Below the pieces are notes generated by a model, which ran no database searches, was not told where the DNA came from, and saw only the letters and a program-made list of their open reading frames with translations. Both the position numbers and the translations under genes were made by a program. A stretch of 64,000 bases of DNA from Methanobacteriota archaeon (lineage in GTDB: Archaea; Thermoplasmatota; Poseidoniia; Poseidoniales; Thalassarchaeaceae), in NCBI GenBank assembly GCA_018654845.1, contig JABIKU010000002.1, positions 1-64,000 of the forward strand, given 5' to 3'. Numbering within the stretch: the first letter of the stretch is position 1; each line of letters opens with the position of its first letter. Below are positions 1 to 64,000 of this stretch, piece after piece.

Positions 1-1655
1 AAATTATCAATCAATAATACTCGCTTATTTTCTCGTCTAGAAAATCTGCCCATTTTTCCGGGAGAAAGACGTCCGAGCGTTCCTGTAATTTTTGGGACTT
101 CGAGCATACCAAGTTCACGCTCGGGTAATTCTTCAGCAGAAAATCCTGTTCGAAATCCCCAAGCAGCTTCAGTGACCGCCGCCGCTTTCCATCGAGCTTC
201 TTCAACTTCAGCGCTGGCAGTAGATCCAATGACGATTCCACCACCTGCTTGAACGGTTCCAAACCAATTTAAGGGCCCACTTTTTGCTTCCAAAGTTCGA
301 ATCAAAATATTGAATTCTGATTTCTTCGCACCGGAATGAATGTGCCCAATCGAACCTGTCCATGCACTTCTCGGTGCGCCTTCTAATTCATCGATAGCGG
401 CCATTGTAACAGTTTTGGGACAACCAGTAATTGACCCACCTGGAAAAAGAGCAGATAGAGCAGCGCCGAAGGAGACGTTTGGAAGAAGTTCTCCGCTTAC
501 CCCGCTGACAAGGTGTTGGACTGTAGGTAAGGCCTCGATGCGCCAATCAGACCAATGCACCGAACCGGTTTTGCAAACTCTTCCTAAATCGTGCCTCTCA
601 AGATCGACGAGCATGAGATGTTCGGCGATTTCTTTCTCAGATGATGCCATTTCGATCCGCAATCTCTCATCTTCAGCATGGCTCGACCCTCTCGCTCGTG
701 TACCCTTTATTGGCCGTGTCGAGAGTGTGTTTTGCTGTAATTTCAGCAATCGTTCAGGGCTTGCAGAAGCCACCGACCAACCATGATCATCGAGATGAAG
801 CCATGATGAAAATGGTGCCGGATTCGATTCGTTCAATCGAAGGTAAGCATTCCATGGGTGGTCGACCATTTCACTTGTCCAACGGCGTCCATAATTGACT
901 TGGTAAAGATGGCCGCCGCGAATTCCATCACGAATTTTTTCGACCTTTTGAGCATGGGAAGCATCCGTTTCAGAATGAGGAACAAGAGAATAAGAAAGTT
1001 TAGACAATTTTGGTTGGATGATTTCGGGAGCTTCATCTATTGAAGCCCAGGGATGGTTTTCGAGTGAGAGTAAACGAAGTTTTTCTTCCTCGCGCTCATG
1101 TACCCACCAAGCATCACATCGCCATAATACTCCTAGCAATTCTCCATCTTTCGGTGTATTTTCCAATTCTACTTCGACCGACCATCGACTCAAATCATAA
1201 CCTAATAATCCTGCAAAACCCCCCGGGACAATCGGCATTTTCTCATCCAAGTTGGTAGGTTTAATTTCCCATTTTTCAGCGGCTTCAAGAGCCGCTGCCA
1301 ATGTCTTAGGATGCAATTCATCAACACTATTCCAACGCCCATTCTGCCATTCTTGAACTAACATAACCAATGGTGGAGCTTGAGTGAGAAAAATTTCACC
1401 AGAAAGTGCTGAACGAGTTGGTTCGAGGGTAGATTCTCTTAAGGTAATATCATCAGATTGCGGCTCGAAAAACAATATGCGAATACTATCTAATGAAGGT
1501 AAGAATGAACGCTGAGAAAGGTCGGTAATTGGGCCCCCTGAGTGAAGTAATAATTCATCTCGATTAGGTAATTCACCTATACGCGAACCAGCAAGAATAC
1601 CGATAAGGGGGTCTGCTTGTGAACAAGGAAATATTGATTCAACAATTCTGACCAT
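1..1655 (-). CDS. pabB: Aminodeoxychorismate synthase component I (chorismate-binding), runs off left edge
   Basis: Minus-strand reading from ATG at 1655 gives MVRIVESIFPCSQADPLIGILAGSR...RPIKGTRARG...EHLMLVDLERHDLGRVCKTGSV...FPGGSITGCPK...; the PIKGT Lys and the FPGGSITGxPK motif are PabB-type signatures. Missing from the ORF track, probably because no stop lies in the window. Confidence 0.9.
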   Translation of the reverse strand, partial: MVRIVESIFPCSQADPLIGILAGSRIGELPNRDELLLHSGGPITDLSQRSFLPSLDSIRILFFEPQSDDITLRESTLEPTRSALSGEIFLTQAPPLVMLVQEWQNGRWNSVDELHPKTLAAALEAAEKWEIKPTNLDEKMPIVPGGFAGLLGYDLSRWSVEVELENTPKDGELLGVLWRCDAWWVHEREEEKLRLLSLENHPWASIDEAPEIIQPKLSKLSYSLVPHSETDASHAQKVEKIRDGIRGGHLYQVNYGRRWTSEMVDHPWNAYLRLNESNPAPFSSWLHLDDHGWSVASASPERLLKLQQNTLSTRPIKGTRARGSSHAEDERLRIEMASSEKEIAEHLMLVDLERHDLGRVCKTGSVHWSDWRIEALPTVQHLVSGVSGELLPNVSFGAALSALFPGGSITGCPKTVTMAAIDELEGAPRSAWTGSIGHIHSGAKKSEFNILIRTLEAKSGPLNWFGTVQAGGGIVIGSTASAEVEEARWKAAAVTEAAWGFRTGFSAEELPERELGMLEVPKITGTLGRLSPGKMGRFSRRENKRVLLIDN

Positions 1656-1659
1656 TTGC

Positions 1660-2442
1660 TCACTCCAAATCTTCTATTGACTGCCATGCACAATCTAATC
1701 GCACAAACCACGAATCTCGTGCAGCTTGAAAGAGCCTTCCACGCGGTTGGCCAATTTGCCGACCATCTATGCTCGCCAAGGCTTGAACACCCATTCCACT
1801 ACCGAGCACAATCATCTCCTTTGCTCGCAAAATAAGAGGGATTGTTAGGCGAGCTGGACGGATTGGAATTCCCGCTGCTTCAATACCTGCTCGAATTTGT
1901 TCGAGCGTAACAGAATCGAGTGCCCCTTCGCTCGGCCGAGGATGATAGGCGATTCCATCGGCATCGAGAATCACTGGCATACATCGATCACCATCGACAA
2001 GAATTTCTTCATCGAAAAGCAAAGAAATATCCGCACCAAATTCTTTGGCGGCCTCGCGCGCCTCAAAGTATGGCTGCCAATCTCCATGTTTGGTTCCTCG
2101 AACCGAAGAATCCCATTTTGGAGCGGCTAAAGATATCGCCGAGAGTTCGTCAGGCCAGGCACCATTTACTCTAGGTGTCAACGAAATTACACCTGCTTTA
2201 TCGATTCCAACTCTGATTACGAATGGTGCCTGATCGTCACCAGTCACCGGCTCACCCACAGGTGAGAGAGAAATCAATTTCTCGAAGATTTTTAGACTAA
2301 AATTTTCGGGCAAAACCAATCCCAATCGCTCGGAATGCCTCAGCATCCGAGCAAAGTGAAGATTTGCTGATAACAAATGAGATTTACCATCCCATGCAAT
2401 AGTGGTGAATAGTTCAGATTGAGGGTCCCCGGTGTTCACCAT
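1660..2442 (-). CDS. pabC: Class IV aminotransferase, probable aminodeoxychorismate lyase
   Basis: Fold-type IV PLP features (FGADISLLFDEEILVDGDRCMPVILDADG...; LTIPLILRAKEMIVLGSGMGVQALASIDGRQIG) and position directly upstream of pabB on the same strand. Confidence 0.75.
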   Translation of the reverse strand: MVNTGDPQSELFTTIAWDGKSHLLSANLHFARMLRHSERLGLVLPENFSLKIFEKLISLSPVGEPVTGDDQAPFVIRVGIDKAGVISLTPRVNGAWPDELSAISLAAPKWDSSVRGTKHGDWQPYFEAREAAKEFGADISLLFDEEILVDGDRCMPVILDADGIAYHPRPSEGALDSVTLEQIRAGIEAAGIPIRPARLTIPLILRAKEMIVLGSGMGVQALASIDGRQIGQPRGRLFQAARDSWFVRLDCAWQSIEDLE

Positions 2443-2486
2443 AGGCTTCGCTTGGGCTACAAGACTTCAAATTCTGCTGTTGAATA

Positions 2487-5400
2487 TCACAATAAATCAT
2501 CGAGGAAAGAGGTGTCAACATCCTCATCTGTATCATCTAAATCGTCAGCTAAATCGTCCAAATCATCCAAATCAAAATCACCGACCATACCTGCCAAATC
2601 ATCCAAATCAATCTCATCATCATCTCCGCCGAGCAACTCATCAACTACTTCGAAAGAGGCAGAAGGAGTTGATTCATCATCAAATTCATTCGGTTGCAAG
2701 TCAAGAGATTCTTGGTTGATTTCTCCCCCGTCACTAATTCCTTTTCCACCGGTGTCCATTCCAATTGGTTCATCAAACGAATCATCTTCATCCAAACCTG
2801 ATTCTCGTCGATTCATTTCTTCATCGAGTTCTACCTCTAAAGCACCCATTTCCCAAGGCTCAGGTGCTGCTTGCTCCTTCGGTTTGATGATTAGAATTGC
2901 ACCGAATAGAATCATAATGGCTGAAATAACTGCAATAATCATATTCATATCGCCGCCGATTAATTGGTCGATCCACGATAATCCCAAACCATCATCGCCA
3001 GGATTTTCACTACCAAATGCTGACTCAGAAAATGGTCGAACCTCTAATGGGTCAACCGCTAATCGATGGACTTCGCCATCGAATCCTACTATTGCGATAT
3101 AGTATGAAATTTCATTTGAAACTGGCCAGTTTTCTGCAATTCCAGATTTTGTATCTACTAAGAAGAGAGTGTAATAATTCTCCACTACTTGCCATTCATT
3201 TCCAGATTCTGGAGAATTAATATCTCTTATATCTTCAAATGGTTCAGCTGAAGCAAAAATAATGTAGGATTCGATAACAGGACTTTGCATATCATCCCAT
3301 TGAATCTCAATACGGTCACCACTCGGATTCCAATATGCCCGAAGACCGCTTACCTCTGGAATATGCAAACCAGGATCCAAACTATTCTCATCAATAAGTG
3401 CAATCGAAGTTGTTTTTAGGCCATCGTCCCAATAATTACCTGATGAATCAACTGCTACGACAGAAACCCACATCATAATGCTCGGCGCAAGTGCGCGCCC
3501 ATCGGAAAGTTGCTCCAATAATACAGGTAATTGCGCATCACGCTCGACTATAATCGCCGGTTCTCGCATTCCAATGCTTGTAAACGGTACAACATCAGCA
3601 TAAATCCAATATTCGGAAACGTCAGAAGCCTCACTTTCCTGGAAATTGACAAACACGCCGTCACCGTCGTCTGGCGCACGATCAGTTAACTGAGGAGCGA
3701 CCAAACGCTCAGGTGGATGAATGTCACCACGGTTATCCAACGGTGTGACCAAGACCATGTTATCCTGCATTTCATCGAGGTAAACATTACCACTAACATC
3801 GTGAGTAGTCACTGTCACGTAAAGTGGAATACCTGCTTGAATCGATTGTGAAACTAGCTCATTGACCCGGTTGCCATAGAGCGCTGTTGTCAGTGTCATC
3901 TCGAGTTGGAAAGCTCCTCCGATTTGACGCTGATCAATCGTAATCAATCCGCAGTTAACTGGGTCATTTTCGCATAGTGCCCAAAGCTCGGTCAAATCGT
4001 TAAGTGGATATTCAGAAATCCAAATAGTGTAGAAACTGAAATCCTTCTCTAGAGAGCGATTCCAGATAATATCAACAGAAGTTCCATCATCGTCTGGATG
4101 ATCCCAAGCATTCAATCCCGCAACACGCTCAGGTGGAATTCCTACACCCGCCAAATTCGATTGCGGGGTTACCTCTACAACGAGAACATCGTTGAGATTT
4201 TGATTGCCCCAATCATCGCTTGCTACTACACCTACCCAATAAGCGCTGTCGTCGACCAAGGAGAGTTCTCCAATTGATGAAATCAAAGTTGAATTGGTCG
4301 TGCAATCTTCGATGTAAGCTGCGATTGGCCAACCATCGACCGTGTTCGGTGGTTGCCAACTTGTTGCAGGAACCATGTAAATCGTATGATATGCACAATC
4401 TTCCTCAATATTTGGAGTCCAATTGACTTCAATGATTCCACCTTCATCGTCCGGTACATCAATTGCGATTGTGCCTTCGATTATTGCTGGTGGGATGCCA
4501 TCATTCAGCCCGCCAGCGGTAACAATTGGACCGATAACGGTCGCATTAGCAGGATCCGATTGGCCGGCTTCATCAACACAAACTGTAGCAAACCAATATG
4601 GTGTACCGGGATTGAGTTGCAAGACGGTAGTATTACCTGAACTGAAGGGATAATCAATTTCTCCACTCAATGCAATTGCGTTAGTAATTTCATGTTCGAC
4701 CGCCCAAAGTCGAGTTTTACTTGGGTCGAGCTCGGTGCACGGCGTCCACTCTGTGTATATTGTTCCAGCCGTGCCCCCAGAAATTGGTTCTGCAGAAATC
4801 CAAGCAGGAGGTGCTGGAATTTCATCTGTTGGAGTTGCATTATCTACCCAACTCATCGGCTCACCAATAGAGCCATCAGGATATTCAATAACTATCGCAG
4901 CTCGATACTTATTACCATCCACAAGTGGAACAATGAGTCCACCATCATCGGCTTCAGTAATCGTCGTGGTTATTTGGGACCAATAAGGAATAGTCAGATA
5001 GCCACCAAAGTTTGCTAGGTCGGCTTTATTCGGTTCCCAATCAGGTTCGGCAGTCGCATCCCAAACGTATAGTCGGTATGCATACCACGCAGCATCTTCT
5101 GATAGTAACCAAGAGGCTTCAAGAACTCCTCCGCCATCATTAGGCCGATTTTCAAGAGATGTGATAACTGTCGGTACTTCGATTCGTTCCCAATCATATG
5201 TTACTCGGACGCGAAGTTGCCCGTTGGCTGGAGACTGTAATTGAATATGTAATTCAACATTTGTTGAGCCTGGGCCAATGTTCGATATCGCACTCTGGAA
5301 TCCTGCTTCAATCGCATGATCACGAGCTGCTAAATCCCAAGAACCAGAGTAATTGAGGCTCTTCGAGCGAGCCCAAATAGATGCTCCAGATGATGGGCTT

Positions 5401-8400
5401 GCCATCGTTAGTGCAGCAAATTGCATTGGCAAAGCACCGGTTGGAGAAGAGGTGACATCAGAAGAAATTGTAATTGGGTTCAAATCATCCACTAGAATTG
5501 TTGTCATACCTGGATGAGTTCGATTAGTAATATCCCAAGTCTGTCCAGCGAATAGAGTGGAAAGCGGTTCTGCTCTTCGCTGATTTTCGCGAGATTGTTC
5601 ATTCAAAGTTACAACAGGACTGAAATGATGCAATCCATCTTGACCTACTACATACAATCCTGTGAAATCTATAGCAGCACCAGCTAACCCAGTCATAACC
5701 AACGAATCTACCGTACCATGATCTTCTCCAACTCGTAAAACATCGATTCCACGTGGACTAATCAAGACCAGTTCAACACCGTTTGAGACCATCTCAAACG
5801 GTGGCCATGATAGAAGTGAATTAGCACCGACACCGGTCTCCATTTTCATCATAGTAGAGTTCCAATGAACAACCGGATCGTTGTCGGTAGCAATGTGAAC
5901 CCCCCAATCATCAGTTGCGATAGCGCGAACATCATTGCTTGGAATCATATCGATTTGGTAGCTTCCATTTACTAAATCAGTAACGATATCCCAGGCGACT
6001 ACTCCAGGTCGTGTCGGGCCCTGACCATTGTGAGATATGAAAATCGAAGCGTCATGATAGAGTGTAATTGTCGAAGAATTTCCAACGATTTCACGGGTGA
6101 CAGAATCAGCAAAAGCCAATCCTGAAACTTTATCTCCAGCCAATCCATCATCAAACCCTATGGTTTTGATAATTGATAAGTTACTCGAATTAAACACGGT
6201 CAAACCAGCCAATCCACCGGCCAGAATTTTATCGTATAATCCCAATGAATTCGTAGTATTGCCTGCATTCGGATCTGAAACATACATCAGATGTTCAATA
6301 ATAGGGCTAGGTAAACCATCGATCGTTGTAATCGGATCATCCCAATCATTGCGAGACGTATTGTAAAGTCCGATTCCACCGTGAGTAGCTACGAAAATAT
6401 GGTTACCACTTTCTAAAAAATCTCGAACAATATTACTCGGCAATCCTGCGAGAAGGCTGCCATGACCCCAATTGCCGGTATTGGTGTTGAATATTTGGAA
6501 ACCGGCTGCAGAGCCTTGGCTGCCCATCAATCCAACATACATCGTGCCATCATCGAGAAGGACTGTTCCATCCATTTGATTGTGTAAAGCGACTGGAGTA
6601 TTGCTTCTTGTTCGTTGTAATAAATCGATCTTTCTCAAACCTTGACCTGCTGTAGTGACCCACAGAACATCGCCATCCAAAGTTAAATCATTGACAATAT
6701 CTGATTGAAAATTATAGCCATATTCCCAACGAACAGAACCATTGCTAGTCAATTCGCCTTGAAGGACCGACGAGCCGTGAAATGAATTGACATTAAGGCT
6801 TGTTGACACCCAAACGTGAGTTGAATTTGAGATGATTTCTACTACACGACCGCTTGTAAGGCCGGCTAATTCATCGAAACCACTTTCGATTAGACCGGTC
6901 GAATCTAAGCGATCAACACGATTGAGCCCTGTTGTTTGGCCGGAACGGCCAATCGCGTAAACTGGAGTTGTACTTGAAGGAGCACGGACGACTGAGCAGC
7001 CATCCATTCCAGGACTTAGAATTTGGCCATTTGCAGTCGATGTACCCGAAGTAATAATTCGTGAAATACCACCAGTGCCATCGTATTGATGAGTGACGAG
7101 GAGGAGGTTTCCATCATGTAACATTCCACCGGGGAAAACTCGGTCATCGCCTATTCCGTCACTAGAATGAGTAAGAGTAGACAAGAGAGAATTTGTATTG
7201 TAATTGTAGCGATCAATTCCGACCCCATCTGTATCGAAACCAATATACATTATTCGATTTGGTTCATCACAGGCAATGGCGCGAACATCATTGTTAGCGA
7301 GCCCAGGAGATCCTGTTGTGAGAGGTGAAATCCACTCATTGGTTAACTGATCATTATCATGGTCAGCAAGGTCATATCTAGCAATTCCGCCTTGATTTCC
7401 CCACCAAGCGATTTCACCGATGGCTATGTGAACAATATCGTCGCATACTTCGATATCAGCAGGATATCCATCGGGAATATCGCCCGTACCTAAATCCCAT
7501 AATGTCCATAATCCAGAAGAACCATTCATCCGAAGAACCTCAGCGTCTGAATTCCACCCGCAACCGCCTTCACATGTACCAGCCCACAAATCATTTCCAG
7601 CAACGGTTAATGAGTAAATTTGATCTTCTGAATCGGAAGGTAAACCATAATTGTGAGTCCATGGAGTCAGCCATGTTTCGTTAGCTGGATTCCAGCGTAA
7701 TAATCCCGCCATACTGGCAAACATGTATTCGCCATCATATTCAACCATTCCACGAATTGGCCCGTCGATATTTGTCCATTCATTAAGTAAAGTCATATTA
7801 TGGGCAGAGAATCGGCGCAGGATATTATTCCCATACGCGACCCACATTTCACAAGAAGAAGAATTGATTGGGAAACAATCGCCAAGGAATTGAGCATTTA
7901 CTCGGAGAACATTTCCAATCGTTTGCAAATCATCAGACCAATTTTCTGATGATGTGTTCCAACGAACGATTGTGCCATCGCCATTATTCCAATATTGAGT
8001 CGGTCGGACGCCGATCCATAGATGGTCTCCGACCGAACCGATTCCATGAATGACACCGGACCAACCGAGACGTGAACCGGCATCAAGGGTGGATTTGCTA
8101 GAATTTGAAGTCAAATTAATTCGATAAATCAAATCATTTGAGGCGCCCCAACCATTGCTTCGTTGGATAGAATAATGTAAGGTATCACCGATTATTTCAA
8201 TATCGGCGGGCGGAGTATTAGAAAGGGTAGGTCCACCAGAATTTAGACCACGATTCCAGTCAATTAGAACCGTGTTATTGATGACATCGAGCAATGTTAG
8301 ACCAAAGTCACCACCAGCCCATATCGTTCCGTAAGTCAATCCAGGAACAAGTGTGGTTACGTCATCATCATCGAGCATTCCTTGGTCCCCATCCCAAGTT

Positions 8401-11102
8401 TGCAGCCATTCTTGATTGACTAGGTCATAGCGGGCAAGTCCAGTATTTTCAAATCCAAGGTAAAGGATATCGTCGACCAAAACCGTACGAGAACGCTGGG
8501 TTTCATCACCTGCTTGCCAAACCTCAATCACTGTATCATTATCGGTATTGATGAGAGCTGCGCCTTCATTTGTTCCCGCAAGCAAGCGGTCAGTACTCAA
8601 CATATCGACAGCGTAGACCCAACGGCTAGGCATGCCTTCATTCGTCGATATACAATCCTGGTATTGATACTGCCAATTCCAATAGCAAGCACCACGATTT
8701 GTTCCAGCATAAATTCCATCACTATCACTCGTTACATCATAGAATGATGAAGGCCGGTTCCACCAACCTCCAGGTGCGGTCAAAGTAGTCCAAGAGGACC
8801 CATCCCAGCGTGCTAATGCTCCCGAAGCACCAACCAATAAGCCACCATTCACATCAATTTTCATCGATAAAATATCATCATCAGGTAGGTTACCATCTTC
8901 ATTCCAAAAATCGGAAATATCGCCAGTCAAACGGTCGAATACCAAAATTCCTAGGCCGTTTAGACCGAGATAAATCATATCTTCATCGACCGCGACAGGG
9001 GTCGCTGCAAGATTATCTGCACCTAGTGATTGCCATGAACCTAAAATTGTGAAATCTTGCAGATCAACTCGCATTACTCCAGCATCAGGAGTTGCGATGT
9101 ATGCGATTCCATATCGAGTCGCAACGTCATTGATGAAATCAGAATCCATTCCGTCGGATTCAGTCAATACATCAGAGAGAGTCATCGAGGTGGTATTGAC
9201 AAGAGAAATCCCAGATTCTGTGTGACCGACAACAAGCATCGAAGTGTAATCATCATGAGCAAGGCTAGAAACATGGGTTGAACCAATTCCTTGCACAGTT
9301 CCAATATAAGAGCCATCACGATTGTCTATACGTAAAATTCCTGCATTCAGAGTACCAATCCAGACCCAACCTAATGAATCTTGAACCATCGAAGTAATAC
9401 CGCCAGGATTGTTGACATAATCTGAAATATCTATCGAAGTTTGCCAAATCTGTTCGTCTCGATCGAATCGGTCGAGAATGTTTCCTCCACCTATCCAAAT
9501 TTCACCTCCCTCTAAATCATCGACAAATAATGTGACGCTCATCGGATCAGCAGCCGGGCTACTAACCAAAATTTCGGTTCCATCCGTAGCCTCACCCCGG
9601 AGTCGAGCGATTGTTCCCGTACCATCACTAACCAAAACCGTTCCAATATCAGGACTTCTCGAACCATCCAAATCAGGCCATGCAATGATGTTTTTACCAG
9701 AACTGAATAATCCCATATCAGAAAGCTGCCTTTGTGAACGGAAAATCATTGCCCCAGTATCATATGCATGAACGGTTGAGTCAGCCAAAATATGCAACCA
9801 GCCTTCTGTCACTGCTAATCCATGGACTTGATTCGAAGCTAGCCAATTTCCTGTAGACCAAGATGCAAGCCAAGAATTTGAGGCTAAATCGTGACGATTG
9901 ATTCCGTTTGTCGCCGTCGCGATTAAAAGATGATTTCCAAGCAATTGTAAATCTGTGATTTTGTCGGATGTCAAATGATTTTGAGTATTCCAAACGATGT
10001 TGTCATCAATAGTTACGTTAACCCCGTTTGAACCACTCGTCGTAGTATAATCAAGAAGATGAACTCCATGCGTCTTCGTCGAAAGGTAAACTCTGTCACC
10101 GACAATAACAAGATCTGAGGGGATTTCCAATTCATCATCCAAACAGAATGTGGAATCCGACCAGGCACTCTGGTCGAGAGCTATGTAATTGATTTGGCAC
10201 CCTGAGGCGGCCCAGACTGTTCCATAACTATCGACGCCAATTGCGGTAATCGGAGATTGGTCATTGACATCGCCCGGTCCTTGAAGAATAATCCCTAAAT
10301 CCTCAGAAGTAAACAAACTCTGAGCATAGACCGAACCATCTTCTGTGCCAATCAATATCCGATTACTGTATGAATCGATTGCCAGACTACGACCGAAAAT
10401 TTCAGTATTAATATCGATAATAGATTTCGAAGATTGGTCATCCATGTGGAGTAAATCATCGTCTAGAAGAATGTACAGACGACCGTCGATTGGGTTCACG
10501 GCGCTATCATAAATTTCAACATTTAGCGCCGAGAAAGAAACCTTTGGATCAGCAGGTCGTAAAGCTTCGATAACGAGATCGGTAATCGTAACACCGACCG
10601 GTAATTGCCAACCAGCGTCGCTCACCGAGTTAGGTTGAAGCCAAGTATCGAGAACTCCATTCTCACCAACCTCAGGTTGATTTTCCTCGAAGGTATTCTG
10701 CCGTCCAAGATCGCCAAGATTACGCCAATCAAGAATCGGGGTTTGAGTTTCGAGAAGAGTAATTTGAGGTTCTGTAGCCCAATAGCCCTCGGCCCCATCA
10801 ACTGCTACTTCGAAAGTGAGATTGTCGATTTCAGCACCAGGTGCGAAGTTCAAATTTAAATCACCATATGCATAAGTTCCATTCGCTGGATCAGCCCCTG
10901 TTGCAACAAAGTCAATCCAACCGGTATCGTTGCTTCCTCCCGCTCCCCAATTACGATTCGAATAGTATGGCGATTCGTCTTCATCAAAATCGATATTACT
11001 GGTCGATATCGCTGACCAAGGAACGAGAATCATCAATGCAACAAGAGTGAAGGCGAGGCGCTTTTGGCTAAGCGAAACACGTCGATTTATTGTTAACACC
11101 AA
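2487..11102 (-). CDS. Giant (2871 aa) surface protein: signal sequence, many beta-propeller (Reg_prop/WD-like) repeats, FN3-like C-terminal domains, one C-terminal TM and a very acidic tail
   Basis: N-term RLAFTLVALMILVPWSA; repeated 'WIGTxxGGILRIDxxDG/GLARYDLVNQEWLQTW'-type blades; FN3-like repeats; TM MNMIIAVISAIMILFGAILII; tail DDDEIDLDDLAGMVGDFDLDDLDDLADDLDD. Confidence 0.85.
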   Translation of the reverse strand: MVLTINRRVSLSQKRLAFTLVALMILVPWSAISTSNIDFDEDESPYYSNRNWGAGGSNDTGWIDFVATGADPANGTYAYGDLNLNFAPGAEIDNLTFEVAVDGAEGYWATEPQITLLETQTPILDWRNLGDLGRQNTFEENQPEVGENGVLDTWLQPNSVSDAGWQLPVGVTITDLVIEALRPADPKVSFSALNVEIYDSAVNPIDGRLYILLDDDLLHMDDQSSKSIIDINTEIFGRSLAIDSYSNRILIGTEDGSVYAQSLFTSEDLGIILQGPGDVNDQSPITAIGVDSYGTVWAASGCQINYIALDQSAWSDSTFCLDDELEIPSDLVIVGDRVYLSTKTHGVHLLDYTTTSGSNGVNVTIDDNIVWNTQNHLTSDKITDLQLLGNHLLIATATNGINRHDLASNSWLASWSTGNWLASNQVHGLAVTEGWLHILADSTVHAYDTGAMIFRSQRQLSDMGLFSSGKNIIAWPDLDGSRSPDIGTVLVSDGTGTIARLRGEATDGTEILVSSPAADPMSVTLFVDDLEGGEIWIGGGNILDRFDRDEQIWQTSIDISDYVNNPGGITSMVQDSLGWVWIGTLNAGILRIDNRDGSYIGTVQGIGSTHVSSLAHDDYTSMLVVGHTESGISLVNTTSMTLSDVLTESDGMDSDFINDVATRYGIAYIATPDAGVMRVDLQDFTILGSWQSLGADNLAATPVAVDEDMIYLGLNGLGILVFDRLTGDISDFWNEDGNLPDDDILSMKIDVNGGLLVGASGALARWDGSSWTTLTAPGGWWNRPSSFYDVTSDSDGIYAGTNRGACYWNWQYQYQDCISTNEGMPSRWVYAVDMLSTDRLLAGTNEGAALINTDNDTVIEVWQAGDETQRSRTVLVDDILYLGFENTGLARYDLVNQEWLQTWDGDQGMLDDDDVTTLVPGLTYGTIWAGGDFGLTLLDVINNTVLIDWNRGLNSGGPTLSNTPPADIEIIGDTLHYSIQRSNGWGASNDLIYRINLTSNSSKSTLDAGSRLGWSGVIHGIGSVGDHLWIGVRPTQYWNNGDGTIVRWNTSSENWSDDLQTIGNVLRVNAQFLGDCFPINSSSCEMWVAYGNNILRRFSAHNMTLLNEWTNIDGPIRGMVEYDGEYMFASMAGLLRWNPANETWLTPWTHNYGLPSDSEDQIYSLTVAGNDLWAGTCEGGCGWNSDAEVLRMNGSSGLWTLWDLGTGDIPDGYPADIEVCDDIVHIAIGEIAWWGNQGGIARYDLADHDNDQLTNEWISPLTTGSPGLANNDVRAIACDEPNRIMYIGFDTDGVGIDRYNYNTNSLLSTLTHSSDGIGDDRVFPGGMLHDGNLLLVTHQYDGTGGISRIITSGTSTANGQILSPGMDGCSVVRAPSSTTPVYAIGRSGQTTGLNRVDRLDSTGLIESGFDELAGLTSGRVVEIISNSTHVWVSTSLNVNSFHGSSVLQGELTSNGSVRWEYGYNFQSDIVNDLTLDGDVLWVTTAGQGLRKIDLLQRTRSNTPVALHNQMDGTVLLDDGTMYVGLMGSQGSAAGFQIFNTNTGNWGHGSLLAGLPSNIVRDFLESGNHIFVATHGGIGLYNTSRNDWDDPITTIDGLPSPIIEHLMYVSDPNAGNTTNSLGLYDKILAGGLAGLTVFNSSNLSIIKTIGFDDGLAGDKVSGLAFADSVTREIVGNSSTITLYHDASIFISHNGQGPTRPGVVAWDIVTDLVNGSYQIDMIPSNDVRAIATDDWGVHIATDNDPVVHWNSTMMKMETGVGANSLLSWPPFEMVSNGVELVLISPRGIDVLRVGEDHGTVDSLVMTGLAGAAIDFTGLYVVGQDGLHHFSPVVTLNEQSRENQRRAEPLSTLFAGQTWDITNRTHPGMTTILVDDLNPITISSDVTSSPTGALPMQFAALTMASPSSGASIWARSKSLNYSGSWDLAARDHAIEAGFQSAISNIGPGSTNVELHIQLQSPANGQLRVRVTYDWERIEVPTVITSLENRPNDGGGVLEASWLLSEDAAWYAYRLYVWDATAEPDWEPNKADLANFGGYLTIPYWSQITTTITEADDGGLIVPLVDGNKYRAAIVIEYPDGSIGEPMSWVDNATPTDEIPAPPAWISAEPISGGTAGTIYTEWTPCTELDPSKTRLWAVEHEITNAIALSGEIDYPFSSGNTTVLQLNPGTPYWFATVCVDEAGQSDPANATVIGPIVTAGGLNDGIPPAIIEGTIAIDVPDDEGGIIEVNWTPNIEEDCAYHTIYMVPATSWQPPNTVDGWPIAAYIEDCTTNSTLISSIGELSLVDDSAYWVGVVASDDWGNQNLNDVLVVEVTPQSNLAGVGIPPERVAGLNAWDHPDDDGTSVDIIWNRSLEKDFSFYTIWISEYPLNDLTELWALCENDPVNCGLITIDQRQIGGAFQLEMTLTTALYGNRVNELVSQSIQAGIPLYVTVTTHDVSGNVYLDEMQDNMVLVTPLDNRGDIHPPERLVAPQLTDRAPDDGDGVFVNFQESEASDVSEYWIYADVVPFTSIGMREPAIIVERDAQLPVLLEQLSDGRALAPSIMMWVSVVAVDSSGNYWDDGLKTTSIALIDENSLDPGLHIPEVSGLRAYWNPSGDRIEIQWDDMQSPVIESYIIFASAEPFEDIRDINSPESGNEWQVVENYYTLFLVDTKSGIAENWPVSNEISYYIAIVGFDGEVHRLAVDPLEVRPFSESAFGSENPGDDGLGLSWIDQLIGGDMNMIIAVISAIMILFGAILIIKPKEQAAPEPWEMGALEVELDEEMNRRESGLDEDDSFDEPIGMDTGGKGISDGGEINQESLDLQPNEFDDESTPSASFEVVDELLGGDDDEIDLDDLAGMVGDFDLDDLDDLADDLDDTDEDVDTSFLDDLL
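2520..2635 (-). repeat. Low-complexity Asp/Leu codon repeat encoding the acidic C-terminal tail
   Basis: Repeated (g/a)tcatccaaatc-type units on the + strand encode DDLDDLADDLDD on the - strand. Confidence 0.7.
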
Positions 11103-11272
11103 ACTTTGGCGATATCTTTCACATTATGAAGGGCATGGCCTAATGTTCCATTGATGCTCTCCCACCATAGGTGGGAATATTCTACTCAAAACTCACTAAT
11201 AATAACACTTGAATATCAATTGATATACGGCTGATAATCTATTTTTCACCAATCGGATAGCATGATAGAGGG

Positions 11273-13588
11273 GTGGGTTGCCCGCAAGTCACTAGGGGTG
11301 GGATCCTGACAGATAAGCAACTTCGCAAGGAAGCATTGGATTATCATTCAGCTAAGCCGGCTGGAAAAATATCCGTGGTGCCAACCAAACCGCATGGCAC
11401 CTCTCGAGATCTCTCATTGGCCTATTCCCCTGGAGTTGCCTATCCTTGTGAAGAAATTGAGAAAGATCCTGACGCGGCATATTCCTACACATCAAAGGGT
11501 AATCTAGTCGCTGTGATTAGTAACGGAACCGCTGTACTGGGGCTTGGTGACATCGGTGCCTTGGCAGGGAAACCAGTAATGGAAGGCAAGGGACTTTTGT
11601 TCAAAGCCTTCGCTGATATTGATGTTTTTGATATTGAAGTAGATCGCACCGATGTCGATGAATTCGTCGAGGCTGTGAAGGCGATAGCCCCAACATTTGG
11701 TGGCATAAATCTCGAGGATATTAAAGCACCAGAATGCTTTGAAATTGAACGCCGATTAGTCGCCGAATTGGATATCCCAGTAATGCACGACGACCAACAT
11801 GGAACAGCGATTATTTCAGGTGCCGCATTACTCAATGGATTAGAGGTCGTCGAAAAGGAAATTTCTGAAGTAAAAATTGTTGTTTCTGGAGCTGGAGCCT
11901 CCGCAATTTCCAGTGCTCACCATTACATCCGCCTAGGCGTCTCACCGGCCAATTTATTGATGGTTGATTCAAAAGGAATTATTACAAAATCTCGTGCACA
12001 ATCCGGAGAGTTGAATGAGTACAAAAAATTCTTCGCACTCGACATCGACAACGGTGGTTTAGCCGAGGCAATGAAAGATGCAGACGTATTTCTCGGTCTA
12101 TCTCGTGGTGGAATTGTCAACGGTGAAATGGTCGCTAGTATGGCTAATCGACCCTTAATTTTTGCACTTGCAAATCCCGACCCTGAAATTCTTCCTGACG
12201 ACGTTTATTCCGTCCGCGAAGATGCAATCGTTGCGACTGGGCGATCCGATTTCCCAAATCAAATCAACAATGTTCTCGGGTTCCCCTACATATTCCGTGG
12301 TGCACTCGATGTTCGTGCAACGGAGATAACTGAAGGAATGAAAATGGCAGCGACCCACGCAATAGCCAATCTTGCTAAGGAACCGGTTCCTGACGATGTC
12401 GCTGCAGCTTATGATGGCGAACAGATTCAGTTCGGTCCAAATTATCTCATCCCCAAACCATTCGACGCGCGCGTCCTCATTTGGGAGGCTAGTGCGGTCG
12501 CTGAAGCAGCTGTTTTGGAAGGCGTATCTCGCATCAAAAAAGCTGACTTCGATGTTGAAATATACCGAGAAGAACTCGAAGCTAGACTCGGCCTAACTCG
12601 TTCGATAATGCGACGCGTCATCAACATAGCTCGCCAAGATAAGAAGCGAATCGTCTTCTCAGAAGGCGACAATCCTACGATTATCAAGGCGGCTGCGCAA
12701 TGTATTTCCGAAAATATTTGCGAACCGATATTATTAGGACATGAGGAGCGGATTGAGGCGGTAAAAGAAGAATTAGGCCTTGAATTTGATTGTGAAACAA
12801 TCGATGTCCGTTACGATCCCCGAAGGCGTGGCTCTTACGCGGATGAATTTCACAAAATACGTGGTCGAAAGGGAGTAACTGTGGAAGATGCTGTCAGATT
12901 GATGAAATCGACGACATACTTTGGTTCGATGATGGTGCATATGGGAGATGCTGATGGTTATCTCGGTGGCGTCGCTCACCATTATCCTGACATTGTCAAA
13001 CCCTGCCTCCAAACCATTGGTCCCGCTCCAGGTACACACAGAATTGTTGGCATGTACATGATGACAGTAAACGGTCAACTGATGTTTATTGGCGATGCGA
13101 CGATTAACATCTATCCCGATGCAAGAACATTGGCTGAAATCGCCATTCAAACCGCCAAGGTTGCTCGCCGTTTCGGCGTTACACCGAAAGTTGCGATGCT
13201 TTCCTTCTCGAATTTTGGTACGAGCGGCGAGATGCGAACCGATCGGATTGAGGAAGCTATTGCAATCGCTCGCGAAATGCAGCCTGACCTATGTATCGAT
13301 GGCCCGATGCAAGCAGATACTGCATTAATTCCAGAAATTCAGAAAAATTATCCATTTATGGAATTCGATGGACCAGCAAATGTGTTGATTTGTCCGAATT
13401 TAACATCAGCAAATATCGCTTACAAATTATTACAGAGAATCGCAGGGGCTGAAATGACTGGCCCAATCCTTGAAGGATTAGCTAAACCCGCTCACGTTCT
13501 TCAACGAAATGATAGTGTTCGCGAGGTAGTTCACATGGCTGCTATTTGTGCTGTTGATGCTCAACGATATGCAAAACAGCGCCTCTGA
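11273..13588 (+). CDS. maeB: NADP-dependent malic enzyme with C-terminal phosphotransacetylase-like domain
   Basis: [42 protein letters not shown], then a PTA-like half ([23 protein letters not shown]...[40 protein letters not shown]). The start codon (GTG) is uncertain. Confidence 0.93.
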
Positions 13589-13935
13589 TTGTTGGGTAGT
13601 AATTTTGGAGAGCGATATTTTTGTTCTTTCAAATCGTTGTGGTATTTTCGACCAATGCTGCGGGTCGCGATTCCATGGTCGAATCTCTTGCTTTGATGGT
13701 TGTAACGAACCCAATAGGTGTTGTACAGAACGTCGGCACCACGCAGTGATTCGATTAATGCAGCCTTATTCTCGAAATCGAGAGGGTGAACTTCGACCTG
13801 CCCATCAAAGGGGTCATCGCGACCCACAGCATTGGTCAAAGTTCGCACTTTTTTCCCTTGTTCCAATAATTGATGGGCAATCCATCTACCCGTGTATCCG
13901 AAGGCTCCGGTTACAACATGTAGTTCTTCAGACAC
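13561..13935 (-). pseudogene. Truncated NmrA/epimerase-like NAD(P)-binding protein (124 aa)
   Basis: N-term MSEELHVVTGAFGYTGRWIAHQLLEQGKKVRTLTNAVGRDDPF...GADVLYNTYWVRYNH is a clear Rossmann/NmrA start, but homology is lost soon after YNTYWVRYNH and the ORF ends inside the 3' end of maeB. Confidence 0.6.
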
Positions 13936-14011
13936 AAGTCAAGGCTCATCTTAAGTTGATAATAGAAACTATGGAAGAACCCTCAGAATTTATTGGTAAT
14001 TCAACCAACAT

Positions 14012-15646
14012 TCAAGACATAACTTGTGGGGATGCTGCGAGAACTTCCTTACTGCAGCCATCTTTGTATTGCTCGAAGTTCTCGATGAACATTTGAGCGA
14101 GTAAATTTGCTACATTGTCATATCGTTCAGGCTCAGGCCAGGTTGTTCGAGGCTGAAGAATCTCATCAGGCACGCCCTCACAGGAAGTTGGAATTGTAAA
14201 GCCAAAACGATGGTCTTTAACAAAGATAACATCATCTAAATCACCGCTCAGTGCTGCGTTTAATAAGGCTCGAGTCCACTTAATACGGATTCGGCTGGAT
14301 TCACCATATCCGCCAGCTACCCAACCTGTATTGATTAACCAACAATTCGCATCATGCTCTCGTATTTTCTTTGATAGCAGATCTGCGTAAACACTTGGAT
14401 GTCGGGGCATGAAAGGTGCACCAAAGCAGGTTGAGAAAGTTGCTTGAGGCTCGGTTATTCCCATCTCAGTTCCAGCAACCTTTGCTGTATAACCCGACAT
14501 GAAATGATAGGCGGCTTGTTCAGGAGATAGGCGGGAAAGAGGGGGTAAAACACCAAAAGCATCACAAGTCAAGAAAACAACATCTTTCGGATGACCGGCC
14601 ATCGAATCTGGAGTTCTATTCTCTATCGACTCAATTGGATAGGAGCCACGGGTATTCTGAGTCAATGTGCCATCAGCAAAATTTGGAACTCCATCCGCAT
14701 CGAGAATAACATTTTCAAGGACTGAACTAGGTATGCGGGTGGTTGCATAAATTGCTGGTTCATCCTCTTCAGAAAGCCCAATTAATTTTGCATAACAACC
14801 GCCTTCGAAATTGAAAATTCCTTCATCCGACCAACCATGCTCATCATCACCGACCAATGCTCGGCCTGGATCTGCTGATAGAGTGGTTTTTCCAGTTCCG
14901 GATAGACCGAAAAATAATGCTGAGTTTTTGTAATCAGTATTTGATGAACAGTGCATAGGCAATAATCCATCGGCGGGCAAAATATGGTTCATTATTGTAA
15001 AAATTGCTTTCTTAATCTCGCCAGCATAATGTGTTCCGCCGATGATTACTAAACCACGATCGAGAGCAAGGATAACGAAGACGTCGGAATTTGTTCCATC
15101 TATATCAGGATCTGCAAGTAATTCCGGAGCGTGAAGAATTGTGTATTGTGGTTTGTGATTTAGCAATTCTGTTGGTTCACTGCGAACAAACATATTGTGG
15201 AAAAACGAAGCGTGCCAAGCCTTCTCGGTAATCAACCGTACCGGCATTGAATATTCTGGATCTGCTCCACAATGTGCGTCTTTTACGAATAACGTGTCGA
15301 CTTCATCGAGATAGTTTTGGACTTTTTCTAATAAATTATCGAAAACTTCTGGCGTGGTAGATTTGTTAACATCTCCCCACCAGACATCCTCGGCTAATCC
15401 CGGCTCATCAATGATAAATCGGTCATTCGGAGAGCGACCTGTGCGCTCTCCTGTAGTAGCAAGTAAGACACCGTGCGCGGTAAGGCAGGCCTCACCACGC
15501 TCGACAGCAAGCCTATGCAATGCTTCCCAACCGAGATTCCAATGTACTGCGCCGCTGGGATTCAACCCATGTGTGGCTAGTGAGGTGGCGAATTCAGAGG
15601 GTCCAGTGCCCTTGGAGGTAATCTCCATGGAGACCGACGATGCCAT
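14012..15646 (-). CDS. pckA: Phosphoenolpyruvate carboxykinase (ATP)
   Basis: GLSGTGKTTLSADP P-loop, GRSPNDRFIIDEP, VFLTCDAFGVLPPLSRLSPEQAAYHFMSGYTAKVAGTE, TFSTCFGAPFMPRHPSVYADLL. Confidence 0.97.
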   Translation of the reverse strand: MASSVSMEITSKGTGPSEFATSLATHGLNPSGAVHWNLGWEALHRLAVERGEACLTAHGVLLATTGERTGRSPNDRFIIDEPGLAEDVWWGDVNKSTTPEVFDNLLEKVQNYLDEVDTLFVKDAHCGADPEYSMPVRLITEKAWHASFFHNMFVRSEPTELLNHKPQYTILHAPELLADPDIDGTNSDVFVILALDRGLVIIGGTHYAGEIKKAIFTIMNHILPADGLLPMHCSSNTDYKNSALFFGLSGTGKTTLSADPGRALVGDDEHGWSDEGIFNFEGGCYAKLIGLSEEDEPAIYATTRIPSSVLENVILDADGVPNFADGTLTQNTRGSYPIESIENRTPDSMAGHPKDVVFLTCDAFGVLPPLSRLSPEQAAYHFMSGYTAKVAGTEMGITEPQATFSTCFGAPFMPRHPSVYADLLSKKIREHDANCWLINTGWVAGGYGESSRIRIKWTRALLNAALSGDLDDVIFVKDHRFGFTIPTSCEGVPDEILQPRTTWPEPERYDNVANLLAQMFIENFEQYKDGCSKEVLAASPQVMS

Positions 15647-15757
15647 CTCGCTTTCAATTTTTACGGCTGGTCGAACTCATCGACTACCTGAAGATATTCA
15701 ATATAAATACAATAATTCACAGATGCAATTAACCCTTAGCGACCTTTCACGCAAAGC

Positions 15758-18700
15758 GTGGTAGCAGAGGAGCAGGATGATTCCATCATTCGTCGAAGGG
15801 CGTTCAAGATTAGCGACTCAATTGAATTGGAAGATGTTCTAATCCCTCAAAAAGAAGAAATAAGTGTTGAAACAAATGCTGATGTCGAAATCGATGAAGC
15901 ACTCGGTGACTTTTTCGACCCCTTTGCTGAAAACGATGAAAATACACCCGGGGTGATTGGTCGGGATGGAACGGTTAAGGTTGCACCAGATACGGATGTC
16001 ATCACAGATTTGGCAAAAGAAGGTGAAAAAAGAGTAAATTGGGCTCTAATGATTGCAATGATTTTCGTGTTCTCAGGAGTAAGCTTACAGGCTGGAATTG
16101 CTCTTTCTCCATTGCTCGCGCTAATAGTTCTAATCGGTTTGGCAGGATTAGGATTTACATTGAGTGAATTATGGGTCCCAAAAGAAAATTTGCATTTACT
16201 CGGAATTACTTGGGCGATTATTTCGATGAAAATTCTCTATGGTTTAGCAATCGAACTTCACAGATGGGAATTCATTTCTACCACTTCACTCGGACCTCTC
16301 CTCCTCGGATTGGTAGCGGTCAATGTTTGGGTAGCATACCGCCATAACCATGATGCGATCGCGGCTCAATCTACTCTCATTCTACTTGCGATAGGCTCGA
16401 GTGCAGGCTCGATTCTAGGTGAAATCGGAGTTGCAGCGATGATACTCATCGCAACACTATTAGTCCACGGATTAGCACTTCACCGCAATTCAGGAAATCT
16501 CGCAGCCCTCGGTGTTGCAACAACAAATTTGTGGGTTGGTATGCATGCTCTAACCGATGGAGTAAGCGTTGGTTCATTGGTAATATTACCATTGGAAACA
16601 CCGCTTTTATTATTCTTATTATTGATGGTAATTACCTGTATCAACGCGACAATGGCTGCGCGCTTCGCGCGCGAAGAAAATTGGTTTTCAAGCGCTTTCA
16701 AATCTGTCGGGCTTGGTAAACCAGGACTCTGGGGTGTATCAATATCTTTGGGAATGATTGGCGCTATGTTAGCTGTCGCTGCAAATCGAGAAAATTTGGG
16801 CTATGCTTTAGGATTAATCACTTTCCTCGGCGCTGCTTTTGCTGGTTCCTATCTAGTAGTTCGAGGTGTAAGTTGGCAGCGAGTCACGAAACCACTATTG
16901 TTCGCTACTCCGTTTTTGACAATGATTCTTCTTTTAGGGGAACAATTTGATTTCGACCTCGGGATAGATTCCTACGTATTATTCACATTTCTCGGCTCGA
17001 TTATCACCGGCTATGTAATACTAAGAGATCAAGATTCAGTAAGTGACCGTGTTCTCTGGACGGGGGCAATCGCGATTCTTGGTCTACTCGTACTTTTAGT
17101 GCCAACTGAATCGAGTGATGCAGGTGGCGATGGCGGTAGACTTCTCCTCGCCGCCTTAGCATCACTCCATATCGGCACTGCCTACCTAGCAATCAAACGA
17201 AATTCACCGTCTCTTGCCGGAATTACCGTTCTATTGCCATGGATTTGGATATTAATTGAAGAAGTTGCTGAAGAAACTATTCGAACAATTCTTGTCGCAA
17301 ACGAGATTAATGACCCAGGCTCGATAATTGACATTGATCCAATTCCACTTTTCATCTATCTCGCTATTTCGTCGATTTTATTGATTATTGTCAACTTACG
17401 ATTAGGCAAAACTGGAGTCAATTTAGCATCTCAATTTCTTGGTCTTACTGAAATTTCAGCATCAATCCGTGATTCAGGATTACTACAATTATGGTCATTA
17501 GGACTTTGGCTACCGATGCTGACAATTCTATTTTTAGCAAGGTTCGGAGGCTTTACTGCACCCACACTATTAGTATTGTTATCGATTTTAACTGCCATGC
17601 ACATCGGTTCAGAAATTTTCAGAAAAAGAGTTGGAAGCGCTTCTACGATGCTCATCATTATCGCAATTTTCTTTTTCGCTTTGCAATGGCAATTCGGCTT
17701 AGCCGAGCCATTGATGTTGATTTTTTGCATTATGACAATGATTCTGTTATTCAAAGATGGAGGGGTTCACCAAGGACGATATACGATAGGCATGACCTTG
17801 ATGGGTGTGCAATTATTATTGCTATTAGCTCAGCGTGATATCGGAATGATTTTACCAGAAATGAGTTCAATTCCTACTCTTCAATCCGACCAAATAGCGT
17901 TAATTTGCACATTGATTATTGTCGCATCTTATTTGCCTCAAGCGCCAAAAATGGAAAAATTACTCAATCCTGCTTTAGCCAGTTTATTTTTACTTTCAAC
18001 AATGGTGGTATTAAGTTACAAAATAGGTGATTCCTTAATTCAATTTTCTTCACTTGGTCTATTCGCAGGCAGTACCGTATGGTTAGTAGCAAATGGAGAG
18101 ATTCGTCACGAATTGAAATCTATCGCAACTAGAGATGCAATTCGTGCTCAGGTGAAGGGAAGTGATGGAATCAAATCATTATCTGAGAGTGAAGGAAGCC
18201 TGTCGAATTTTGATCCACGAATCGCTGAAATGCAAGCAATAAGAAAGCAGAAGCGAGAGAAAGGTGATGCTGAAGATATCGAAGATTTGTATCTAACAGA
18301 TAATACTCATAAGCCAATCATCGTCTCTTTAGTACTCATTCTTGTACTGATCTCAGCAACTATTCTTAGTTTACTTCTCGGGCCTCAACCAATCGTCCTC
18401 ATAGGTGCTGGAATATTCGCGACTATCCTCGTCTCAGTAGCACGTTATCGCACTCAAGGCCTCGAACTGGAATTACCTCATTTTGCCGGCATGGAAATGC
18501 CGGTTGCAATCGCAATTAGCGGACTGGTTTTTGCCCACACCGCTGGTCATCTCGGACCGGGCGCGAGCAATCGAGAATTGTTTGATTTGGCCGTTTTGGT
18601 AATTCTCGTATTCGAATTAGGAGTTGTCTCTTTAATGAATCAGAAAAATATTCTCGAACGCCTTTCAATAGCAATTGATTGGTTCATTTTGCCTATATTA

Positions 18701-19480
18701 ATCGGAAGATTAGTCGGAGCTACTCTAATCGAAGCATTGCCTTTCCCATTGACTGTCGATCCGTTTGAAGGGAATTTGACTGAATGGAAATTACCATGGT
18801 TTCTACTTGAAGCAATTCTAATTCTATGTGTAGTCGGTAATGCTTGGATTAATCAAAAACGAAAAGAACTCGACAAAGAAGCCTCCAAAACCGAAGGTGC
18901 TCGTACGATTGCAGTTGTTCTATTGTCGTTTGGCCCAGCTGGAATTCTTTCAGTAATTTTTTCTTTAAATCATGTTTTGAAACACAAACAAACTACCGAC
19001 CTAGGATTACTTATTCCAACAGGATTTATTTCCCTCATCGCAATTTCTTCATGGAACGATGGACTAGGAGAATTTATTCCACATTTGACGCTCTGGCTTG
19101 GTATCCTCATCATGATTTCCTGTGCATTGACTGTTCCATACAAAGGTGGTGACTGGACAATGGTTTTGGCCATCGATGCTCACCTCCTAATTTTCATTGG
19201 AATTCTCTCGACTGGCCAATTGACTACGATTATTATGCCTTTAATTCTAATTGCAATGTCAACGACAATTTGGGTAATTGGCATCCTAGAATTCCGCAAA
19301 GTTCTCAGAATTTGGGGTCTTGTCGATCTGCTAATTGCCATCCTCGCCTCATTGCTTTTCCTTGGCTCAACAATTCTCGAACCTACTACATTGTTGATTG
19401 CACTCATACTCCTTGCCAGCGAACTAGGATTGGTCTCTTGGCTCGGCCTTGCAAATGAAAAAGAGTTAATCAAAGATTAA
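15758..19480 (+). CDS. Very large polytopic membrane protein (1240 aa), unknown function
   Basis: Long ORF; ~100-aa acidic soluble N-terminus, then dozens of hydrophobic segments interrupted by one hydrophilic insert (RDAIRAQVKGSDGIKSLSESEGSLSNFDPRIAEMQAIRKQKREKGDAEDIEDLYL). Confidence 0.8.
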   Translation: MVAEEQDDSIIRRRAFKISDSIELEDVLIPQKEEISVETNADVEIDEALGDFFDPFAENDENTPGVIGRDGTVKVAPDTDVITDLAKEGEKRVNWALMIAMIFVFSGVSLQAGIALSPLLALIVLIGLAGLGFTLSELWVPKENLHLLGITWAIISMKILYGLAIELHRWEFISTTSLGPLLLGLVAVNVWVAYRHNHDAIAAQSTLILLAIGSSAGSILGEIGVAAMILIATLLVHGLALHRNSGNLAALGVATTNLWVGMHALTDGVSVGSLVILPLETPLLLFLLLMVITCINATMAARFAREENWFSSAFKSVGLGKPGLWGVSISLGMIGAMLAVAANRENLGYALGLITFLGAAFAGSYLVVRGVSWQRVTKPLLFATPFLTMILLLGEQFDFDLGIDSYVLFTFLGSIITGYVILRDQDSVSDRVLWTGAIAILGLLVLLVPTESSDAGGDGGRLLLAALASLHIGTAYLAIKRNSPSLAGITVLLPWIWILIEEVAEETIRTILVANEINDPGSIIDIDPIPLFIYLAISSILLIIVNLRLGKTGVNLASQFLGLTEISASIRDSGLLQLWSLGLWLPMLTILFLARFGGFTAPTLLVLLSILTAMHIGSEIFRKRVGSASTMLIIIAIFFFALQWQFGLAEPLMLIFCIMTMILLFKDGGVHQGRYTIGMTLMGVQLLLLLAQRDIGMILPEMSSIPTLQSDQIALICTLIIVASYLPQAPKMEKLLNPALASLFLLSTMVVLSYKIGDSLIQFSSLGLFAGSTVWLVANGEIRHELKSIATRDAIRAQVKGSDGIKSLSESEGSLSNFDPRIAEMQAIRKQKREKGDAEDIEDLYLTDNTHKPIIVSLVLILVLISATILSLLLGPQPIVLIGAGIFATILVSVARYRTQGLELELPHFAGMEMPVAIAISGLVFAHTAGHLGPGASNRELFDLAVLVILVFELGVVSLMNQKNILERLSIAIDWFILPILIGRLVGATLIEALPFPLTVDPFEGNLTEWKLPWFLLEAILILCVVGNAWINQKRKELDKEASKTEGARTIAVVLLSFGPAGILSVIFSLNHVLKHKQTTDLGLLIPTGFISLIAISSWNDGLGEFIPHLTLWLGILIMISCALTVPYKGGDWTMVLAIDAHLLIFIGILSTGQLTTIIMPLILIAMSTTIWVIGILEFRKVLRIWGLVDLLIAILASLLFLGSTILEPTTLLIALILLASELGLVSWLGLANEKELIKD

Positions 19481-19578
19481 TTTGTCAAATCACCAAAATC
19501 ATTGTACTCACAAGCGATTTGAAAATAATATCACCAAATAATGCTATCACACCATAGGCTAACCTTGATGACGGACGG

Positions 19579-20538
19579 GTGCGACAAAGAACCATGACGA
19601 GGTCATGGATAGCCGATACCTCCGACGAGGTCGAGCATCCACCTATCCCATTAGGTCTCAATGAGATGGCGGTGCCGAGAGCCGCAATCTTACTCTCACT
19701 CGGCACCGCAGTCGTCATTCTAATCTCAGTAATTTGGCTCGGCTTTGCCGCATGGCAATTTCAAAAAGAATTGACAAATACTTTCGGTGCTGCTGATGAG
19801 ACTCTTCTCAAAGATGGTGACCGATGGAATTGGGAAGTTGATTTATTATTCGACACATGTGATTCTCGGCTCGGAGATTGGGATTGGCCAGAAGTCCTAG
19901 CCGAACAAGATGACAAATTCCTTTATCCAGGTGAATTAAGGTGCGATTGGGAACATCAAGGGAATTACGATCGAGCAAGTTTAGTGATCTATAATCGAGG
20001 TAATGCAACATTAGATTTAGTTCTTGAAATCATAGGTGGAGCTGTCGAATTTGCTGCCGAAGGTGATTCAAATATGCTCGTAAATGGACTTCAAGGAAAT
20101 GACACTATTATTATCGAATTACGATTATTGGATGACGTAACAGAACAAAGTATCACGATTACTGCAACCCACGTTGCAGTGCAAGATGCAATCGTTACTC
20201 TCGATGTAAATCTGTTTAAGGGCACCGAAGAAGAAACTATTCATGGAAGCGATGGTGATCGATTAGAAGTCCATTACAAAGTTTGGGATGCCGATACCGA
20301 TGAATTACTCGATGAAGGCGATTTATTGGTTACCGCAGGAGATGATTCAAACTATATCAAAGGATTTGGTTGGTCTGCGATTGGATTAGACATCGGCGAC
20401 GATAGAGGGCTTTTGAGTCCAGGAACGACTCATACGACGCTTCTGCCTCCCCCCATCGCTTACGGAAATAGTGATGGTCATCAATTACAAAACTCTTGGC
20501 TGAAGTTTGAATTGAAGGTAGATAGAGCACTCGCCTGA
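19579..20538 (+). CDS. Membrane-anchored extracytoplasmic protein, unknown function
   Basis: 319-aa ORF with one N-terminal TM (AAILLSLGTAVVILISVIWLGFAAW) and a soluble acidic remainder. Confidence 0.65.
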   Translation: MRQRTMTRSWIADTSDEVEHPPIPLGLNEMAVPRAAILLSLGTAVVILISVIWLGFAAWQFQKELTNTFGAADETLLKDGDRWNWEVDLLFDTCDSRLGDWDWPEVLAEQDDKFLYPGELRCDWEHQGNYDRASLVIYNRGNATLDLVLEIIGGAVEFAAEGDSNMLVNGLQGNDTIIIELRLLDDVTEQSITITATHVAVQDAIVTLDVNLFKGTEEETIHGSDGDRLEVHYKVWDADTDELLDEGDLLVTAGDDSNYIKGFGWSAIGLDIGDDRGLLSPGTTHTTLLPPPIAYGNSDGHQLQNSWLKFELKVDRALA

Positions 20539-20585
20539 CCTAGTTAGATGGAAAATGACTTGACTGAGCATGTAGGGGCGAGATT

Positions 20586-21890
20586 GTGTCTGAGGCCTCG
20601 AAACATACTGCGTTGATTCCTTCCGAGAAGATAATTGCTGAAGCGCAGAAGCGTGCTGAAGCAAAATCTGCGCGTAAAGGCGAGCCGGCCTTCCACATGT
20701 CAGATGATATGCGCCGACTCTCGACTCCTTGGCCTGTATGCTTAGCTCGAGCTAGCCAAATCGATGCTGCTGATTTGCCAGCCGGAGTCATTCTCGATGC
20801 TGCGGCAGGTTCGGGCGCGCAATTGATGGCTCTTGCTAGCGTTTTATCGCGCCCGGCTCTCGGGATTGAATTGGATGGTAATGTCGCTGTAATGTGTGCG
20901 GCAAATATGCACCAAATAGCGCTTGAGGAGAAAGATTCACGTACATTAGATCGAGTAATTATCGGAGATGGTAGCGATGCTGATGGAGCGATTACAACTT
21001 ATTGGAATAACTTGAGAGAAGCAGGAACAAGAGCCCACCCACCCATCGCAATGCTGCATCTTGATCCTGCGCGTCCACGGGACGCGCAAAATCATCATCT
21101 CGATGAGATGCAGCCACCTATCGGGCCATTACTATCCTCGTGGAAAGAATTCCTTCAGACTGGCCCAAGAGGGCCGGCAATCCTTCTTGATTTATCCCCT
21201 CGCCTAGGTGATGATCAACAGAGTATGATCGATGCAATTGCTGCCATGACTTTTCCCGGTGTGAGCAAGACTTGGGAATGGCTCAGTCAAGGCGGTGGAC
21301 GCATCGACAGACTCTCACTGTGGATAGGTGCAATTTCCTCTGAACAAACCCATAGATGCATTCGAATGGGGAGGAAAAATATCCTCGCTATTATCGAAGG
21401 AACTCCACAATCTTCAAACCAAGTTAAACTAACATCTCCTCCCCCATATGGAGCTTATATTTCGATAATCGATCCGGCTTTGTTACAAAGCGGCCTACAA
21501 GAAAATTGGATTACTACTGCTATTCCGAAAGATACTGGATACTCGTGGATTCGAACCGAAGGTCGTCGTCCACTACTAATTCACACCGAAGCTCTAATCG
21601 ATGACCCGAATGTGATGGGTTTTGTCGTCGCGTCAGGTAAGGTCAGCCAACACCGACTTGCACCACCAGAATTGCACTCTATTGACCAGATTGCTTCGGG
21701 TGTTGCAAGACACGATATTGGTAAGGTCACTCTGCGTTGTAATCTAGATCCAAAAATACAACCGACGATACAACGCCGACTTGACAAGGCACTGAAAGAA
21801 ATCGATGGTGAAAAAGCATTCATGATCGATATAATGATGTCTCGAGGTGTGGGCAGTCACACACTCTATGTCGTTTGCAAAGAAGATTAA
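20586..21890 (+). CDS. Class I SAM-dependent methyltransferase with THUMP-like C-terminal domain
   Basis: ILDAAAGSGAQLMALASVLSRPALGIELD (motif I), MLHLDPARPRDAQ; C-term ...TLRCNLDPKIQPTIQRRLDKALKEIDGEKAFMIDIM..GSHTLYVV resembles THUMP-like. Confidence 0.7.
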   Translation: MSEASKHTALIPSEKIIAEAQKRAEAKSARKGEPAFHMSDDMRRLSTPWPVCLARASQIDAADLPAGVILDAAAGSGAQLMALASVLSRPALGIELDGNVAVMCAANMHQIALEEKDSRTLDRVIIGDGSDADGAITTYWNNLREAGTRAHPPIAMLHLDPARPRDAQNHHLDEMQPPIGPLLSSWKEFLQTGPRGPAILLDLSPRLGDDQQSMIDAIAAMTFPGVSKTWEWLSQGGGRIDRLSLWIGAISSEQTHRCIRMGRKNILAIIEGTPQSSNQVKLTSPPPYGAYISIIDPALLQSGLQENWITTAIPKDTGYSWIRTEGRRPLLIHTEALIDDPNVMGFVVASGKVSQHRLAPPELHSIDQIASGVARHDIGKVTLRCNLDPKIQPTIQRRLDKALKEIDGEKAFMIDIMMSRGVGSHTLYVVCKED

Positions 21891-21912
21891 TCAGAAATAT
21901 ACCTAAAAATTC

Positions 21913-21989
21913 CCTACCTAAAGGTAGGCGGCTGCTTGAAATAGGGTTGGTAGGTCGCGAGGACGCCCAAAAGGCCACCGGAAACGGTG
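21913..21989 (+). promoter_or_regulatory. Candidate structured 5' leader of the rps13-rps4-rps11-rpoD operon
   Basis: Hairpin CCTACC-TAAA-GGTAGG (21913-21928) and GNRA hairpin CACCG-GAAA-CGGTG (21976-21989), with short GCG-AGGA-CGC (21957-21966) between. Confidence 0.45.
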
Positions 21990-22008
21990 AACACGGGGGA
22001 ACCGTACA

Positions 22009-22473
22009 ATGAGTAAGAAAACAGAAGAACTTGGAGATGACTTCTCCTACATCATCAGATTGGCTGACAGTGACATAGACGGACTGAAGCCTATCGCCAT
22101 TGGACTTACCTCGGTCAAGGGGGTCGGCGTTCGCACATCACAGCAACTCTGCCGACTCGCAATGATCGATGGAAAGAGGCTCGGCGGGCATCTGTCAAAT
22201 GAGGAACAAGATCAACTCAGAGCAACAATAGACGAATACGCGACCAAAGTTCCTTGGTGGTTAGTGAACCGCCAGCGAGACCTTGAATCGAATGAAGATG
22301 CACACCTAGTGGCAATGGATGTCAAGATGATCTTGAAGGATGATATTTCCCGCCTCGCAGGAATGAAGACCTACCGCGGTCTACGCCACCGAAGTGGCCA
22401 CAAGGTTCGCGGGCAGCGTCTTCGTAGCAACGGCCGTAGTGGCACTGCACTCGGTGTGCAGAGGAAGAAGTGA
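22009..22473 (+). CDS. rps13: 30S ribosomal protein S13
   Basis: KPIAIGLTSVKGVGVRTSQQLCRLAMID...MKTYRGLRHRSGHKVRGQRLRSNGRSG. Confidence 0.97.
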   Translation: MSKKTEELGDDFSYIIRLADSDIDGLKPIAIGLTSVKGVGVRTSQQLCRLAMIDGKRLGGHLSNEEQDQLRATIDEYATKVPWWLVNRQRDLESNEDAHLVAMDVKMILKDDISRLAGMKTYRGLRHRSGHKVRGQRLRSNGRSGTALGVQRKK

Positions 22474-22483
22474 GGTGTTTTAA

Positions 22484-23179
22484 ATGGGAGATCCAAAATT
22501 TGCACGTTCTAAGACACAAACTCCAACCCACCCTTGGAAACAAGCTCGTATCGATGAAGAGCACGCTTTGAAGGAAAAGTACGGTTTGAAGAAAACCGGT
22601 GGAATGAATGAAATTTGGCGAGAAAAATCCGCCCTACGTCGCCACCGAAATCAAGCGATGAAGTTAATCGGTCGAGTCGATACTTCTGAAGGACATTATG
22701 CACGTGAAGAAAACGACTTGGTAAATTCATTATGCCGACAAGGATTGCTAGCTGAAGGAGCTCGAGTCGACGATGTTTTACAAATCGAGGTCGAGAACAT
22801 GTTGTCTCGCAGATTACAATCCGTTGTATATTATCGCGGATTCGCACCTTCAATGCGCGGTGCTCGAAATATGATTGTTCACGGCCATATATCGATTGGT
22901 GAACAACGTATGACTGTGCCAGGATACCATATCCTCAAGTCCGAGGAAGAGCAACTTTGCTATTCCTCAAACTCAGTTTACAACAACCCAGACCACCCAT
23001 TCCGTGTCGAGATGGAACAACTCCGTCTGACAATGGTTGCCGATGAAGAAGAGGAAGCGGTAGGCGGAGCATCGCCAGATGGTCCTCATGCAGCTACCGA
23101 AGAATTCGTAGAACAGATCAAGAAAGATTCTGCTGAAGCTCCGATTGTAGAAGACACTATTCCTAAGGAGGCGAGCTGA
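22484..23179 (+). CDS. rps4: 30S ribosomal protein S4
   Basis: MGDPKFARSKTQTPTHPWKQARIDEEHALKEKYGLK..., RRLQSVVYYRGFAPSMRGARNMIVHGHISI; acidic C-terminal extension. Confidence 0.97.
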   Translation: MGDPKFARSKTQTPTHPWKQARIDEEHALKEKYGLKKTGGMNEIWREKSALRRHRNQAMKLIGRVDTSEGHYAREENDLVNSLCRQGLLAEGARVDDVLQIEVENMLSRRLQSVVYYRGFAPSMRGARNMIVHGHISIGEQRMTVPGYHILKSEEEQLCYSSNSVYNNPDHPFRVEMEQLRLTMVADEEEEAVGGASPDGPHAATEEFVEQIKKDSAEAPIVEDTIPKEAS

Positions 23180-23559
23180 TGGGACACAAGGCAATTCTAC
23201 ATATTTTCAGTACTCACAATAATGTATTAATTACCGCTACCGATCTAACCGGCGCGGAAACAATCTGCAAGGTTTCGGGTGGAATGGTCACCAAGGGCGG
23301 AAGCGATTCTGGCGGACAGTTTGCATCTACAAGAGCAGCTGAGCGAATCGCTGAAATGCTTTCCGAGAAGGAATTCGATCAAGTAATCGTCAAGTATCGC
23401 GGTGCTGGTGGAAACCGTTCACACAGCGCCCCAGGTGCTACTGCAGCAATCCGTGCTCTAACTCGTGCAGGGGTTCAAATCACACGAATCGAAGACGTCA
23501 CTCCAATCCCAACGGATGGGACTAAGGCGAAGGGGGGCCGTCGTGGCCGTAGAGTTTGA
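23179..23559 (+). CDS. rps11: 30S ribosomal protein S11
   Basis: ILHIFSTHNNVLITATDLTGAETICKVSGGMVTKG...IEDVTPIPTDGTKAKGGRRGRRV. Confidence 0.98.
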   Translation: MGHKAILHIFSTHNNVLITATDLTGAETICKVSGGMVTKGGSDSGGQFASTRAAERIAEMLSEKEFDQVIVKYRGAGGNRSHSAPGATAAIRALTRAGVQITRIEDVTPIPTDGTKAKGGRRGRRV

Positions 23560-23570
23560 GGTGAAAAAAA

Positions 23571-24461
23571 ATGGTAGATATTACAATTCTTGAAGAATCT
23601 GATTCCAAGATAAAAATCTTGGTTGCAAAGACCGACCGCGCTTTCGTCAATTCGATTCGTCGTGCGTTAATTTCCGATATCCCCAAAATGGCTATCGAAA
23701 CAGTTCGCTTCGAATTAGGCACCATCGAACAGGATGATCACGTCTGGGAAACAACCGGACCTCTTCCCGATGAGATGATTGCTCAACGATTGGCAATGGT
23801 GCCAATTCCAACCGACCATGATGAATTTTATTTCCAAGACGAATGCCCAACTTGTGCTGAACTCATTGAAGCAGACCGTGGTTGCGTGCAGTGTTGCATG
23901 TTCTTTGGGTGCAAGGTTTTCGGTAGTGAAGAAGGTACTGAGGTTACAGCTGGTGATTTGAATTATCTCGGCGCTGACCTAGGTTTACAAATTCTAGATG
24001 AATACAAACCGATTGTTCTAACCAAATTATTCCGTGGCCAAATGGTCGAGTTTTATGCTACAGCGATTATGGGCCGTGGAAGAGATCATGCAAAATGGTC
24101 CCCGGTTTGTGGCGTCACTTTCCAACCAAAATATGTTGGACAAATTAATATTAAGAGCCGAGCAAAGATGCTTTGGGATCTCGATCTCGAGATTAATGCA
24201 AAGGATTTCGATAAAGAAGGACGACTTGAAGATTATCAAAAGGTCGAGCAACTTATCGCTGACTTACATCATGTTGGAGCAGGTACCGAAGAATCACGAA
24301 CATTCAAAAATGCAGTAACCGTAGAAGCAGTACCTGGTGAATTTATTCTTTCCTTCGAAACCGATGGTTCAATGACTCCGCGTGTGGCTTTTGAAAAGGC
24401 TTTTGCAGAACTTGCAGAACGATTTAGCCTAATCGATGAAGACTTCGCGGCAGTCCTCTAA
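23571..24461 (+). CDS. rpoD: DNA-directed RNA polymerase subunit D
   Basis: NSIRRALISDIPKMAIETVRFELGTIEQDDHVWETTGPLPDEMIAQRLAMVPIPTD; Cys-rich Fe-S-type insert CPTCAEL...GCVQCCMFFGC. Confidence 0.95.
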   Translation: MVDITILEESDSKIKILVAKTDRAFVNSIRRALISDIPKMAIETVRFELGTIEQDDHVWETTGPLPDEMIAQRLAMVPIPTDHDEFYFQDECPTCAELIEADRGCVQCCMFFGCKVFGSEEGTEVTAGDLNYLGADLGLQILDEYKPIVLTKLFRGQMVEFYATAIMGRGRDHAKWSPVCGVTFQPKYVGQINIKSRAKMLWDLDLEINAKDFDKEGRLEDYQKVEQLIADLHHVGAGTEESRTFKNAVTVEAVPGEFILSFETDGSMTPRVAFEKAFAELAERFSLIDEDFAAVL

Positions 24462-24502
24462 TCAAAACGAGGATTTTATTTCTCAAAGGGATAGGCGAGC
24501 CT

Positions 24503-25480
24503 ATGTCGGTGCTCCTCGGACGAGGTATGGCTGGTGCTCACATCACTCTAATTTTTACCGTTGAAGATCAAACAGAAGACCCGATTGAGCAAGGTAGCCT
24601 AGGAGCCGGCTTCTCACTTCACGATGGCATTGAAGCCATCGCTCGAGGAATCGAAGGTGATTTTGGATTGCAAGTACGATTCCTTGATTGTGATGGCGAT
24701 GAATCGTTGTACCGAGAAGTTCTCGAAACATTAGCTTTCGAACTCCCCTCAACAAAGAATTACGCATGGGAAATCGCCATCAGAATGGCACTTCCTACAT
24801 CTCAGGGATTTGGCATGTCTGCAGCAGGTGCTGTCGCAGCTGCTGCCGCATTCCTCAGAGCGATGGGGGAGCCACATGAAGAAAGCATGCGCAGATCATT
24901 TTTTCTCGCCCATCGAATCGAGCGAAAACGCTCTTCCGGCTTAGGTGATGTAACAGCATTATCTGCGGGAGGAGTTGAACGAAGAATTAGAGCAGGTGCA
25001 CCCTTTAGTGGGGAGTTATTAGATCGTGGGCCGGGCCGGGCAGATGGTTGGACTGAACATACTCCAGTACTGTTGGCATGGCGAAAAAAATCGGGAAAAC
25101 ACACATCAATCTACATTAATGATCCAAAATGGAAACAATCAATTTCTGATGCTGGAAATGCTCAGATGGCTTCACTTTCTCAAGGAGATTGGAAATCATC
25201 GCGATGGAATGAATTGATTATTGGAGCGGAAAAATTTGCTGAAGAGAGTGGCTTGCTAACCGATTCTGAAAGAACTGGAATTATCGATATTGCGAAAAAA
25301 TCTATTGATGAAATAAGCGCTTCAGATCGATTAACTCCACTACTCTGCATGCTTGGAGAAAGTGTCGTAATCGTACCATCAAATCTTGATTACGATGGTA
25401 GTGACTTCGAAAAATTGAATGCTTTATTGAATGAAGCAGGACTAAATTCAAAAATAAGTCGAATTGGTTCACTCTTCTGA
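24503..25480 (+). CDS. Pantoate kinase (archaeal GHMP kinase family)
   Basis: GSLGAGFSLHDGIEAI, PTSQGFGMSAAGAVAAAAAFLRAMG, RKRSSGLGDVTALSAGGVERRIRAGAP. Confidence 0.85.
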   Translation: MSVLLGRGMAGAHITLIFTVEDQTEDPIEQGSLGAGFSLHDGIEAIARGIEGDFGLQVRFLDCDGDESLYREVLETLAFELPSTKNYAWEIAIRMALPTSQGFGMSAAGAVAAAAAFLRAMGEPHEESMRRSFFLAHRIERKRSSGLGDVTALSAGGVERRIRAGAPFSGELLDRGPGRADGWTEHTPVLLAWRKKSGKHTSIYINDPKWKQSISDAGNAQMASLSQGDWKSSRWNELIIGAEKFAEESGLLTDSERTGIIDIAKKSIDEISASDRLTPLLCMLGESVVIVPSNLDYDGSDFEKLNALLNEAGLNSKISRIGSLF

Positions 25481-26533
25481 ATTCTCACGCAATTTCTCGT
25501 GAAAATTTGCCAACGGTGTCAAATCGAGAGGGCTTGAATCGAGAAGAATTGCTCCTTTTAATTTCAGTCCATCACAGAAACCATGGCGATATACGATTGC
25601 GCCTTGACCATATTCGTTTACGTATCGGTTAACCTGCTTCTGAGTTTTCTTCCTCGGAAATCGTAAATCCGCGCCGAAGAAATGCTTGGCATCAATCCAG
25701 GCACAGGGAACTCCATTGATTCGAACATCGTCGAGAAGAAGAAGATCTGGCGTAATGATTGCCCGACCTTCTGATTTCTTTTGTTCGGCGAGCAATTCTT
25801 CCTGACGTCGAAAGCGAACACCGGCCGATTCAAAATAATCACAAAGAATGTCTTCGAAAACCTCTGCTGCGGTTTGGGTCTCTGATTGATTTACTGAGCT
25901 AACACGATCTGCCGCCTCAGCAGCTTCAAATTCTGATTGATCACGCTTATTCATTTTACTCGGTGCCTTCAGAGTTTCTTTAATCTTATTTTTTGACCAT
26001 CCGCGCCCGGTCAAAATCGCACGAAATACATTTACAGGGGGTGCATCAAATCGCTTCGAAAGTGTCAACACACCTTCGCCAGAATCATAGCGGCGACGCA
26101 ATTCATTAGCTCGGCTCATCAAGCGTCCATGAGAGTAAACACTCTTCTCTTGATTCAATGCACTGCGAAGAGATAATGCCTGTTCTAAAGTGATGTTTAA
26201 TCCATCGATTTTCTTTGCGATTTGATCAACCCTTTTCTGTGGAAGAAAGCCAAACTCTCCGGGAGAACAGACCATATTTCCTGCCTTTCTTTGAACGGAT
26301 TTTGGAACTGAATTGACATGCCAATTCACCTTGATTTTCTTTGCTGCTGGCTCGATATCCTGCGGAAATCCCATCGGTGCAGGATTAACAGTAAATCGAT
26401 CTAGCGCCCGCTGAATAGACTCTTTATCATCGCTCACCGACTTCTTTCCATGAGTCGAATTCGACCCACCGGAACGCCGGCGGCGTGGGCGGCGTCCTTG
26501 CCGCCTATCACCGTCCTTCTGTTCACTCAACAC
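25469..26533 (-). CDS. TPD-domain (CDIN1/C15orf41-like) PD-(D/E)XK-type protein
   Basis: LSKRFDAPPVNVFRAILTGRGW, AEVFEDILCDYFESAGVRFRRQEELLAEQ...ITPDLLLLDDVRINGVPCAWIDAKHFFGAD...KQVNRYVNEYGQGAIVYRHGF; TPD motif plus DAK catalytic-like residues. Confidence 0.85.
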   Translation of the reverse strand: MLSEQKDGDRRQGRRPRRRRSGGSNSTHGKKSVSDDKESIQRALDRFTVNPAPMGFPQDIEPAAKKIKVNWHVNSVPKSVQRKAGNMVCSPGEFGFLPQKRVDQIAKKIDGLNITLEQALSLRSALNQEKSVYSHGRLMSRANELRRRYDSGEGVLTLSKRFDAPPVNVFRAILTGRGWSKNKIKETLKAPSKMNKRDQSEFEAAEAADRVSSVNQSETQTAAEVFEDILCDYFESAGVRFRRQEELLAEQKKSEGRAIITPDLLLLDDVRINGVPCAWIDAKHFFGADLRFPRKKTQKQVNRYVNEYGQGAIVYRHGFCDGLKLKGAILLDSSPLDLTPLANFHEKLRENSEE

Positions 26534-26575
26534 TCAGCCCAAAAGACGGCGCCCCATGAACCCACCGAGTCAGAT

Positions 26576-26905
26576 TCATCGATATTTTGCATGAATATCG
26601 TATACAAAGTCTCGGATAGGTAAAGGAATAAACCAGCAGAAAGAGAGTATTGGAAAGGGCAGAGGAAGTCCGGTGGCGATACGTATCAAAGCGCCGCTTT
26701 TGTAAAACCATTTACCATTTTTAAATAGAAAAATAGAATCAAAATTACGAATTTTCTCTGGACAAATTTGTAAGAATGCTTCGCCATCTTCGCTATCTTG
26801 TGCAACCAATCTAAATTTATTTCCACGATCTCTCGATTCAATTATTCGGCCCCACCGTGTACAAGTTGAACAATAACCATCAAACAGAATGATTTGTTCT
26901 GGCAT
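26576..26905 (-). CDS. DCC-family thiol-disulfide oxidoreductase-like protein (DUF393)
   Basis: IILFDGYCSTCTRWGRIIESRDRGNKFRLVAQDSEDG... (DGxCxxC). Confidence 0.85.
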   Translation of the reverse strand: MPEQIILFDGYCSTCTRWGRIIESRDRGNKFRLVAQDSEDGEAFLQICPEKIRNFDSIFLFKNGKWFYKSGALIRIATGLPLPFPILSFCWFIPLPIRDFVYDIHAKYR

Positions 26906-26913
26906 TCAATCAC

Positions 26914-29766
26914 TCAAATGAACGCAATTCCAGGTTCTAATGGGAAAGCAACTCTCGCCTTTCCTGCTACATCCTCGCCTTCGCCTACTGGATATGCTAT
27001 GATTGATTCGACACCGATTGTATTTGCGATGAACTGGGAGTTTAAGGTGATGAAATCGGCTTCGATAAGTCCGCTTAATACCAATGATTTTTGATTATTG
27101 GTCCAAGTTAAAATTCGGCCGCGCTTTTTCTTGCTTCCAGTAGTTAATGCCATCCACAATTGAAAAATTTCTCCTCGCAGTTGCTCATTATTGAAAATTG
27201 GAAGCGATATAAGATAATCTTGTCCTTGCTTCTTAAAATCAAAATTTTCATCAGATAATTTGAGGGCGTTTACTGCGAGTTCGATTTTCCAAGACGCAGC
27301 GGTTTGAACAATGCATTTTGTCACAGCGCCTTCAGTATGCCGTTCAGCTAATCCTTTGACATTTCTCGCCGAATCGATAAATTCGCGAAGATAGGATTCG
27401 AGCGCGAGAATTACAGAATCTTCTTCGAGTGGAGCGAGGTTTGGAATTACGAACTGTACCAATAATTTATCTTCACCCAATCGTTGCCAAAATTCCTCGG
27501 CAATATGAGGTGTAGCGGGAGCTAGCATTGGAATCCAATGGGTGAAAAATTCACGAGTTGTCGCAGCATTTGCTCCACCACGACGTAGGTACCATTGCCA
27601 ATCAGCGAGCATTTCAAAGTGACTAATCATCACGCCTTCACGTAGGCTTACAGCATCCATCGCTGCCCGCCAAGCGACGTGATGAGTACGTAGGCGAGCA
27701 AGTAACCAATTATCGATTTCAGAGGGAGATTCCCCTAAATGCAAGCCAGTGTTGATGGCATCAATTATGGCTAATACCTGTTTGTGATTAGCCAATACAG
27801 CATTGTCAGACCAATCCATGCCGGCCTCAGGATTTGCTCCGAAGAGGATGAACAAACGCACAGTATCGGCTCCAAATTTCTCAACCATCTCACCAGGAGC
27901 AACGGTGTTACCGAGTGATTTGCTCATCTTTGCAGATCGTGAACCAAGCGGTTTTCCACAACCAGGACAATCTTTATCGAAATTGTCGATGTGATATTCA
28001 GTATTACAATAAACACAAAACGGAGCCGGAGCATTCAGCATTCCTTGACAAACGAGAGTCCCGAAAGGTTCGGATACCTGATTCATTCCTTCATCTCTAG
28101 TCGCCTTCGTGAAGAAACGAGCATACAACAGATGCATCACTGCGTGTTCAATCCCACCGATGTACAAATCAACCCCCCCTTCGAGCCAATAATCGACGGC
28201 AGCGCGATCAAAAGGTGCTGATTCATTGTCAGCATCAGCGAAGCGCATGAAGTACCAAGACGAATCATAGAAAGTATCCATAGTGTCGGTTTCCCGACGT
28301 GCAGGACCACCGCACTGCGAGCAAGTCGTTGAAATGAAATCAGGATGTGAGGCCAGTGGGTTTCCGGATTGATCCTCACTGAATGTGACATCTAGGGGCA
28401 ACTCAATTGGCAAATCTGTAGAGTTTACTGGAACAACTCCACAATCCTCACAATGAACCATTGGAATTGGCGTACCCCAGAATCTCTGCCGGCTCAATAG
28501 CCAATCTTTCAATCGATATTGAATAGTCCCATGACCGGAATTTTCCTCCTCTAGAGCAGCAATAACTGCAGCCTTTGCATCATCGCCAAATAGGCCATCG
28601 AATTCAGGGCGGGAGGAATTAACCATCCAGCCAAGCCCGTCAAAGACAGGGTTTTCTTCAATGCCTTCACCACCCTCGCTCCTACACAACACGGGCTTGA
28701 TTGTAATTCCATATTTCTGAGCAAAATCATAGTCGCGCTGATCATGGCCAGGAACCGCCATAACAGCCCCAGTCCCATAACTTGCAACAACGAAATTTCC
28801 AGCATAGATTGGAACCTTTTCACCGTTCAAAGGATTTATTGCAAATCGGCCGAGTGGGACGCCTTTCTTTTCTTTCAGCATATTGATGCGCTCAAACTCA
28901 GAGAGTTTTGCGCACTCGTCAGCGAGTGCGCGCCAACCAGCCTCAAATTCTGTACCGACAACCAATTCTTCACAGAGTGGGTGTTCTGGAGAGAGGGTTA
29001 CGAAAGTGACACCAAAAATCGTGTCTGGGCGGGTGGTAAAGGCACCAATTACAGCGTCTGAGTCAGCGACTTTGAAGTCGATATGAGCACCGTGAGATCG
29101 GCCTATCCAATTACGTTGCATTGCCTTAACATTTTCAGGAAAAGCAATATTATCCAACTCATCGAGAAGTTCGTCAGCATAATTTGTCATTTTCAAAAAC
29201 CATTGTGCCATGTCTTTCTGCACAACTTCTAAACCGCATCTCCAACAACGATTATTCTTGACCTGTTCATTCGCCAAAACCGTATCACAATCATTGCACC
29301 AATTTACCGGTGCAAACCTTCGCTCGACCAATCCGCGTTCATAGAATTTGAGAAAAATTTCTTGATTCCATTTGTAATAATTTGAATCAGAAGTCGCAAA
29401 CACTCTGCTCCAATCATACGAATATCCCATCCGTTCCTGATCTGCTCGGATACTCGTAATATTTCTATGAGTTACTACATGAGGATGCCCTCCCTCCTTT
29501 TTCGCAGCATTTTCTGCGGGCATACCAAACGAATCGTATCCCATCGGATAGAGGACATTTTTGCCCATCAAACGCTGAAAGCGTGCCATAGCATCGCCGA
29601 TAGAATAGTTTCGAACATGACCCATATGCATGCTGCCAGATGGGTAAGGAAACATTTCAAGGCAGTAGAATTTCTCTTTTGATTCATCGACGCTTGCTGA
29701 AAAAGCATCGGATGCAACCCAAGCTTGCTGCCACTTCGATTCGATTTCAGCAGAATCATATGTCAT
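26914..29766 (-). CDS. leuS: Leucine--tRNA ligase, bacterial type
   Basis: CLEMFPYPSGSMHMGHVRNYSIGDAMARFQRLMGKNVLYPMGYDSFGMPAENAA, SYDWSRVFATSD, zinc knuckle CNDCDTVL..CWRCG, DTFYDSSWYFMRF, KMSKSLGNTVAPGEMVEKFGADTVR. Confidence 0.97.
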   Translation of the reverse strand: MTYDSAEIESKWQQAWVASDAFSASVDESKEKFYCLEMFPYPSGSMHMGHVRNYSIGDAMARFQRLMGKNVLYPMGYDSFGMPAENAAKKEGGHPHVVTHRNITSIRADQERMGYSYDWSRVFATSDSNYYKWNQEIFLKFYERGLVERRFAPVNWCNDCDTVLANEQVKNNRCWRCGLEVVQKDMAQWFLKMTNYADELLDELDNIAFPENVKAMQRNWIGRSHGAHIDFKVADSDAVIGAFTTRPDTIFGVTFVTLSPEHPLCEELVVGTEFEAGWRALADECAKLSEFERINMLKEKKGVPLGRFAINPLNGEKVPIYAGNFVVASYGTGAVMAVPGHDQRDYDFAQKYGITIKPVLCRSEGGEGIEENPVFDGLGWMVNSSRPEFDGLFGDDAKAAVIAALEEENSGHGTIQYRLKDWLLSRQRFWGTPIPMVHCEDCGVVPVNSTDLPIELPLDVTFSEDQSGNPLASHPDFISTTCSQCGGPARRETDTMDTFYDSSWYFMRFADADNESAPFDRAAVDYWLEGGVDLYIGGIEHAVMHLLYARFFTKATRDEGMNQVSEPFGTLVCQGMLNAPAPFCVYCNTEYHIDNFDKDCPGCGKPLGSRSAKMSKSLGNTVAPGEMVEKFGADTVRLFILFGANPEAGMDWSDNAVLANHKQVLAIIDAINTGLHLGESPSEIDNWLLARLRTHHVAWRAAMDAVSLREGVMISHFEMLADWQWYLRRGGANAATTREFFTHWIPMLAPATPHIAEEFWQRLGEDKLLVQFVIPNLAPLEEDSVILALESYLREFIDSARNVKGLAERHTEGAVTKCIVQTAASWKIELAVNALKLSDENFDFKKQGQDYLISLPIFNNEQLRGEIFQLWMALTTGSKKKRGRILTWTNNQKSLVLSGLIEADFITLNSQFIANTIGVESIIAYPVGEGEDVAGKARVAFPLEPGIAFI

Positions 29767-29790
29767 TTTTTCATTCCCTTGGATTTCTTT

Positions 29791-29890
29791 GGGAGCCTTT
29801 AGGCTCCCTGCAGAAGCAGTATAACGGGCGCGAGCCCGCCATCTCGGCGTAGTGAAGCGGACATTTGTGCCACAAGCCGGCCTCGCGAGG
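29791..29890 (-). promoter_or_regulatory. Candidate structured leader upstream of leuS
   Basis: GGGAGCC-TTTA-GGCTCCC (29791-29808), CGGGC-GCGA-GCCCG (29825-29838) and palindrome CCTCGCGAGG (29881-29890) in the intergenic region. Confidence 0.4.
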
Positions 29891-29936
29891 TCTCGATTTG
29901 AACACTTGCCTAATTAAACTGGAAAATTGGGCGAAG

Positions 29937-30206
29937 TCAGCAACACTTTGCAGCAGGTTCACTGCAAGATCCCGAATCAGAGGATGAAGAGTGATCGATG
30001 AAGGGTTCATCACAAATATCGATTAGTGTTTCTGCTTCTGGATAATACCCATCGGGGTAGGCACAACAGACCGCCATTATTCCCTCTGGAGTTTGTAATA
30101 CTTTGCCGGTATAATTGTGATCTCGAAGATATTGTTCTGCATCATTTGGAGTCTCAAAATATCTTGTACACTTGCTCGCAATCCATTCGCCCCATTTGTC
30201 TTCCAT
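29937..30206 (-). CDS. Small conserved-looking protein with Cys-rich C-terminal tail (start uncertain)
   Basis: MEDKWGEWIASKCTRYFETPNDAEQYLRDHNYTGKVLQTPEGIMAVCCAYPDGYYPEAETLIDICDEPF...SGSCSEPAAKCC; the upstream part of the 182-aa ORF overlaps the MBL gene antisense and is probably spurious. Confidence 0.5.
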   Translation of the reverse strand: MEDKWGEWIASKCTRYFETPNDAEQYLRDHNYTGKVLQTPEGIMAVCCAYPDGYYPEAETLIDICDEPFIDHSSSSDSGSCSEPAAKCC

Positions 30207-30294
30207 GAACTCAACTGGCGATTTATTTGTTTTCAATACTTCGGAAAAAAAAGAATCGCCACGCTCAAGCGCAAGAGTGGCTTCGCCTAACTTG

Positions 30295-31047
30295 ATGCTG
30301 GCGAATGGTGAGTTCGATATCCGCGATGGTGGTAACGGAATCGAAGTTTGGGTCACCCAAATGGGTGAATACATGAACATGAATACTGGTTGGATTGACC
30401 GTGCTTCTGGCACGGTTGCAATCATCGACCCATTCGACTCCACTCGCTGGGTTGAAGCCCTCGCAGCTGAAGGGTTGCGCCCCACTCATCTGCTTTACAC
30501 GCACACTCACAGAGACCATACTGCGGGCTATGATGAGATGAAGAAATTGGTCCCTGATGTCGAGGTTTGGGCTCATCGAGAAGCTGTTTCTGGAGATTAT
30601 CTAAATAACTATGTTTTTGGAGAAATTGCTGCCGACTCTGAGTGGATTAATCCAGCAAACTCAACGGTAAAATGGTCGGCAGGTGGGATCACATTGGGAA
30701 TTACTCACTCACCAGGACACGCCCCCGGCCATGTAACGATTCATGGCTACGGCGTTTACCATGCTGGTGATTTGCTTTTCACCGCAGCATCTGGAAGGGT
30801 TGACCTAGCTGGCTCAGACCCGACTGCACAGTGGTTCAGCGTACTCTTCGCCCGCGGGCTGCTACGGGCTTTACCCGCTAATTGGCGGCTTATTCCAGGC
30901 CACCGATACGATTGGGTAGATGGTTCAACTCCAGATTGGGTTAGCCTTGAGCAAGCCCTTGCCTACAATTACGCATTGAATGCTAAAGAATTGGAATTAT
31001 TCGAACAGTTACCGTTTCAGCGATTTGATGATGATATTGCAAATTAA
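30295..31047 (+). CDS. MBL-fold metallo-hydrolase
   Basis: THTHRDHTAGYDEM (HxHxDH), HSPGHAPGHVTIH, YHAGDLLFTAASGRVDLAGSD, LIPGHRYDW. Confidence 0.92.
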   Translation: MLANGEFDIRDGGNGIEVWVTQMGEYMNMNTGWIDRASGTVAIIDPFDSTRWVEALAAEGLRPTHLLYTHTHRDHTAGYDEMKKLVPDVEVWAHREAVSGDYLNNYVFGEIAADSEWINPANSTVKWSAGGITLGITHSPGHAPGHVTIHGYGVYHAGDLLFTAASGRVDLAGSDPTAQWFSVLFARGLLRALPANWRLIPGHRYDWVDGSTPDWVSLEQALAYNYALNAKELELFEQLPFQRFDDDIAN

Positions 31048-31147
31048 CCGTTTTTTGATTAATTTGAAAGAATTATTTTGAAATTAGTATTATTTTCTCA
31101 TAGCATAGTAAATGCGAAGCATAAAAACACCCGGGTTAGACGAACTG

Positions 31148-31170
31148 CTCCCCCTTATGGGGGGAGGTGA
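31148..31170 (+). promoter_or_regulatory. Hairpin sequestering the Shine-Dalgarno of the PFOR gene
   Basis: CTCCCCC (31148-31154) TTATG GGGGGAG (31160-31166); SD-like GGAGGTGA 31163-31170; ATG at 31175. Confidence 0.5.
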
Positions 31171-31174
31171 CCAT

Positions 31175-33103
31175 ATGGCTGCTAAACCGAAATACCCGGG
31201 CATCCCAACAACTGCGGATGGTGCAACTAATGTTGTCCATGTTGAAACCAATATTACCGAAGGTTCAGCAGCCTATCCCATTACACCTTCGACTACAATG
31301 GGGGTAGGTTATGGTGATGCTGTTTCAAATGGAAAAAAGAACATTTGGGGAACTCCGCTGGTCTTCCTTCAACCAGAGTCTGAACATTCAAGCGCTTCCG
31401 CTGCTGAAGGATACCAATTAGCTGGAGGAAGAGGTACAAATTTCACTTCAGGTCAAGGATTAATTTTGATGAAAGAGGTTCTTTACGTTATCAGTGGTAA
31501 AAGATTACCAATCGTATTTCACATTGGCTCGCGCGCTATGACGAGTCATTCGCTGAATGTTCACGCAGGTCATGACGATATCATGGGTGTTGCCGATGTA
31601 GGATGGGGGATAATTTTTGCAAGGAATGCAACTGAAGCAGGTGACCTAGCACTAATCGCTCGCCGAGCAGCTGAAAACTCAGATACCCCGTTTTTCAGCG
31701 TTCAAGATGGGTTTTTGACCACTCATACAATCGAAAATGTGCTTCAATGTGAACCTGAATTGATGAAAGAATATATCGCTGACCCAGCAGATAATCTTCG
31801 AAATTTAATCGATCCATTCAATCCGATAATGACTGGAATTGTTCAGAATCAAGATTCCTACATGAAAGGGAAAATTGCTCAACGCCACTTCACTGACACA
31901 GTGAAGCCAGCTCTTGAAGAGGCTATGGCTACATTCACCGAACTCACGGGACGACCATATTCACTCGTTGATGGCTATCAAATGGATGATGCTGAATACG
32001 CCATCATTGGAATTGGTTCAATGATTGAGACGACAACCACTGTTGTCGACCAATTACGCGCCAAAGGAGAAAAAGTTGGTTGCGTACACATCACTTGCTT
32101 CCGTCCATTCCCTGGTGCAGAAATTGTCGAAATGATTTCTGGATGTAAGGCAGTAGCTATTCTTGAGAGAATGGATGACCCGTTAAGTCAATCAAATCCA
32201 CTTACGATGGAAATCAAATCATCGATTGCCGATGCAATACAAGGTGCAGAAGGCTATCCAAAAATCGATTCCATGCCAATTATGCATTCTGGCTCGTATG
32301 GACTTGGTAGTCGAGATGTTACGAGTGGAGATCTCGCAGCTGTTTTCGAAAAATTAACAAATTCGAATTCACCTGAATATTTCTCACTCGGAATCGAGCA
32401 TGAAACAGCACTCAATCCAATTGACGGCCTTGATGGTCGCCCAGATGGGGCTTTTTCGATGCGTGGCCATAGCGTTGGTGGGTTTGGCAGTGTTACAACT
32501 AACAAAATCATTGCCAGTGTTTCTGAGGATTTATTTGGTAAAACCGTTCAAGCCTATCCTAAATATGGCAGTGAAAAGAAAGGCTTGCCAACCAATTTCT
32601 ATCTGACAATCGCTGATGAAAGAATCAGAATTCATCACGAACTCGATATTCTGGATTTCGTTGCAGTTCAAGATATCAATGCTTTCGATACGAGCTATCC
32701 ACTCAGCGGATTGCGAGATGGTGGCACGATTTTCATTCAATCAAAATCTCAAAGTATAGCCGAATTAATGGCAGAATTGCCTGCACAAACCGTTGATGAA
32801 ATTATTGCAAGAAAAATTCGCGTGCTCTATATTGATACCGCTGCAATCGCACGTAATGTTACAACATCAACCGACCTCATCATCAGAATGCAGGGAATTG
32901 TCTTACTTGGAATATTCCTTCGCAGCACGCCATTCGCTCAAGGCATGCCAGAGAGCGCTCTTTATGCATCCATAGAGAAGAGTTTGCGTAAATATTTCGG
33001 CAAGCGCGGCGAGAAAGTCGTTCAAGAAAATCTCACTTGCGTTCGGCGCGGCTATGAAGAAGTCAATATTTGCGAACCAGAAATGATGGGGGTAAAAGTA
33101 TGA
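31175..33103 (+). CDS. Pyruvate:ferredoxin (2-oxoacid:acceptor) oxidoreductase, alpha/gamma (NifJ N-terminal-like) polypeptide
   Basis: ETNITEGSAAYPITPSTTMGVGYGD...FLQPESEHSSASAAEGYQLAGGRGTNFTSGQGLILMKEVLYVISGKRLPIVFHIGSRAMTSHSLNVHAGHDDIM. SD GGAGGTGA supports the start at 31175 rather than 31112. Confidence 0.92.
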   Translation: MAAKPKYPGIPTTADGATNVVHVETNITEGSAAYPITPSTTMGVGYGDAVSNGKKNIWGTPLVFLQPESEHSSASAAEGYQLAGGRGTNFTSGQGLILMKEVLYVISGKRLPIVFHIGSRAMTSHSLNVHAGHDDIMGVADVGWGIIFARNATEAGDLALIARRAAENSDTPFFSVQDGFLTTHTIENVLQCEPELMKEYIADPADNLRNLIDPFNPIMTGIVQNQDSYMKGKIAQRHFTDTVKPALEEAMATFTELTGRPYSLVDGYQMDDAEYAIIGIGSMIETTTTVVDQLRAKGEKVGCVHITCFRPFPGAEIVEMISGCKAVAILERMDDPLSQSNPLTMEIKSSIADAIQGAEGYPKIDSMPIMHSGSYGLGSRDVTSGDLAAVFEKLTNSNSPEYFSLGIEHETALNPIDGLDGRPDGAFSMRGHSVGGFGSVTTNKIIASVSEDLFGKTVQAYPKYGSEKKGLPTNFYLTIADERIRIHHELDILDFVAVQDINAFDTSYPLSGLRDGGTIFIQSKSQSIAELMAELPAQTVDEIIARKIRVLYIDTAAIARNVTTSTDLIIRMQGIVLLGIFLRSTPFAQGMPESALYASIEKSLRKYFGKRGEKVVQENLTCVRRGYEEVNICEPEMMGVKV

Positions 33104-34713
33104 CTTTGACCGACCCTAATCCTGCGCGAAAAAAATCTGCCCACGATAAGGATTTCTTCAATCTTGAAGATTTCGAACAAAGAATTGTTGGATCTTACAA
33201 TCAAGGTAATGCATCATCTAGTTTACCTGCAGATGCAGTTCATGCTCGGTCGCTAATTGGACCTGGTTCTGGCGTTCACAGGGATTTCTCTTACATCGCC
33301 ACAGAAATCCCTGAATTCATTGCTGACCAATGTGTTGGATGCATGGATTGTGTAACAATGTGCCCAGATACTGCAATTCTTGGCAAGGTAGTAAGTGAAG
33401 AAACCCTTGAAGAAGGTCTTCTTGGTATGAGTGAAGAGGCTGCTGAAGCGATGCAAGAAATGTGGCCACGCGTCAATAAATATTGGCGAAACCGAGAGAA
33501 AAAAGGCCAAACGCCTGGCAGATTTGGAATATTTATTGACCCGAGCAAGTGCAAGGGTTGCGCAGAATGTGTCGATGTTTGTGGTTCAAAGAATGCTCTT
33601 ACAATGGTTACGAAAGAAAAGAAAGGACCTGAACAGCATCGAGCAGATTGGGATTTTTATACAAGCCTTGGCGATACGGATCAAGATTTTGTTAATGAAA
33701 AATCAGTCATAGATATAATGTTGAAAGAAAAATCTCTTCTCTATGTTGGAGGTGCTGGTTCATGTGCTGGATGTGGTGAAGCTACCGCACTTAGAATGAT
33801 GGCCGCAGCAACCGGTTACGATTATGGCGCCGAAAATTTTGGTATTGTAAATTCAACGGGCTGCTCGACTGTTTATGGCTCGACATATCCGTACAATCCA
33901 TGGTCAGTACCTTGGACAAACTCTCTTTTCGAAAATGGACCAACAGATGCGATGGGTGTCCGTGCGCGTTGGGATCAAATCGGTTGGGAGCAAAAGAAAC
34001 TCTGGGTCATCGGCGGCGATGGCGCACTCTATGACATCGGATTTGGTGCATTATCGAGAATGTTATCTAGTGGAATGGACATTAAAGTCCTCGTATTAGA
34101 TACTCAAGTTTACTCGAATACTGGAGGACAGGCCTCGACAGCAACTTTTACTGGTCAAAATGCAAAAATGCAGGCTCATGGTTCAGCAATCGCTGGAAAA
34201 CAAGAGTTCAGAAAAGAACTCGGTGCAATCGCTGCGATGCACCCTCACACTTACGTTGCCCAAACTGTAACTAGTTTACCCAACCACTTCTATCGTGTTA
34301 TTCGAGAAGCGAATGAGTTCAATGGTCCTGCCGTAGTTTCAGTTTATACTACCTGTCAGCCTGAACACGGGGTAGCTGACAATGCTAGTTATGAGCGCTC
34401 TAATATGGCATTGAAAACTCGAACTTGGCCTATTTTTGTACACGATCCAAGAAAGGGACCACGCTTCCAAGATTGTTGGGATTTGCGTGGAAACCCAAGT
34501 CCGAGAAATGACTGGCATCGAGTGAAAGATGAAAATGGTGAATTTCAAGAATTGAAATTCAGAGATTTCGCTATCGGTGAAGGAAGATTTGGTAAGCAAT
34601 TCAGTAAAGACGGTACCCCCTCAGAAACAATTCTAGTCGGAGAAAATGATCGTCTGGCTTTTTGGAATCGGTTACAAGACATGGCTGGAATCGAAAGAAA
34701 AATCGAAGAATAA
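33100..34713 (+). CDS. Pyruvate:ferredoxin oxidoreductase, ferredoxin + TPP-binding (beta) polypeptide
   Basis: Two 4Fe-4S motifs (CVGCMDCVTMCPDTA; CKGCAECVDVCGSKNAL) and CAGCGEATALRMMAAATG...WVIGGDGALYDIGFGALSRMLSSGMDIKVLVLDTQVYSNTGGQAS. Overlaps the upstream gene (ATGA). Confidence 0.95.
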   Translation: MTLTDPNPARKKSAHDKDFFNLEDFEQRIVGSYNQGNASSSLPADAVHARSLIGPGSGVHRDFSYIATEIPEFIADQCVGCMDCVTMCPDTAILGKVVSEETLEEGLLGMSEEAAEAMQEMWPRVNKYWRNREKKGQTPGRFGIFIDPSKCKGCAECVDVCGSKNALTMVTKEKKGPEQHRADWDFYTSLGDTDQDFVNEKSVIDIMLKEKSLLYVGGAGSCAGCGEATALRMMAAATGYDYGAENFGIVNSTGCSTVYGSTYPYNPWSVPWTNSLFENGPTDAMGVRARWDQIGWEQKKLWVIGGDGALYDIGFGALSRMLSSGMDIKVLVLDTQVYSNTGGQASTATFTGQNAKMQAHGSAIAGKQEFRKELGAIAAMHPHTYVAQTVTSLPNHFYRVIREANEFNGPAVVSVYTTCQPEHGVADNASYERSNMALKTRTWPIFVHDPRKGPRFQDCWDLRGNPSPRNDWHRVKDENGEFQELKFRDFAIGEGRFGKQFSKDGTPSETILVGENDRLAFWNRLQDMAGIERKIEE

Positions 34714-34719
34714 CAATGG

Positions 34720-35298
34720 TCAGGGCTTGCCCGGCCCAACTTGAATGACATGACATTCATGCACGGTTCGGACTCCGGCAACGGTAACTGCAGAATCTCC
34801 TGAGACACAGCGCTCACCATTCCAATCTCGCACTGTCTGCAAAACTGTTCCTTGACCTGCGAGATTGAGTGGGTCAACCTTCAATTCAATCATCATCGAT
34901 TCTGCCTCCCCCATCCATGATAAAACGGCGTTGATTGATTTTCTAGCAAACCCGTGGCGTTGGGCAGAACTCCGAACCCAATAACCAAGATTCCATTTGG
35001 CTACGCTTGAGCGAGTGACATTATCGTAACCAATTAGTCCAAGAAATCCATTATCCCAAGGACGAATCATCGCCCAATGATGCATTCTTCCAGTGCGCCC
35101 CAATCTCTCACTCTCTTCTAGAAAATCTTCAATTTGAGGTGGAATGGAGCGTTCTGGATTTATCCAAGGCATCGCCCTGCTAACTTCCGGCCAAGTTTCT
35201 TCAAATGCTTCAATCAATTCCTCTGCATAATCCAACTTGACCGGTCGTAATACCAAGTTGTCATCGATACGGATTGAACTCGTCGTCCGCCGTACCAT
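34720..35298 (-). CDS. GNAT-family N-acetyltransferase (RimJ/RimL-like)
   Basis: LVLRPVKLDYAEELIEAFEETWPEVSRAMPW...GFLGLIGYDNVTRSSVAKWNLGYWVRSSAQRHGFARKSINAVLSW. Confidence 0.85.
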   Translation of the reverse strand: MVRRTTSSIRIDDNLVLRPVKLDYAEELIEAFEETWPEVSRAMPWINPERSIPPQIEDFLEESERLGRTGRMHHWAMIRPWDNGFLGLIGYDNVTRSSVAKWNLGYWVRSSAQRHGFARKSINAVLSWMGEAESMMIELKVDPLNLAGQGTVLQTVRDWNGERCVSGDSAVTVAGVRTVHECHVIQVGPGKP

Positions 35299-35351
35299 AT
35301 CGACATGGAGTTAGACCTCAGACATCAGGGCTACGGAAAGAAGATGCCTAT

Positions 35352-36521
35352 TCATGGTCGCAATTTAGATTTAGCAAGTCTGATATTTGAGTCGTTTGGG
35401 TAATTATTTTCGGCCATTGTTAGCATTTTATCAACCGATTGTGAACGACCAATTCTCTGCAATAAAGCTCCGATTGGATAGATTAATTTCGTCCGCTCAC
35501 CCAGATGTGGGCCAACCTCATCAAGCAACGTCGTTGCTTGAGCTGTATTCTTAGCCCGAGCTGCTTCCATCGCCGATTTTACCGCCAATGCAACCTTTCG
35601 ATCTGGCCATTCTTCCTGTTGATCCCATGGCCAGTAATTCATCTGAGGTTTTGACGCTGAAGTTAGGATATTATTGCCGGAAATAGGTGGTATTTTCGGA
35701 GGAGATGGGATCGATGGAATTTGAGGGGGAGGGGGGATGTTTGGAGGAGGAGGGATTGGTGCAGGTTCCGGTTCTGGTTCAAGTTCTTCTTCACCGAGAA
35801 TTCTCGATGTTAGATCAGCTTTTGTTCCCTCGGTTGAAAGCCCTTCTTGAGTTGCGATTGAAATCAATTCATTCTTCGGTTTCTTCATTAAATTCGTGAA
35901 AGAAAATGGTTCAGGTTCAGGCTCAGGTTCCGGTTCAGGTTCAGACTCAAGTTCAGGCTCAGGTTCCGGTTCAGGTTCGGGCTCAGGTTCGGGCTCAGGC
36001 TCGGATTCAGGTTTCGATTCTGGTACACCCACCGGTTGAATCAATTCTAATTTCTTATGTTGAATAACTTCTAAAGGTTCCAATTCTTCATCAGGAATTT
36101 CAAACTTTGTCACGAATTCAGGAGCATCCTCTGGTTTGAGATCATAATCTTCTTCTTCTTCATCTACGGGTTCAGGATGGTCGACTGTCATCGCAAGTAT
36201 TGGATCTCCTTTCATGATAACTCCATTGTCATCACCATATTGTTGAATATCGATTGTGACATCATCGATTTCAAAGGTCATCTTCGACCAATCTATGATT
36301 TCTTCTTCATTTTCTTTATCTATATCGGCTAGCAGTTCATCGAATAGGTTTCCTGCATCCGCCTCGGCTACTGTCGCATCTTGCTGATGAGCCGCCTTCT
36401 GAAGTTGGTATTGACAAGTGCTACAACTCTCAGCATCGACTGAGTTTTTTTGTTGACAAAGGGGGCACTCAATGCCGGTTTCTTCCTCCTTTCTCCACTT
36501 TTTGAAACGGTCAAAGACCAT
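35352..36521 (-). CDS. Zinc-ribbon / (EP)n-repeat / SAP-like domain protein
   Basis: N-term [18 protein letters not shown]; long EPEPEPEP stretch; [36 protein letters not shown] is SAP-like. Confidence 0.7.
35907..36012 (-). repeat. Hexanucleotide Glu-Pro codon repeat
   Basis: Degenerate (ggttca/ggctca/ggttcc)n on the + strand encodes EPEPEP...ELESEPEP on the - strand. Confidence 0.8.
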
Positions 36522-36658
36522 GGTACACCCCGTATGACGTTTACACTCGCGAAAACATTCCGTATAATCCTCACTCGGTCATGGACTATCCATAGTAGGG
36601 GTGACTACGAAGAAAACTCACGAGAAAGCGTGATGAGTTTGATTGGTCACGAAGGGGC

Positions 36659-38584
36659 GTGAGTGATAGTCGCGCGGATATCCCAGCACGGTTTCAGCGG
36701 AGCCAAGATCATCACGAAGCCTATCTGAAATTGATTCGATGGGAATTAGATGATGAGATGGATGCAGTAACTGAAAAGTTGCAAAATTGGCCTCAAAAAA
36801 AGCTTGAAGCAAACGGAATAACCATATTCAATTTAGTTGGAAAGGCAGCAGGATGGTTATTCGGACAAAGAATTATAAAATTTACCAGTAAAGGCCGAGG
36901 GCCTCTCGGCGTACATCGATTTCGTCAAGGTGATATTGTCTTACTTTCAAGGAAAGATCCACTCAATGAATTGCCAGTTGAAGGAGTGATTTCATCGACA
37001 AGTCGGGCATCTATTAATGTAATATTATCCGATATTCCAAAAGACCTGCGTAAAGATTCGTGGAGACTTGACAAAGGTGCTAATCGGGTTGCTTTTGATC
37101 GAATGCGAGATGCATTGAACACTGTTTTCGAAGAAGATGCTGGTGCTCCTTTGCGTGAATTAATTTTAGGATTAGTTCACGACCCGGTTGGTACCTCCGC
37201 TTTGACGCCGGAATTAGGCGGTGCACGAAACCGGACAACAACGCTTGCACCCGACCTCAACGAACCGCAATTATTAGCAGCGGAAGCAGCAATATCTCGA
37301 CGATTTACTCTGATACAAGGCCCTCCAGGAACGGGTAAAACGCACACTGCAGTTAGAATTCTCGAAGCTTGGTCAAAACAAGATGTAGGTACAATACTCG
37401 CCACTGCGGATTCGAATGTTGCCGTCGATAATTTACTCGAAGGGCTGTTGGCCCGAGGAGTTCGGGCGATTCGACTCGGACAGCCAGTCAAAGTTCGAGC
37501 AAGTTTACGAGCTGCAACTGTAGATGCCCATATGGAAAACCATCCTTTGCGACGAGATTTAGATACCCAATTAGAATTGAATGAAAAACTCAATCGTCGA
37601 ATTAGTTCAATGAAAGGAAAAGAAAAAGGTCTCGCTCATCGAGATTTGAAACTCGGTTGGAAAGAAGTGAGAAAAATCGAAAATCAAATGCGGGATGATA
37701 TCCTTGATCGAGCCCAAGTTCTCTGTTGTACCTGCATTGGTTCAGGCCACACTTTGCTCGATGGAAAAAGATTCCCTCAAGTTCTGATCGATGAAGCAAC
37801 GCAAGCAACAGAACCTGCCGCTCTAGTGCCACTTATTCGCGGCGCGCGCCAAGTTGTTCTCGTTGGTGATCATCGACAATTGCCGCCGACAGTTATTTCA
37901 TATCGGGCGGAAAACGGAGGACTGCGGCGCTCTTTATTCGAAAGAATGGTTGAGATGGGAATCGAACCATATCTGCTGACCAAACAGTACCGAATGCATC
38001 CAGCGATCTCAAAATTTCCTAATGACCAATTCTATAATAGCCAGCTAGAAGATGGGGTCAGCGCGGCAAACAGAACTGCTCCAGCAGGACTTCTCTGGCC
38101 GGACTGGGAAAATCCAGTTGCATTCCTGCCGGTAAAAGGTGGAGAAGTGGTATCTCCTGATGGAACATCGAGAGAAAATCCAACCGAAGTTGCTTGGATC
38201 ATTCGAATCCTCGATGATTTTCTCGATGCTGGAGAATTAGAGAAAGGAGACATCGGAGTAATCACACCATATGCAGGACAAGTTCGGGCGATTCGGCACA
38301 GTATGCGTGAAGCTCTGGATGATATTGAGGTTAGGAGCGTGGATGGTTATCAAGGACGCGAAAAAGAAGTCATCATATTTTCGTGTGTAAGATCGAATGA
38401 TGATGGCAATATTGGCTTCCTTTCTGATCCACGTCGACTGAATGTTGCGTTAACTAGAGCGAAGCGTGGTTTAATCGTCATTGGGGACCCAGATACGCTC
38501 CGCAGTGACCCGATTTGGACAAATTGGTTAGAGTACGTTAGCAGTCGGAACTTTGAGGCGTGGCACCTTCTCGGAATGGCTTGA
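36659..38584 (+). CDS. SF1B (IGHMBP2/UPF1/DNA2-like) helicase
   Basis: LIQGPPGTGKTHTAVRILEAW, VLIDEATQATEPAALVPLIRGARQVVLVGDHRQLPPTV, LTKQYRMHPAI, VRSVDGYQGREKEVIIFSCVRS, RRLNVALTRAKRGLIVIGD. Confidence 0.96.
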   Translation: MSDSRADIPARFQRSQDHHEAYLKLIRWELDDEMDAVTEKLQNWPQKKLEANGITIFNLVGKAAGWLFGQRIIKFTSKGRGPLGVHRFRQGDIVLLSRKDPLNELPVEGVISSTSRASINVILSDIPKDLRKDSWRLDKGANRVAFDRMRDALNTVFEEDAGAPLRELILGLVHDPVGTSALTPELGGARNRTTTLAPDLNEPQLLAAEAAISRRFTLIQGPPGTGKTHTAVRILEAWSKQDVGTILATADSNVAVDNLLEGLLARGVRAIRLGQPVKVRASLRAATVDAHMENHPLRRDLDTQLELNEKLNRRISSMKGKEKGLAHRDLKLGWKEVRKIENQMRDDILDRAQVLCCTCIGSGHTLLDGKRFPQVLIDEATQATEPAALVPLIRGARQVVLVGDHRQLPPTVISYRAENGGLRRSLFERMVEMGIEPYLLTKQYRMHPAISKFPNDQFYNSQLEDGVSAANRTAPAGLLWPDWENPVAFLPVKGGEVVSPDGTSRENPTEVAWIIRILDDFLDAGELEKGDIGVITPYAGQVRAIRHSMREALDDIEVRSVDGYQGREKEVIIFSCVRSNDDGNIGFLSDPRRLNVALTRAKRGLIVIGDPDTLRSDPIWTNWLEYVSSRNFEAWHLLGMA

Positions 38585-38595
38585 GAGTGCAGAAT

Positions 38596-39171
38596 ATGTC
38601 AAGCCACGACTCGCCGATCTCATTATCTGGTTCAGCAACAAATTTAGCAAAATCAATCGTTGCTGAAGACGGTGGTCATTGGCCTGTTCCAGAAGGTACA
38701 ATCCTAGCTTCTGCAGTACGCAGACTCACTGCATTTGTTCTCGATAGTATTATCGTCTCTTCAATATTGATGGTTGCAACAAGAGGATTATTGATAGATG
38801 CGTGGAACCTAACATTATGGGTATCGAAGGATTTTCATTTTGCGCTCGCGATGGTTTTGATTTTGCTAGTAACTCACTGGCTTTATTGGCGCTTAACGGG
38901 CGTTCACTACTCCCGCTCTTTAGGGCAGAAAATGATGGGACTTGCCGTGGTTGCTGAAGATGGCTCTGAGATGACGAGCGAAATGTGGGATCAACGATCT
39001 GCTCGGAAGCTCCTCTATCTGATTTTTCCTTTCAGTGCTTACTTCGGCGGGTACGATTTGCTGAGAATTACCCGTCGACACACTCATCAATCAAATGTAG
39101 ATTTACACGTTGGTTCAATCGTAGTCCATTCTTTCTCTTTGCCGCCAGCAATGCGTCAGCACATCAAGTAG
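38596..39171 (+). CDS. RDD-family membrane protein
   Basis: VRRLTAFVLDSIIVSSILM (RxxAxxxD), TGVHYSRSLGQKMMGLAVV, RSARKLLYLIFPFSAYF. Confidence 0.8.
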   Translation: MSSHDSPISLSGSATNLAKSIVAEDGGHWPVPEGTILASAVRRLTAFVLDSIIVSSILMVATRGLLIDAWNLTLWVSKDFHFALAMVLILLVTHWLYWRLTGVHYSRSLGQKMMGLAVVAEDGSEMTSEMWDQRSARKLLYLIFPFSAYFGGYDLLRITRRHTHQSNVDLHVGSIVVHSFSLPPAMRQHIK

Positions 39172-39179
39172 GTGAATGA

Positions 39180-39782
39180 ATGAATGATGCGATAACGGTG
39201 GTCGAAGCCGGTGGAATCATTGTCTATCCAACCTCGACTCAGCCGGCTCTCGGATGTTTGCCAACATCGGCTGCTCTCGATAAATTATTTAATGCAAAAA
39301 ACCGCTCTGCGGAAATGCCGGTTAGCCTAGGTGTTGCTAATCTTTCACAGGCAGCGGCACTCGTTGAAGTTCCTGAAATGTTAGAAGGATTTCTAGCATC
39401 ATTTCCAAAAGGTGCAATTACGGTAATCCTTCCTGCTCTGAGCCCTCTGGATTCACGTTTAGGAGAAGAAAAAATTGCTATTCGAGTAGTATCACATCCA
39501 ACTGCGAAGACTTTGTTGCAACAAGTTGGCCCTCTCACTGCAACTTCTGCAAATATCAGTGGTGAAAAGCCGTACTTGAATTGCAAAGATGCTGCAATTG
39601 CGCTCTCCAAAGGGAAGAAAAATCTAGCATTTATCGCTGGAATTTGCTCCAATGGGCCACCCAGCACCTTGATATCATGGCATTCAGCCTGTGATTCACC
39701 CGCGTGTCCGGACATCGTCGTATTGAGAGAAGGATTGGTAAAAAAATTGGAGATTCAAGCATGGTTGAAGAATCAGATTTGA
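39180..39782 (+). CDS. Sua5/YrdC family threonylcarbamoyladenylate synthase
   Basis: GGIIVYPTSTQPALGCLPTSAALDKLFNAKNRSAEMPVSLGVANLSQ...ITVILPA...IAIRVVSHPTAKTLLQQVGPLTATSANISGE. Confidence 0.9.
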   Translation: MNDAITVVEAGGIIVYPTSTQPALGCLPTSAALDKLFNAKNRSAEMPVSLGVANLSQAAALVEVPEMLEGFLASFPKGAITVILPALSPLDSRLGEEKIAIRVVSHPTAKTLLQQVGPLTATSANISGEKPYLNCKDAAIALSKGKKNLAFIAGICSNGPPSTLISWHSACDSPACPDIVVLREGLVKKLEIQAWLKNQI

Positions 39783-40771
39783 AACAATGGCGGGATGCTG
39801 GCCATGTTGCTCGCCGAACTCTAGAAGGAATTCAAGACGAGATTATCGAAGGAAAAGCTTGGATTGATGTTATTGACTCAGCTGAGAGATTTATTCGCCG
39901 ACACGGTGGTGAAGCGGCTTTCCCTGTCACTATTTCTGTCAATGAAATCGCTGCTCACTTCACCGCCGATCATCTAAACCGACCTCCAGAGGGTTGGGAA
40001 GAGCCGATGGTTTTTCAGAAAGGTGATCTTGTCAAACTCGATGTCGGCGTTCATATCAAAGGTGCTCTAGCAGATAATGCGATGACTATTGAAGTTGGAA
40101 ATGGCGGAAATCACACCGAACAAATCAAGGCTGCTTTAGAATCACGAGATGCTGCTATTGAGATGATGCACCCCGGCGTTGAATGGTACAAGATTGGTGC
40201 GGCTGCAGAACAGGTAAACATCGATGCAGGTTTTGAATCAGTTCGCAATCTCTCTGGTCATCAATTAGAGAGATGGAATCTGCACGCAGGCACGTCTGTT
40301 CCATCATATGCCTGCGGACCTAATTCTAACTTCAAGGGTGGAACTGAGGTCGGCGGAATCTACGCAATTGAACCATTCAATACTACAGGAAAAAGTGGAA
40401 TGATTGAGAATATTCCACCTGCGAGTTCATCAAACATTCTTCGAATAACAGGGAATGTGAAGATTAGGAAAGCACTCTCAAAGGGTAAACTCAAACCACT
40501 CGGAGCAACCCTTGCTCGATATATGGAAGAGCGATACAATACTTTGCCATTTGCTGAAAGATGGGCATTTCCATTATTGGAGAAACCTTTCCCGGATGAA
40601 GATGAGGATGCTCTCCAGAAAAAATGGGATGCATTGATCAAGAAACTAATTTCTATTCGTTTCTTAGAAGTTTACGCCGCACTCAGAGATGTCGATGGCG
40701 GCGATGTCGGGCAATTCGAACACACTGTTATTGTTACAGAAGGTGGCCCCGAAATTCTCACCGTCGCTTAA
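39761..40771 (+). CDS. map: Methionine aminopeptidase, type II
   Basis: EAAFPVTISVNEIAAHFTAD, GDLVKLDVGVHIKGALADNAMTIEVG, NLSGHQLERWNLHAGTSVPSY, YAIEPFNTTGKS. Confidence 0.95.
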   Translation: MVEESDLKQWRDAGHVARRTLEGIQDEIIEGKAWIDVIDSAERFIRRHGGEAAFPVTISVNEIAAHFTADHLNRPPEGWEEPMVFQKGDLVKLDVGVHIKGALADNAMTIEVGNGGNHTEQIKAALESRDAAIEMMHPGVEWYKIGAAAEQVNIDAGFESVRNLSGHQLERWNLHAGTSVPSYACGPNSNFKGGTEVGGIYAIEPFNTTGKSGMIENIPPASSSNILRITGNVKIRKALSKGKLKPLGATLARYMEERYNTLPFAERWAFPLLEKPFPDEDEDALQKKWDALIKKLISIRFLEVYAALRDVDGGDVGQFEHTVIVTEGGPEILTVA

Positions 40772-40852
40772 ATGAGTCTCAATACAGCGTTTTCGCAATT
40801 TTCTAAGATATTTCGCATAACGATTATCAATCGAACACCCGTATGAGGGTTC

Positions 40853-40948
40853 GTACAGGGACGTTAGGTTCTGTTGAGTGCATCCCATCCCCTCGCTAAT
40901 ATCTCTCGCTCTGTACACCTAAATTCAAACGGCTGTTAGGCTTTTTTT
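40853..40948 (+). ncRNA. Possible small intergenic RNA (very tentative)
   Basis: Inverted repeat GTACAG (40853-40858)/CTGTAC (40911-40916) followed by a T7 run (40942-40948) in a ~220-bp gap without an ORF. Confidence 0.15.
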
Positions 40949-40994
40949 GCGATATTAAGAGAAAGTTCCTTTCGATGAATGCTCATCTCAAAGC

Positions 40995-41771
40995 ATGCCA
41001 GATGGCGACTCGGACCATGAGGAGGGTTTCGATGGTGATGAATTTGATGAAGATTGGGATGATGAAAATATTGATGATGAGTTCGATTTCATTGAAATCG
41101 TAAAATCAACTCTAAATTTATTACTCCGATTTAGATTACCACTAATCGCGATACTCCTCGTTGGAATATTAATTGGCTCAGCAACAATAGTCGTTCCGAT
41201 GTTATTTGCAAAAGAAGAGGTGAGCGGTCCGCAATCCCACCTCTGGAGGTTTGATGTCCAGCGAGTGAACGGAGGAACGGATCACAGCGTATTTGTCGAA
41301 GACGGAACTACCGAAGAAATATCCTTTGTCTTTGAACAACCAACTAATGTTTCACACGTCTATGTCGGTGCGCACTTTAGCGAAAATAACGAAAATGTTG
41401 GAATAAATCTTTGTGATTATGTGACCGTTGTCATCAATTTGCAAACCGTAAATCGTACCGATAGATACGAAACTAGTCAAACTGAATCACGAACTAATGA
41501 TTGTAATGTAGAAGGTGATGCAATTTGGTACCACTACAATCTCACACTGCCATCAATTATTGAATTTGAAGGAACTGAAGAAGATGCTCGATCCCAATGG
41601 GAAAATGTTGTGGGAACCGGCGTTGGGATTTGGATTATCGAGATTACTGTCGATTCTCAATCTATTTTAGTTGATGAGGGTGAGGATGTGGATATCACGA
41701 TTATTTCTGAAGAATTTCAAGTATCGATGGTCATCATCGAAGAGAGTGAAAATCCTCAAATCGAATCTTGA
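40995..41771 (+). CDS. Single-pass membrane protein with acidic cytoplasmic N-terminus, unknown function
   Basis: DSDHEEGFDGDEFDEDWDDENIDDEFDFIEI then TM LPLIAILLVGILIGSATIVVPMLF and a soluble domain. Confidence 0.7.
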   Translation: MPDGDSDHEEGFDGDEFDEDWDDENIDDEFDFIEIVKSTLNLLLRFRLPLIAILLVGILIGSATIVVPMLFAKEEVSGPQSHLWRFDVQRVNGGTDHSVFVEDGTTEEISFVFEQPTNVSHVYVGAHFSENNENVGINLCDYVTVVINLQTVNRTDRYETSQTESRTNDCNVEGDAIWYHYNLTLPSIIEFEGTEEDARSQWENVVGTGVGIWIIEITVDSQSILVDEGEDVDITIISEEFQVSMVIIEESENPQIES

Positions 41772-41805
41772 TGGCTTACTTGAATGGAGTGAATTCAAAC
41801 CTTAT

Positions 41806-42726
41806 TCAGGCTTCGATTTCTGTATTCTCAGCACGTCCAAATAGAGTTACAGCGATGATTGCAGAGAAAATCAAAAACATTCCTAATGCCTGTTGCGTAG
41901 AGGGTTGTTCTGAAAGCAAGAGAATACCCCATAAAATGGTAAGAATCGGTTGAAGAAGAACTGCAAATGATGTATGGGCAGCAGGGAGGCGAGGGAGTGC
42001 ATAGGTAATCGCTATCCAACCTATAACTTGGCAAGAAAGTGCGAGAATTAGTAACCAACCATGACCTGGAAATGTAATTGAAAAGTCTAGAGGTTCAATC
42101 CCACTGCTTGATAATGGCAAAAGGCCGACTAAAAGTATACCACTGGCAGCGCCGGCTGTAGCGTCTAGTTGGAGATTTACTGATGGCGCTTGGACGCGAT
42201 TGGAGTACCTATAGAGAATTAAGAAAGACGAGTAGAATATTGCTGCAAACACACCTCCTATTACTCCTTTCACTGGATCTGAACCGTATGGATTCTCATC
42301 CCAAATTCCTGAAATTAACAGTAACCCGAGCATAACGATCGGTAGAGCAAAGAGAATGTAGCGATTTGGTCTCTCTCCAAACAGCCACCAACTTGCTAAT
42401 GTTACGATAATAACTTGTGAATTACCAATCATGGTAGCAATTCCGCTTCCAATGAAATCTATAGCACTGTGGTATCCAAGGAAATCAATGGCGAGCAGAA
42501 CTCCGGCTCCAAAGGCCAGCATACGATCTCGTCTATTTCGTAAATCGTTACGTTTCAGTAACCAAACTAATGCTGCGAGCATCGGCAATGCGTAGAACAT
42601 TCGAAAGAATGCCCCGGTTAACGGCGCTGTGTCAGATTGAATGTACAATAGCGGAGCAAAAGAAATCAGAGTAGCTCCTGCTAAAGCGATAACCATGGTT
42701 CGACGGTCTTCCCTGACCGCTGTCAT
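41806..42726 (-). CDS. EamA/DMT-superfamily transporter
   Basis: ~10 TM, duplicated EamA architecture (PLTGAFFRMFYALPMLAALVWLL; LPAAHTSFAVLLQPILTILWGILLLSEQPSTQQALGMFLIF). Confidence 0.9.
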   Translation of the reverse strand: MTAVREDRRTMVIALAGATLISFAPLLYIQSDTAPLTGAFFRMFYALPMLAALVWLLKRNDLRNRRDRMLAFGAGVLLAIDFLGYHSAIDFIGSGIATMIGNSQVIIVTLASWWLFGERPNRYILFALPIVMLGLLLISGIWDENPYGSDPVKGVIGGVFAAIFYSSFLILYRYSNRVQAPSVNLQLDATAGAASGILLVGLLPLSSSGIEPLDFSITFPGHGWLLILALSCQVIGWIAITYALPRLPAAHTSFAVLLQPILTILWGILLLSEQPSTQQALGMFLIFSAIIAVTLFGRAENTEIEA

Positions 42727-42735
42727 ATGAGCACC

Positions 42736-43071
42736 TCAGTTTGATTTCTCGCTACTAATCATCTCTTGCAATTCGCCGCTTTCATACATTTCCAGAGCGA
42801 TGTCTGAACCACCAATCAGTTCTCCGTGAATGTAAATTTGTGGCATTGTTGGAAAATCTGCCCAAGCACAAACCGAAGGTATAGCCCTAGGATCGGTGAG
42901 AATATTGACGGAGGCAAATGGCACGCCAACTTGTTGCAGAACCTTTGCCGCACGATTGCTAAAACCACATCGCGGTTCTTCTGGCGTACCTTTCATAAAT
43001 AGGACGATTGAATGTTCGTCAACGATTGCTTGCAATTCTTCTGGTGTCCAATTAAAACTCATAATATTCAC
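42736..43071 (-). CDS. Monothiol glutaredoxin, Grx4 family
   Basis: HSIVLFMKGTPEEPRCGFSNRAAKVLQQVGVPFASVNILTDP...ADFPTMPQIYIHGELIGGSDIALEMYESGEL (CGFS active site). Confidence 0.96.
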   Translation of the reverse strand: MNIMSFNWTPEELQAIVDEHSIVLFMKGTPEEPRCGFSNRAAKVLQQVGVPFASVNILTDPRAIPSVCAWADFPTMPQIYIHGELIGGSDIALEMYESGELQEMISSEKSN

Positions 43072-43394
43072 TCCTTTTTCTCTCTTCGAATATGAATTCC
43101 GAAAAATTCTGTTTCTTTCCCCTTATGTGGATCAAACTTGGTTTCTCCCAATGCTGTTTCTTGATCTGGAGTCATGCACTTTAGGTCAAGTGCGTGTACG
43201 GTATTTGTCACAATATACTGTTTGAAATGCGCGAGTATTGGGCGTTGACGTTGCAACGGACGTTGACCTTCATAAGATTGTGAAATTACTCTAACGTGAA
43301 AGTGATCGCCTGTTCCGTGTAAATCAGTGGCTTCGATGATGGCGCTTGGAACAACTTTGCCAACCTCATCAACCACCCACTGCTCTGTTACCAT
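43068..43394 (-). CDS. BolA-family protein
   Basis: GTGDHFHVRVISQSYEGQRPLQRQRPILAHFKQYIVTNTVHALDLKCMTPDQ; 4-nt overlap with the Grx gene. Confidence 0.9.
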   Translation of the reverse strand: MVTEQWVVDEVGKVVPSAIIEATDLHGTGDHFHVRVISQSYEGQRPLQRQRPILAHFKQYIVTNTVHALDLKCMTPDQETALGETKFDPHKGKETEFFGIHIRREKKE

Positions 43395-43462
43395 ACAACC
43401 TGTTGCTGAGGTAGGTATGTTTTGAATGCTCGCAGTAAGTTCATAGAAGAAGAAATTATGTT

Positions 43463-44164
43463 CTATGATAATATTCCGAGGGCATCATTGATTTCTGCAA
43501 GATTTTCTTTGATTGTACCATTATCATTAATGAGGCCACTACCGATAACTGCCACCTCGATTCCCCACTCGGAAACCTGAGCTGAATTGTGATATTTGAT
43601 GCCGCCATCAATCATCAATTTCGTCTTACGACCACCAGCAGCAATTTGTTCATCGATTGCCGTACGAAATTGTCTAACCTTTCCTTCCATTTCTGCCATG
43701 AACGATTGACCACCCATTCCAGGTACTACCGACATTACAAGAACGAGGTCTAAATCGGCTAAAAATGGTAAAATCATATCGGCAGAAGTAGCTGGATTTA
43801 GCACCGCCCCTGCTTGACATCCGGCCTCTTGTAAATTTTTAATCAAGGCCGGAAAATCATCGACTGCTTCAACATGAGCAATTACCAAATCGACTCCTGC
43901 GTCGACATACTGCGGCCATGTTTCTTCTGCGTTAGTCACCATCAAATGGCAATCAATAAAAATATCCTTACCAACTCGATTACGCACGGATCTGATTAGA
44001 GCCGGCCCAAATGTAATCGTTTTATTTACTACCCAATTTCCATCCATTACGTCGAGATGAATCCACTCAATTCCAGCATCAATCGCTTCATCAAGTGTTT
44101 TGCCCAGCGCTGCATAATCGGCTGTCAAAATACTCGGGGCGACCTGCATCTTCGGCATCCTCAT
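43463..44164 (-). CDS. rpe: Ribulose-phosphate 3-epimerase
   Basis: QVAPSILTADYAALG, WIHLDVMDGNWVVNKTITFGPALI, DCHLMVTNAE, VLVMSVVPGMGGQSFM, MIDGGIKYHNS. Confidence 0.96.
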   Translation of the reverse strand: MRMPKMQVAPSILTADYAALGKTLDEAIDAGIEWIHLDVMDGNWVVNKTITFGPALIRSVRNRVGKDIFIDCHLMVTNAEETWPQYVDAGVDLVIAHVEAVDDFPALIKNLQEAGCQAGAVLNPATSADMILPFLADLDLVLVMSVVPGMGGQSFMAEMEGKVRQFRTAIDEQIAAGGRKTKLMIDGGIKYHNSAQVSEWGIEVAVIGSGLINDNGTIKENLAEINDALGILS

Positions 44165-44319
44165 TCGGTCGGGAGAGGTGACTACTTCTCAATCATTATG
44201 CTGGAGTAAAGAGAATGTTACCATTTTCATTTATATTAATTTCATAATGTTTTCTTTTAGAAATAGTGAAAGTTTGAACAAATTGTTCATAGAACAGTGG
44301 TCATCCGGAGTGAATATAG

Positions 44320-44646
44320 GTGAGTAAAATGGGAAGAGTAGTTAACGCAAGTGATGCGGATTATGATATGGTAACAAAGAGTTCCGAGTGGGTATTAGTC
44401 GACTTCTGGGCACCATGGTGTGGACCTTGCAAAATGATTGCGCCATCTCTTGAGCAAATCGCTAACGAACGCGATATTACAATCGCTAAAGTCAACACCG
44501 ATGCTAATCAATTAAAAATGGGCCAATTTGGCTTCCGTGGAATTCCTGCACTGGTTCTCTACCATAATGGTCAACCTATAGATCAACAGACTGGAGCTTT
44601 GCCAAAGGCTGGTTTCGATGATTGGTTAAACCGCCACATGAAATAA
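44320..44646 (+). CDS. trx: Thioredoxin
   Basis: WVLVDFWAPWCGPCKMIAPSLEQIA (CGPC), FGFRGIPALVLYHNGQPIDQQTGALPK. Confidence 0.97.
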   Translation: MSKMGRVVNASDADYDMVTKSSEWVLVDFWAPWCGPCKMIAPSLEQIANERDITIAKVNTDANQLKMGQFGFRGIPALVLYHNGQPIDQQTGALPKAGFDDWLNRHMK

Positions 44647-44647
44647 T

Positions 44648-46195
44648 TCAGATTACTTCTGAAAGACGCTTTGCTCTCTCTTCATGGGGCGCGCCTACTT
44701 CACGAAGCAAGCGCGAACGCAATGCTTCGTGTAACCACATTCCGTCTTCTAATTCAAGCATCAAGCCGCGCTCGAGCAAATTTGCTGGGGGCTCCCCATC
44801 ATACTCTGCTGCTTTTGCAAGAGCGCCCCATGGTACCGGACGGTCGGCAACTGCGAGAAGAGCGAGAAGGTCGCGGTGATCCTTTGGTAACACGTCAAGG
44901 ATTTCTTCATCGAGAAAACGAAGCCAATCTGCATGAAGTGTTTTACCGTATAATTCTAACAATTCAACTGCCAAAGGGTGACCGCCCGTCACTCGATGAA
45001 TCTCTTCAGCGGGTGCATCATCTGGTAAATCAAGAAAGTTAATCCACTCAGCAATTTCATTAAGAGTTAAGCCGGTTAGAACCAATTCTTCTACCCGACT
45101 TCTAGTATGGACATCGCGTCGGTCATAAAATGCTAAATTCGTTCGACTAATCAGCAATAATCTAACTGATGTTACTTCTGCTATCTGTAATAATGCACCG
45201 AAAAGATGAGTTCCTTCGGCTCCGATATTATGGACGTCGTCCAATAATATGAGTAAACCGTCCAAATCATCTTTGCGCAGATTTTTTTCATCGTTTAAAT
45301 GAGCGATTAACCGGCGCCGAAATACATCCAAATTCAACCCAGCACCAGGTTTCAATGGCAATGATTCGAGAATCCCATATGGATCCTCAGCTTCACCTTC
45401 AGAACCAATTCCAAGCCGGTGAAGCAAACTCGTAGCAATACCCAATGGAGTGTCCCATGGCTGACAAGGATAATACATGACTTCTAGGTTTGGCGAAAGG
45501 CGAAGAATATCATCTACCCAATGAGAGAGAAGCGTAGTCTTACCACAACCAGCGATGCCGGAAAGCACGAACATTGGTGTCGAAGAATTATACCACGAAT
45601 TGAGTCGTGATTTTTCATCTGTTCGTCCGTGAACCGTTCTGGTTTCTGGCGGCCGAATGTGATATGTTGAATGAGCACCTGACAGAAGTGTGAGTGAACC
45701 TGGTTTACTGGTTGGTGTAGATTCTGAGCGTATGATTGTGCCAAATCGAATATCACCAAAATTCAGTACGCCCTCATGTTGGGCGTGCATTAATACCTGT
45801 AGCAAAGTCAGGCCAGTTTGAAGATGTACAGCGGCTTTATCTGCACGGATTTCCAAAAGATTGCCTTCGCGCTCACGGATTAAAATCATCATACTACGAA
45901 GCTTTTCAATCCGATTTCTAGCCTCTGTTCGACCTTCATCAGTCAACTGCCAAGTCTTCTGCCGTCGCTCATCTCCTCTGATTGTACGAGTATATTCACT
46001 AACGAGCCCATCTTGAATTAATTCACGCATTGTTCGGGACACATTAGGAGGATGAAGAGCACAAACTTCAGCGATACCCGGTCTGGTCATTTCGAAACTG
46101 ACCAGATAGTGATCCGCTTGGTGATCTTGTTCCCAAAGATGCAACAATACACGGTCGGCGACGGCGACATTGATTCTCACATCGCCCCTCGCCAT
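44648..46195 (-). CDS. STAND-type NTPase with N-terminal winged-helix domain
   Basis: wHTH (FEMTRPGIAEVCALHPPNVSRTMRELIQDGLVSEYTRTIRGDERRQKTWQLTDEG), P-loop LSGIAGCGKTTLLSHW, Walker B LLILLDDVHNI, RLLLISRT, GGHPLAVELLELYG. Confidence 0.88.
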   Translation of the reverse strand: MARGDVRINVAVADRVLLHLWEQDHQADHYLVSFEMTRPGIAEVCALHPPNVSRTMRELIQDGLVSEYTRTIRGDERRQKTWQLTDEGRTEARNRIEKLRSMMILIREREGNLLEIRADKAAVHLQTGLTLLQVLMHAQHEGVLNFGDIRFGTIIRSESTPTSKPGSLTLLSGAHSTYHIRPPETRTVHGRTDEKSRLNSWYNSSTPMFVLSGIAGCGKTTLLSHWVDDILRLSPNLEVMYYPCQPWDTPLGIATSLLHRLGIGSEGEAEDPYGILESLPLKPGAGLNLDVFRRRLIAHLNDEKNLRKDDLDGLLILLDDVHNIGAEGTHLFGALLQIAEVTSVRLLLISRTNLAFYDRRDVHTRSRVEELVLTGLTLNEIAEWINFLDLPDDAPAEEIHRVTGGHPLAVELLELYGKTLHADWLRFLDEEILDVLPKDHRDLLALLAVADRPVPWGALAKAAEYDGEPPANLLERGLMLELEDGMWLHEALRSRLLREVGAPHEERAKRLSEVI

Positions 46196-46255
46196 CGCCT
46201 CTGCGTAGACAAAACAGGCATCAAGAGTTCGGGCATCTGTTGAGGTGGATTCAAC

Positions 46256-48127
46256 TCATTCTTCTGGAGCACATTGGGGATATTCTGTCTGCATCGGAGG
46301 TGAAAATAAATCATCACAATCGCGTTGAACGACAGATAAGCTTAGCACGCTTGTTGTATCTAACGCCAAAGTAACCGGTAGAATTGAAACTGGGCTTGGA
46401 ACATAATCCTCACCCGTTTGAGTAATAATCAAATGAATTCCATCATCAGCAGGAATTACAACATCCATCCCGAAAAATTCCATTTTTGCCACAACGGTTT
46501 CACCGGGTGAAAGTGTTTCTCCGTCCTTTCCACCATCATGGAATCGCAAATCCATAACAGCATGACCGAGGTGCATACCAGTGCTTGCTTGAACCATTTC
46601 AACGAAGAGATGGCCACTGGTTGCTAAGAGTGAAATCGTTGCAGTTACATGGAATGTCGGTGTGCCAACAATTCTCGTTTCATATTCAAAAAATGGACAT
46701 TCCATACGTAATTCAGAGGTAGCAGTGACCGTTTCTCCACCACCTATAATCGAACAATCATCCATTGTATATGGCAACCAAATTTGGTCGAGAGGAGGAT
46801 AAGAATCTTCGACTCGCCAGCCGCCTATATTATCTTGTATCTCAGCAATTAATCGTGGCTGAGGACCTTCGTTCTTTAGATAGAAATCAAACCACTCCAA
46901 AAGGTCATCAGCCCAATCCCAACGCAGTGTGAACGGTAATGCTTCAGCACCCCTGCCGCTGCTCAATCCTTCGTGACCACTTCGTCGGTCGGGGTAATCA
47001 TGCCCCCATTGGCCATACAATCCTTTGACATCAAAACCAGCATCTCGGAGAAGTTGATGGGTCGGGAATGCCATATGTGGATCGACATTCCAATCTTGCA
47101 TACCGTGAACGATATACACTGAGCCGTTGTAATTCGCTAAAGCACGGTCGAGAAAAGTTCGCTCTTCCCAGTAATCGCTACCAGTCCAACCCAAATTATC
47201 GCCGGTAATATAAGCACCTGGACCCGCATAATAGCCCTCCAAATAGCCTTCACAAATATTTTCAACATCTTCCAGATCACCATCGATTCCGAAGTTTCCA
47301 TAGACGCCATTGTGCATTATCGCACCACGAGCTTCCATGCTGCCATTACGCCACATTAAGTCATGAGCGCCAATTAAACCAGACATCGGCACAATGGTCT
47401 TGAGATATTGAGAACCCATCGCTGCCGCTTCCCAAGGAGTCGATCCGTCGTATGATTTTCCGATGATGCCGACGGCACCATTTGAGAACGGTGCTTGACC
47501 GAGATATTCTACTGCAGCGTGAATTCCTTCCTGTTCATCATAGCCCATTAAATCCATACAATGATTTGATTCGCCTGTACCAAATACGCTAATCTGGGCA
47601 ACACCATAACCGTGTGGAACGAAATTTTCGATAAGAAAACGACCTAAGCGATCTGCGGGAGTTAGAGCATCTACATCACCATCATCATAATATGGGCCTA
47701 TTTCAGACAAAATCGGAACTTTACATTCGTCAGCAATTTCAGCTGAGTCATAATCACACCCTTCGATAATAGGTAACCACAATCCCATGTGAACTTCTGC
47801 TCCACCAGTCACCCCCGCTCCTCCATCAGAAACTGAAATTGCAGGGACTGGGATGTAAATCGAGCGAGCTTCACCAATTCCATATGAACCATTAATCGAT
47901 ACTCGACTGAAAACATCATCATCGCGATAAACCAAATTTGCTCGGTTTTCGACTGCAGGAAGCCAATGTTCCCCCTCTTCCTCGCCACTGGTCAAAACCT
48001 CACTGCCAAAGCAACCCGAAAGGGTCGGCATAAGCAGAATTAGAATGAGTAGCAAACTCAATGATTGGCCTTTCACGCGCTTCGCGCGTCTTAGACCACT
48101 CAAGACTGTTCTGATGTAGAGAGTCAA
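46256..48127 (-). CDS. CocE/NonD (S15/X-Pro peptidase-like) hydrolase, predicted lipoprotein
   Basis: Lipobox-like MPTLSGC after hydrophobic [41 protein letters not shown] (nucleophile elbow); C-term beta-sandwich [20 protein letters not shown]. Confidence 0.85.
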
Positions 48128-48156
48128 TGAATTAAGACTAGTATCATACCTGGTGA

Positions 48157-49773
48157 TTAATCTAATCTAATCTCGGCACTGACGAATTTGATGTAGCGCT
48201 GTTCCTCATTCTCCTCAAACGGATGCGGGCCAATATTCTGCTGGTAAGCGATACCGAGACGAGTTCCGTCTGCACTGATCACCGTTTCGAAAAAATCATG
48301 CAAAGCGTGTGTATCTCCTTCAGCCTCCTCGTAAGCAGTTACTGTGTGTAGCGGAGTAGGGTCAGCGACAGAGAATACCCAAGAGTCATTTTCCTGAGGG
48401 CTTTGAAGGGCTCCAGCGTAAAGGAACCATTGCTTGCCAGCGGTATAATCATCCTCACTTGCATTTTGATTGAAATCAAGACCGTAAAAGGCAATAGACA
48501 TCACATCATTATCTGAAATTGAAACAAATGGATACATGCTTATTCCACGCTCAAAAGGAGTGATTTCCCAAGATGACCAGTTCAATCCTCTGTCATATGA
48601 AACAGCGATCCACATATCCCATGGTCCAGTTCCACCATCTGGACAATCTGCCCAAATTACTGCAACTGTCCCGTTCTCGTTGGTTTCAACGACAGGGTAG
48701 CCTTCGGGGCAGTTTCCATTTCTCGGACCGAGTTCGATGGGAGTCTGCCAGGTGCCATCTGATGGGCTTGGACCAGTCCCCCTTCCGTAATCATCAGAAA
48801 TTCGAATTTGCACTGTTCCGCTGTTTGAATCAGCACTCTCTTGTGCGACGTAAACATAGGTTCCATTTTGTTCGGAGGCAATTGTCGACCAACCACCGGG
48901 CATTGCATAACACTGGCTAAATGATGCGCCACCATTTTCTGAATGATAGTACCAGTAGCGACCACTATCTCCACTGCATTCAGGTGGACTCGCTCCTGAA
49001 TTCCCAAGGTAGTGAACGATGCCATCTCCTTGGGCAGCAACCCACGGTCTGTCATCAGCTGCCATCGTGTTCATTCGGTCACAAATGCCACCTTCGTAGA
49101 TATTTCCACCATCGATGAATTTGTGCCACCAATTATCTTCCAAAGTAGTGTCGAGATAGTATATCACATCCTCTCCATCGACTGCAATATCACCTTCATC
49201 ACCGAGGCATTCCGAGCCACCGGCGAGGTAATTTGCAGTCAAATGATTGCCCGGAGTAGGATCGAAATTATCACCCGGGCTCCAAGTCAAACCTCCATCA
49301 TTCGAAATCCAAAACCAACTGGCCCAATAATCCCAAGATGTATCACGACCTTCTTCACACGCATACCATAATCCAAGATCTCCACCAAGAATTGGCCCGA
49401 AAGGAGTCGCTTCACCGCCCCAGCGCAGATCTTTGTGGGCGGTGATGAACATATTTCCCTCCGAATCCATAGCAAGGCTCGGCTCGTAACCGATACCAAA
49501 TTCTGGTAAATCTTGGCCATTAGATTCATCGATACACTCTTCCGCACGCGGCATAAAAACCGCCTCATTCCATTCAAGATCGAGGGCATTTCGTTGCCTA
49601 TCGTCATCTTTGATGATGAAATTCGTAGAAATCGACATGAGTGAAGCTGCAAGGACGATAGTGACGACAACAATAGCCGAAATACTGCCAATTACAAAGC
49701 GATGACGAAAGAATGTGCGCAGATCGCTGGCCGTTTCAAAAACAGCCCAGGCACCCTCAATTAGCTCGCGCAT
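48157..49773 (-). CDS. Membrane-anchored BNR/Asp-box (sialidase-fold-like) exoprotein
   Basis: N-terminal TM ([24 protein letters not shown]); Asp-box-like [11 protein letters not shown] and [11 protein letters not shown]. Confidence 0.75.
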
Positions 49774-49849
49774 TAGCCATCCGTCAACGGTGATGTTCTA
49801 AGTGTTCGTTCATAGATGAGTTCATGAGCAGAGGCATTAAGCGATTCTC

Positions 49850-50731
49850 GTGGAGGAATCCAACCGACGGAAATTGCTACGCTTACAGCGTATGGAAGCA
49901 ACTGAAAAAGAGGTTTACCACCGCCTTGCCAAGCAACAAAGAGATCCTCTAAATGCTGCAATTCTTGAAGGAATTGCCCTTGAAGAGGAGCGACACGAAT
50001 CCATAATTGCAGAAATGACTGATGAAACAGTAAATCCGGCTATGTTTCGGGTGTGGCTACAAGTCATTTTAGCAAAATTACTTGGATTGACTTTTTCTGT
50101 CAAAATGATGGAAAAAACCGAGCGGGATATCTCAGCAGAATATCGGAAACTCGGACTTCATGATATCGCTGATGAAGAAGATGCCCATGAAGAGAAATTG
50201 ATAGAGATGCTCGAAGAAGATGCTTTGCTTTACCTCGGAAGTGTGATTCTTGGGTTGTCCGATGCATTAGTCGAACTAACTGGCGCATTAGCAGGTCTTA
50301 CTTTCGCATTTCAATCACTAAATTTGGTCGCACTGGCTGGACTTGTTACAGGTATTGCAGCATCTTTCAGCATGGCAGCATCAGAATATCTCTCTACAAA
50401 AGAAGAGTCAGATGGACGCTCCCCGTTCAAAGCGGCTGGATTTACCGGCATAGCTTACATCATCACAGTATTCTTGCTAGTAATGCCCTATTTGCTCCTA
50501 CAAGCAGATGACCCGTTTCGTTACGGTCTTGCACCACATGTCCAAGCTCTTGGTTGCACACTCGGCATCGGCTTCGCTATAATTGCAACATTCAATGGTT
50601 ATGTCGCCATCGCACAAGATGAACCTTTCAACAAGCGATTTGCAGAGATGGCGGGAATCTTAATCGTTGTCAGCGCTATTTCATTCGGAATTGGCATAGC
50701 GCTGCGTTCTTGGTTTGGCGTAGAAATATAA
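49850..50731 (+). CDS. Ferritin-like (rubrerythrin) + VIT1/CCC1 transporter fusion
   Basis: N-term EATEKEVYHRLAKQQRDPLNAAILEGIALEEERHESII...EEDAHEEKLIEML (ExxH helices); C-term DALVELTGALAGLTFAFQSLNLVALAGLVTGIAASFSMAASEYLSTKEE (VIT1). Confidence 0.9.
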   Translation: MEESNRRKLLRLQRMEATEKEVYHRLAKQQRDPLNAAILEGIALEEERHESIIAEMTDETVNPAMFRVWLQVILAKLLGLTFSVKMMEKTERDISAEYRKLGLHDIADEEDAHEEKLIEMLEEDALLYLGSVILGLSDALVELTGALAGLTFAFQSLNLVALAGLVTGIAASFSMAASEYLSTKEESDGRSPFKAAGFTGIAYIITVFLLVMPYLLLQADDPFRYGLAPHVQALGCTLGIGFAIIATFNGYVAIAQDEPFNKRFAEMAGILIVVSAISFGIGIALRSWFGVEI

Positions 50732-50823
50732 TCGAAATACCTTCTTATTCATATTTTGACACAACACTCGACAATGTTGGATAATGTATCAACCCCTTAA
50801 TTTTATATCTACGAGGCTGCTGA

Positions 50824-51276
50824 GTGATATTGAGAAATATGAAACGGCAACAATTTGCAACCTCTATGTTAACATTAGCAATGATAACATTCGCAGGTCT
50901 TCTGATAATGTTTGTACCTGCCAAAGATAATGGCCAAGGAGCCGAGGGACAAAACTTAGGAGAAGTTACTAACCTTGATGAAACATCTTCTACGGACAAC
51001 TCCTCTACTGCTGTATCTTCATCCAGTAATCCGGAAGTTTTCGACACAGTCATGACAGATCATGATGATGATGATTGGGATGATGATGATGATTACGAAG
51101 ATGACGAAGATTCTGAAGACGAAGAAGATGACGGCGATTCAGAAGATGAGGAAGATGACGAGGATTCTGAAGACGAAGAAGATGACGGCGATTCAGAAGA
51201 TGAGGAAGATGACGAGGATTCTGAAGACGAAGAAGATGACGGCGATTCAGAAGATGACGAAGATGATGAAGACTGA
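50824..51276 (+). CDS. Secreted/anchored protein with extremely acidic SEDEEDDGD tandem repeats
   Basis: N-terminal hydrophobic helix (FATSMLTLAMITFAGLLIMFV), Ser/Thr-rich linker, then (D/E)-only repeats. Confidence 0.75.
   Translation: MILRNMKRQQFATSMLTLAMITFAGLLIMFVPAKDNGQGAEGQNLGEVTNLDETSSTDNSSTAVSSSSNPEVFDTVMTDHDDDDWDDDDDYEDDEDSEDEEDDGDSEDEEDDEDSEDEEDDGDSEDEEDDEDSEDEEDDGDSEDDEDDED
51109..51270 (+). repeat. 54-bp near-perfect tandem repeat, 3 copies (last diverging at its 3' end)
   Basis: Unit gattctgaagacgaagaagatgacggcgattcagaagatgaggaagatgacgag starts at 51109, 51163 and 51217. Confidence 0.95.
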
Positions 51277-51285
51277 GGGTTTTCA

Positions 51286-52584
51286 TTGGATTCAAACAAT
51301 TCATTCTCTCGATATTCATTTCTATTTGTAATCGTAGCCCTATTACTTGTAGGTGACAAAGTTAGTCCACCGATGATTCAAAGTGTCGACGCAGCTTCAC
51401 AATCCTGCCAAAGTTGCCATGGATCGTATCGAGAAGCAGGATTATCGATGTATTCATCCCAACCTCTTGTTGCGAGTGCAGAAAATACGCTACGATGGAC
51501 TGTTTCTGCCCCTTGGAGAAACGATTGGATCGAACCAAATATGGAAATCACAGTATTGAATGGAATTGTTGATAATACAAATTTTGTCCCTTGGCAAGGT
51601 AATTTAGCTGCAGGTAGCTCGATTTCAGGATGGCTCAACGTCACCCCAGATCATAATGCAACTGAAATTGAAATCGCCATCACTCTCGATGTTGTAGCAT
51701 ATTACGACCACGCTTCATCAAAACGGCCTGATCGTCAATTCGAATCGGTTAGAATCTCAATGGTTGTAATTGTTGAACAAAAAAATTTGGCATTGAGCCC
51801 ATCATTGGTTTCACTCGAAGAAGGAAACAATCAAACATCATCTAAATTGTTTAATCTCGGTTCACAAACAATTACTGAACTCAATGGAACGGCACAACGA
51901 GGAATTGTAAGATTCGCACAATTAATCAATACATCTGGAGAGATTACAACGACAAATTATTCTGGAAGTTTAGAACCAGGGTGGGGCGTTATTGTATCAT
52001 ATACTGGCCCTGAACCTGCTTCGAATGGGACGGATGTTTTGATAACTGGAAAATTGCCTTCGGGAGTTACTACCAGTGCATCAATGAGTGTGATTCCTAT
52101 CCCAATTCCAGCACAATTACCCGATCCTCCACTTTCAGGAAAAGTTGCAGTATTCTATGGCTGGCTCGGAGTTGTAGTATTGGGCTTATTGATGGTTCAA
52201 GGATTCTCAAAACGTGCACTCGATCGTATCTACAAAGATAATTACAAATCTGCAAAAAAGCAAGAAATTGATTGGGATGCAGAAATGCCGGCTGAGCGGG
52301 CGACCTATTGGTGGTGGCTTCATTATTCCTTGTTGGGTGCAGTCATTACCTTCACTGCAATCCATGTACTTGGTTTTGGTATCTCTGATACGATGCCCCC
52401 TTTAAGCGCTGATATTTGGTTAGGTATTATCGCTATTGCAATTATTGCAATTGCGGGATACTCAGGACTTTATCCAAAACTTTCACGGAAATATTTACCT
52501 TGGTTTTCTTTCCGAAAAGGGCACATGATTTTGGCAATTATTGGAACTATTTTGGCTCTTTGGCATAGTTATATTCTATGGTGA
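51286..52584 (+). CDS. Membrane protein with one CxxCH c-heme site and C-terminal bis-His (b-type) TM domain
   Basis: Signal, then CQSCHG; beta-rich ectodomain; C-terminal TMs with two H-x13-H pairs (codons at 52321/52363 and 52522/52564). Confidence 0.7.
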   Translation: MDSNNSFSRYSFLFVIVALLLVGDKVSPPMIQSVDAASQSCQSCHGSYREAGLSMYSSQPLVASAENTLRWTVSAPWRNDWIEPNMEITVLNGIVDNTNFVPWQGNLAAGSSISGWLNVTPDHNATEIEIAITLDVVAYYDHASSKRPDRQFESVRISMVVIVEQKNLALSPSLVSLEEGNNQTSSKLFNLGSQTITELNGTAQRGIVRFAQLINTSGEITTTNYSGSLEPGWGVIVSYTGPEPASNGTDVLITGKLPSGVTTSASMSVIPIPIPAQLPDPPLSGKVAVFYGWLGVVVLGLLMVQGFSKRALDRIYKDNYKSAKKQEIDWDAEMPAERATYWWWLHYSLLGAVITFTAIHVLGFGISDTMPPLSADIWLGIIAIAIIAIAGYSGLYPKLSRKYLPWFSFRKGHMILAIIGTILALWHSYILW

Positions 52585-52660
52585 CTTTGATTTTCTAGAA
52601 TTTGAAAATCCAATACCCTACATAGAAGGGTTTGATGATGCAAGCCTTCTCGCCGACTTT

Positions 52661-54163
52661 ATGAATGCGTATGATGAACTACTTGCACGACTGAAAGATA
52701 TCGATTTGATTTCACAAATAGGGGGCCTGCTCGGATGGGATCAGGAAGTGATGATGCCACCGAAAGCTGCAGCACTCAGAGCTGAACAAATCTCATGGAT
52801 TTCAAAGACTGGCCATTTGAAAATGACCGATGCGAGAATTGGCGAATTACTCGATGAATTAGAATCTCACAAAGATCTGGATGAAGTCCAAGTAGGAAAT
52901 GTTCGACTCGCCCGAAACAGTTACGATAAAGCGACAAAATTGCCAACTGAATTCGTTGGTGAACTGGCAAAACATCAATCCAAATCTCAGATTTCTTGGA
53001 CCGAAGCTCGTGCCAAAGATGACTTCTCTATCTTTCGTGATGACCTTGTAAAGATGGTTGAAATGAGCCGCCTGAAGGCGGATTATTTAGGATATGAAAA
53101 CCTCCGTTACGATGCTCTTCTCGATCTTTATGAATCGGGCCTAACAGTTGCTCGTGTTGACCCACTTTTCGCAGGACTGCGCGACAATGTCGCACCTCTA
53201 GTCAAAGCTGTAATCGATAGCGGAAAACGGCCAAACATGTCTTTTGTTGAAGATAATAAGTGGGGTCAAGCTGGTCAAGAAGCGCTTTCACACGCTGTTT
53301 CCGAGACCATTGGTTTCGACTTTTCTGCCGGCCGCCGCGACGCATCTACACACCCATTCTGTGGCGGCTCAAATCCAGATGATGTTCGATGGACGACCCG
53401 ATATAGCGAGAGTGATCCATTCGGCTCGCTTTATGGTTCGATGCACGAAACCGGCCACGGACTCTACGAACAGGGCAGACCCCGCAGCCTAGATTTCCAA
53501 CCAACAGGAAATGCGAATGGCCTCGGTGTGCACGAGAGTCAGAGTCGACTTTGGGAAAACCAAGTTGGTCGAAGCAGAGAATTTTGCGAGTGGGCTTTGC
53601 CATTATGGCAAGAAAGTTTTCCAGAATTTATGGAAGGTGTGAGTGCAGAGGATCTCTGGCGTGCGGTAAATCTAGTTGAGCCGAGTTTGATTCGGGTTGA
53701 AGCAGACGAGGCGACTTACAATCTACACATTATGATTCGATATGAAGTCGAAAAGCAACTGATTGCTGGAGAAATTGAAGTCGATGACCTTCCTCAAGTT
53801 TGGGACGATATGTATGAAGAATTCTTGGGAATCAGAGCACCAAACCACACTTTAGGCGTCCTACAAGACATTCACTGGTCCTTCGGAGCCTTCGGATATT
53901 TCCCGACTTACACATTGGGCAACCTCTACTCAGCTCAGTTGTTAGAAGCTGCCCGCAAAGTTTTGCCTGATCACGATGAGCAGATCCGTAATGGTGAATT
54001 TGAGCCACTATTGGCATGGATGCGCGAGCATGTTCACGCACGTGGTAGCATTATCGAGCCGGCCGCCCTCATTGAGGAAGCAACCGGCTCGCCACCTTCG
54101 CCTGATGCATTTGTCGCGTACCTACGAGACAAAATTGAACGACTTTACGGCGTTTCAGCATAA
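52661..54163 (+). CDS. Carboxypeptidase M32 (Taq-type metallocarboxypeptidase)
   Basis: GSMHETGHGLYEQG (HExxH), GVHESQSRLWENQVGRSREF, HPFCGGSNPDDVRWTTRY, NLYSAQLLEAARK. Confidence 0.95.
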   Translation: MNAYDELLARLKDIDLISQIGGLLGWDQEVMMPPKAAALRAEQISWISKTGHLKMTDARIGELLDELESHKDLDEVQVGNVRLARNSYDKATKLPTEFVGELAKHQSKSQISWTEARAKDDFSIFRDDLVKMVEMSRLKADYLGYENLRYDALLDLYESGLTVARVDPLFAGLRDNVAPLVKAVIDSGKRPNMSFVEDNKWGQAGQEALSHAVSETIGFDFSAGRRDASTHPFCGGSNPDDVRWTTRYSESDPFGSLYGSMHETGHGLYEQGRPRSLDFQPTGNANGLGVHESQSRLWENQVGRSREFCEWALPLWQESFPEFMEGVSAEDLWRAVNLVEPSLIRVEADEATYNLHIMIRYEVEKQLIAGEIEVDDLPQVWDDMYEEFLGIRAPNHTLGVLQDIHWSFGAFGYFPTYTLGNLYSAQLLEAARKVLPDHDEQIRNGEFEPLLAWMREHVHARGSIIEPAALIEEATGSPPSPDAFVAYLRDKIERLYGVSA

Positions 54164-54210
54164 GATTATACCAACGGAAGCGAGAAAACAAACGACGCTT
54201 AGCATCGACC

Positions 54211-55275
54211 ATGTCGAAGCGAAGTCTTTCAAATCTAGCTTCGTTCATTCGCGACATTGGTAGTTCTTGTTCAAAGGTTAGAATCATCGATGGGGTATTG
54301 ATTGCCGGCTCAATAAACGGCAAATTGAATGGCTGGGCAACTTCGACTGGCGAACTGCTTTGGAGTGTCGAAATCGATGGTATCATCGCTGATTTCGATT
54401 TCGAAAATGATACAATTTACACAACCGGGCCGAATAAATTATTCGCATTCTCAACAAATACTGAAAAAATATTGTGGAGTGAAGAATTGGAGGGCGGTGG
54501 CGACTTTGTGCGAATAATCAATGAAGAAATCTGGGTCACATCTTCAGTGTATGATATTGAAGTGTTTGATTTTATCGAGGCAACAACCCAGCGGTTTTCG
54601 AAGAGTGGAAAATTACTAGAAAAGTGGATCATTAACGAACGGCCATGGTTCCTCGGCGCAACACAAGGGGATGTTATTCTCGGCTTAGGTCGCCCTCGTT
54701 GTGGTGGAGTTCGGGTTCTGCCTGGTGAGATGTCCGAGCATTTTTTGCTCAGTAGCAATCAACCTGTGACTTCAGGAGCGAATTCGATTGACCGAATTTA
54801 TTTCGGTCATTCGGATGGGACTGTAAGCACTATCGATTGCAAATCTTTGAAGATTAACGATACCGCTCATCCCTCGGATTCTCTCGTCACTTCGATTATT
54901 AGTTCAGAAAATGGTTGGATATCAGGCCATGAAGATGGAACGATTTGTTTTGATAATATGGATTTTCATTTTGATGGTAAAATCGATTCCATCGCTAATT
55001 TTGATGGAAATTGTTGGGCTAGTTTTTCGAATAATGGTAAAACGAATCTTGTAATCATCGACTCTGCGCAAAGCCAAACTTTCCTGGCTCATGAAAATAG
55101 GGTTAGATTTACCCATTCCGCCGACAAGGGGCTTGCCCTCGGAGATGACTCGGGAAAAGTTCTATTTTTTGAAATTGAAGTTGTCAAGCGCAGACTCGCT
55201 GAAAGTAATAATTCAGAAAAAGATGAGAAAAAGAGGGGACTGCTCAAAGACCGTCTCCGTCAGCTTCGTAGTTGA
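54211..55275 (+). CDS. PQQ/WD40-like beta-propeller protein (no signal peptide)
   Basis: Repeated blades: IIDGVLIAGSINGKLNGWATSTGELLWSVEIDG; NSIDRIYFGHSDGTVSTIDCKSL; NGWISGHEDGTICFDNM. Confidence 0.75.
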   Translation: MSKRSLSNLASFIRDIGSSCSKVRIIDGVLIAGSINGKLNGWATSTGELLWSVEIDGIIADFDFENDTIYTTGPNKLFAFSTNTEKILWSEELEGGGDFVRIINEEIWVTSSVYDIEVFDFIEATTQRFSKSGKLLEKWIINERPWFLGATQGDVILGLGRPRCGGVRVLPGEMSEHFLLSSNQPVTSGANSIDRIYFGHSDGTVSTIDCKSLKINDTAHPSDSLVTSIISSENGWISGHEDGTICFDNMDFHFDGKIDSIANFDGNCWASFSNNGKTNLVIIDSAQSQTFLAHENRVRFTHSADKGLALGDDSGKVLFFEIEVVKRRLAESNNSEKDEKKRGLLKDRLRQLRS

Positions 55276-55382
55276 TATTTTTACAGTGGAAATTAACAAA
55301 ATCATACCCTTGCATACCCCTATTTCCAGTGGACTGCGGCTCTATTGGAGAAAGGTTTATTGACCCGACCCGCACCTGAGAA

Positions 55383-56020
55383 CTTTGCCGCTTCGGTGAA
55401 GGGGTGTGGGGCCGCTTAGGCGGAACCCGCGGGCCACAAGAACCGAGCCCCGGAAATGGGGCGGTAGAACCGGAGATCGAAAGAGAACCGGGGAAGAGTT
55501 GGAACGCCCTGTGGGCGGGAAAACAACGGGAGAACTGAGGTGGGAAGAACCGGACGAAAGGAAGGGGAAAGAAGCAACAGGGAAAGCTGAGGAAAACATA
55601 ACCGAACTGTTTCGACAGGGAAAACACGACCAAAACAGAAAACCATCCCGAAGAGGTAAACGAGCGAAGGGCGGGAACCAGCAATGGAACAGACCTGAGG
55701 CACGGGTACGGGAAAACGAAGAGGAAAAGAACTGGACGCAAGGAAGGGGAAAAGAAACGGAGAGGAAACGAACTGGGAACGAGAGCGCAGAAATGCGTGG
55801 AGGACCAATACCGAGACGTGAAAAGAACTGGTGAGAGCTAGGGATGGAAGCGGAGACGGCGAAAGATGGAGAGATCCAACAAGAGTCGGAAAAGGACGAG
55901 GAGACACAAGTAGTCTCGGAGTCATCTACCCTTGGAAAGCAGGGGCCTTAGGGCCCCGGCGGACCGGGGACCCTGCGGAGTAGCAGGGAAAATGCTCCCC
56001 CAATGTGCATTTTTCCTGCT
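55383..56020 (+). ncRNA. Candidate long structured ncRNA, purine-rich/U-depleted, ending in strong hairpins
   Basis: ~800-bp gap between convergent genes; T about 7.5% and purines about 75% over 55441-55920 (hand count); hairpins CCGC-TTAG-GCGG (55412-55423), GCCCC-GGAAAT-GGGGC (55447-55462), CGCCC-TGT-GGGCG (55505-55517) and the 3' set at 55942-56020. Boundaries estimated. Confidence 0.5.
55982..56020 (+). terminator. Long stem-loop at the 3' end of the candidate ncRNA (terminator or processing element)
   Basis: AGCAGGGAAAATGC (55982-55995) / GCATTTTTCCTGCT (56007-56020): 14-bp stem with one G-U wobble. Confidence 0.4.
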
Positions 56021-56080
56021 GCTCCCACCTAATTCAAAAGCCCATTATTTTCTAAGACCTTAGCGGAGCGTTTCTCAATT

Positions 56081-57682
56081 CTATTCTTTGGGCCCAATCA
56101 TTAATTCTGGTCTGACCCATTCTTCGAATTGTTGATCTGTTAACAATTTTAATTCGAGCGCGCTTTCTCTAAGCGTCAATCCTTTCGTGTGTGCATTTTT
56201 TGCTATTTTTGCAGCATTATCATAACCAATATGTGGATTTAATGCTGTTACTAACATCAAGGAATTTTCAAGATGAGACTTGATATTATCTTCATTGGCT
56301 TCTAGACCAATTACACATTTATCGGAAAAAGATCGACAAGAATCTGAAATTATTCGAACGCTATGAAGAAGATTATGGATCATCATTGGCTTGTAGACAT
56401 TGAGTTCAAAATTACCTTGGCTTCCACCGATTGAAATCGCAGTATTATTGCCCATAACTTGGCAACATACCATCGTCATCGCTTCAGCCTGGGTTGGGTT
56501 GACCTTGCCTGGCATGATACTAGATCCGGGTTCATTGGCCGGAAGTGCAAGTTCTCCAATACCGCATCGAGGACCTGATCCTAACCATCTGATATCATTG
56601 GCGATTTTCATTAGTGATGCAGCGAGTGTGTTAAGCGCTCCTGATGCAGCGACAATTGCATCATGTGCAGCCAATTGTGCAAATTTATTATCTGCGCTAA
56701 TGAATTGTAATCCGGTTTTTTCAGCTATTTTTTCTGCAACGTTTTCAGCAAAATCAGGATGTGTGTTCAGCCCTGTACCGACTGCCGTTCCACCTAGAGC
56801 AAGTTCCAGTAAATCGGTAAGTGCAGCATCTATTCGGCGAAGATCGGCATCAAGCATCGAGACATATCCGCCAAATTCTTGACCGAGTGTCAAAGGTACG
56901 GCATCCATCAAATGGGTTCTACCAATTTTCACGATGTTTTCGAATTCTTTGGCTTTATTTGCGAGTACAGTGCGTAAATGACGTACTGCTGGAATTAATC
57001 GATGATGGAATTCCTCGGCTGCAGCGATATGCATTGCAGTCGGGAATGTGTCATTACTGGATTGTGCCCGATTGACATGGTCGTTCGGGTGAACTGGAGT
57101 TTTGCTTCCAAGAACACCATTTGTCAACTCGATTGCACGGTTCGCAATAACTTCATTTGAATTCATGTTGGTTTGTGTTCCAGAACCAGTCTGCCAAATT
57201 CTGAGTGGAAAATGATCGTTGAGTGAACCTGAAATTACTTCATCACAAACAACTGTAATCAAAGAACCGACCTGTTCATTGAGTTGACCGAGTTCGACAT
57301 TGGTTTCGGCTGCTGCTTGTTTGAGAATACCAAAAGCGCGAATAATTGCATATGGCATTGTATCGGTTCCAATATCGAAGTTGATTAGTGAGCGGGCTGT
57401 TTGAGCGCCATAATATCGGTCTGCTTGAACTTCCACTTCCCCCATAGTATCTTTTTCAATACGAATTTGTCCACTATCTGCACGAGCTGAACGGCTCGCA
57501 AACTCCGGCTCGAGTCTTCTTGGTTGAGCATCTGCTACAAGCGAGGTTTCAATCATTTTCGAAATTGTAGCAGAGCGCCCTCCTGTGCGCCCTTTGCCAA
57601 CTCTTCTATCGAGTTTTTTTGCCAATTCTTCAGGTATACTGATGCTCATTATTCTGCGGTCGCCCGCTCGGTGCTTCACCAT
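56081..57682 (-). CDS. fumC: Class II fumarase with N-terminal ribbon-helix-helix (CopG/Arc-like) domain
   Basis: N-term [40 protein letters not shown]; then [25 protein letters not shown]...[19 protein letters not shown]...[21 protein letters not shown]. Confidence 0.95.
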
Positions 57683-57800
57683 ATTATTATCTGCGTTAAT
57701 TAATTATTAATAAACTTCACCTTTTGAAGAGTAGTAACACGTTCGCACAAATTAATAAAGTCATATTATAGGAAAATACCCGAGATAATATCAGATAAAT

Positions 57801-58289
57801 TCAATCACGATCAACGCGAATAATCATCTGTGGTTCAGCGGGTTTGTCGCGGAAATCAGTTTGGATATTTTCGATTGCTCGAACTATTTCCATTCCATTG
57901 GTAACTTCGCCAAATACCGCATGGTTTCCATTCAACCAAGGCGTCTCTATAGTAGTCAAGAAAAATTGTGAACCACCTGTATTTCTGCCTGCATTTGCCA
58001 TCGAGAATAGCCCTGGACGATCATGAGCCTTTGCGAGAGCTGATGGTTCGCATGGAATTTGCCAACCTGGCCCTCCTGTTCCAGCTGCGCGACTGTTTGG
58101 GTCCTTTGATTTTGGACAACCCCCTTGAATCATGAAGTCCTTGATAATCCGATGGAAATGGAGTCCGTTGTAGAATCCAGAGTCAACTAATTTAAGGAAA
58201 TTTGCAGTTGTGTCAGGGCAGTCGTCAGTGTAGAGTTTGATGTTAATGTCTCCAGCAGAGGTGTACATTGTTACGTTCGTCATGGGCAA
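57801..58289 (-). CDS. Cyclophilin-type peptidyl-prolyl cis-trans isomerase
   Basis: GDINIKLYTDDCPDTTANFLKLVDSGFYNGLHFHRIIKDFMIQGGCP...SMANAGRNTGGSQFFLTTIETPWLNGNHAVFGEVTNGMEIV. Confidence 0.97.
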   Translation of the reverse strand: MPMTNVTMYTSAGDINIKLYTDDCPDTTANFLKLVDSGFYNGLHFHRIIKDFMIQGGCPKSKDPNSRAAGTGGPGWQIPCEPSALAKAHDRPGLFSMANAGRNTGGSQFFLTTIETPWLNGNHAVFGEVTNGMEIVRAIENIQTDFRDKPAEPQMIIRVDRD

Positions 58290-58341
58290 TCCTGTAGTCG
58301 GTTATTCAAGAGGATAATGGTCTAGTGCCGTAACAACACTA

Positions 58342-59454
58342 ATGGGTTACAATCAGTTTGATAGTGTCATGAGTGAACTAAGTGGACATGATTGTCCTCG
58401 GTGTAATCTAGAATTATACATAGAAACCAGTGGGCTGGATGAAGGCGCTGATTTATTGATTTGTAAAGAGTGCTGGGGGGTGGCGGTCGTCGCTAAATCG
58501 ATGGAGTCAATCATTACAAATGGAAGAGAATTAGACGAAAAGAGTGCTGTCCCAGACACAAACAATATTGGATGCAATTGTCCGATTTGTTCAACTAAAA
58601 TGAAAGAAATTGAATTAGACGTGCCTGAAGAAATCAGAGATAAATTAAATTTAATTGACGTGTCTGAATCTAAAAAGGTCATAATTGACTCTTGTGAGAA
58701 TTGTCCTACCTTCTGGTTTGATGCTGGAGAATTAGATCTTCTAAATGGAATTCAACCTAAACTAAGGGGTGTGTTTTTTGAACCTGAATCGAATAGGCTA
58801 ATAGATGATAAAACACTAACTGAAGAGGATTTATACCGTAAAACAATGATTAGGAAAGGCGCGGGTTTTGGAGTATTAGTCTTCGCTGCTTTGATTGCAT
58901 CTCTGGGCGACCCGGTTTTGATATTCGCAGCAGGAATTTTAGGGATTGGAGGAATAATTGCTATGTTGTCTAGTGACCCTGAACAAACTCTGGCTAAAGG
59001 CACCTGCGATAAATGTTTGAAGGAAAATAAATCTCTAGCATGGAATTGCCAAAGAGGTGGGTGTTGGGCACATATTTGCACCGACTGTCAAACTGTGGAC
59101 GTTGATCCAGTGGAAGCCTATGCCAAAACTCTCGGAAAGGTTGCAGTTGGAGTAGTTATGGTAGGCATAGTAATCGCAGTCCTGCCAATGGGAGCTGGAT
59201 CATTACCTTCTGGAGCACCTTTTGGAGCAAGTGAAAAGGAGGGAGAAAGGCCCGATTGGTGGGATATGTTACTCTGTAGGGAATGTGTGGAAGTGGCCAA
59301 AGAAGAGGCCGCTAAGGAAGGAGATGAAATGAATCAACAAAATACGATTGAACCTATCTCGGATGGTTATTGCAATTACATAGATAGTCTAAATGGTAAA
59401 AAATGCAAAAGGCCAGATGTTAGAGACTCCGGTTATTGTTATGTCCATAAGTAA
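58342..59454 (+). CDS. Multi-zinc-ribbon membrane protein, unknown function
   Basis: CPRCNLELY..CKECW; CPICSTKM..CENCPTFWFDAGELDLL (zf-TFIIB-like); TM pair; CDKCLKE..CQRGGCWAHICTDC; C-term CNYIDSLNGKKCKRPDVRDSGYCYVHK. Confidence 0.75.
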   Translation: MGYNQFDSVMSELSGHDCPRCNLELYIETSGLDEGADLLICKECWGVAVVAKSMESIITNGRELDEKSAVPDTNNIGCNCPICSTKMKEIELDVPEEIRDKLNLIDVSESKKVIIDSCENCPTFWFDAGELDLLNGIQPKLRGVFFEPESNRLIDDKTLTEEDLYRKTMIRKGAGFGVLVFAALIASLGDPVLIFAAGILGIGGIIAMLSSDPEQTLAKGTCDKCLKENKSLAWNCQRGGCWAHICTDCQTVDVDPVEAYAKTLGKVAVGVVMVGIVIAVLPMGAGSLPSGAPFGASEKEGERPDWWDMLLCRECVEVAKEEAAKEGDEMNQQNTIEPISDGYCNYIDSLNGKKCKRPDVRDSGYCYVHK

Positions 59455-59473
59455 GGATAAGAATTACTGAAGA

Positions 59474-59875
59474 TTAGGCTACAGTTGACCCTGGCAAAAC
59501 ACCATTCGGTATTTCTAGAAGGTTGACAGAACCATCTGGATCTAGTGCGCCCAATATAAGAAATTGAGATTTAAATCCAGTCGGTAGTGTCTTCTCACCG
59601 AGATTTATCGCACCAACAACCATCCTACCAATCAATTGACTGCGTGGATAATTTGTAATTTGAGCAGAACTGGAAAGAGTTCCAACAACCGGTCCAAAAT
59701 CTACATGAATTTTGTAAGAAGGTTTGCGCATTTCTGGGAATTCTTCAACATCAATTACCTTTCCAGCACGCATGTCGAGCGCGAAATAATCTCCAATTCC
59801 AACATACTCTTTGCGTTCAAGTTTTTCGGGATGATACGGCTCAACCTCTGAGTCGATTACGTGCTGATCACCCAT
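59474..59875 (-). CDS. tRNA-binding (EMAPII/CsaA-like) domain protein
   Basis: FALDMRAGKVIDVEEFPEMRKPSYKIHVDFGPVVGTLSSSAQITNYPRSQLIGRMVVGAINLGEKTLPTGFKSQFLILGA. Confidence 0.9.
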   Translation of the reverse strand: MGDQHVIDSEVEPYHPEKLERKEYVGIGDYFALDMRAGKVIDVEEFPEMRKPSYKIHVDFGPVVGTLSSSAQITNYPRSQLIGRMVVGAINLGEKTLPTGFKSQFLILGALDPDGSVNLLEIPNGVLPGSTVA

Positions 59876-60460
59876 TCACTCACCAGTAATATCAGATCGG
59901 ACCAACAAAGGAACAAGATTTACTCCAGCCGATTCAAACGCTTCAGCTCCGCCTTCTTGACGATCGAGAATTGTGATGCAGGCTGCAACATCACAGCCCA
60001 TATCACTTAGGCGAATCGCTGCCTTCAAAGCAGACCCGCCCGTTGTCGTCACATCTTCTAGCAACACTACACGGTCTCCACTTTGAATGGTCGACCCCTC
60101 AATTCCTGGAGGATTTCCCGTTTTTCTCCCTCCGCGCCCCTTTGGTTCCTTGCGAACCATGAAGCCGCGAAGCGTACTGCCTTTGCCTGCCTTCGCGATT
60201 GCAATTCCAGTGAGGGGAACGGCGCCGAGCTCTAGTCCACCAACCGCATCGACCGCACCGAGATTTTCAATCTCAGAATGAATCAGAACACCGAGTAGAT
60301 GTGCGCATCCCGGATCCATCATCACCGGTTTCATATCGAAAAAATGTGGACTTTGACGGCCGCTTGCGAGTGTGAATAATTCGTTGGGAGAATAGAGATA
60401 TGCTAATTCCTTGACCCTCTCGATTAACTTCGATTTTGCTTCTCCAGCGCTCGTCGACAT
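59876..60460 (-). CDS. pyrE: Orotate phosphoribosyltransferase
   Basis: FTLASGRQSPHFFDMKPVMMDP, AVGGLELGAVPLTGIAIAK, DRVVLLEDVTTTGGSALKAAIRL (PRPP motif). Confidence 0.95.
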   Translation of the reverse strand: MSTSAGEAKSKLIERVKELAYLYSPNELFTLASGRQSPHFFDMKPVMMDPGCAHLLGVLIHSEIENLGAVDAVGGLELGAVPLTGIAIAKAGKGSTLRGFMVRKEPKGRGGRKTGNPPGIEGSTIQSGDRVVLLEDVTTTGGSALKAAIRLSDMGCDVAACITILDRQEGGAEAFESAGVNLVPLLVRSDITGE

Positions 60461-60598
60461 ACTTTCTCCCCACCCTGCGGTCACCTCGATTCGGATGAAT
60501 GTTCTCTATGCTAACTACCCGAAAAGACACCATTTGCCCTGAATGTTCTTGGACGGCCGGTGTTGGTTATGTGATGTTGTCGCGGAGCCTGTAGTCTG

Positions 60599-63500
60599 AT
60601 GTCGAATAATGGAGCTGATTTATTGGCCATCGATTCGGAACGGCTGAAGGCTGAATATGCAGCTTATGAGACATGGCTTGAGCGCCGAACTGAAGAGGTA
60701 TATCAGTTGGCTAGTGAGGCGAAATCTAAAGGATTAGATTTTGAAAATTTTGTTGAAATTCCACGTGCGTCCGACCTTGCGAGCCGGACGGAAAAATTGC
60801 TTGAAACATATCTTGATGGAATGAAAATTGAAGATGATTTGCGCGCTTTATTATTGACTACGGATCGTGAGAGTGCTTCGATTCAAATCGCCATCGATGT
60901 GTCGAAAAAAATGCATGAAGACACTGGTGATTTGCAAAAATCAATTGATTGTGGGCTGAGAGTTGGTTTGGCAGTATTGACAGAGGCGGTATTGGTTGCT
61001 CCACTCGACGGGATTGGTGATGTTCGAATTCTGAATAATGCCGATGGTTCAGAATTTTTATCTATTGATTTTTGTGGTCCGATTCGGGCTGCCGGTGGTA
61101 CGGCACAGGCGCTTGGGGTGTTGATTGGAGACAGTATTCGTAGAGAATTAGGAGTCTCGCGTTATATCCCAACAACTCCTGAAGTTGAGCGGGTCAAGGA
61201 AGAATTTGGATTGTACCGTTCTGGCTTGCAATACAAACCTCCTCCCGAGGAAATCGAAGTAATTGTTCGCGCTTGCCCAGTGATGGTCAACGGTGAAGAA
61301 ACCGAGCGCATAGAATGTTCAGGATACAAGGAAGTTCGTAATATCGAAAATTCGAATGGGACCCCCAGAACAAGAATTCGCGGTGGAGTTATGCTAGTTA
61401 TCGGCGAAGGACTTTGCCTGAAGGCGCCAAAAATTCAGAAACACACTGAACGGATGCAAATTCCGGGTTGGGAATTCATCGCTCAATTTGCAAAAAAAAG
61501 TAAGAGCGAAGAAATAACAATAGGTGCATTCAAACCTAGAAAAATTCCTACAATTTCTAGATTCATGGACGATATTATCGCTGGGAGGCCGGTCTTTGGA
61601 GAGCCAGGCCAGCCAGGTGGATTCAGGCTTCGATATGGTCGAAGCAGAGCAACTGGTTTAGCTGCAGCTGGAATTCATCCTACCACAATGGAGGCGATGG
61701 GTGGGTTCCTTTCTGTCGGAACCCAGATGAAAATTGAGCGGCCCGGAAAAGCCTGTGCTGTTACGCCTTGTACTGATCTAGAAGGTCCGACGGTTTTGTT
61801 GAATGATGGAACTTTTCGACGAATAGAATCAATAACAGATTGGCGAAAAAATAAACCCAATGTCCTGACTATTTGGGATTCTGGCGAAATATTAATTGGC
61901 TATGGAGAATTCCTTGAAAATAACAAAAATTTAGTTCCTTCACCCTACAATCGAGATTGGTGGTCTGTAGATTTAGCTGAGAGGCTTGACATGCCACAAA
62001 AAGTTGAGGACTTCGCTTCACTGCTAGACTTTGATCGCTCGGAATTACCTCTCGGTTTACCATTTAATGGAGCAATAAAGCGAAGCGGGGAAGACCCGGT
62101 TGAACGTGTTTGGCGAAAGCGAAACTGGTCACATTACCTTCGTGATTTAGAACTGAGTTGGGAACAAATCAAAGAGATTTCAATTACCCACGGGACTGCA
62201 ATTCCGCCGCCTTGGAATCTATGGTGGTCGGATTTGCCAATTTCTTTTTGTTCAAGTTTAATCGACAATATTTCTAAATCAATAATCGAAGAAAATTCTC
62301 TTCGATTTATCGGTGCTGCATCCGAATGGTCATCAGACCTTGACTTGGAAGATATCGGTTTACCGGATCCAACTACTAGCGAATGGCCGCTATGGACCCA
62401 AGTGAAAAATCATGGAATAGTAAAATCATCACTGATGACCCTTGGTATTTCTCATCATCACGATGGAGAAGATATAGTCATTGAATCCGGATGGGAGGGT
62501 CTGTTGGAAGGTTTTGGCTTCAACATCGTAAATGGTTCTGCAAGAGTTAGGGTTGAGGCCGCCCCACATATCGAATATCGATTACAACAAATCCGTGGTG
62601 CAACGAATATTATTGAACAAGAAGAACTTAGATTGAAGGAACTTGAATCTCGCCGCGATGTCGAACGGATTGCGGCTACTACTACCGCTCGACAGGTAGG
62701 GAAAAGCATTAGTGAAACTGAACAAATTGGTGATGCTGCTGCTGCAAAAATTACCGATGAAGGACCTGATGATGATGCAGCCCTCCTTCAATCAAGAAAA
62801 ATTCTTGACGACCACGAGGTCGATCGCTGCCTTTGGCTGGTCAGAAAATTATCCACATTACGTTGGGAAGATGCAGTTCCTGTTCGTATTGGAGCAAGGA
62901 TGGGGCGACCCGAAAAAGCTGCTCGTCGGGAAATGAAACCTCTAACTCACGCCCTTTATCCAATCGGTGAAAACGGCGGCCCACAAAGATTGATGGGGAA
63001 GGCTGCAGAAAAAGGTCGTATCAGAGTTGAGCTTTGTCGACGATATTGCTCAAAGTGCGGACAAGAATCGCCGAATCTCAATTGCCACCACAGACCTGAT
63101 CCGGAAATTCCGAAGGAATGTGGGGGCAAAACCGCCGAACGTGAGAGGAAGCCTGGGGCGATGATAAGAAGGCGAAGAGGTAGAAATTCGTGGGTTCATT
63201 TGGATCGTTTACTAGAGGTGAAGCGGCGCACCTTAGGACTCGATCGTTTGCCGCAAAAAATCAAATCTGTCAAAGTATTAACTTCTGAATCTCAAACACC
63301 AGAACCTATTGAAAAAGGCATACTGCGCGGCAAACATCAACTTTCAGTTTTCCGCGATGGCACTGCTAGATACGATATGATAGATGTTCCCGTCACTCAC
63401 TTTAGGCCAAGTGAAATTAGAACTTCGTGGCGCGAATTAAAAGACCTTGGATATACCACCGATGTCAAAGGAAATGAATTGATTTCTGATGAGCAAATTC

Positions 63501-64000
63501 TCGAATTGTTTCCTCAAGATATTATTCCTTCTCTCAATTCTAAAGACCACCTTCTTGCCACATGCGATTTCGTAGATGAATTACTGGTTCGATTCTATGG
63601 GATGGCTCCGTTTTACAAGGCCGGATCCTTAGCAGATTTAGTTGGACAATTAGCAATCGGCCTCGCACCTCACACCAGCGGAGGAGTTCTTTGCCGAATC
63701 ATTGGCTGGACCTCGTCCTCCGCAGGTTATGCTCACCCCCTCTTCCACGCCGCAAAGCGACGAAATTGTGATGGTGATGAAGATAGTATTCTGATGTTAC
63801 TCGATGGTTTGCTAAATTTTTCAAAACAAATTCTGCCATCAGGGCGCGGGGGCAGAATGGATGCGCCACTAGTTTTGACAACACGACTTAATCCAGCTGA
63901 AATTGATAAAGAAGCCTTGAATGTAGATTGTTCTTATGGCTATTCACGAGCCTTTTATGAAGCAACTTTGGCGCAACCACACCCAAATGAATTACTCAAA
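60599..64000 (+). CDS. polC: Archaeal DNA polymerase II large subunit (DP2), runs off right edge
   Basis: Translation from ATG 60599: MSNNGADLLAIDSERLKAEYAAYETWLERRTEEVY...GPIRAAGGTAQALGVLIGD...GEPGQPGGFRLRYGRSRATGLAAAGIHP...AHPLFHAAKRRNCDGDEDSILMLLDGLLNFSKQILPSGRGGRMDAPLVLTTRLNP. Missing from the ORF track, probably because there is no in-window stop. Confidence 0.96.
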   Translation, partial: MSNNGADLLAIDSERLKAEYAAYETWLERRTEEVYQLASEAKSKGLDFENFVEIPRASDLASRTEKLLETYLDGMKIEDDLRALLLTTDRESASIQIAIDVSKKMHEDTGDLQKSIDCGLRVGLAVLTEAVLVAPLDGIGDVRILNNADGSEFLSIDFCGPIRAAGGTAQALGVLIGDSIRRELGVSRYIPTTPEVERVKEEFGLYRSGLQYKPPPEEIEVIVRACPVMVNGEETERIECSGYKEVRNIENSNGTPRTRIRGGVMLVIGEGLCLKAPKIQKHTERMQIPGWEFIAQFAKKSKSEEITIGAFKPRKIPTISRFMDDIIAGRPVFGEPGQPGGFRLRYGRSRATGLAAAGIHPTTMEAMGGFLSVGTQMKIERPGKACAVTPCTDLEGPTVLLNDGTFRRIESITDWRKNKPNVLTIWDSGEILIGYGEFLENNKNLVPSPYNRDWWSVDLAERLDMPQKVEDFASLLDFDRSELPLGLPFNGAIKRSGEDPVERVWRKRNWSHYLRDLELSWEQIKEISITHGTAIPPPWNLWWSDLPISFCSSLIDNISKSIIEENSLRFIGAASEWSSDLDLEDIGLPDPTTSEWPLWTQVKNHGIVKSSLMTLGISHHHDGEDIVIESGWEGLLEGFGFNIVNGSARVRVEAAPHIEYRLQQIRGATNIIEQEELRLKELESRRDVERIAATTTARQVGKSISETEQIGDAAAAKITDEGPDDDAALLQSRKILDDHEVDRCLWLVRKLSTLRWEDAVPVRIGARMGRPEKAARREMKPLTHALYPIGENGGPQRLMGKAAEKGRIRVELCRRYCSKCGQESPNLNCHHRPDPEIPKECGGKTAERERKPGAMIRRRRGRNSWVHLDRLLEVKRRTLGLDRLPQKIKSVKVLTSESQTPEPIEKGILRGKHQLSVFRDGTARYDMIDVPVTHFRPSEIRTSWRELKDLGYTTDVKGNELISDEQILELFPQDIIPSLNSKDHLLATCDFVDELLVRFYGMAPFYKAGSLADLVGQLAIGLAPHTSGGVLCRIIGWTSSSAGYAHPLFHAAKRRNCDGDEDSILMLLDGLLNFSKQILPSGRGGRMDAPLVLTTRLNPAEIDKEALNVDCSYGYSRAFYEATLAQPHPNELLK

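Follow-up and report, generated by a model that had tools for sequence, protein, structure and literature searches.

The 64,000-nucleotide stretch of DNA analyzed here (the window), from an ocean archaeon of the Poseidoniales (family Thalassarchaeaceae; genome G000), very probably contains a gene for a conserved, structured non-coding RNA, as judged from comparative sequence analysis. This putative RNA gene is previously uncatalogued and is conserved across both families of the Poseidoniales (Marine Group II). The predicted RNA is 648 nt here and ranges from ~430 to 1,270 nt by lineage. An initial annotation had proposed a long structured non-coding RNA at positions 55383–56020. Sequence conservation, covariation, a fixed promoter, the lack of a conserved reading frame and the lack of an Rfam match support that reading, and its limits are within about 10 bases of those of the conserved element, approximately 55383–56030. 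Features of the locus are listed in Table 1.

Table 1. Features of the RNA locus and its surroundings (positions in the window)
Feature	Positions	Strand	Remarks
Propeller-like protein gene	54211–55275	+	weak PQQ_2/WD40 Pfam matches
Upstream inverted repeat TGGAAAT-N28-ATTTCCA	55287–55328	.	~20 nt 5' of promoter
Predicted archaeal core promoter	55350–55361	+	BRE-like GAAAGG and TATA-like TTTATT
Putative ncRNA	55383–56030	+	start from TATA spacing (~55383–55387); end past terminal hairpin; 63-sequence alignment
5' domain (R1)	55383–55525	+	38 pairs, 23 compensated
5' hairpin GCYRCUYC-NNN-GRAGUGGYG	55387–55405	+	both families, syntenic locus
Interior module copy 1, core GAACCGGACGAAAGGAAGGGGAAA	55526–55570	+	80% identity with copy 2 (45 nt)
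Interior module copy 2	55708–55752	+	45-nt module; second of two in window
Interior hairpin GCGCA-GAAA-UGCGU	55785–55798	+	3 of 5 pairs significant, tree-based null
Interior hairpin	55865–55880	+	3 of 6 pairs significant, tree-based null
3' domain hairpin around GGGGCCUUAGGGCCCC	55930–55969	+	2 pairs each compensated in 11 sequences
3' terminal hairpin GCGGAG...CUCCCA	55975–56027	+	both strings invariant, 18 homologues, both families
Candidate T-run terminator	56048–56051	+	TTTT in ATTATTTTCTAA; by inference

Conservation and distribution

A BLASTN comparison with relatives, as the initial annotation had suggested, reveals homologues across both Poseidoniales families. The 785-nt segment used as query has matches in 26 of 60 genomes, its own included, with DNA identities of 67–95%. 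Nearly all members of the genus match over almost the full length (74–95%), and much of the family matches at 67–76%. The homologues are situated between the same two genes, which encode a propeller-like protein and FumC (fumC, positions 56081–57682, - strand) and are convergent, as had been described. The propeller-like protein is mostly only 24–41% identical between genera, as it is in much of the genus itself, and reaches 85% in the nearest species; the RNA, at 67–95%, therefore evolves more slowly than its neighbor. A homologue of the RNA is found at this locus in all 11 sampled genera of its own family and in three genera of the sister family. The alignment used below consists of 63 full-length homologues, all from one family.

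Two covariance models extend this distribution. Model R1, which represents the 5' domain, matches 112 genomes of its own family (f1) and two of the sister family (f2) at E ≤ 0.001. Its seeds came from 19 of the matched genomes, so that most matched genomes are non-seed. Among 390 sampled genomes of the phylum, R1 has no match outside the order. Model R2, which represents the 3' terminal hairpin, matches 22 sister-family genomes. The 5' hairpin pattern together with R2 adds genera g2, g5 and g8 of the family and g15, g17 and g22 of the sister family. In the genera so added the interior is unrelated in sequence, and the promoter, 5' hairpin, 3' hairpin and gene neighborhood are retained; in g2 the gene is recognized by its 3' hairpin, its position and its high purine content alone. 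In eight further genera of the sister family no match was accepted, and the RNA is thus either dispensable in them or beyond detection. Matches to the 5' hairpin pattern in two g13 genomes were discarded, as they lie in coding-like sequence that has neither the promoter nor the 3' hairpin.

When 84,980 species genomes were scanned by pattern, 69 matches fell in Poseidoniales-type records and one elsewhere, in Microbacterium, which is attributed to chance. Nothing convincing was found beyond the two Poseidoniales families. The RNA is apparently inherited vertically, and nearly all genomes have a single copy. In one metagenome-assembled genome the 5' domain is present twice (G060, contigs C34 and C42), as it is in a second (G277, C64 and C69); these pairs may represent contamination or a true second copy.

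Coding potential and known RNA families

Open frames are present on both strands of the window, and the segment might on that account be taken for an unannotated protein gene or an artefact of composition. This is very hard to credit. Both candidate frames are broken within the genus by indels of 1–2 nt and by stop codons, a Pfam search of the candidate frames in the segment yields no match, and the compensatory base changes described below also contradict it. A protein-coding gene is rejected on this basis. A conserved reading frame, named beforehand as evidence that would count against an RNA, was looked for and not found.

An existing Rfam family had also been named as counterevidence. A scan with Rfam shows no match at the gathering score in the window or in 14 homologous loci. 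With the threshold relaxed to E ≤ 10, positions 55200–56120 show implausible sub-threshold matches only; mir-451 and similar hits represent chance matches to the terminal hairpin. The segment is not a missing RNase P or SRP RNA, in agreement with the failure of the initial annotation to match it to either: the genome has its RNase P RNA (RF00373) at G000:C6 with 234 bits and its SRP RNA (RF01857) at G000:C14 with 120 bits.

Promoter and conserved ends

All 69 homologues for which upstream sequence exists have a TTTA-type box that starts exactly 31 nt 5' of the GCYGC hairpin, and a GAAA of the BRE type ahead of it is nearly invariant in this set. A conserved predicted promoter of its own, at a fixed distance, is what is expected of an independent non-coding RNA gene. 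The start at ~55383–55387 is placed by the usual spacing of archaeal promoters. An inverted repeat is located upstream of the promoter. The pattern TGGAAAT-N28-ATTTCCA has a single match in the window where 0.01 would be expected, and it is rare in the genome; with GGAAA...(A/G)TTTCC as a strict pattern, the repeat is recovered in 56 of the 69 homologues. It is a candidate for a regulator site or for a terminator of the propeller gene.

Conservation of the RNA is higher at the ends than in the middle. This property would also fit a long transcript that is a precursor cut into one or more shorter stable RNAs, one of which could be Tan1 (Thalassoarchaea ncRNA 1), a 229-nt RNA that ranked fifth in Marine Group II RNA-Seq from the Red Sea (PMC5069720). 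Tan1 was reported in 2016 as an abundant non-coding RNA of unknown function with a predicted complex structure, and its homologues within the Thalassoarchaea are 75–79% identical (PMC5069720), which is close to the within-genus identity of the segment RNA. On the other side, conservation of the 3' hairpin alongside the 5' domain suggests that the full length is kept, and a precursor is considered unlikely. Compared by published description, Tan1 and the segment RNA come from the same archaeal group and have similar within-group identities but differ in reported length (229 nt versus 648 nt). Tan1 may be a part or processed fragment of the segment RNA, or another RNA. Beyond this possible case, no other description of the RNA was found in the open-access literature.

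Composition and interior modules

The segment had been described as unlike the rest of the window in composition, and it is in fact the extreme of the window in two respects. Positions 55441–55920 contain 188 A, 172 G, 84 C and 36 T, i.e., 75.0% purine, and the hand counts given earlier (36 T, 84 C, 75% purine) are exact. In 480-nt sliding windows over the whole 64 kb, T averages 27.0% (sd 3.2) and purine 50.7% (sd 3.8); both the T minimum and the purine maximum fall inside the RNA segment. A makes up 54%, G 32% and U 7% of the unpaired positions in single-sequence folds of the RNA. The unusual composition results from A/G-rich single-stranded stretches that separate GC-rich hairpins. The scarcity of T runs is not a separate constraint: runs of four or more occur at 0.20/kb compared with 4.3 in the window, and the base composition predicts as few.

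The recurrent motifs GAAC(C/T)GG and GGGGAA, of a kind pointed out earlier, were found in the sequence and are enriched in the 63 homologues over dinucleotide shuffles. The first has a mean of 2.0 per RNA against 0.38, with six in the copy of the window, and the second 4.7 against 1.6. Motif GACGNAAGG has a mean of 1.5 per RNA against 0.09 in shuffles. Homologue L018 has six copies of the interior module in a 63-nt form. These comparisons support an RNA gene whose interior turns over by duplication of short modules, e.g., GAAC(C/T)GGACG(C/A)AAGGAAGGGGAAA, by which it would grow and shrink, with both ends fixed. In genus g3 (L068:2664-3328), a tandem duplication with 92–97% identity covers ~330 nt of the gene and takes in the terminal hairpin.

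The A/G-rich unpaired positions and the repetition and enrichment of some motifs are also properties of a possible trans-acting regulatory RNA or sponge, in which purine-rich loops would pair with pyrimidine-rich mRNA targets. However, a sponge would need neither such length nor such conservation of structure. In the simplest case the RNA would titrate the 16S anti-Shine-Dalgarno sequence; this is not supported, as Shine-Dalgarno-like 6-mers are depleted (0.65 versus 1.78 per RNA). A sponge is judged a little less likely again than a precursor.

Secondary structure and covariation

The three hairpins named in the initial annotation (GCCCC-GGAAAT-GGGGC, CGCCC-TGT-GGGCG and CCGC-UUAG-GCGG) are all present in the sequence. 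The + strand of the segment has a folding z-score of -3.9 against dinucleotide shuffles, compared with -1.9 for the - strand; in 11 of 11 diverse homologues the + strand has the lower value, in some by a slight margin.

The RNAalifold consensus of the 63 homologues has 71 base pairs, 48 of which show compensatory changes. When substitutions are re-placed along a FastTree tree as a null (an R-scape-like test), 16 of the 71 pairs are significant at E < 0.05. The all-against-all form of the test yields no pair at E < 0.05, and the claim of covariation therefore depends on testing a structure that had been predicted from the alignment itself. The top ranks of the all-against-all test are rich in pairable columns, including those of a helix absent from the consensus (columns 501–516 and 502–515). 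With this basis, covarying base pairs as expected of an independent structured non-coding RNA gene are present in the predicted structure; the all-against-all test alone would not show them.

For the 5' domain, shuffled alignments average 13.7 compensated pairs and 0 of 500 reach the observed 23; shifting the pairing partners reduces paired cells from 95% to 43–52%. The 3' terminal helix covaries, with 0 of 500 shuffles reaching it on cells and score, and in a deep set of nine divergent sequences 99.4% of the cells of this hairpin are paired. The 63-sequence consensus predicts no conserved structure for much of the interior. A candidate 5-bp pairing of positions 55429–55433 with 55972–55976 is nearly invariant, hence it has no covariation support.

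A complex structure with several covarying hairpins might also be that of a catalytic or ligand-binding RNA, such as a ribozyme or giant riboswitch-like element. Against this, the predicted RNA gene possesses a promoter and a terminal hairpin of its own, and the downstream neighbor is convergent; in addition, the interior sequence is highly variable, unlike an active core. A ribozyme or riboswitch is improbable.

Comparison with other large RNAs and possible function

The segment RNA resembles OLE, ROOL and GOLLD in that it is long (hundreds of nt), structured and non-coding. It differs in being archaeal and chromosomal, and it does not match their Rfam models. ROOL and GOLLD occur in phages and prophages, close to tRNA islands (PMC12286853), whereas a search of phages and viral contigs gave no match to the segment RNA. 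A phage or plasmid origin is rejected since searches gave no matches, and the locus represents a fixed chromosomal position. The likeness to ROOL and GOLLD put forward earlier holds for size and ornateness; it does not extend to homology or to a phage link. RNase P RNA and SRP RNA, which this genome also encodes and which are likewise conserved and structured, have 16% and 21% T compared with 10.5% in the segment RNA.

The preferred reading is an independent RNA gene ancestral to the Poseidoniales. The + strand would be read from its own BRE/TATA promoter, possibly under a dedicated regulator bound to the upstream inverted repeat, and the product would not be translated. In its predicted fold, a 5' hairpin domain and a 3' terminal hairpin, both fixed, enclose a purine-rich, U-poor interior. 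With its two ends capped, the transcript may be stable and abundant, and the purine modules, which recur between short hairpins and are mostly unpaired, could act as multivalent sites for binding or tertiary contacts. Other large structured RNAs suggest, by analogy, that the RNA may act in trans as a ribonucleoprotein scaffold. This mechanism is tentative and, taken by itself, falls slightly below an even judgement. The RNA gene and the scaffold role together, graded as a compromise between the two, form a rather probable explanation. Whether the RNA represents a large structured archaeal class, ancestral to the Poseidoniales, with fixed ends and an interior that duplicates purine modules, and acting as a ribonucleoprotein scaffold or an RNA-only assembly, is evenly balanced. 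If true, such a class would have a function without known precedent in any cell.

Marine Group II archaea belong to the most abundant archaeal plankton of ocean surface waters and are not known to have a cultured representative. A conserved RNA of such size in these small genomes suggests an important function, and it also suggests that the large ornate RNAs of bacteria have a counterpart in archaea. The putative gene also exemplifies replacement of an interior by module duplication with both ends kept constant. The coordinates and conserved motifs make the RNA directly searchable in existing ocean metatranscriptomes.

Neighboring genes and other features of the window

The propeller gene is the most constant neighbor of the RNA and stays upstream where fumC is not adjacent; in one g8 genome fumC no longer adjoins, and the RNA is still 3' of the propeller gene. 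The propeller-like protein is conserved in position and diverges fast in sequence. It is a possible partner of the RNA.

The fumC frame has an N-terminal extension of ~45 residues (57545–57682, - strand) ahead of the fumarase. It looks like a ribbon-helix-helix DNA-binding domain; a Pfam search of the frame matches the fumarase part only. In several genera, the alignment of FumC homologues begins at residue 1. At 35352–36521 (- strand) there is a protein with long PEPEPEPE repeats, and because the - strand encodes them, this region is the most pyrimidine-rich stretch of the + strand in the window.
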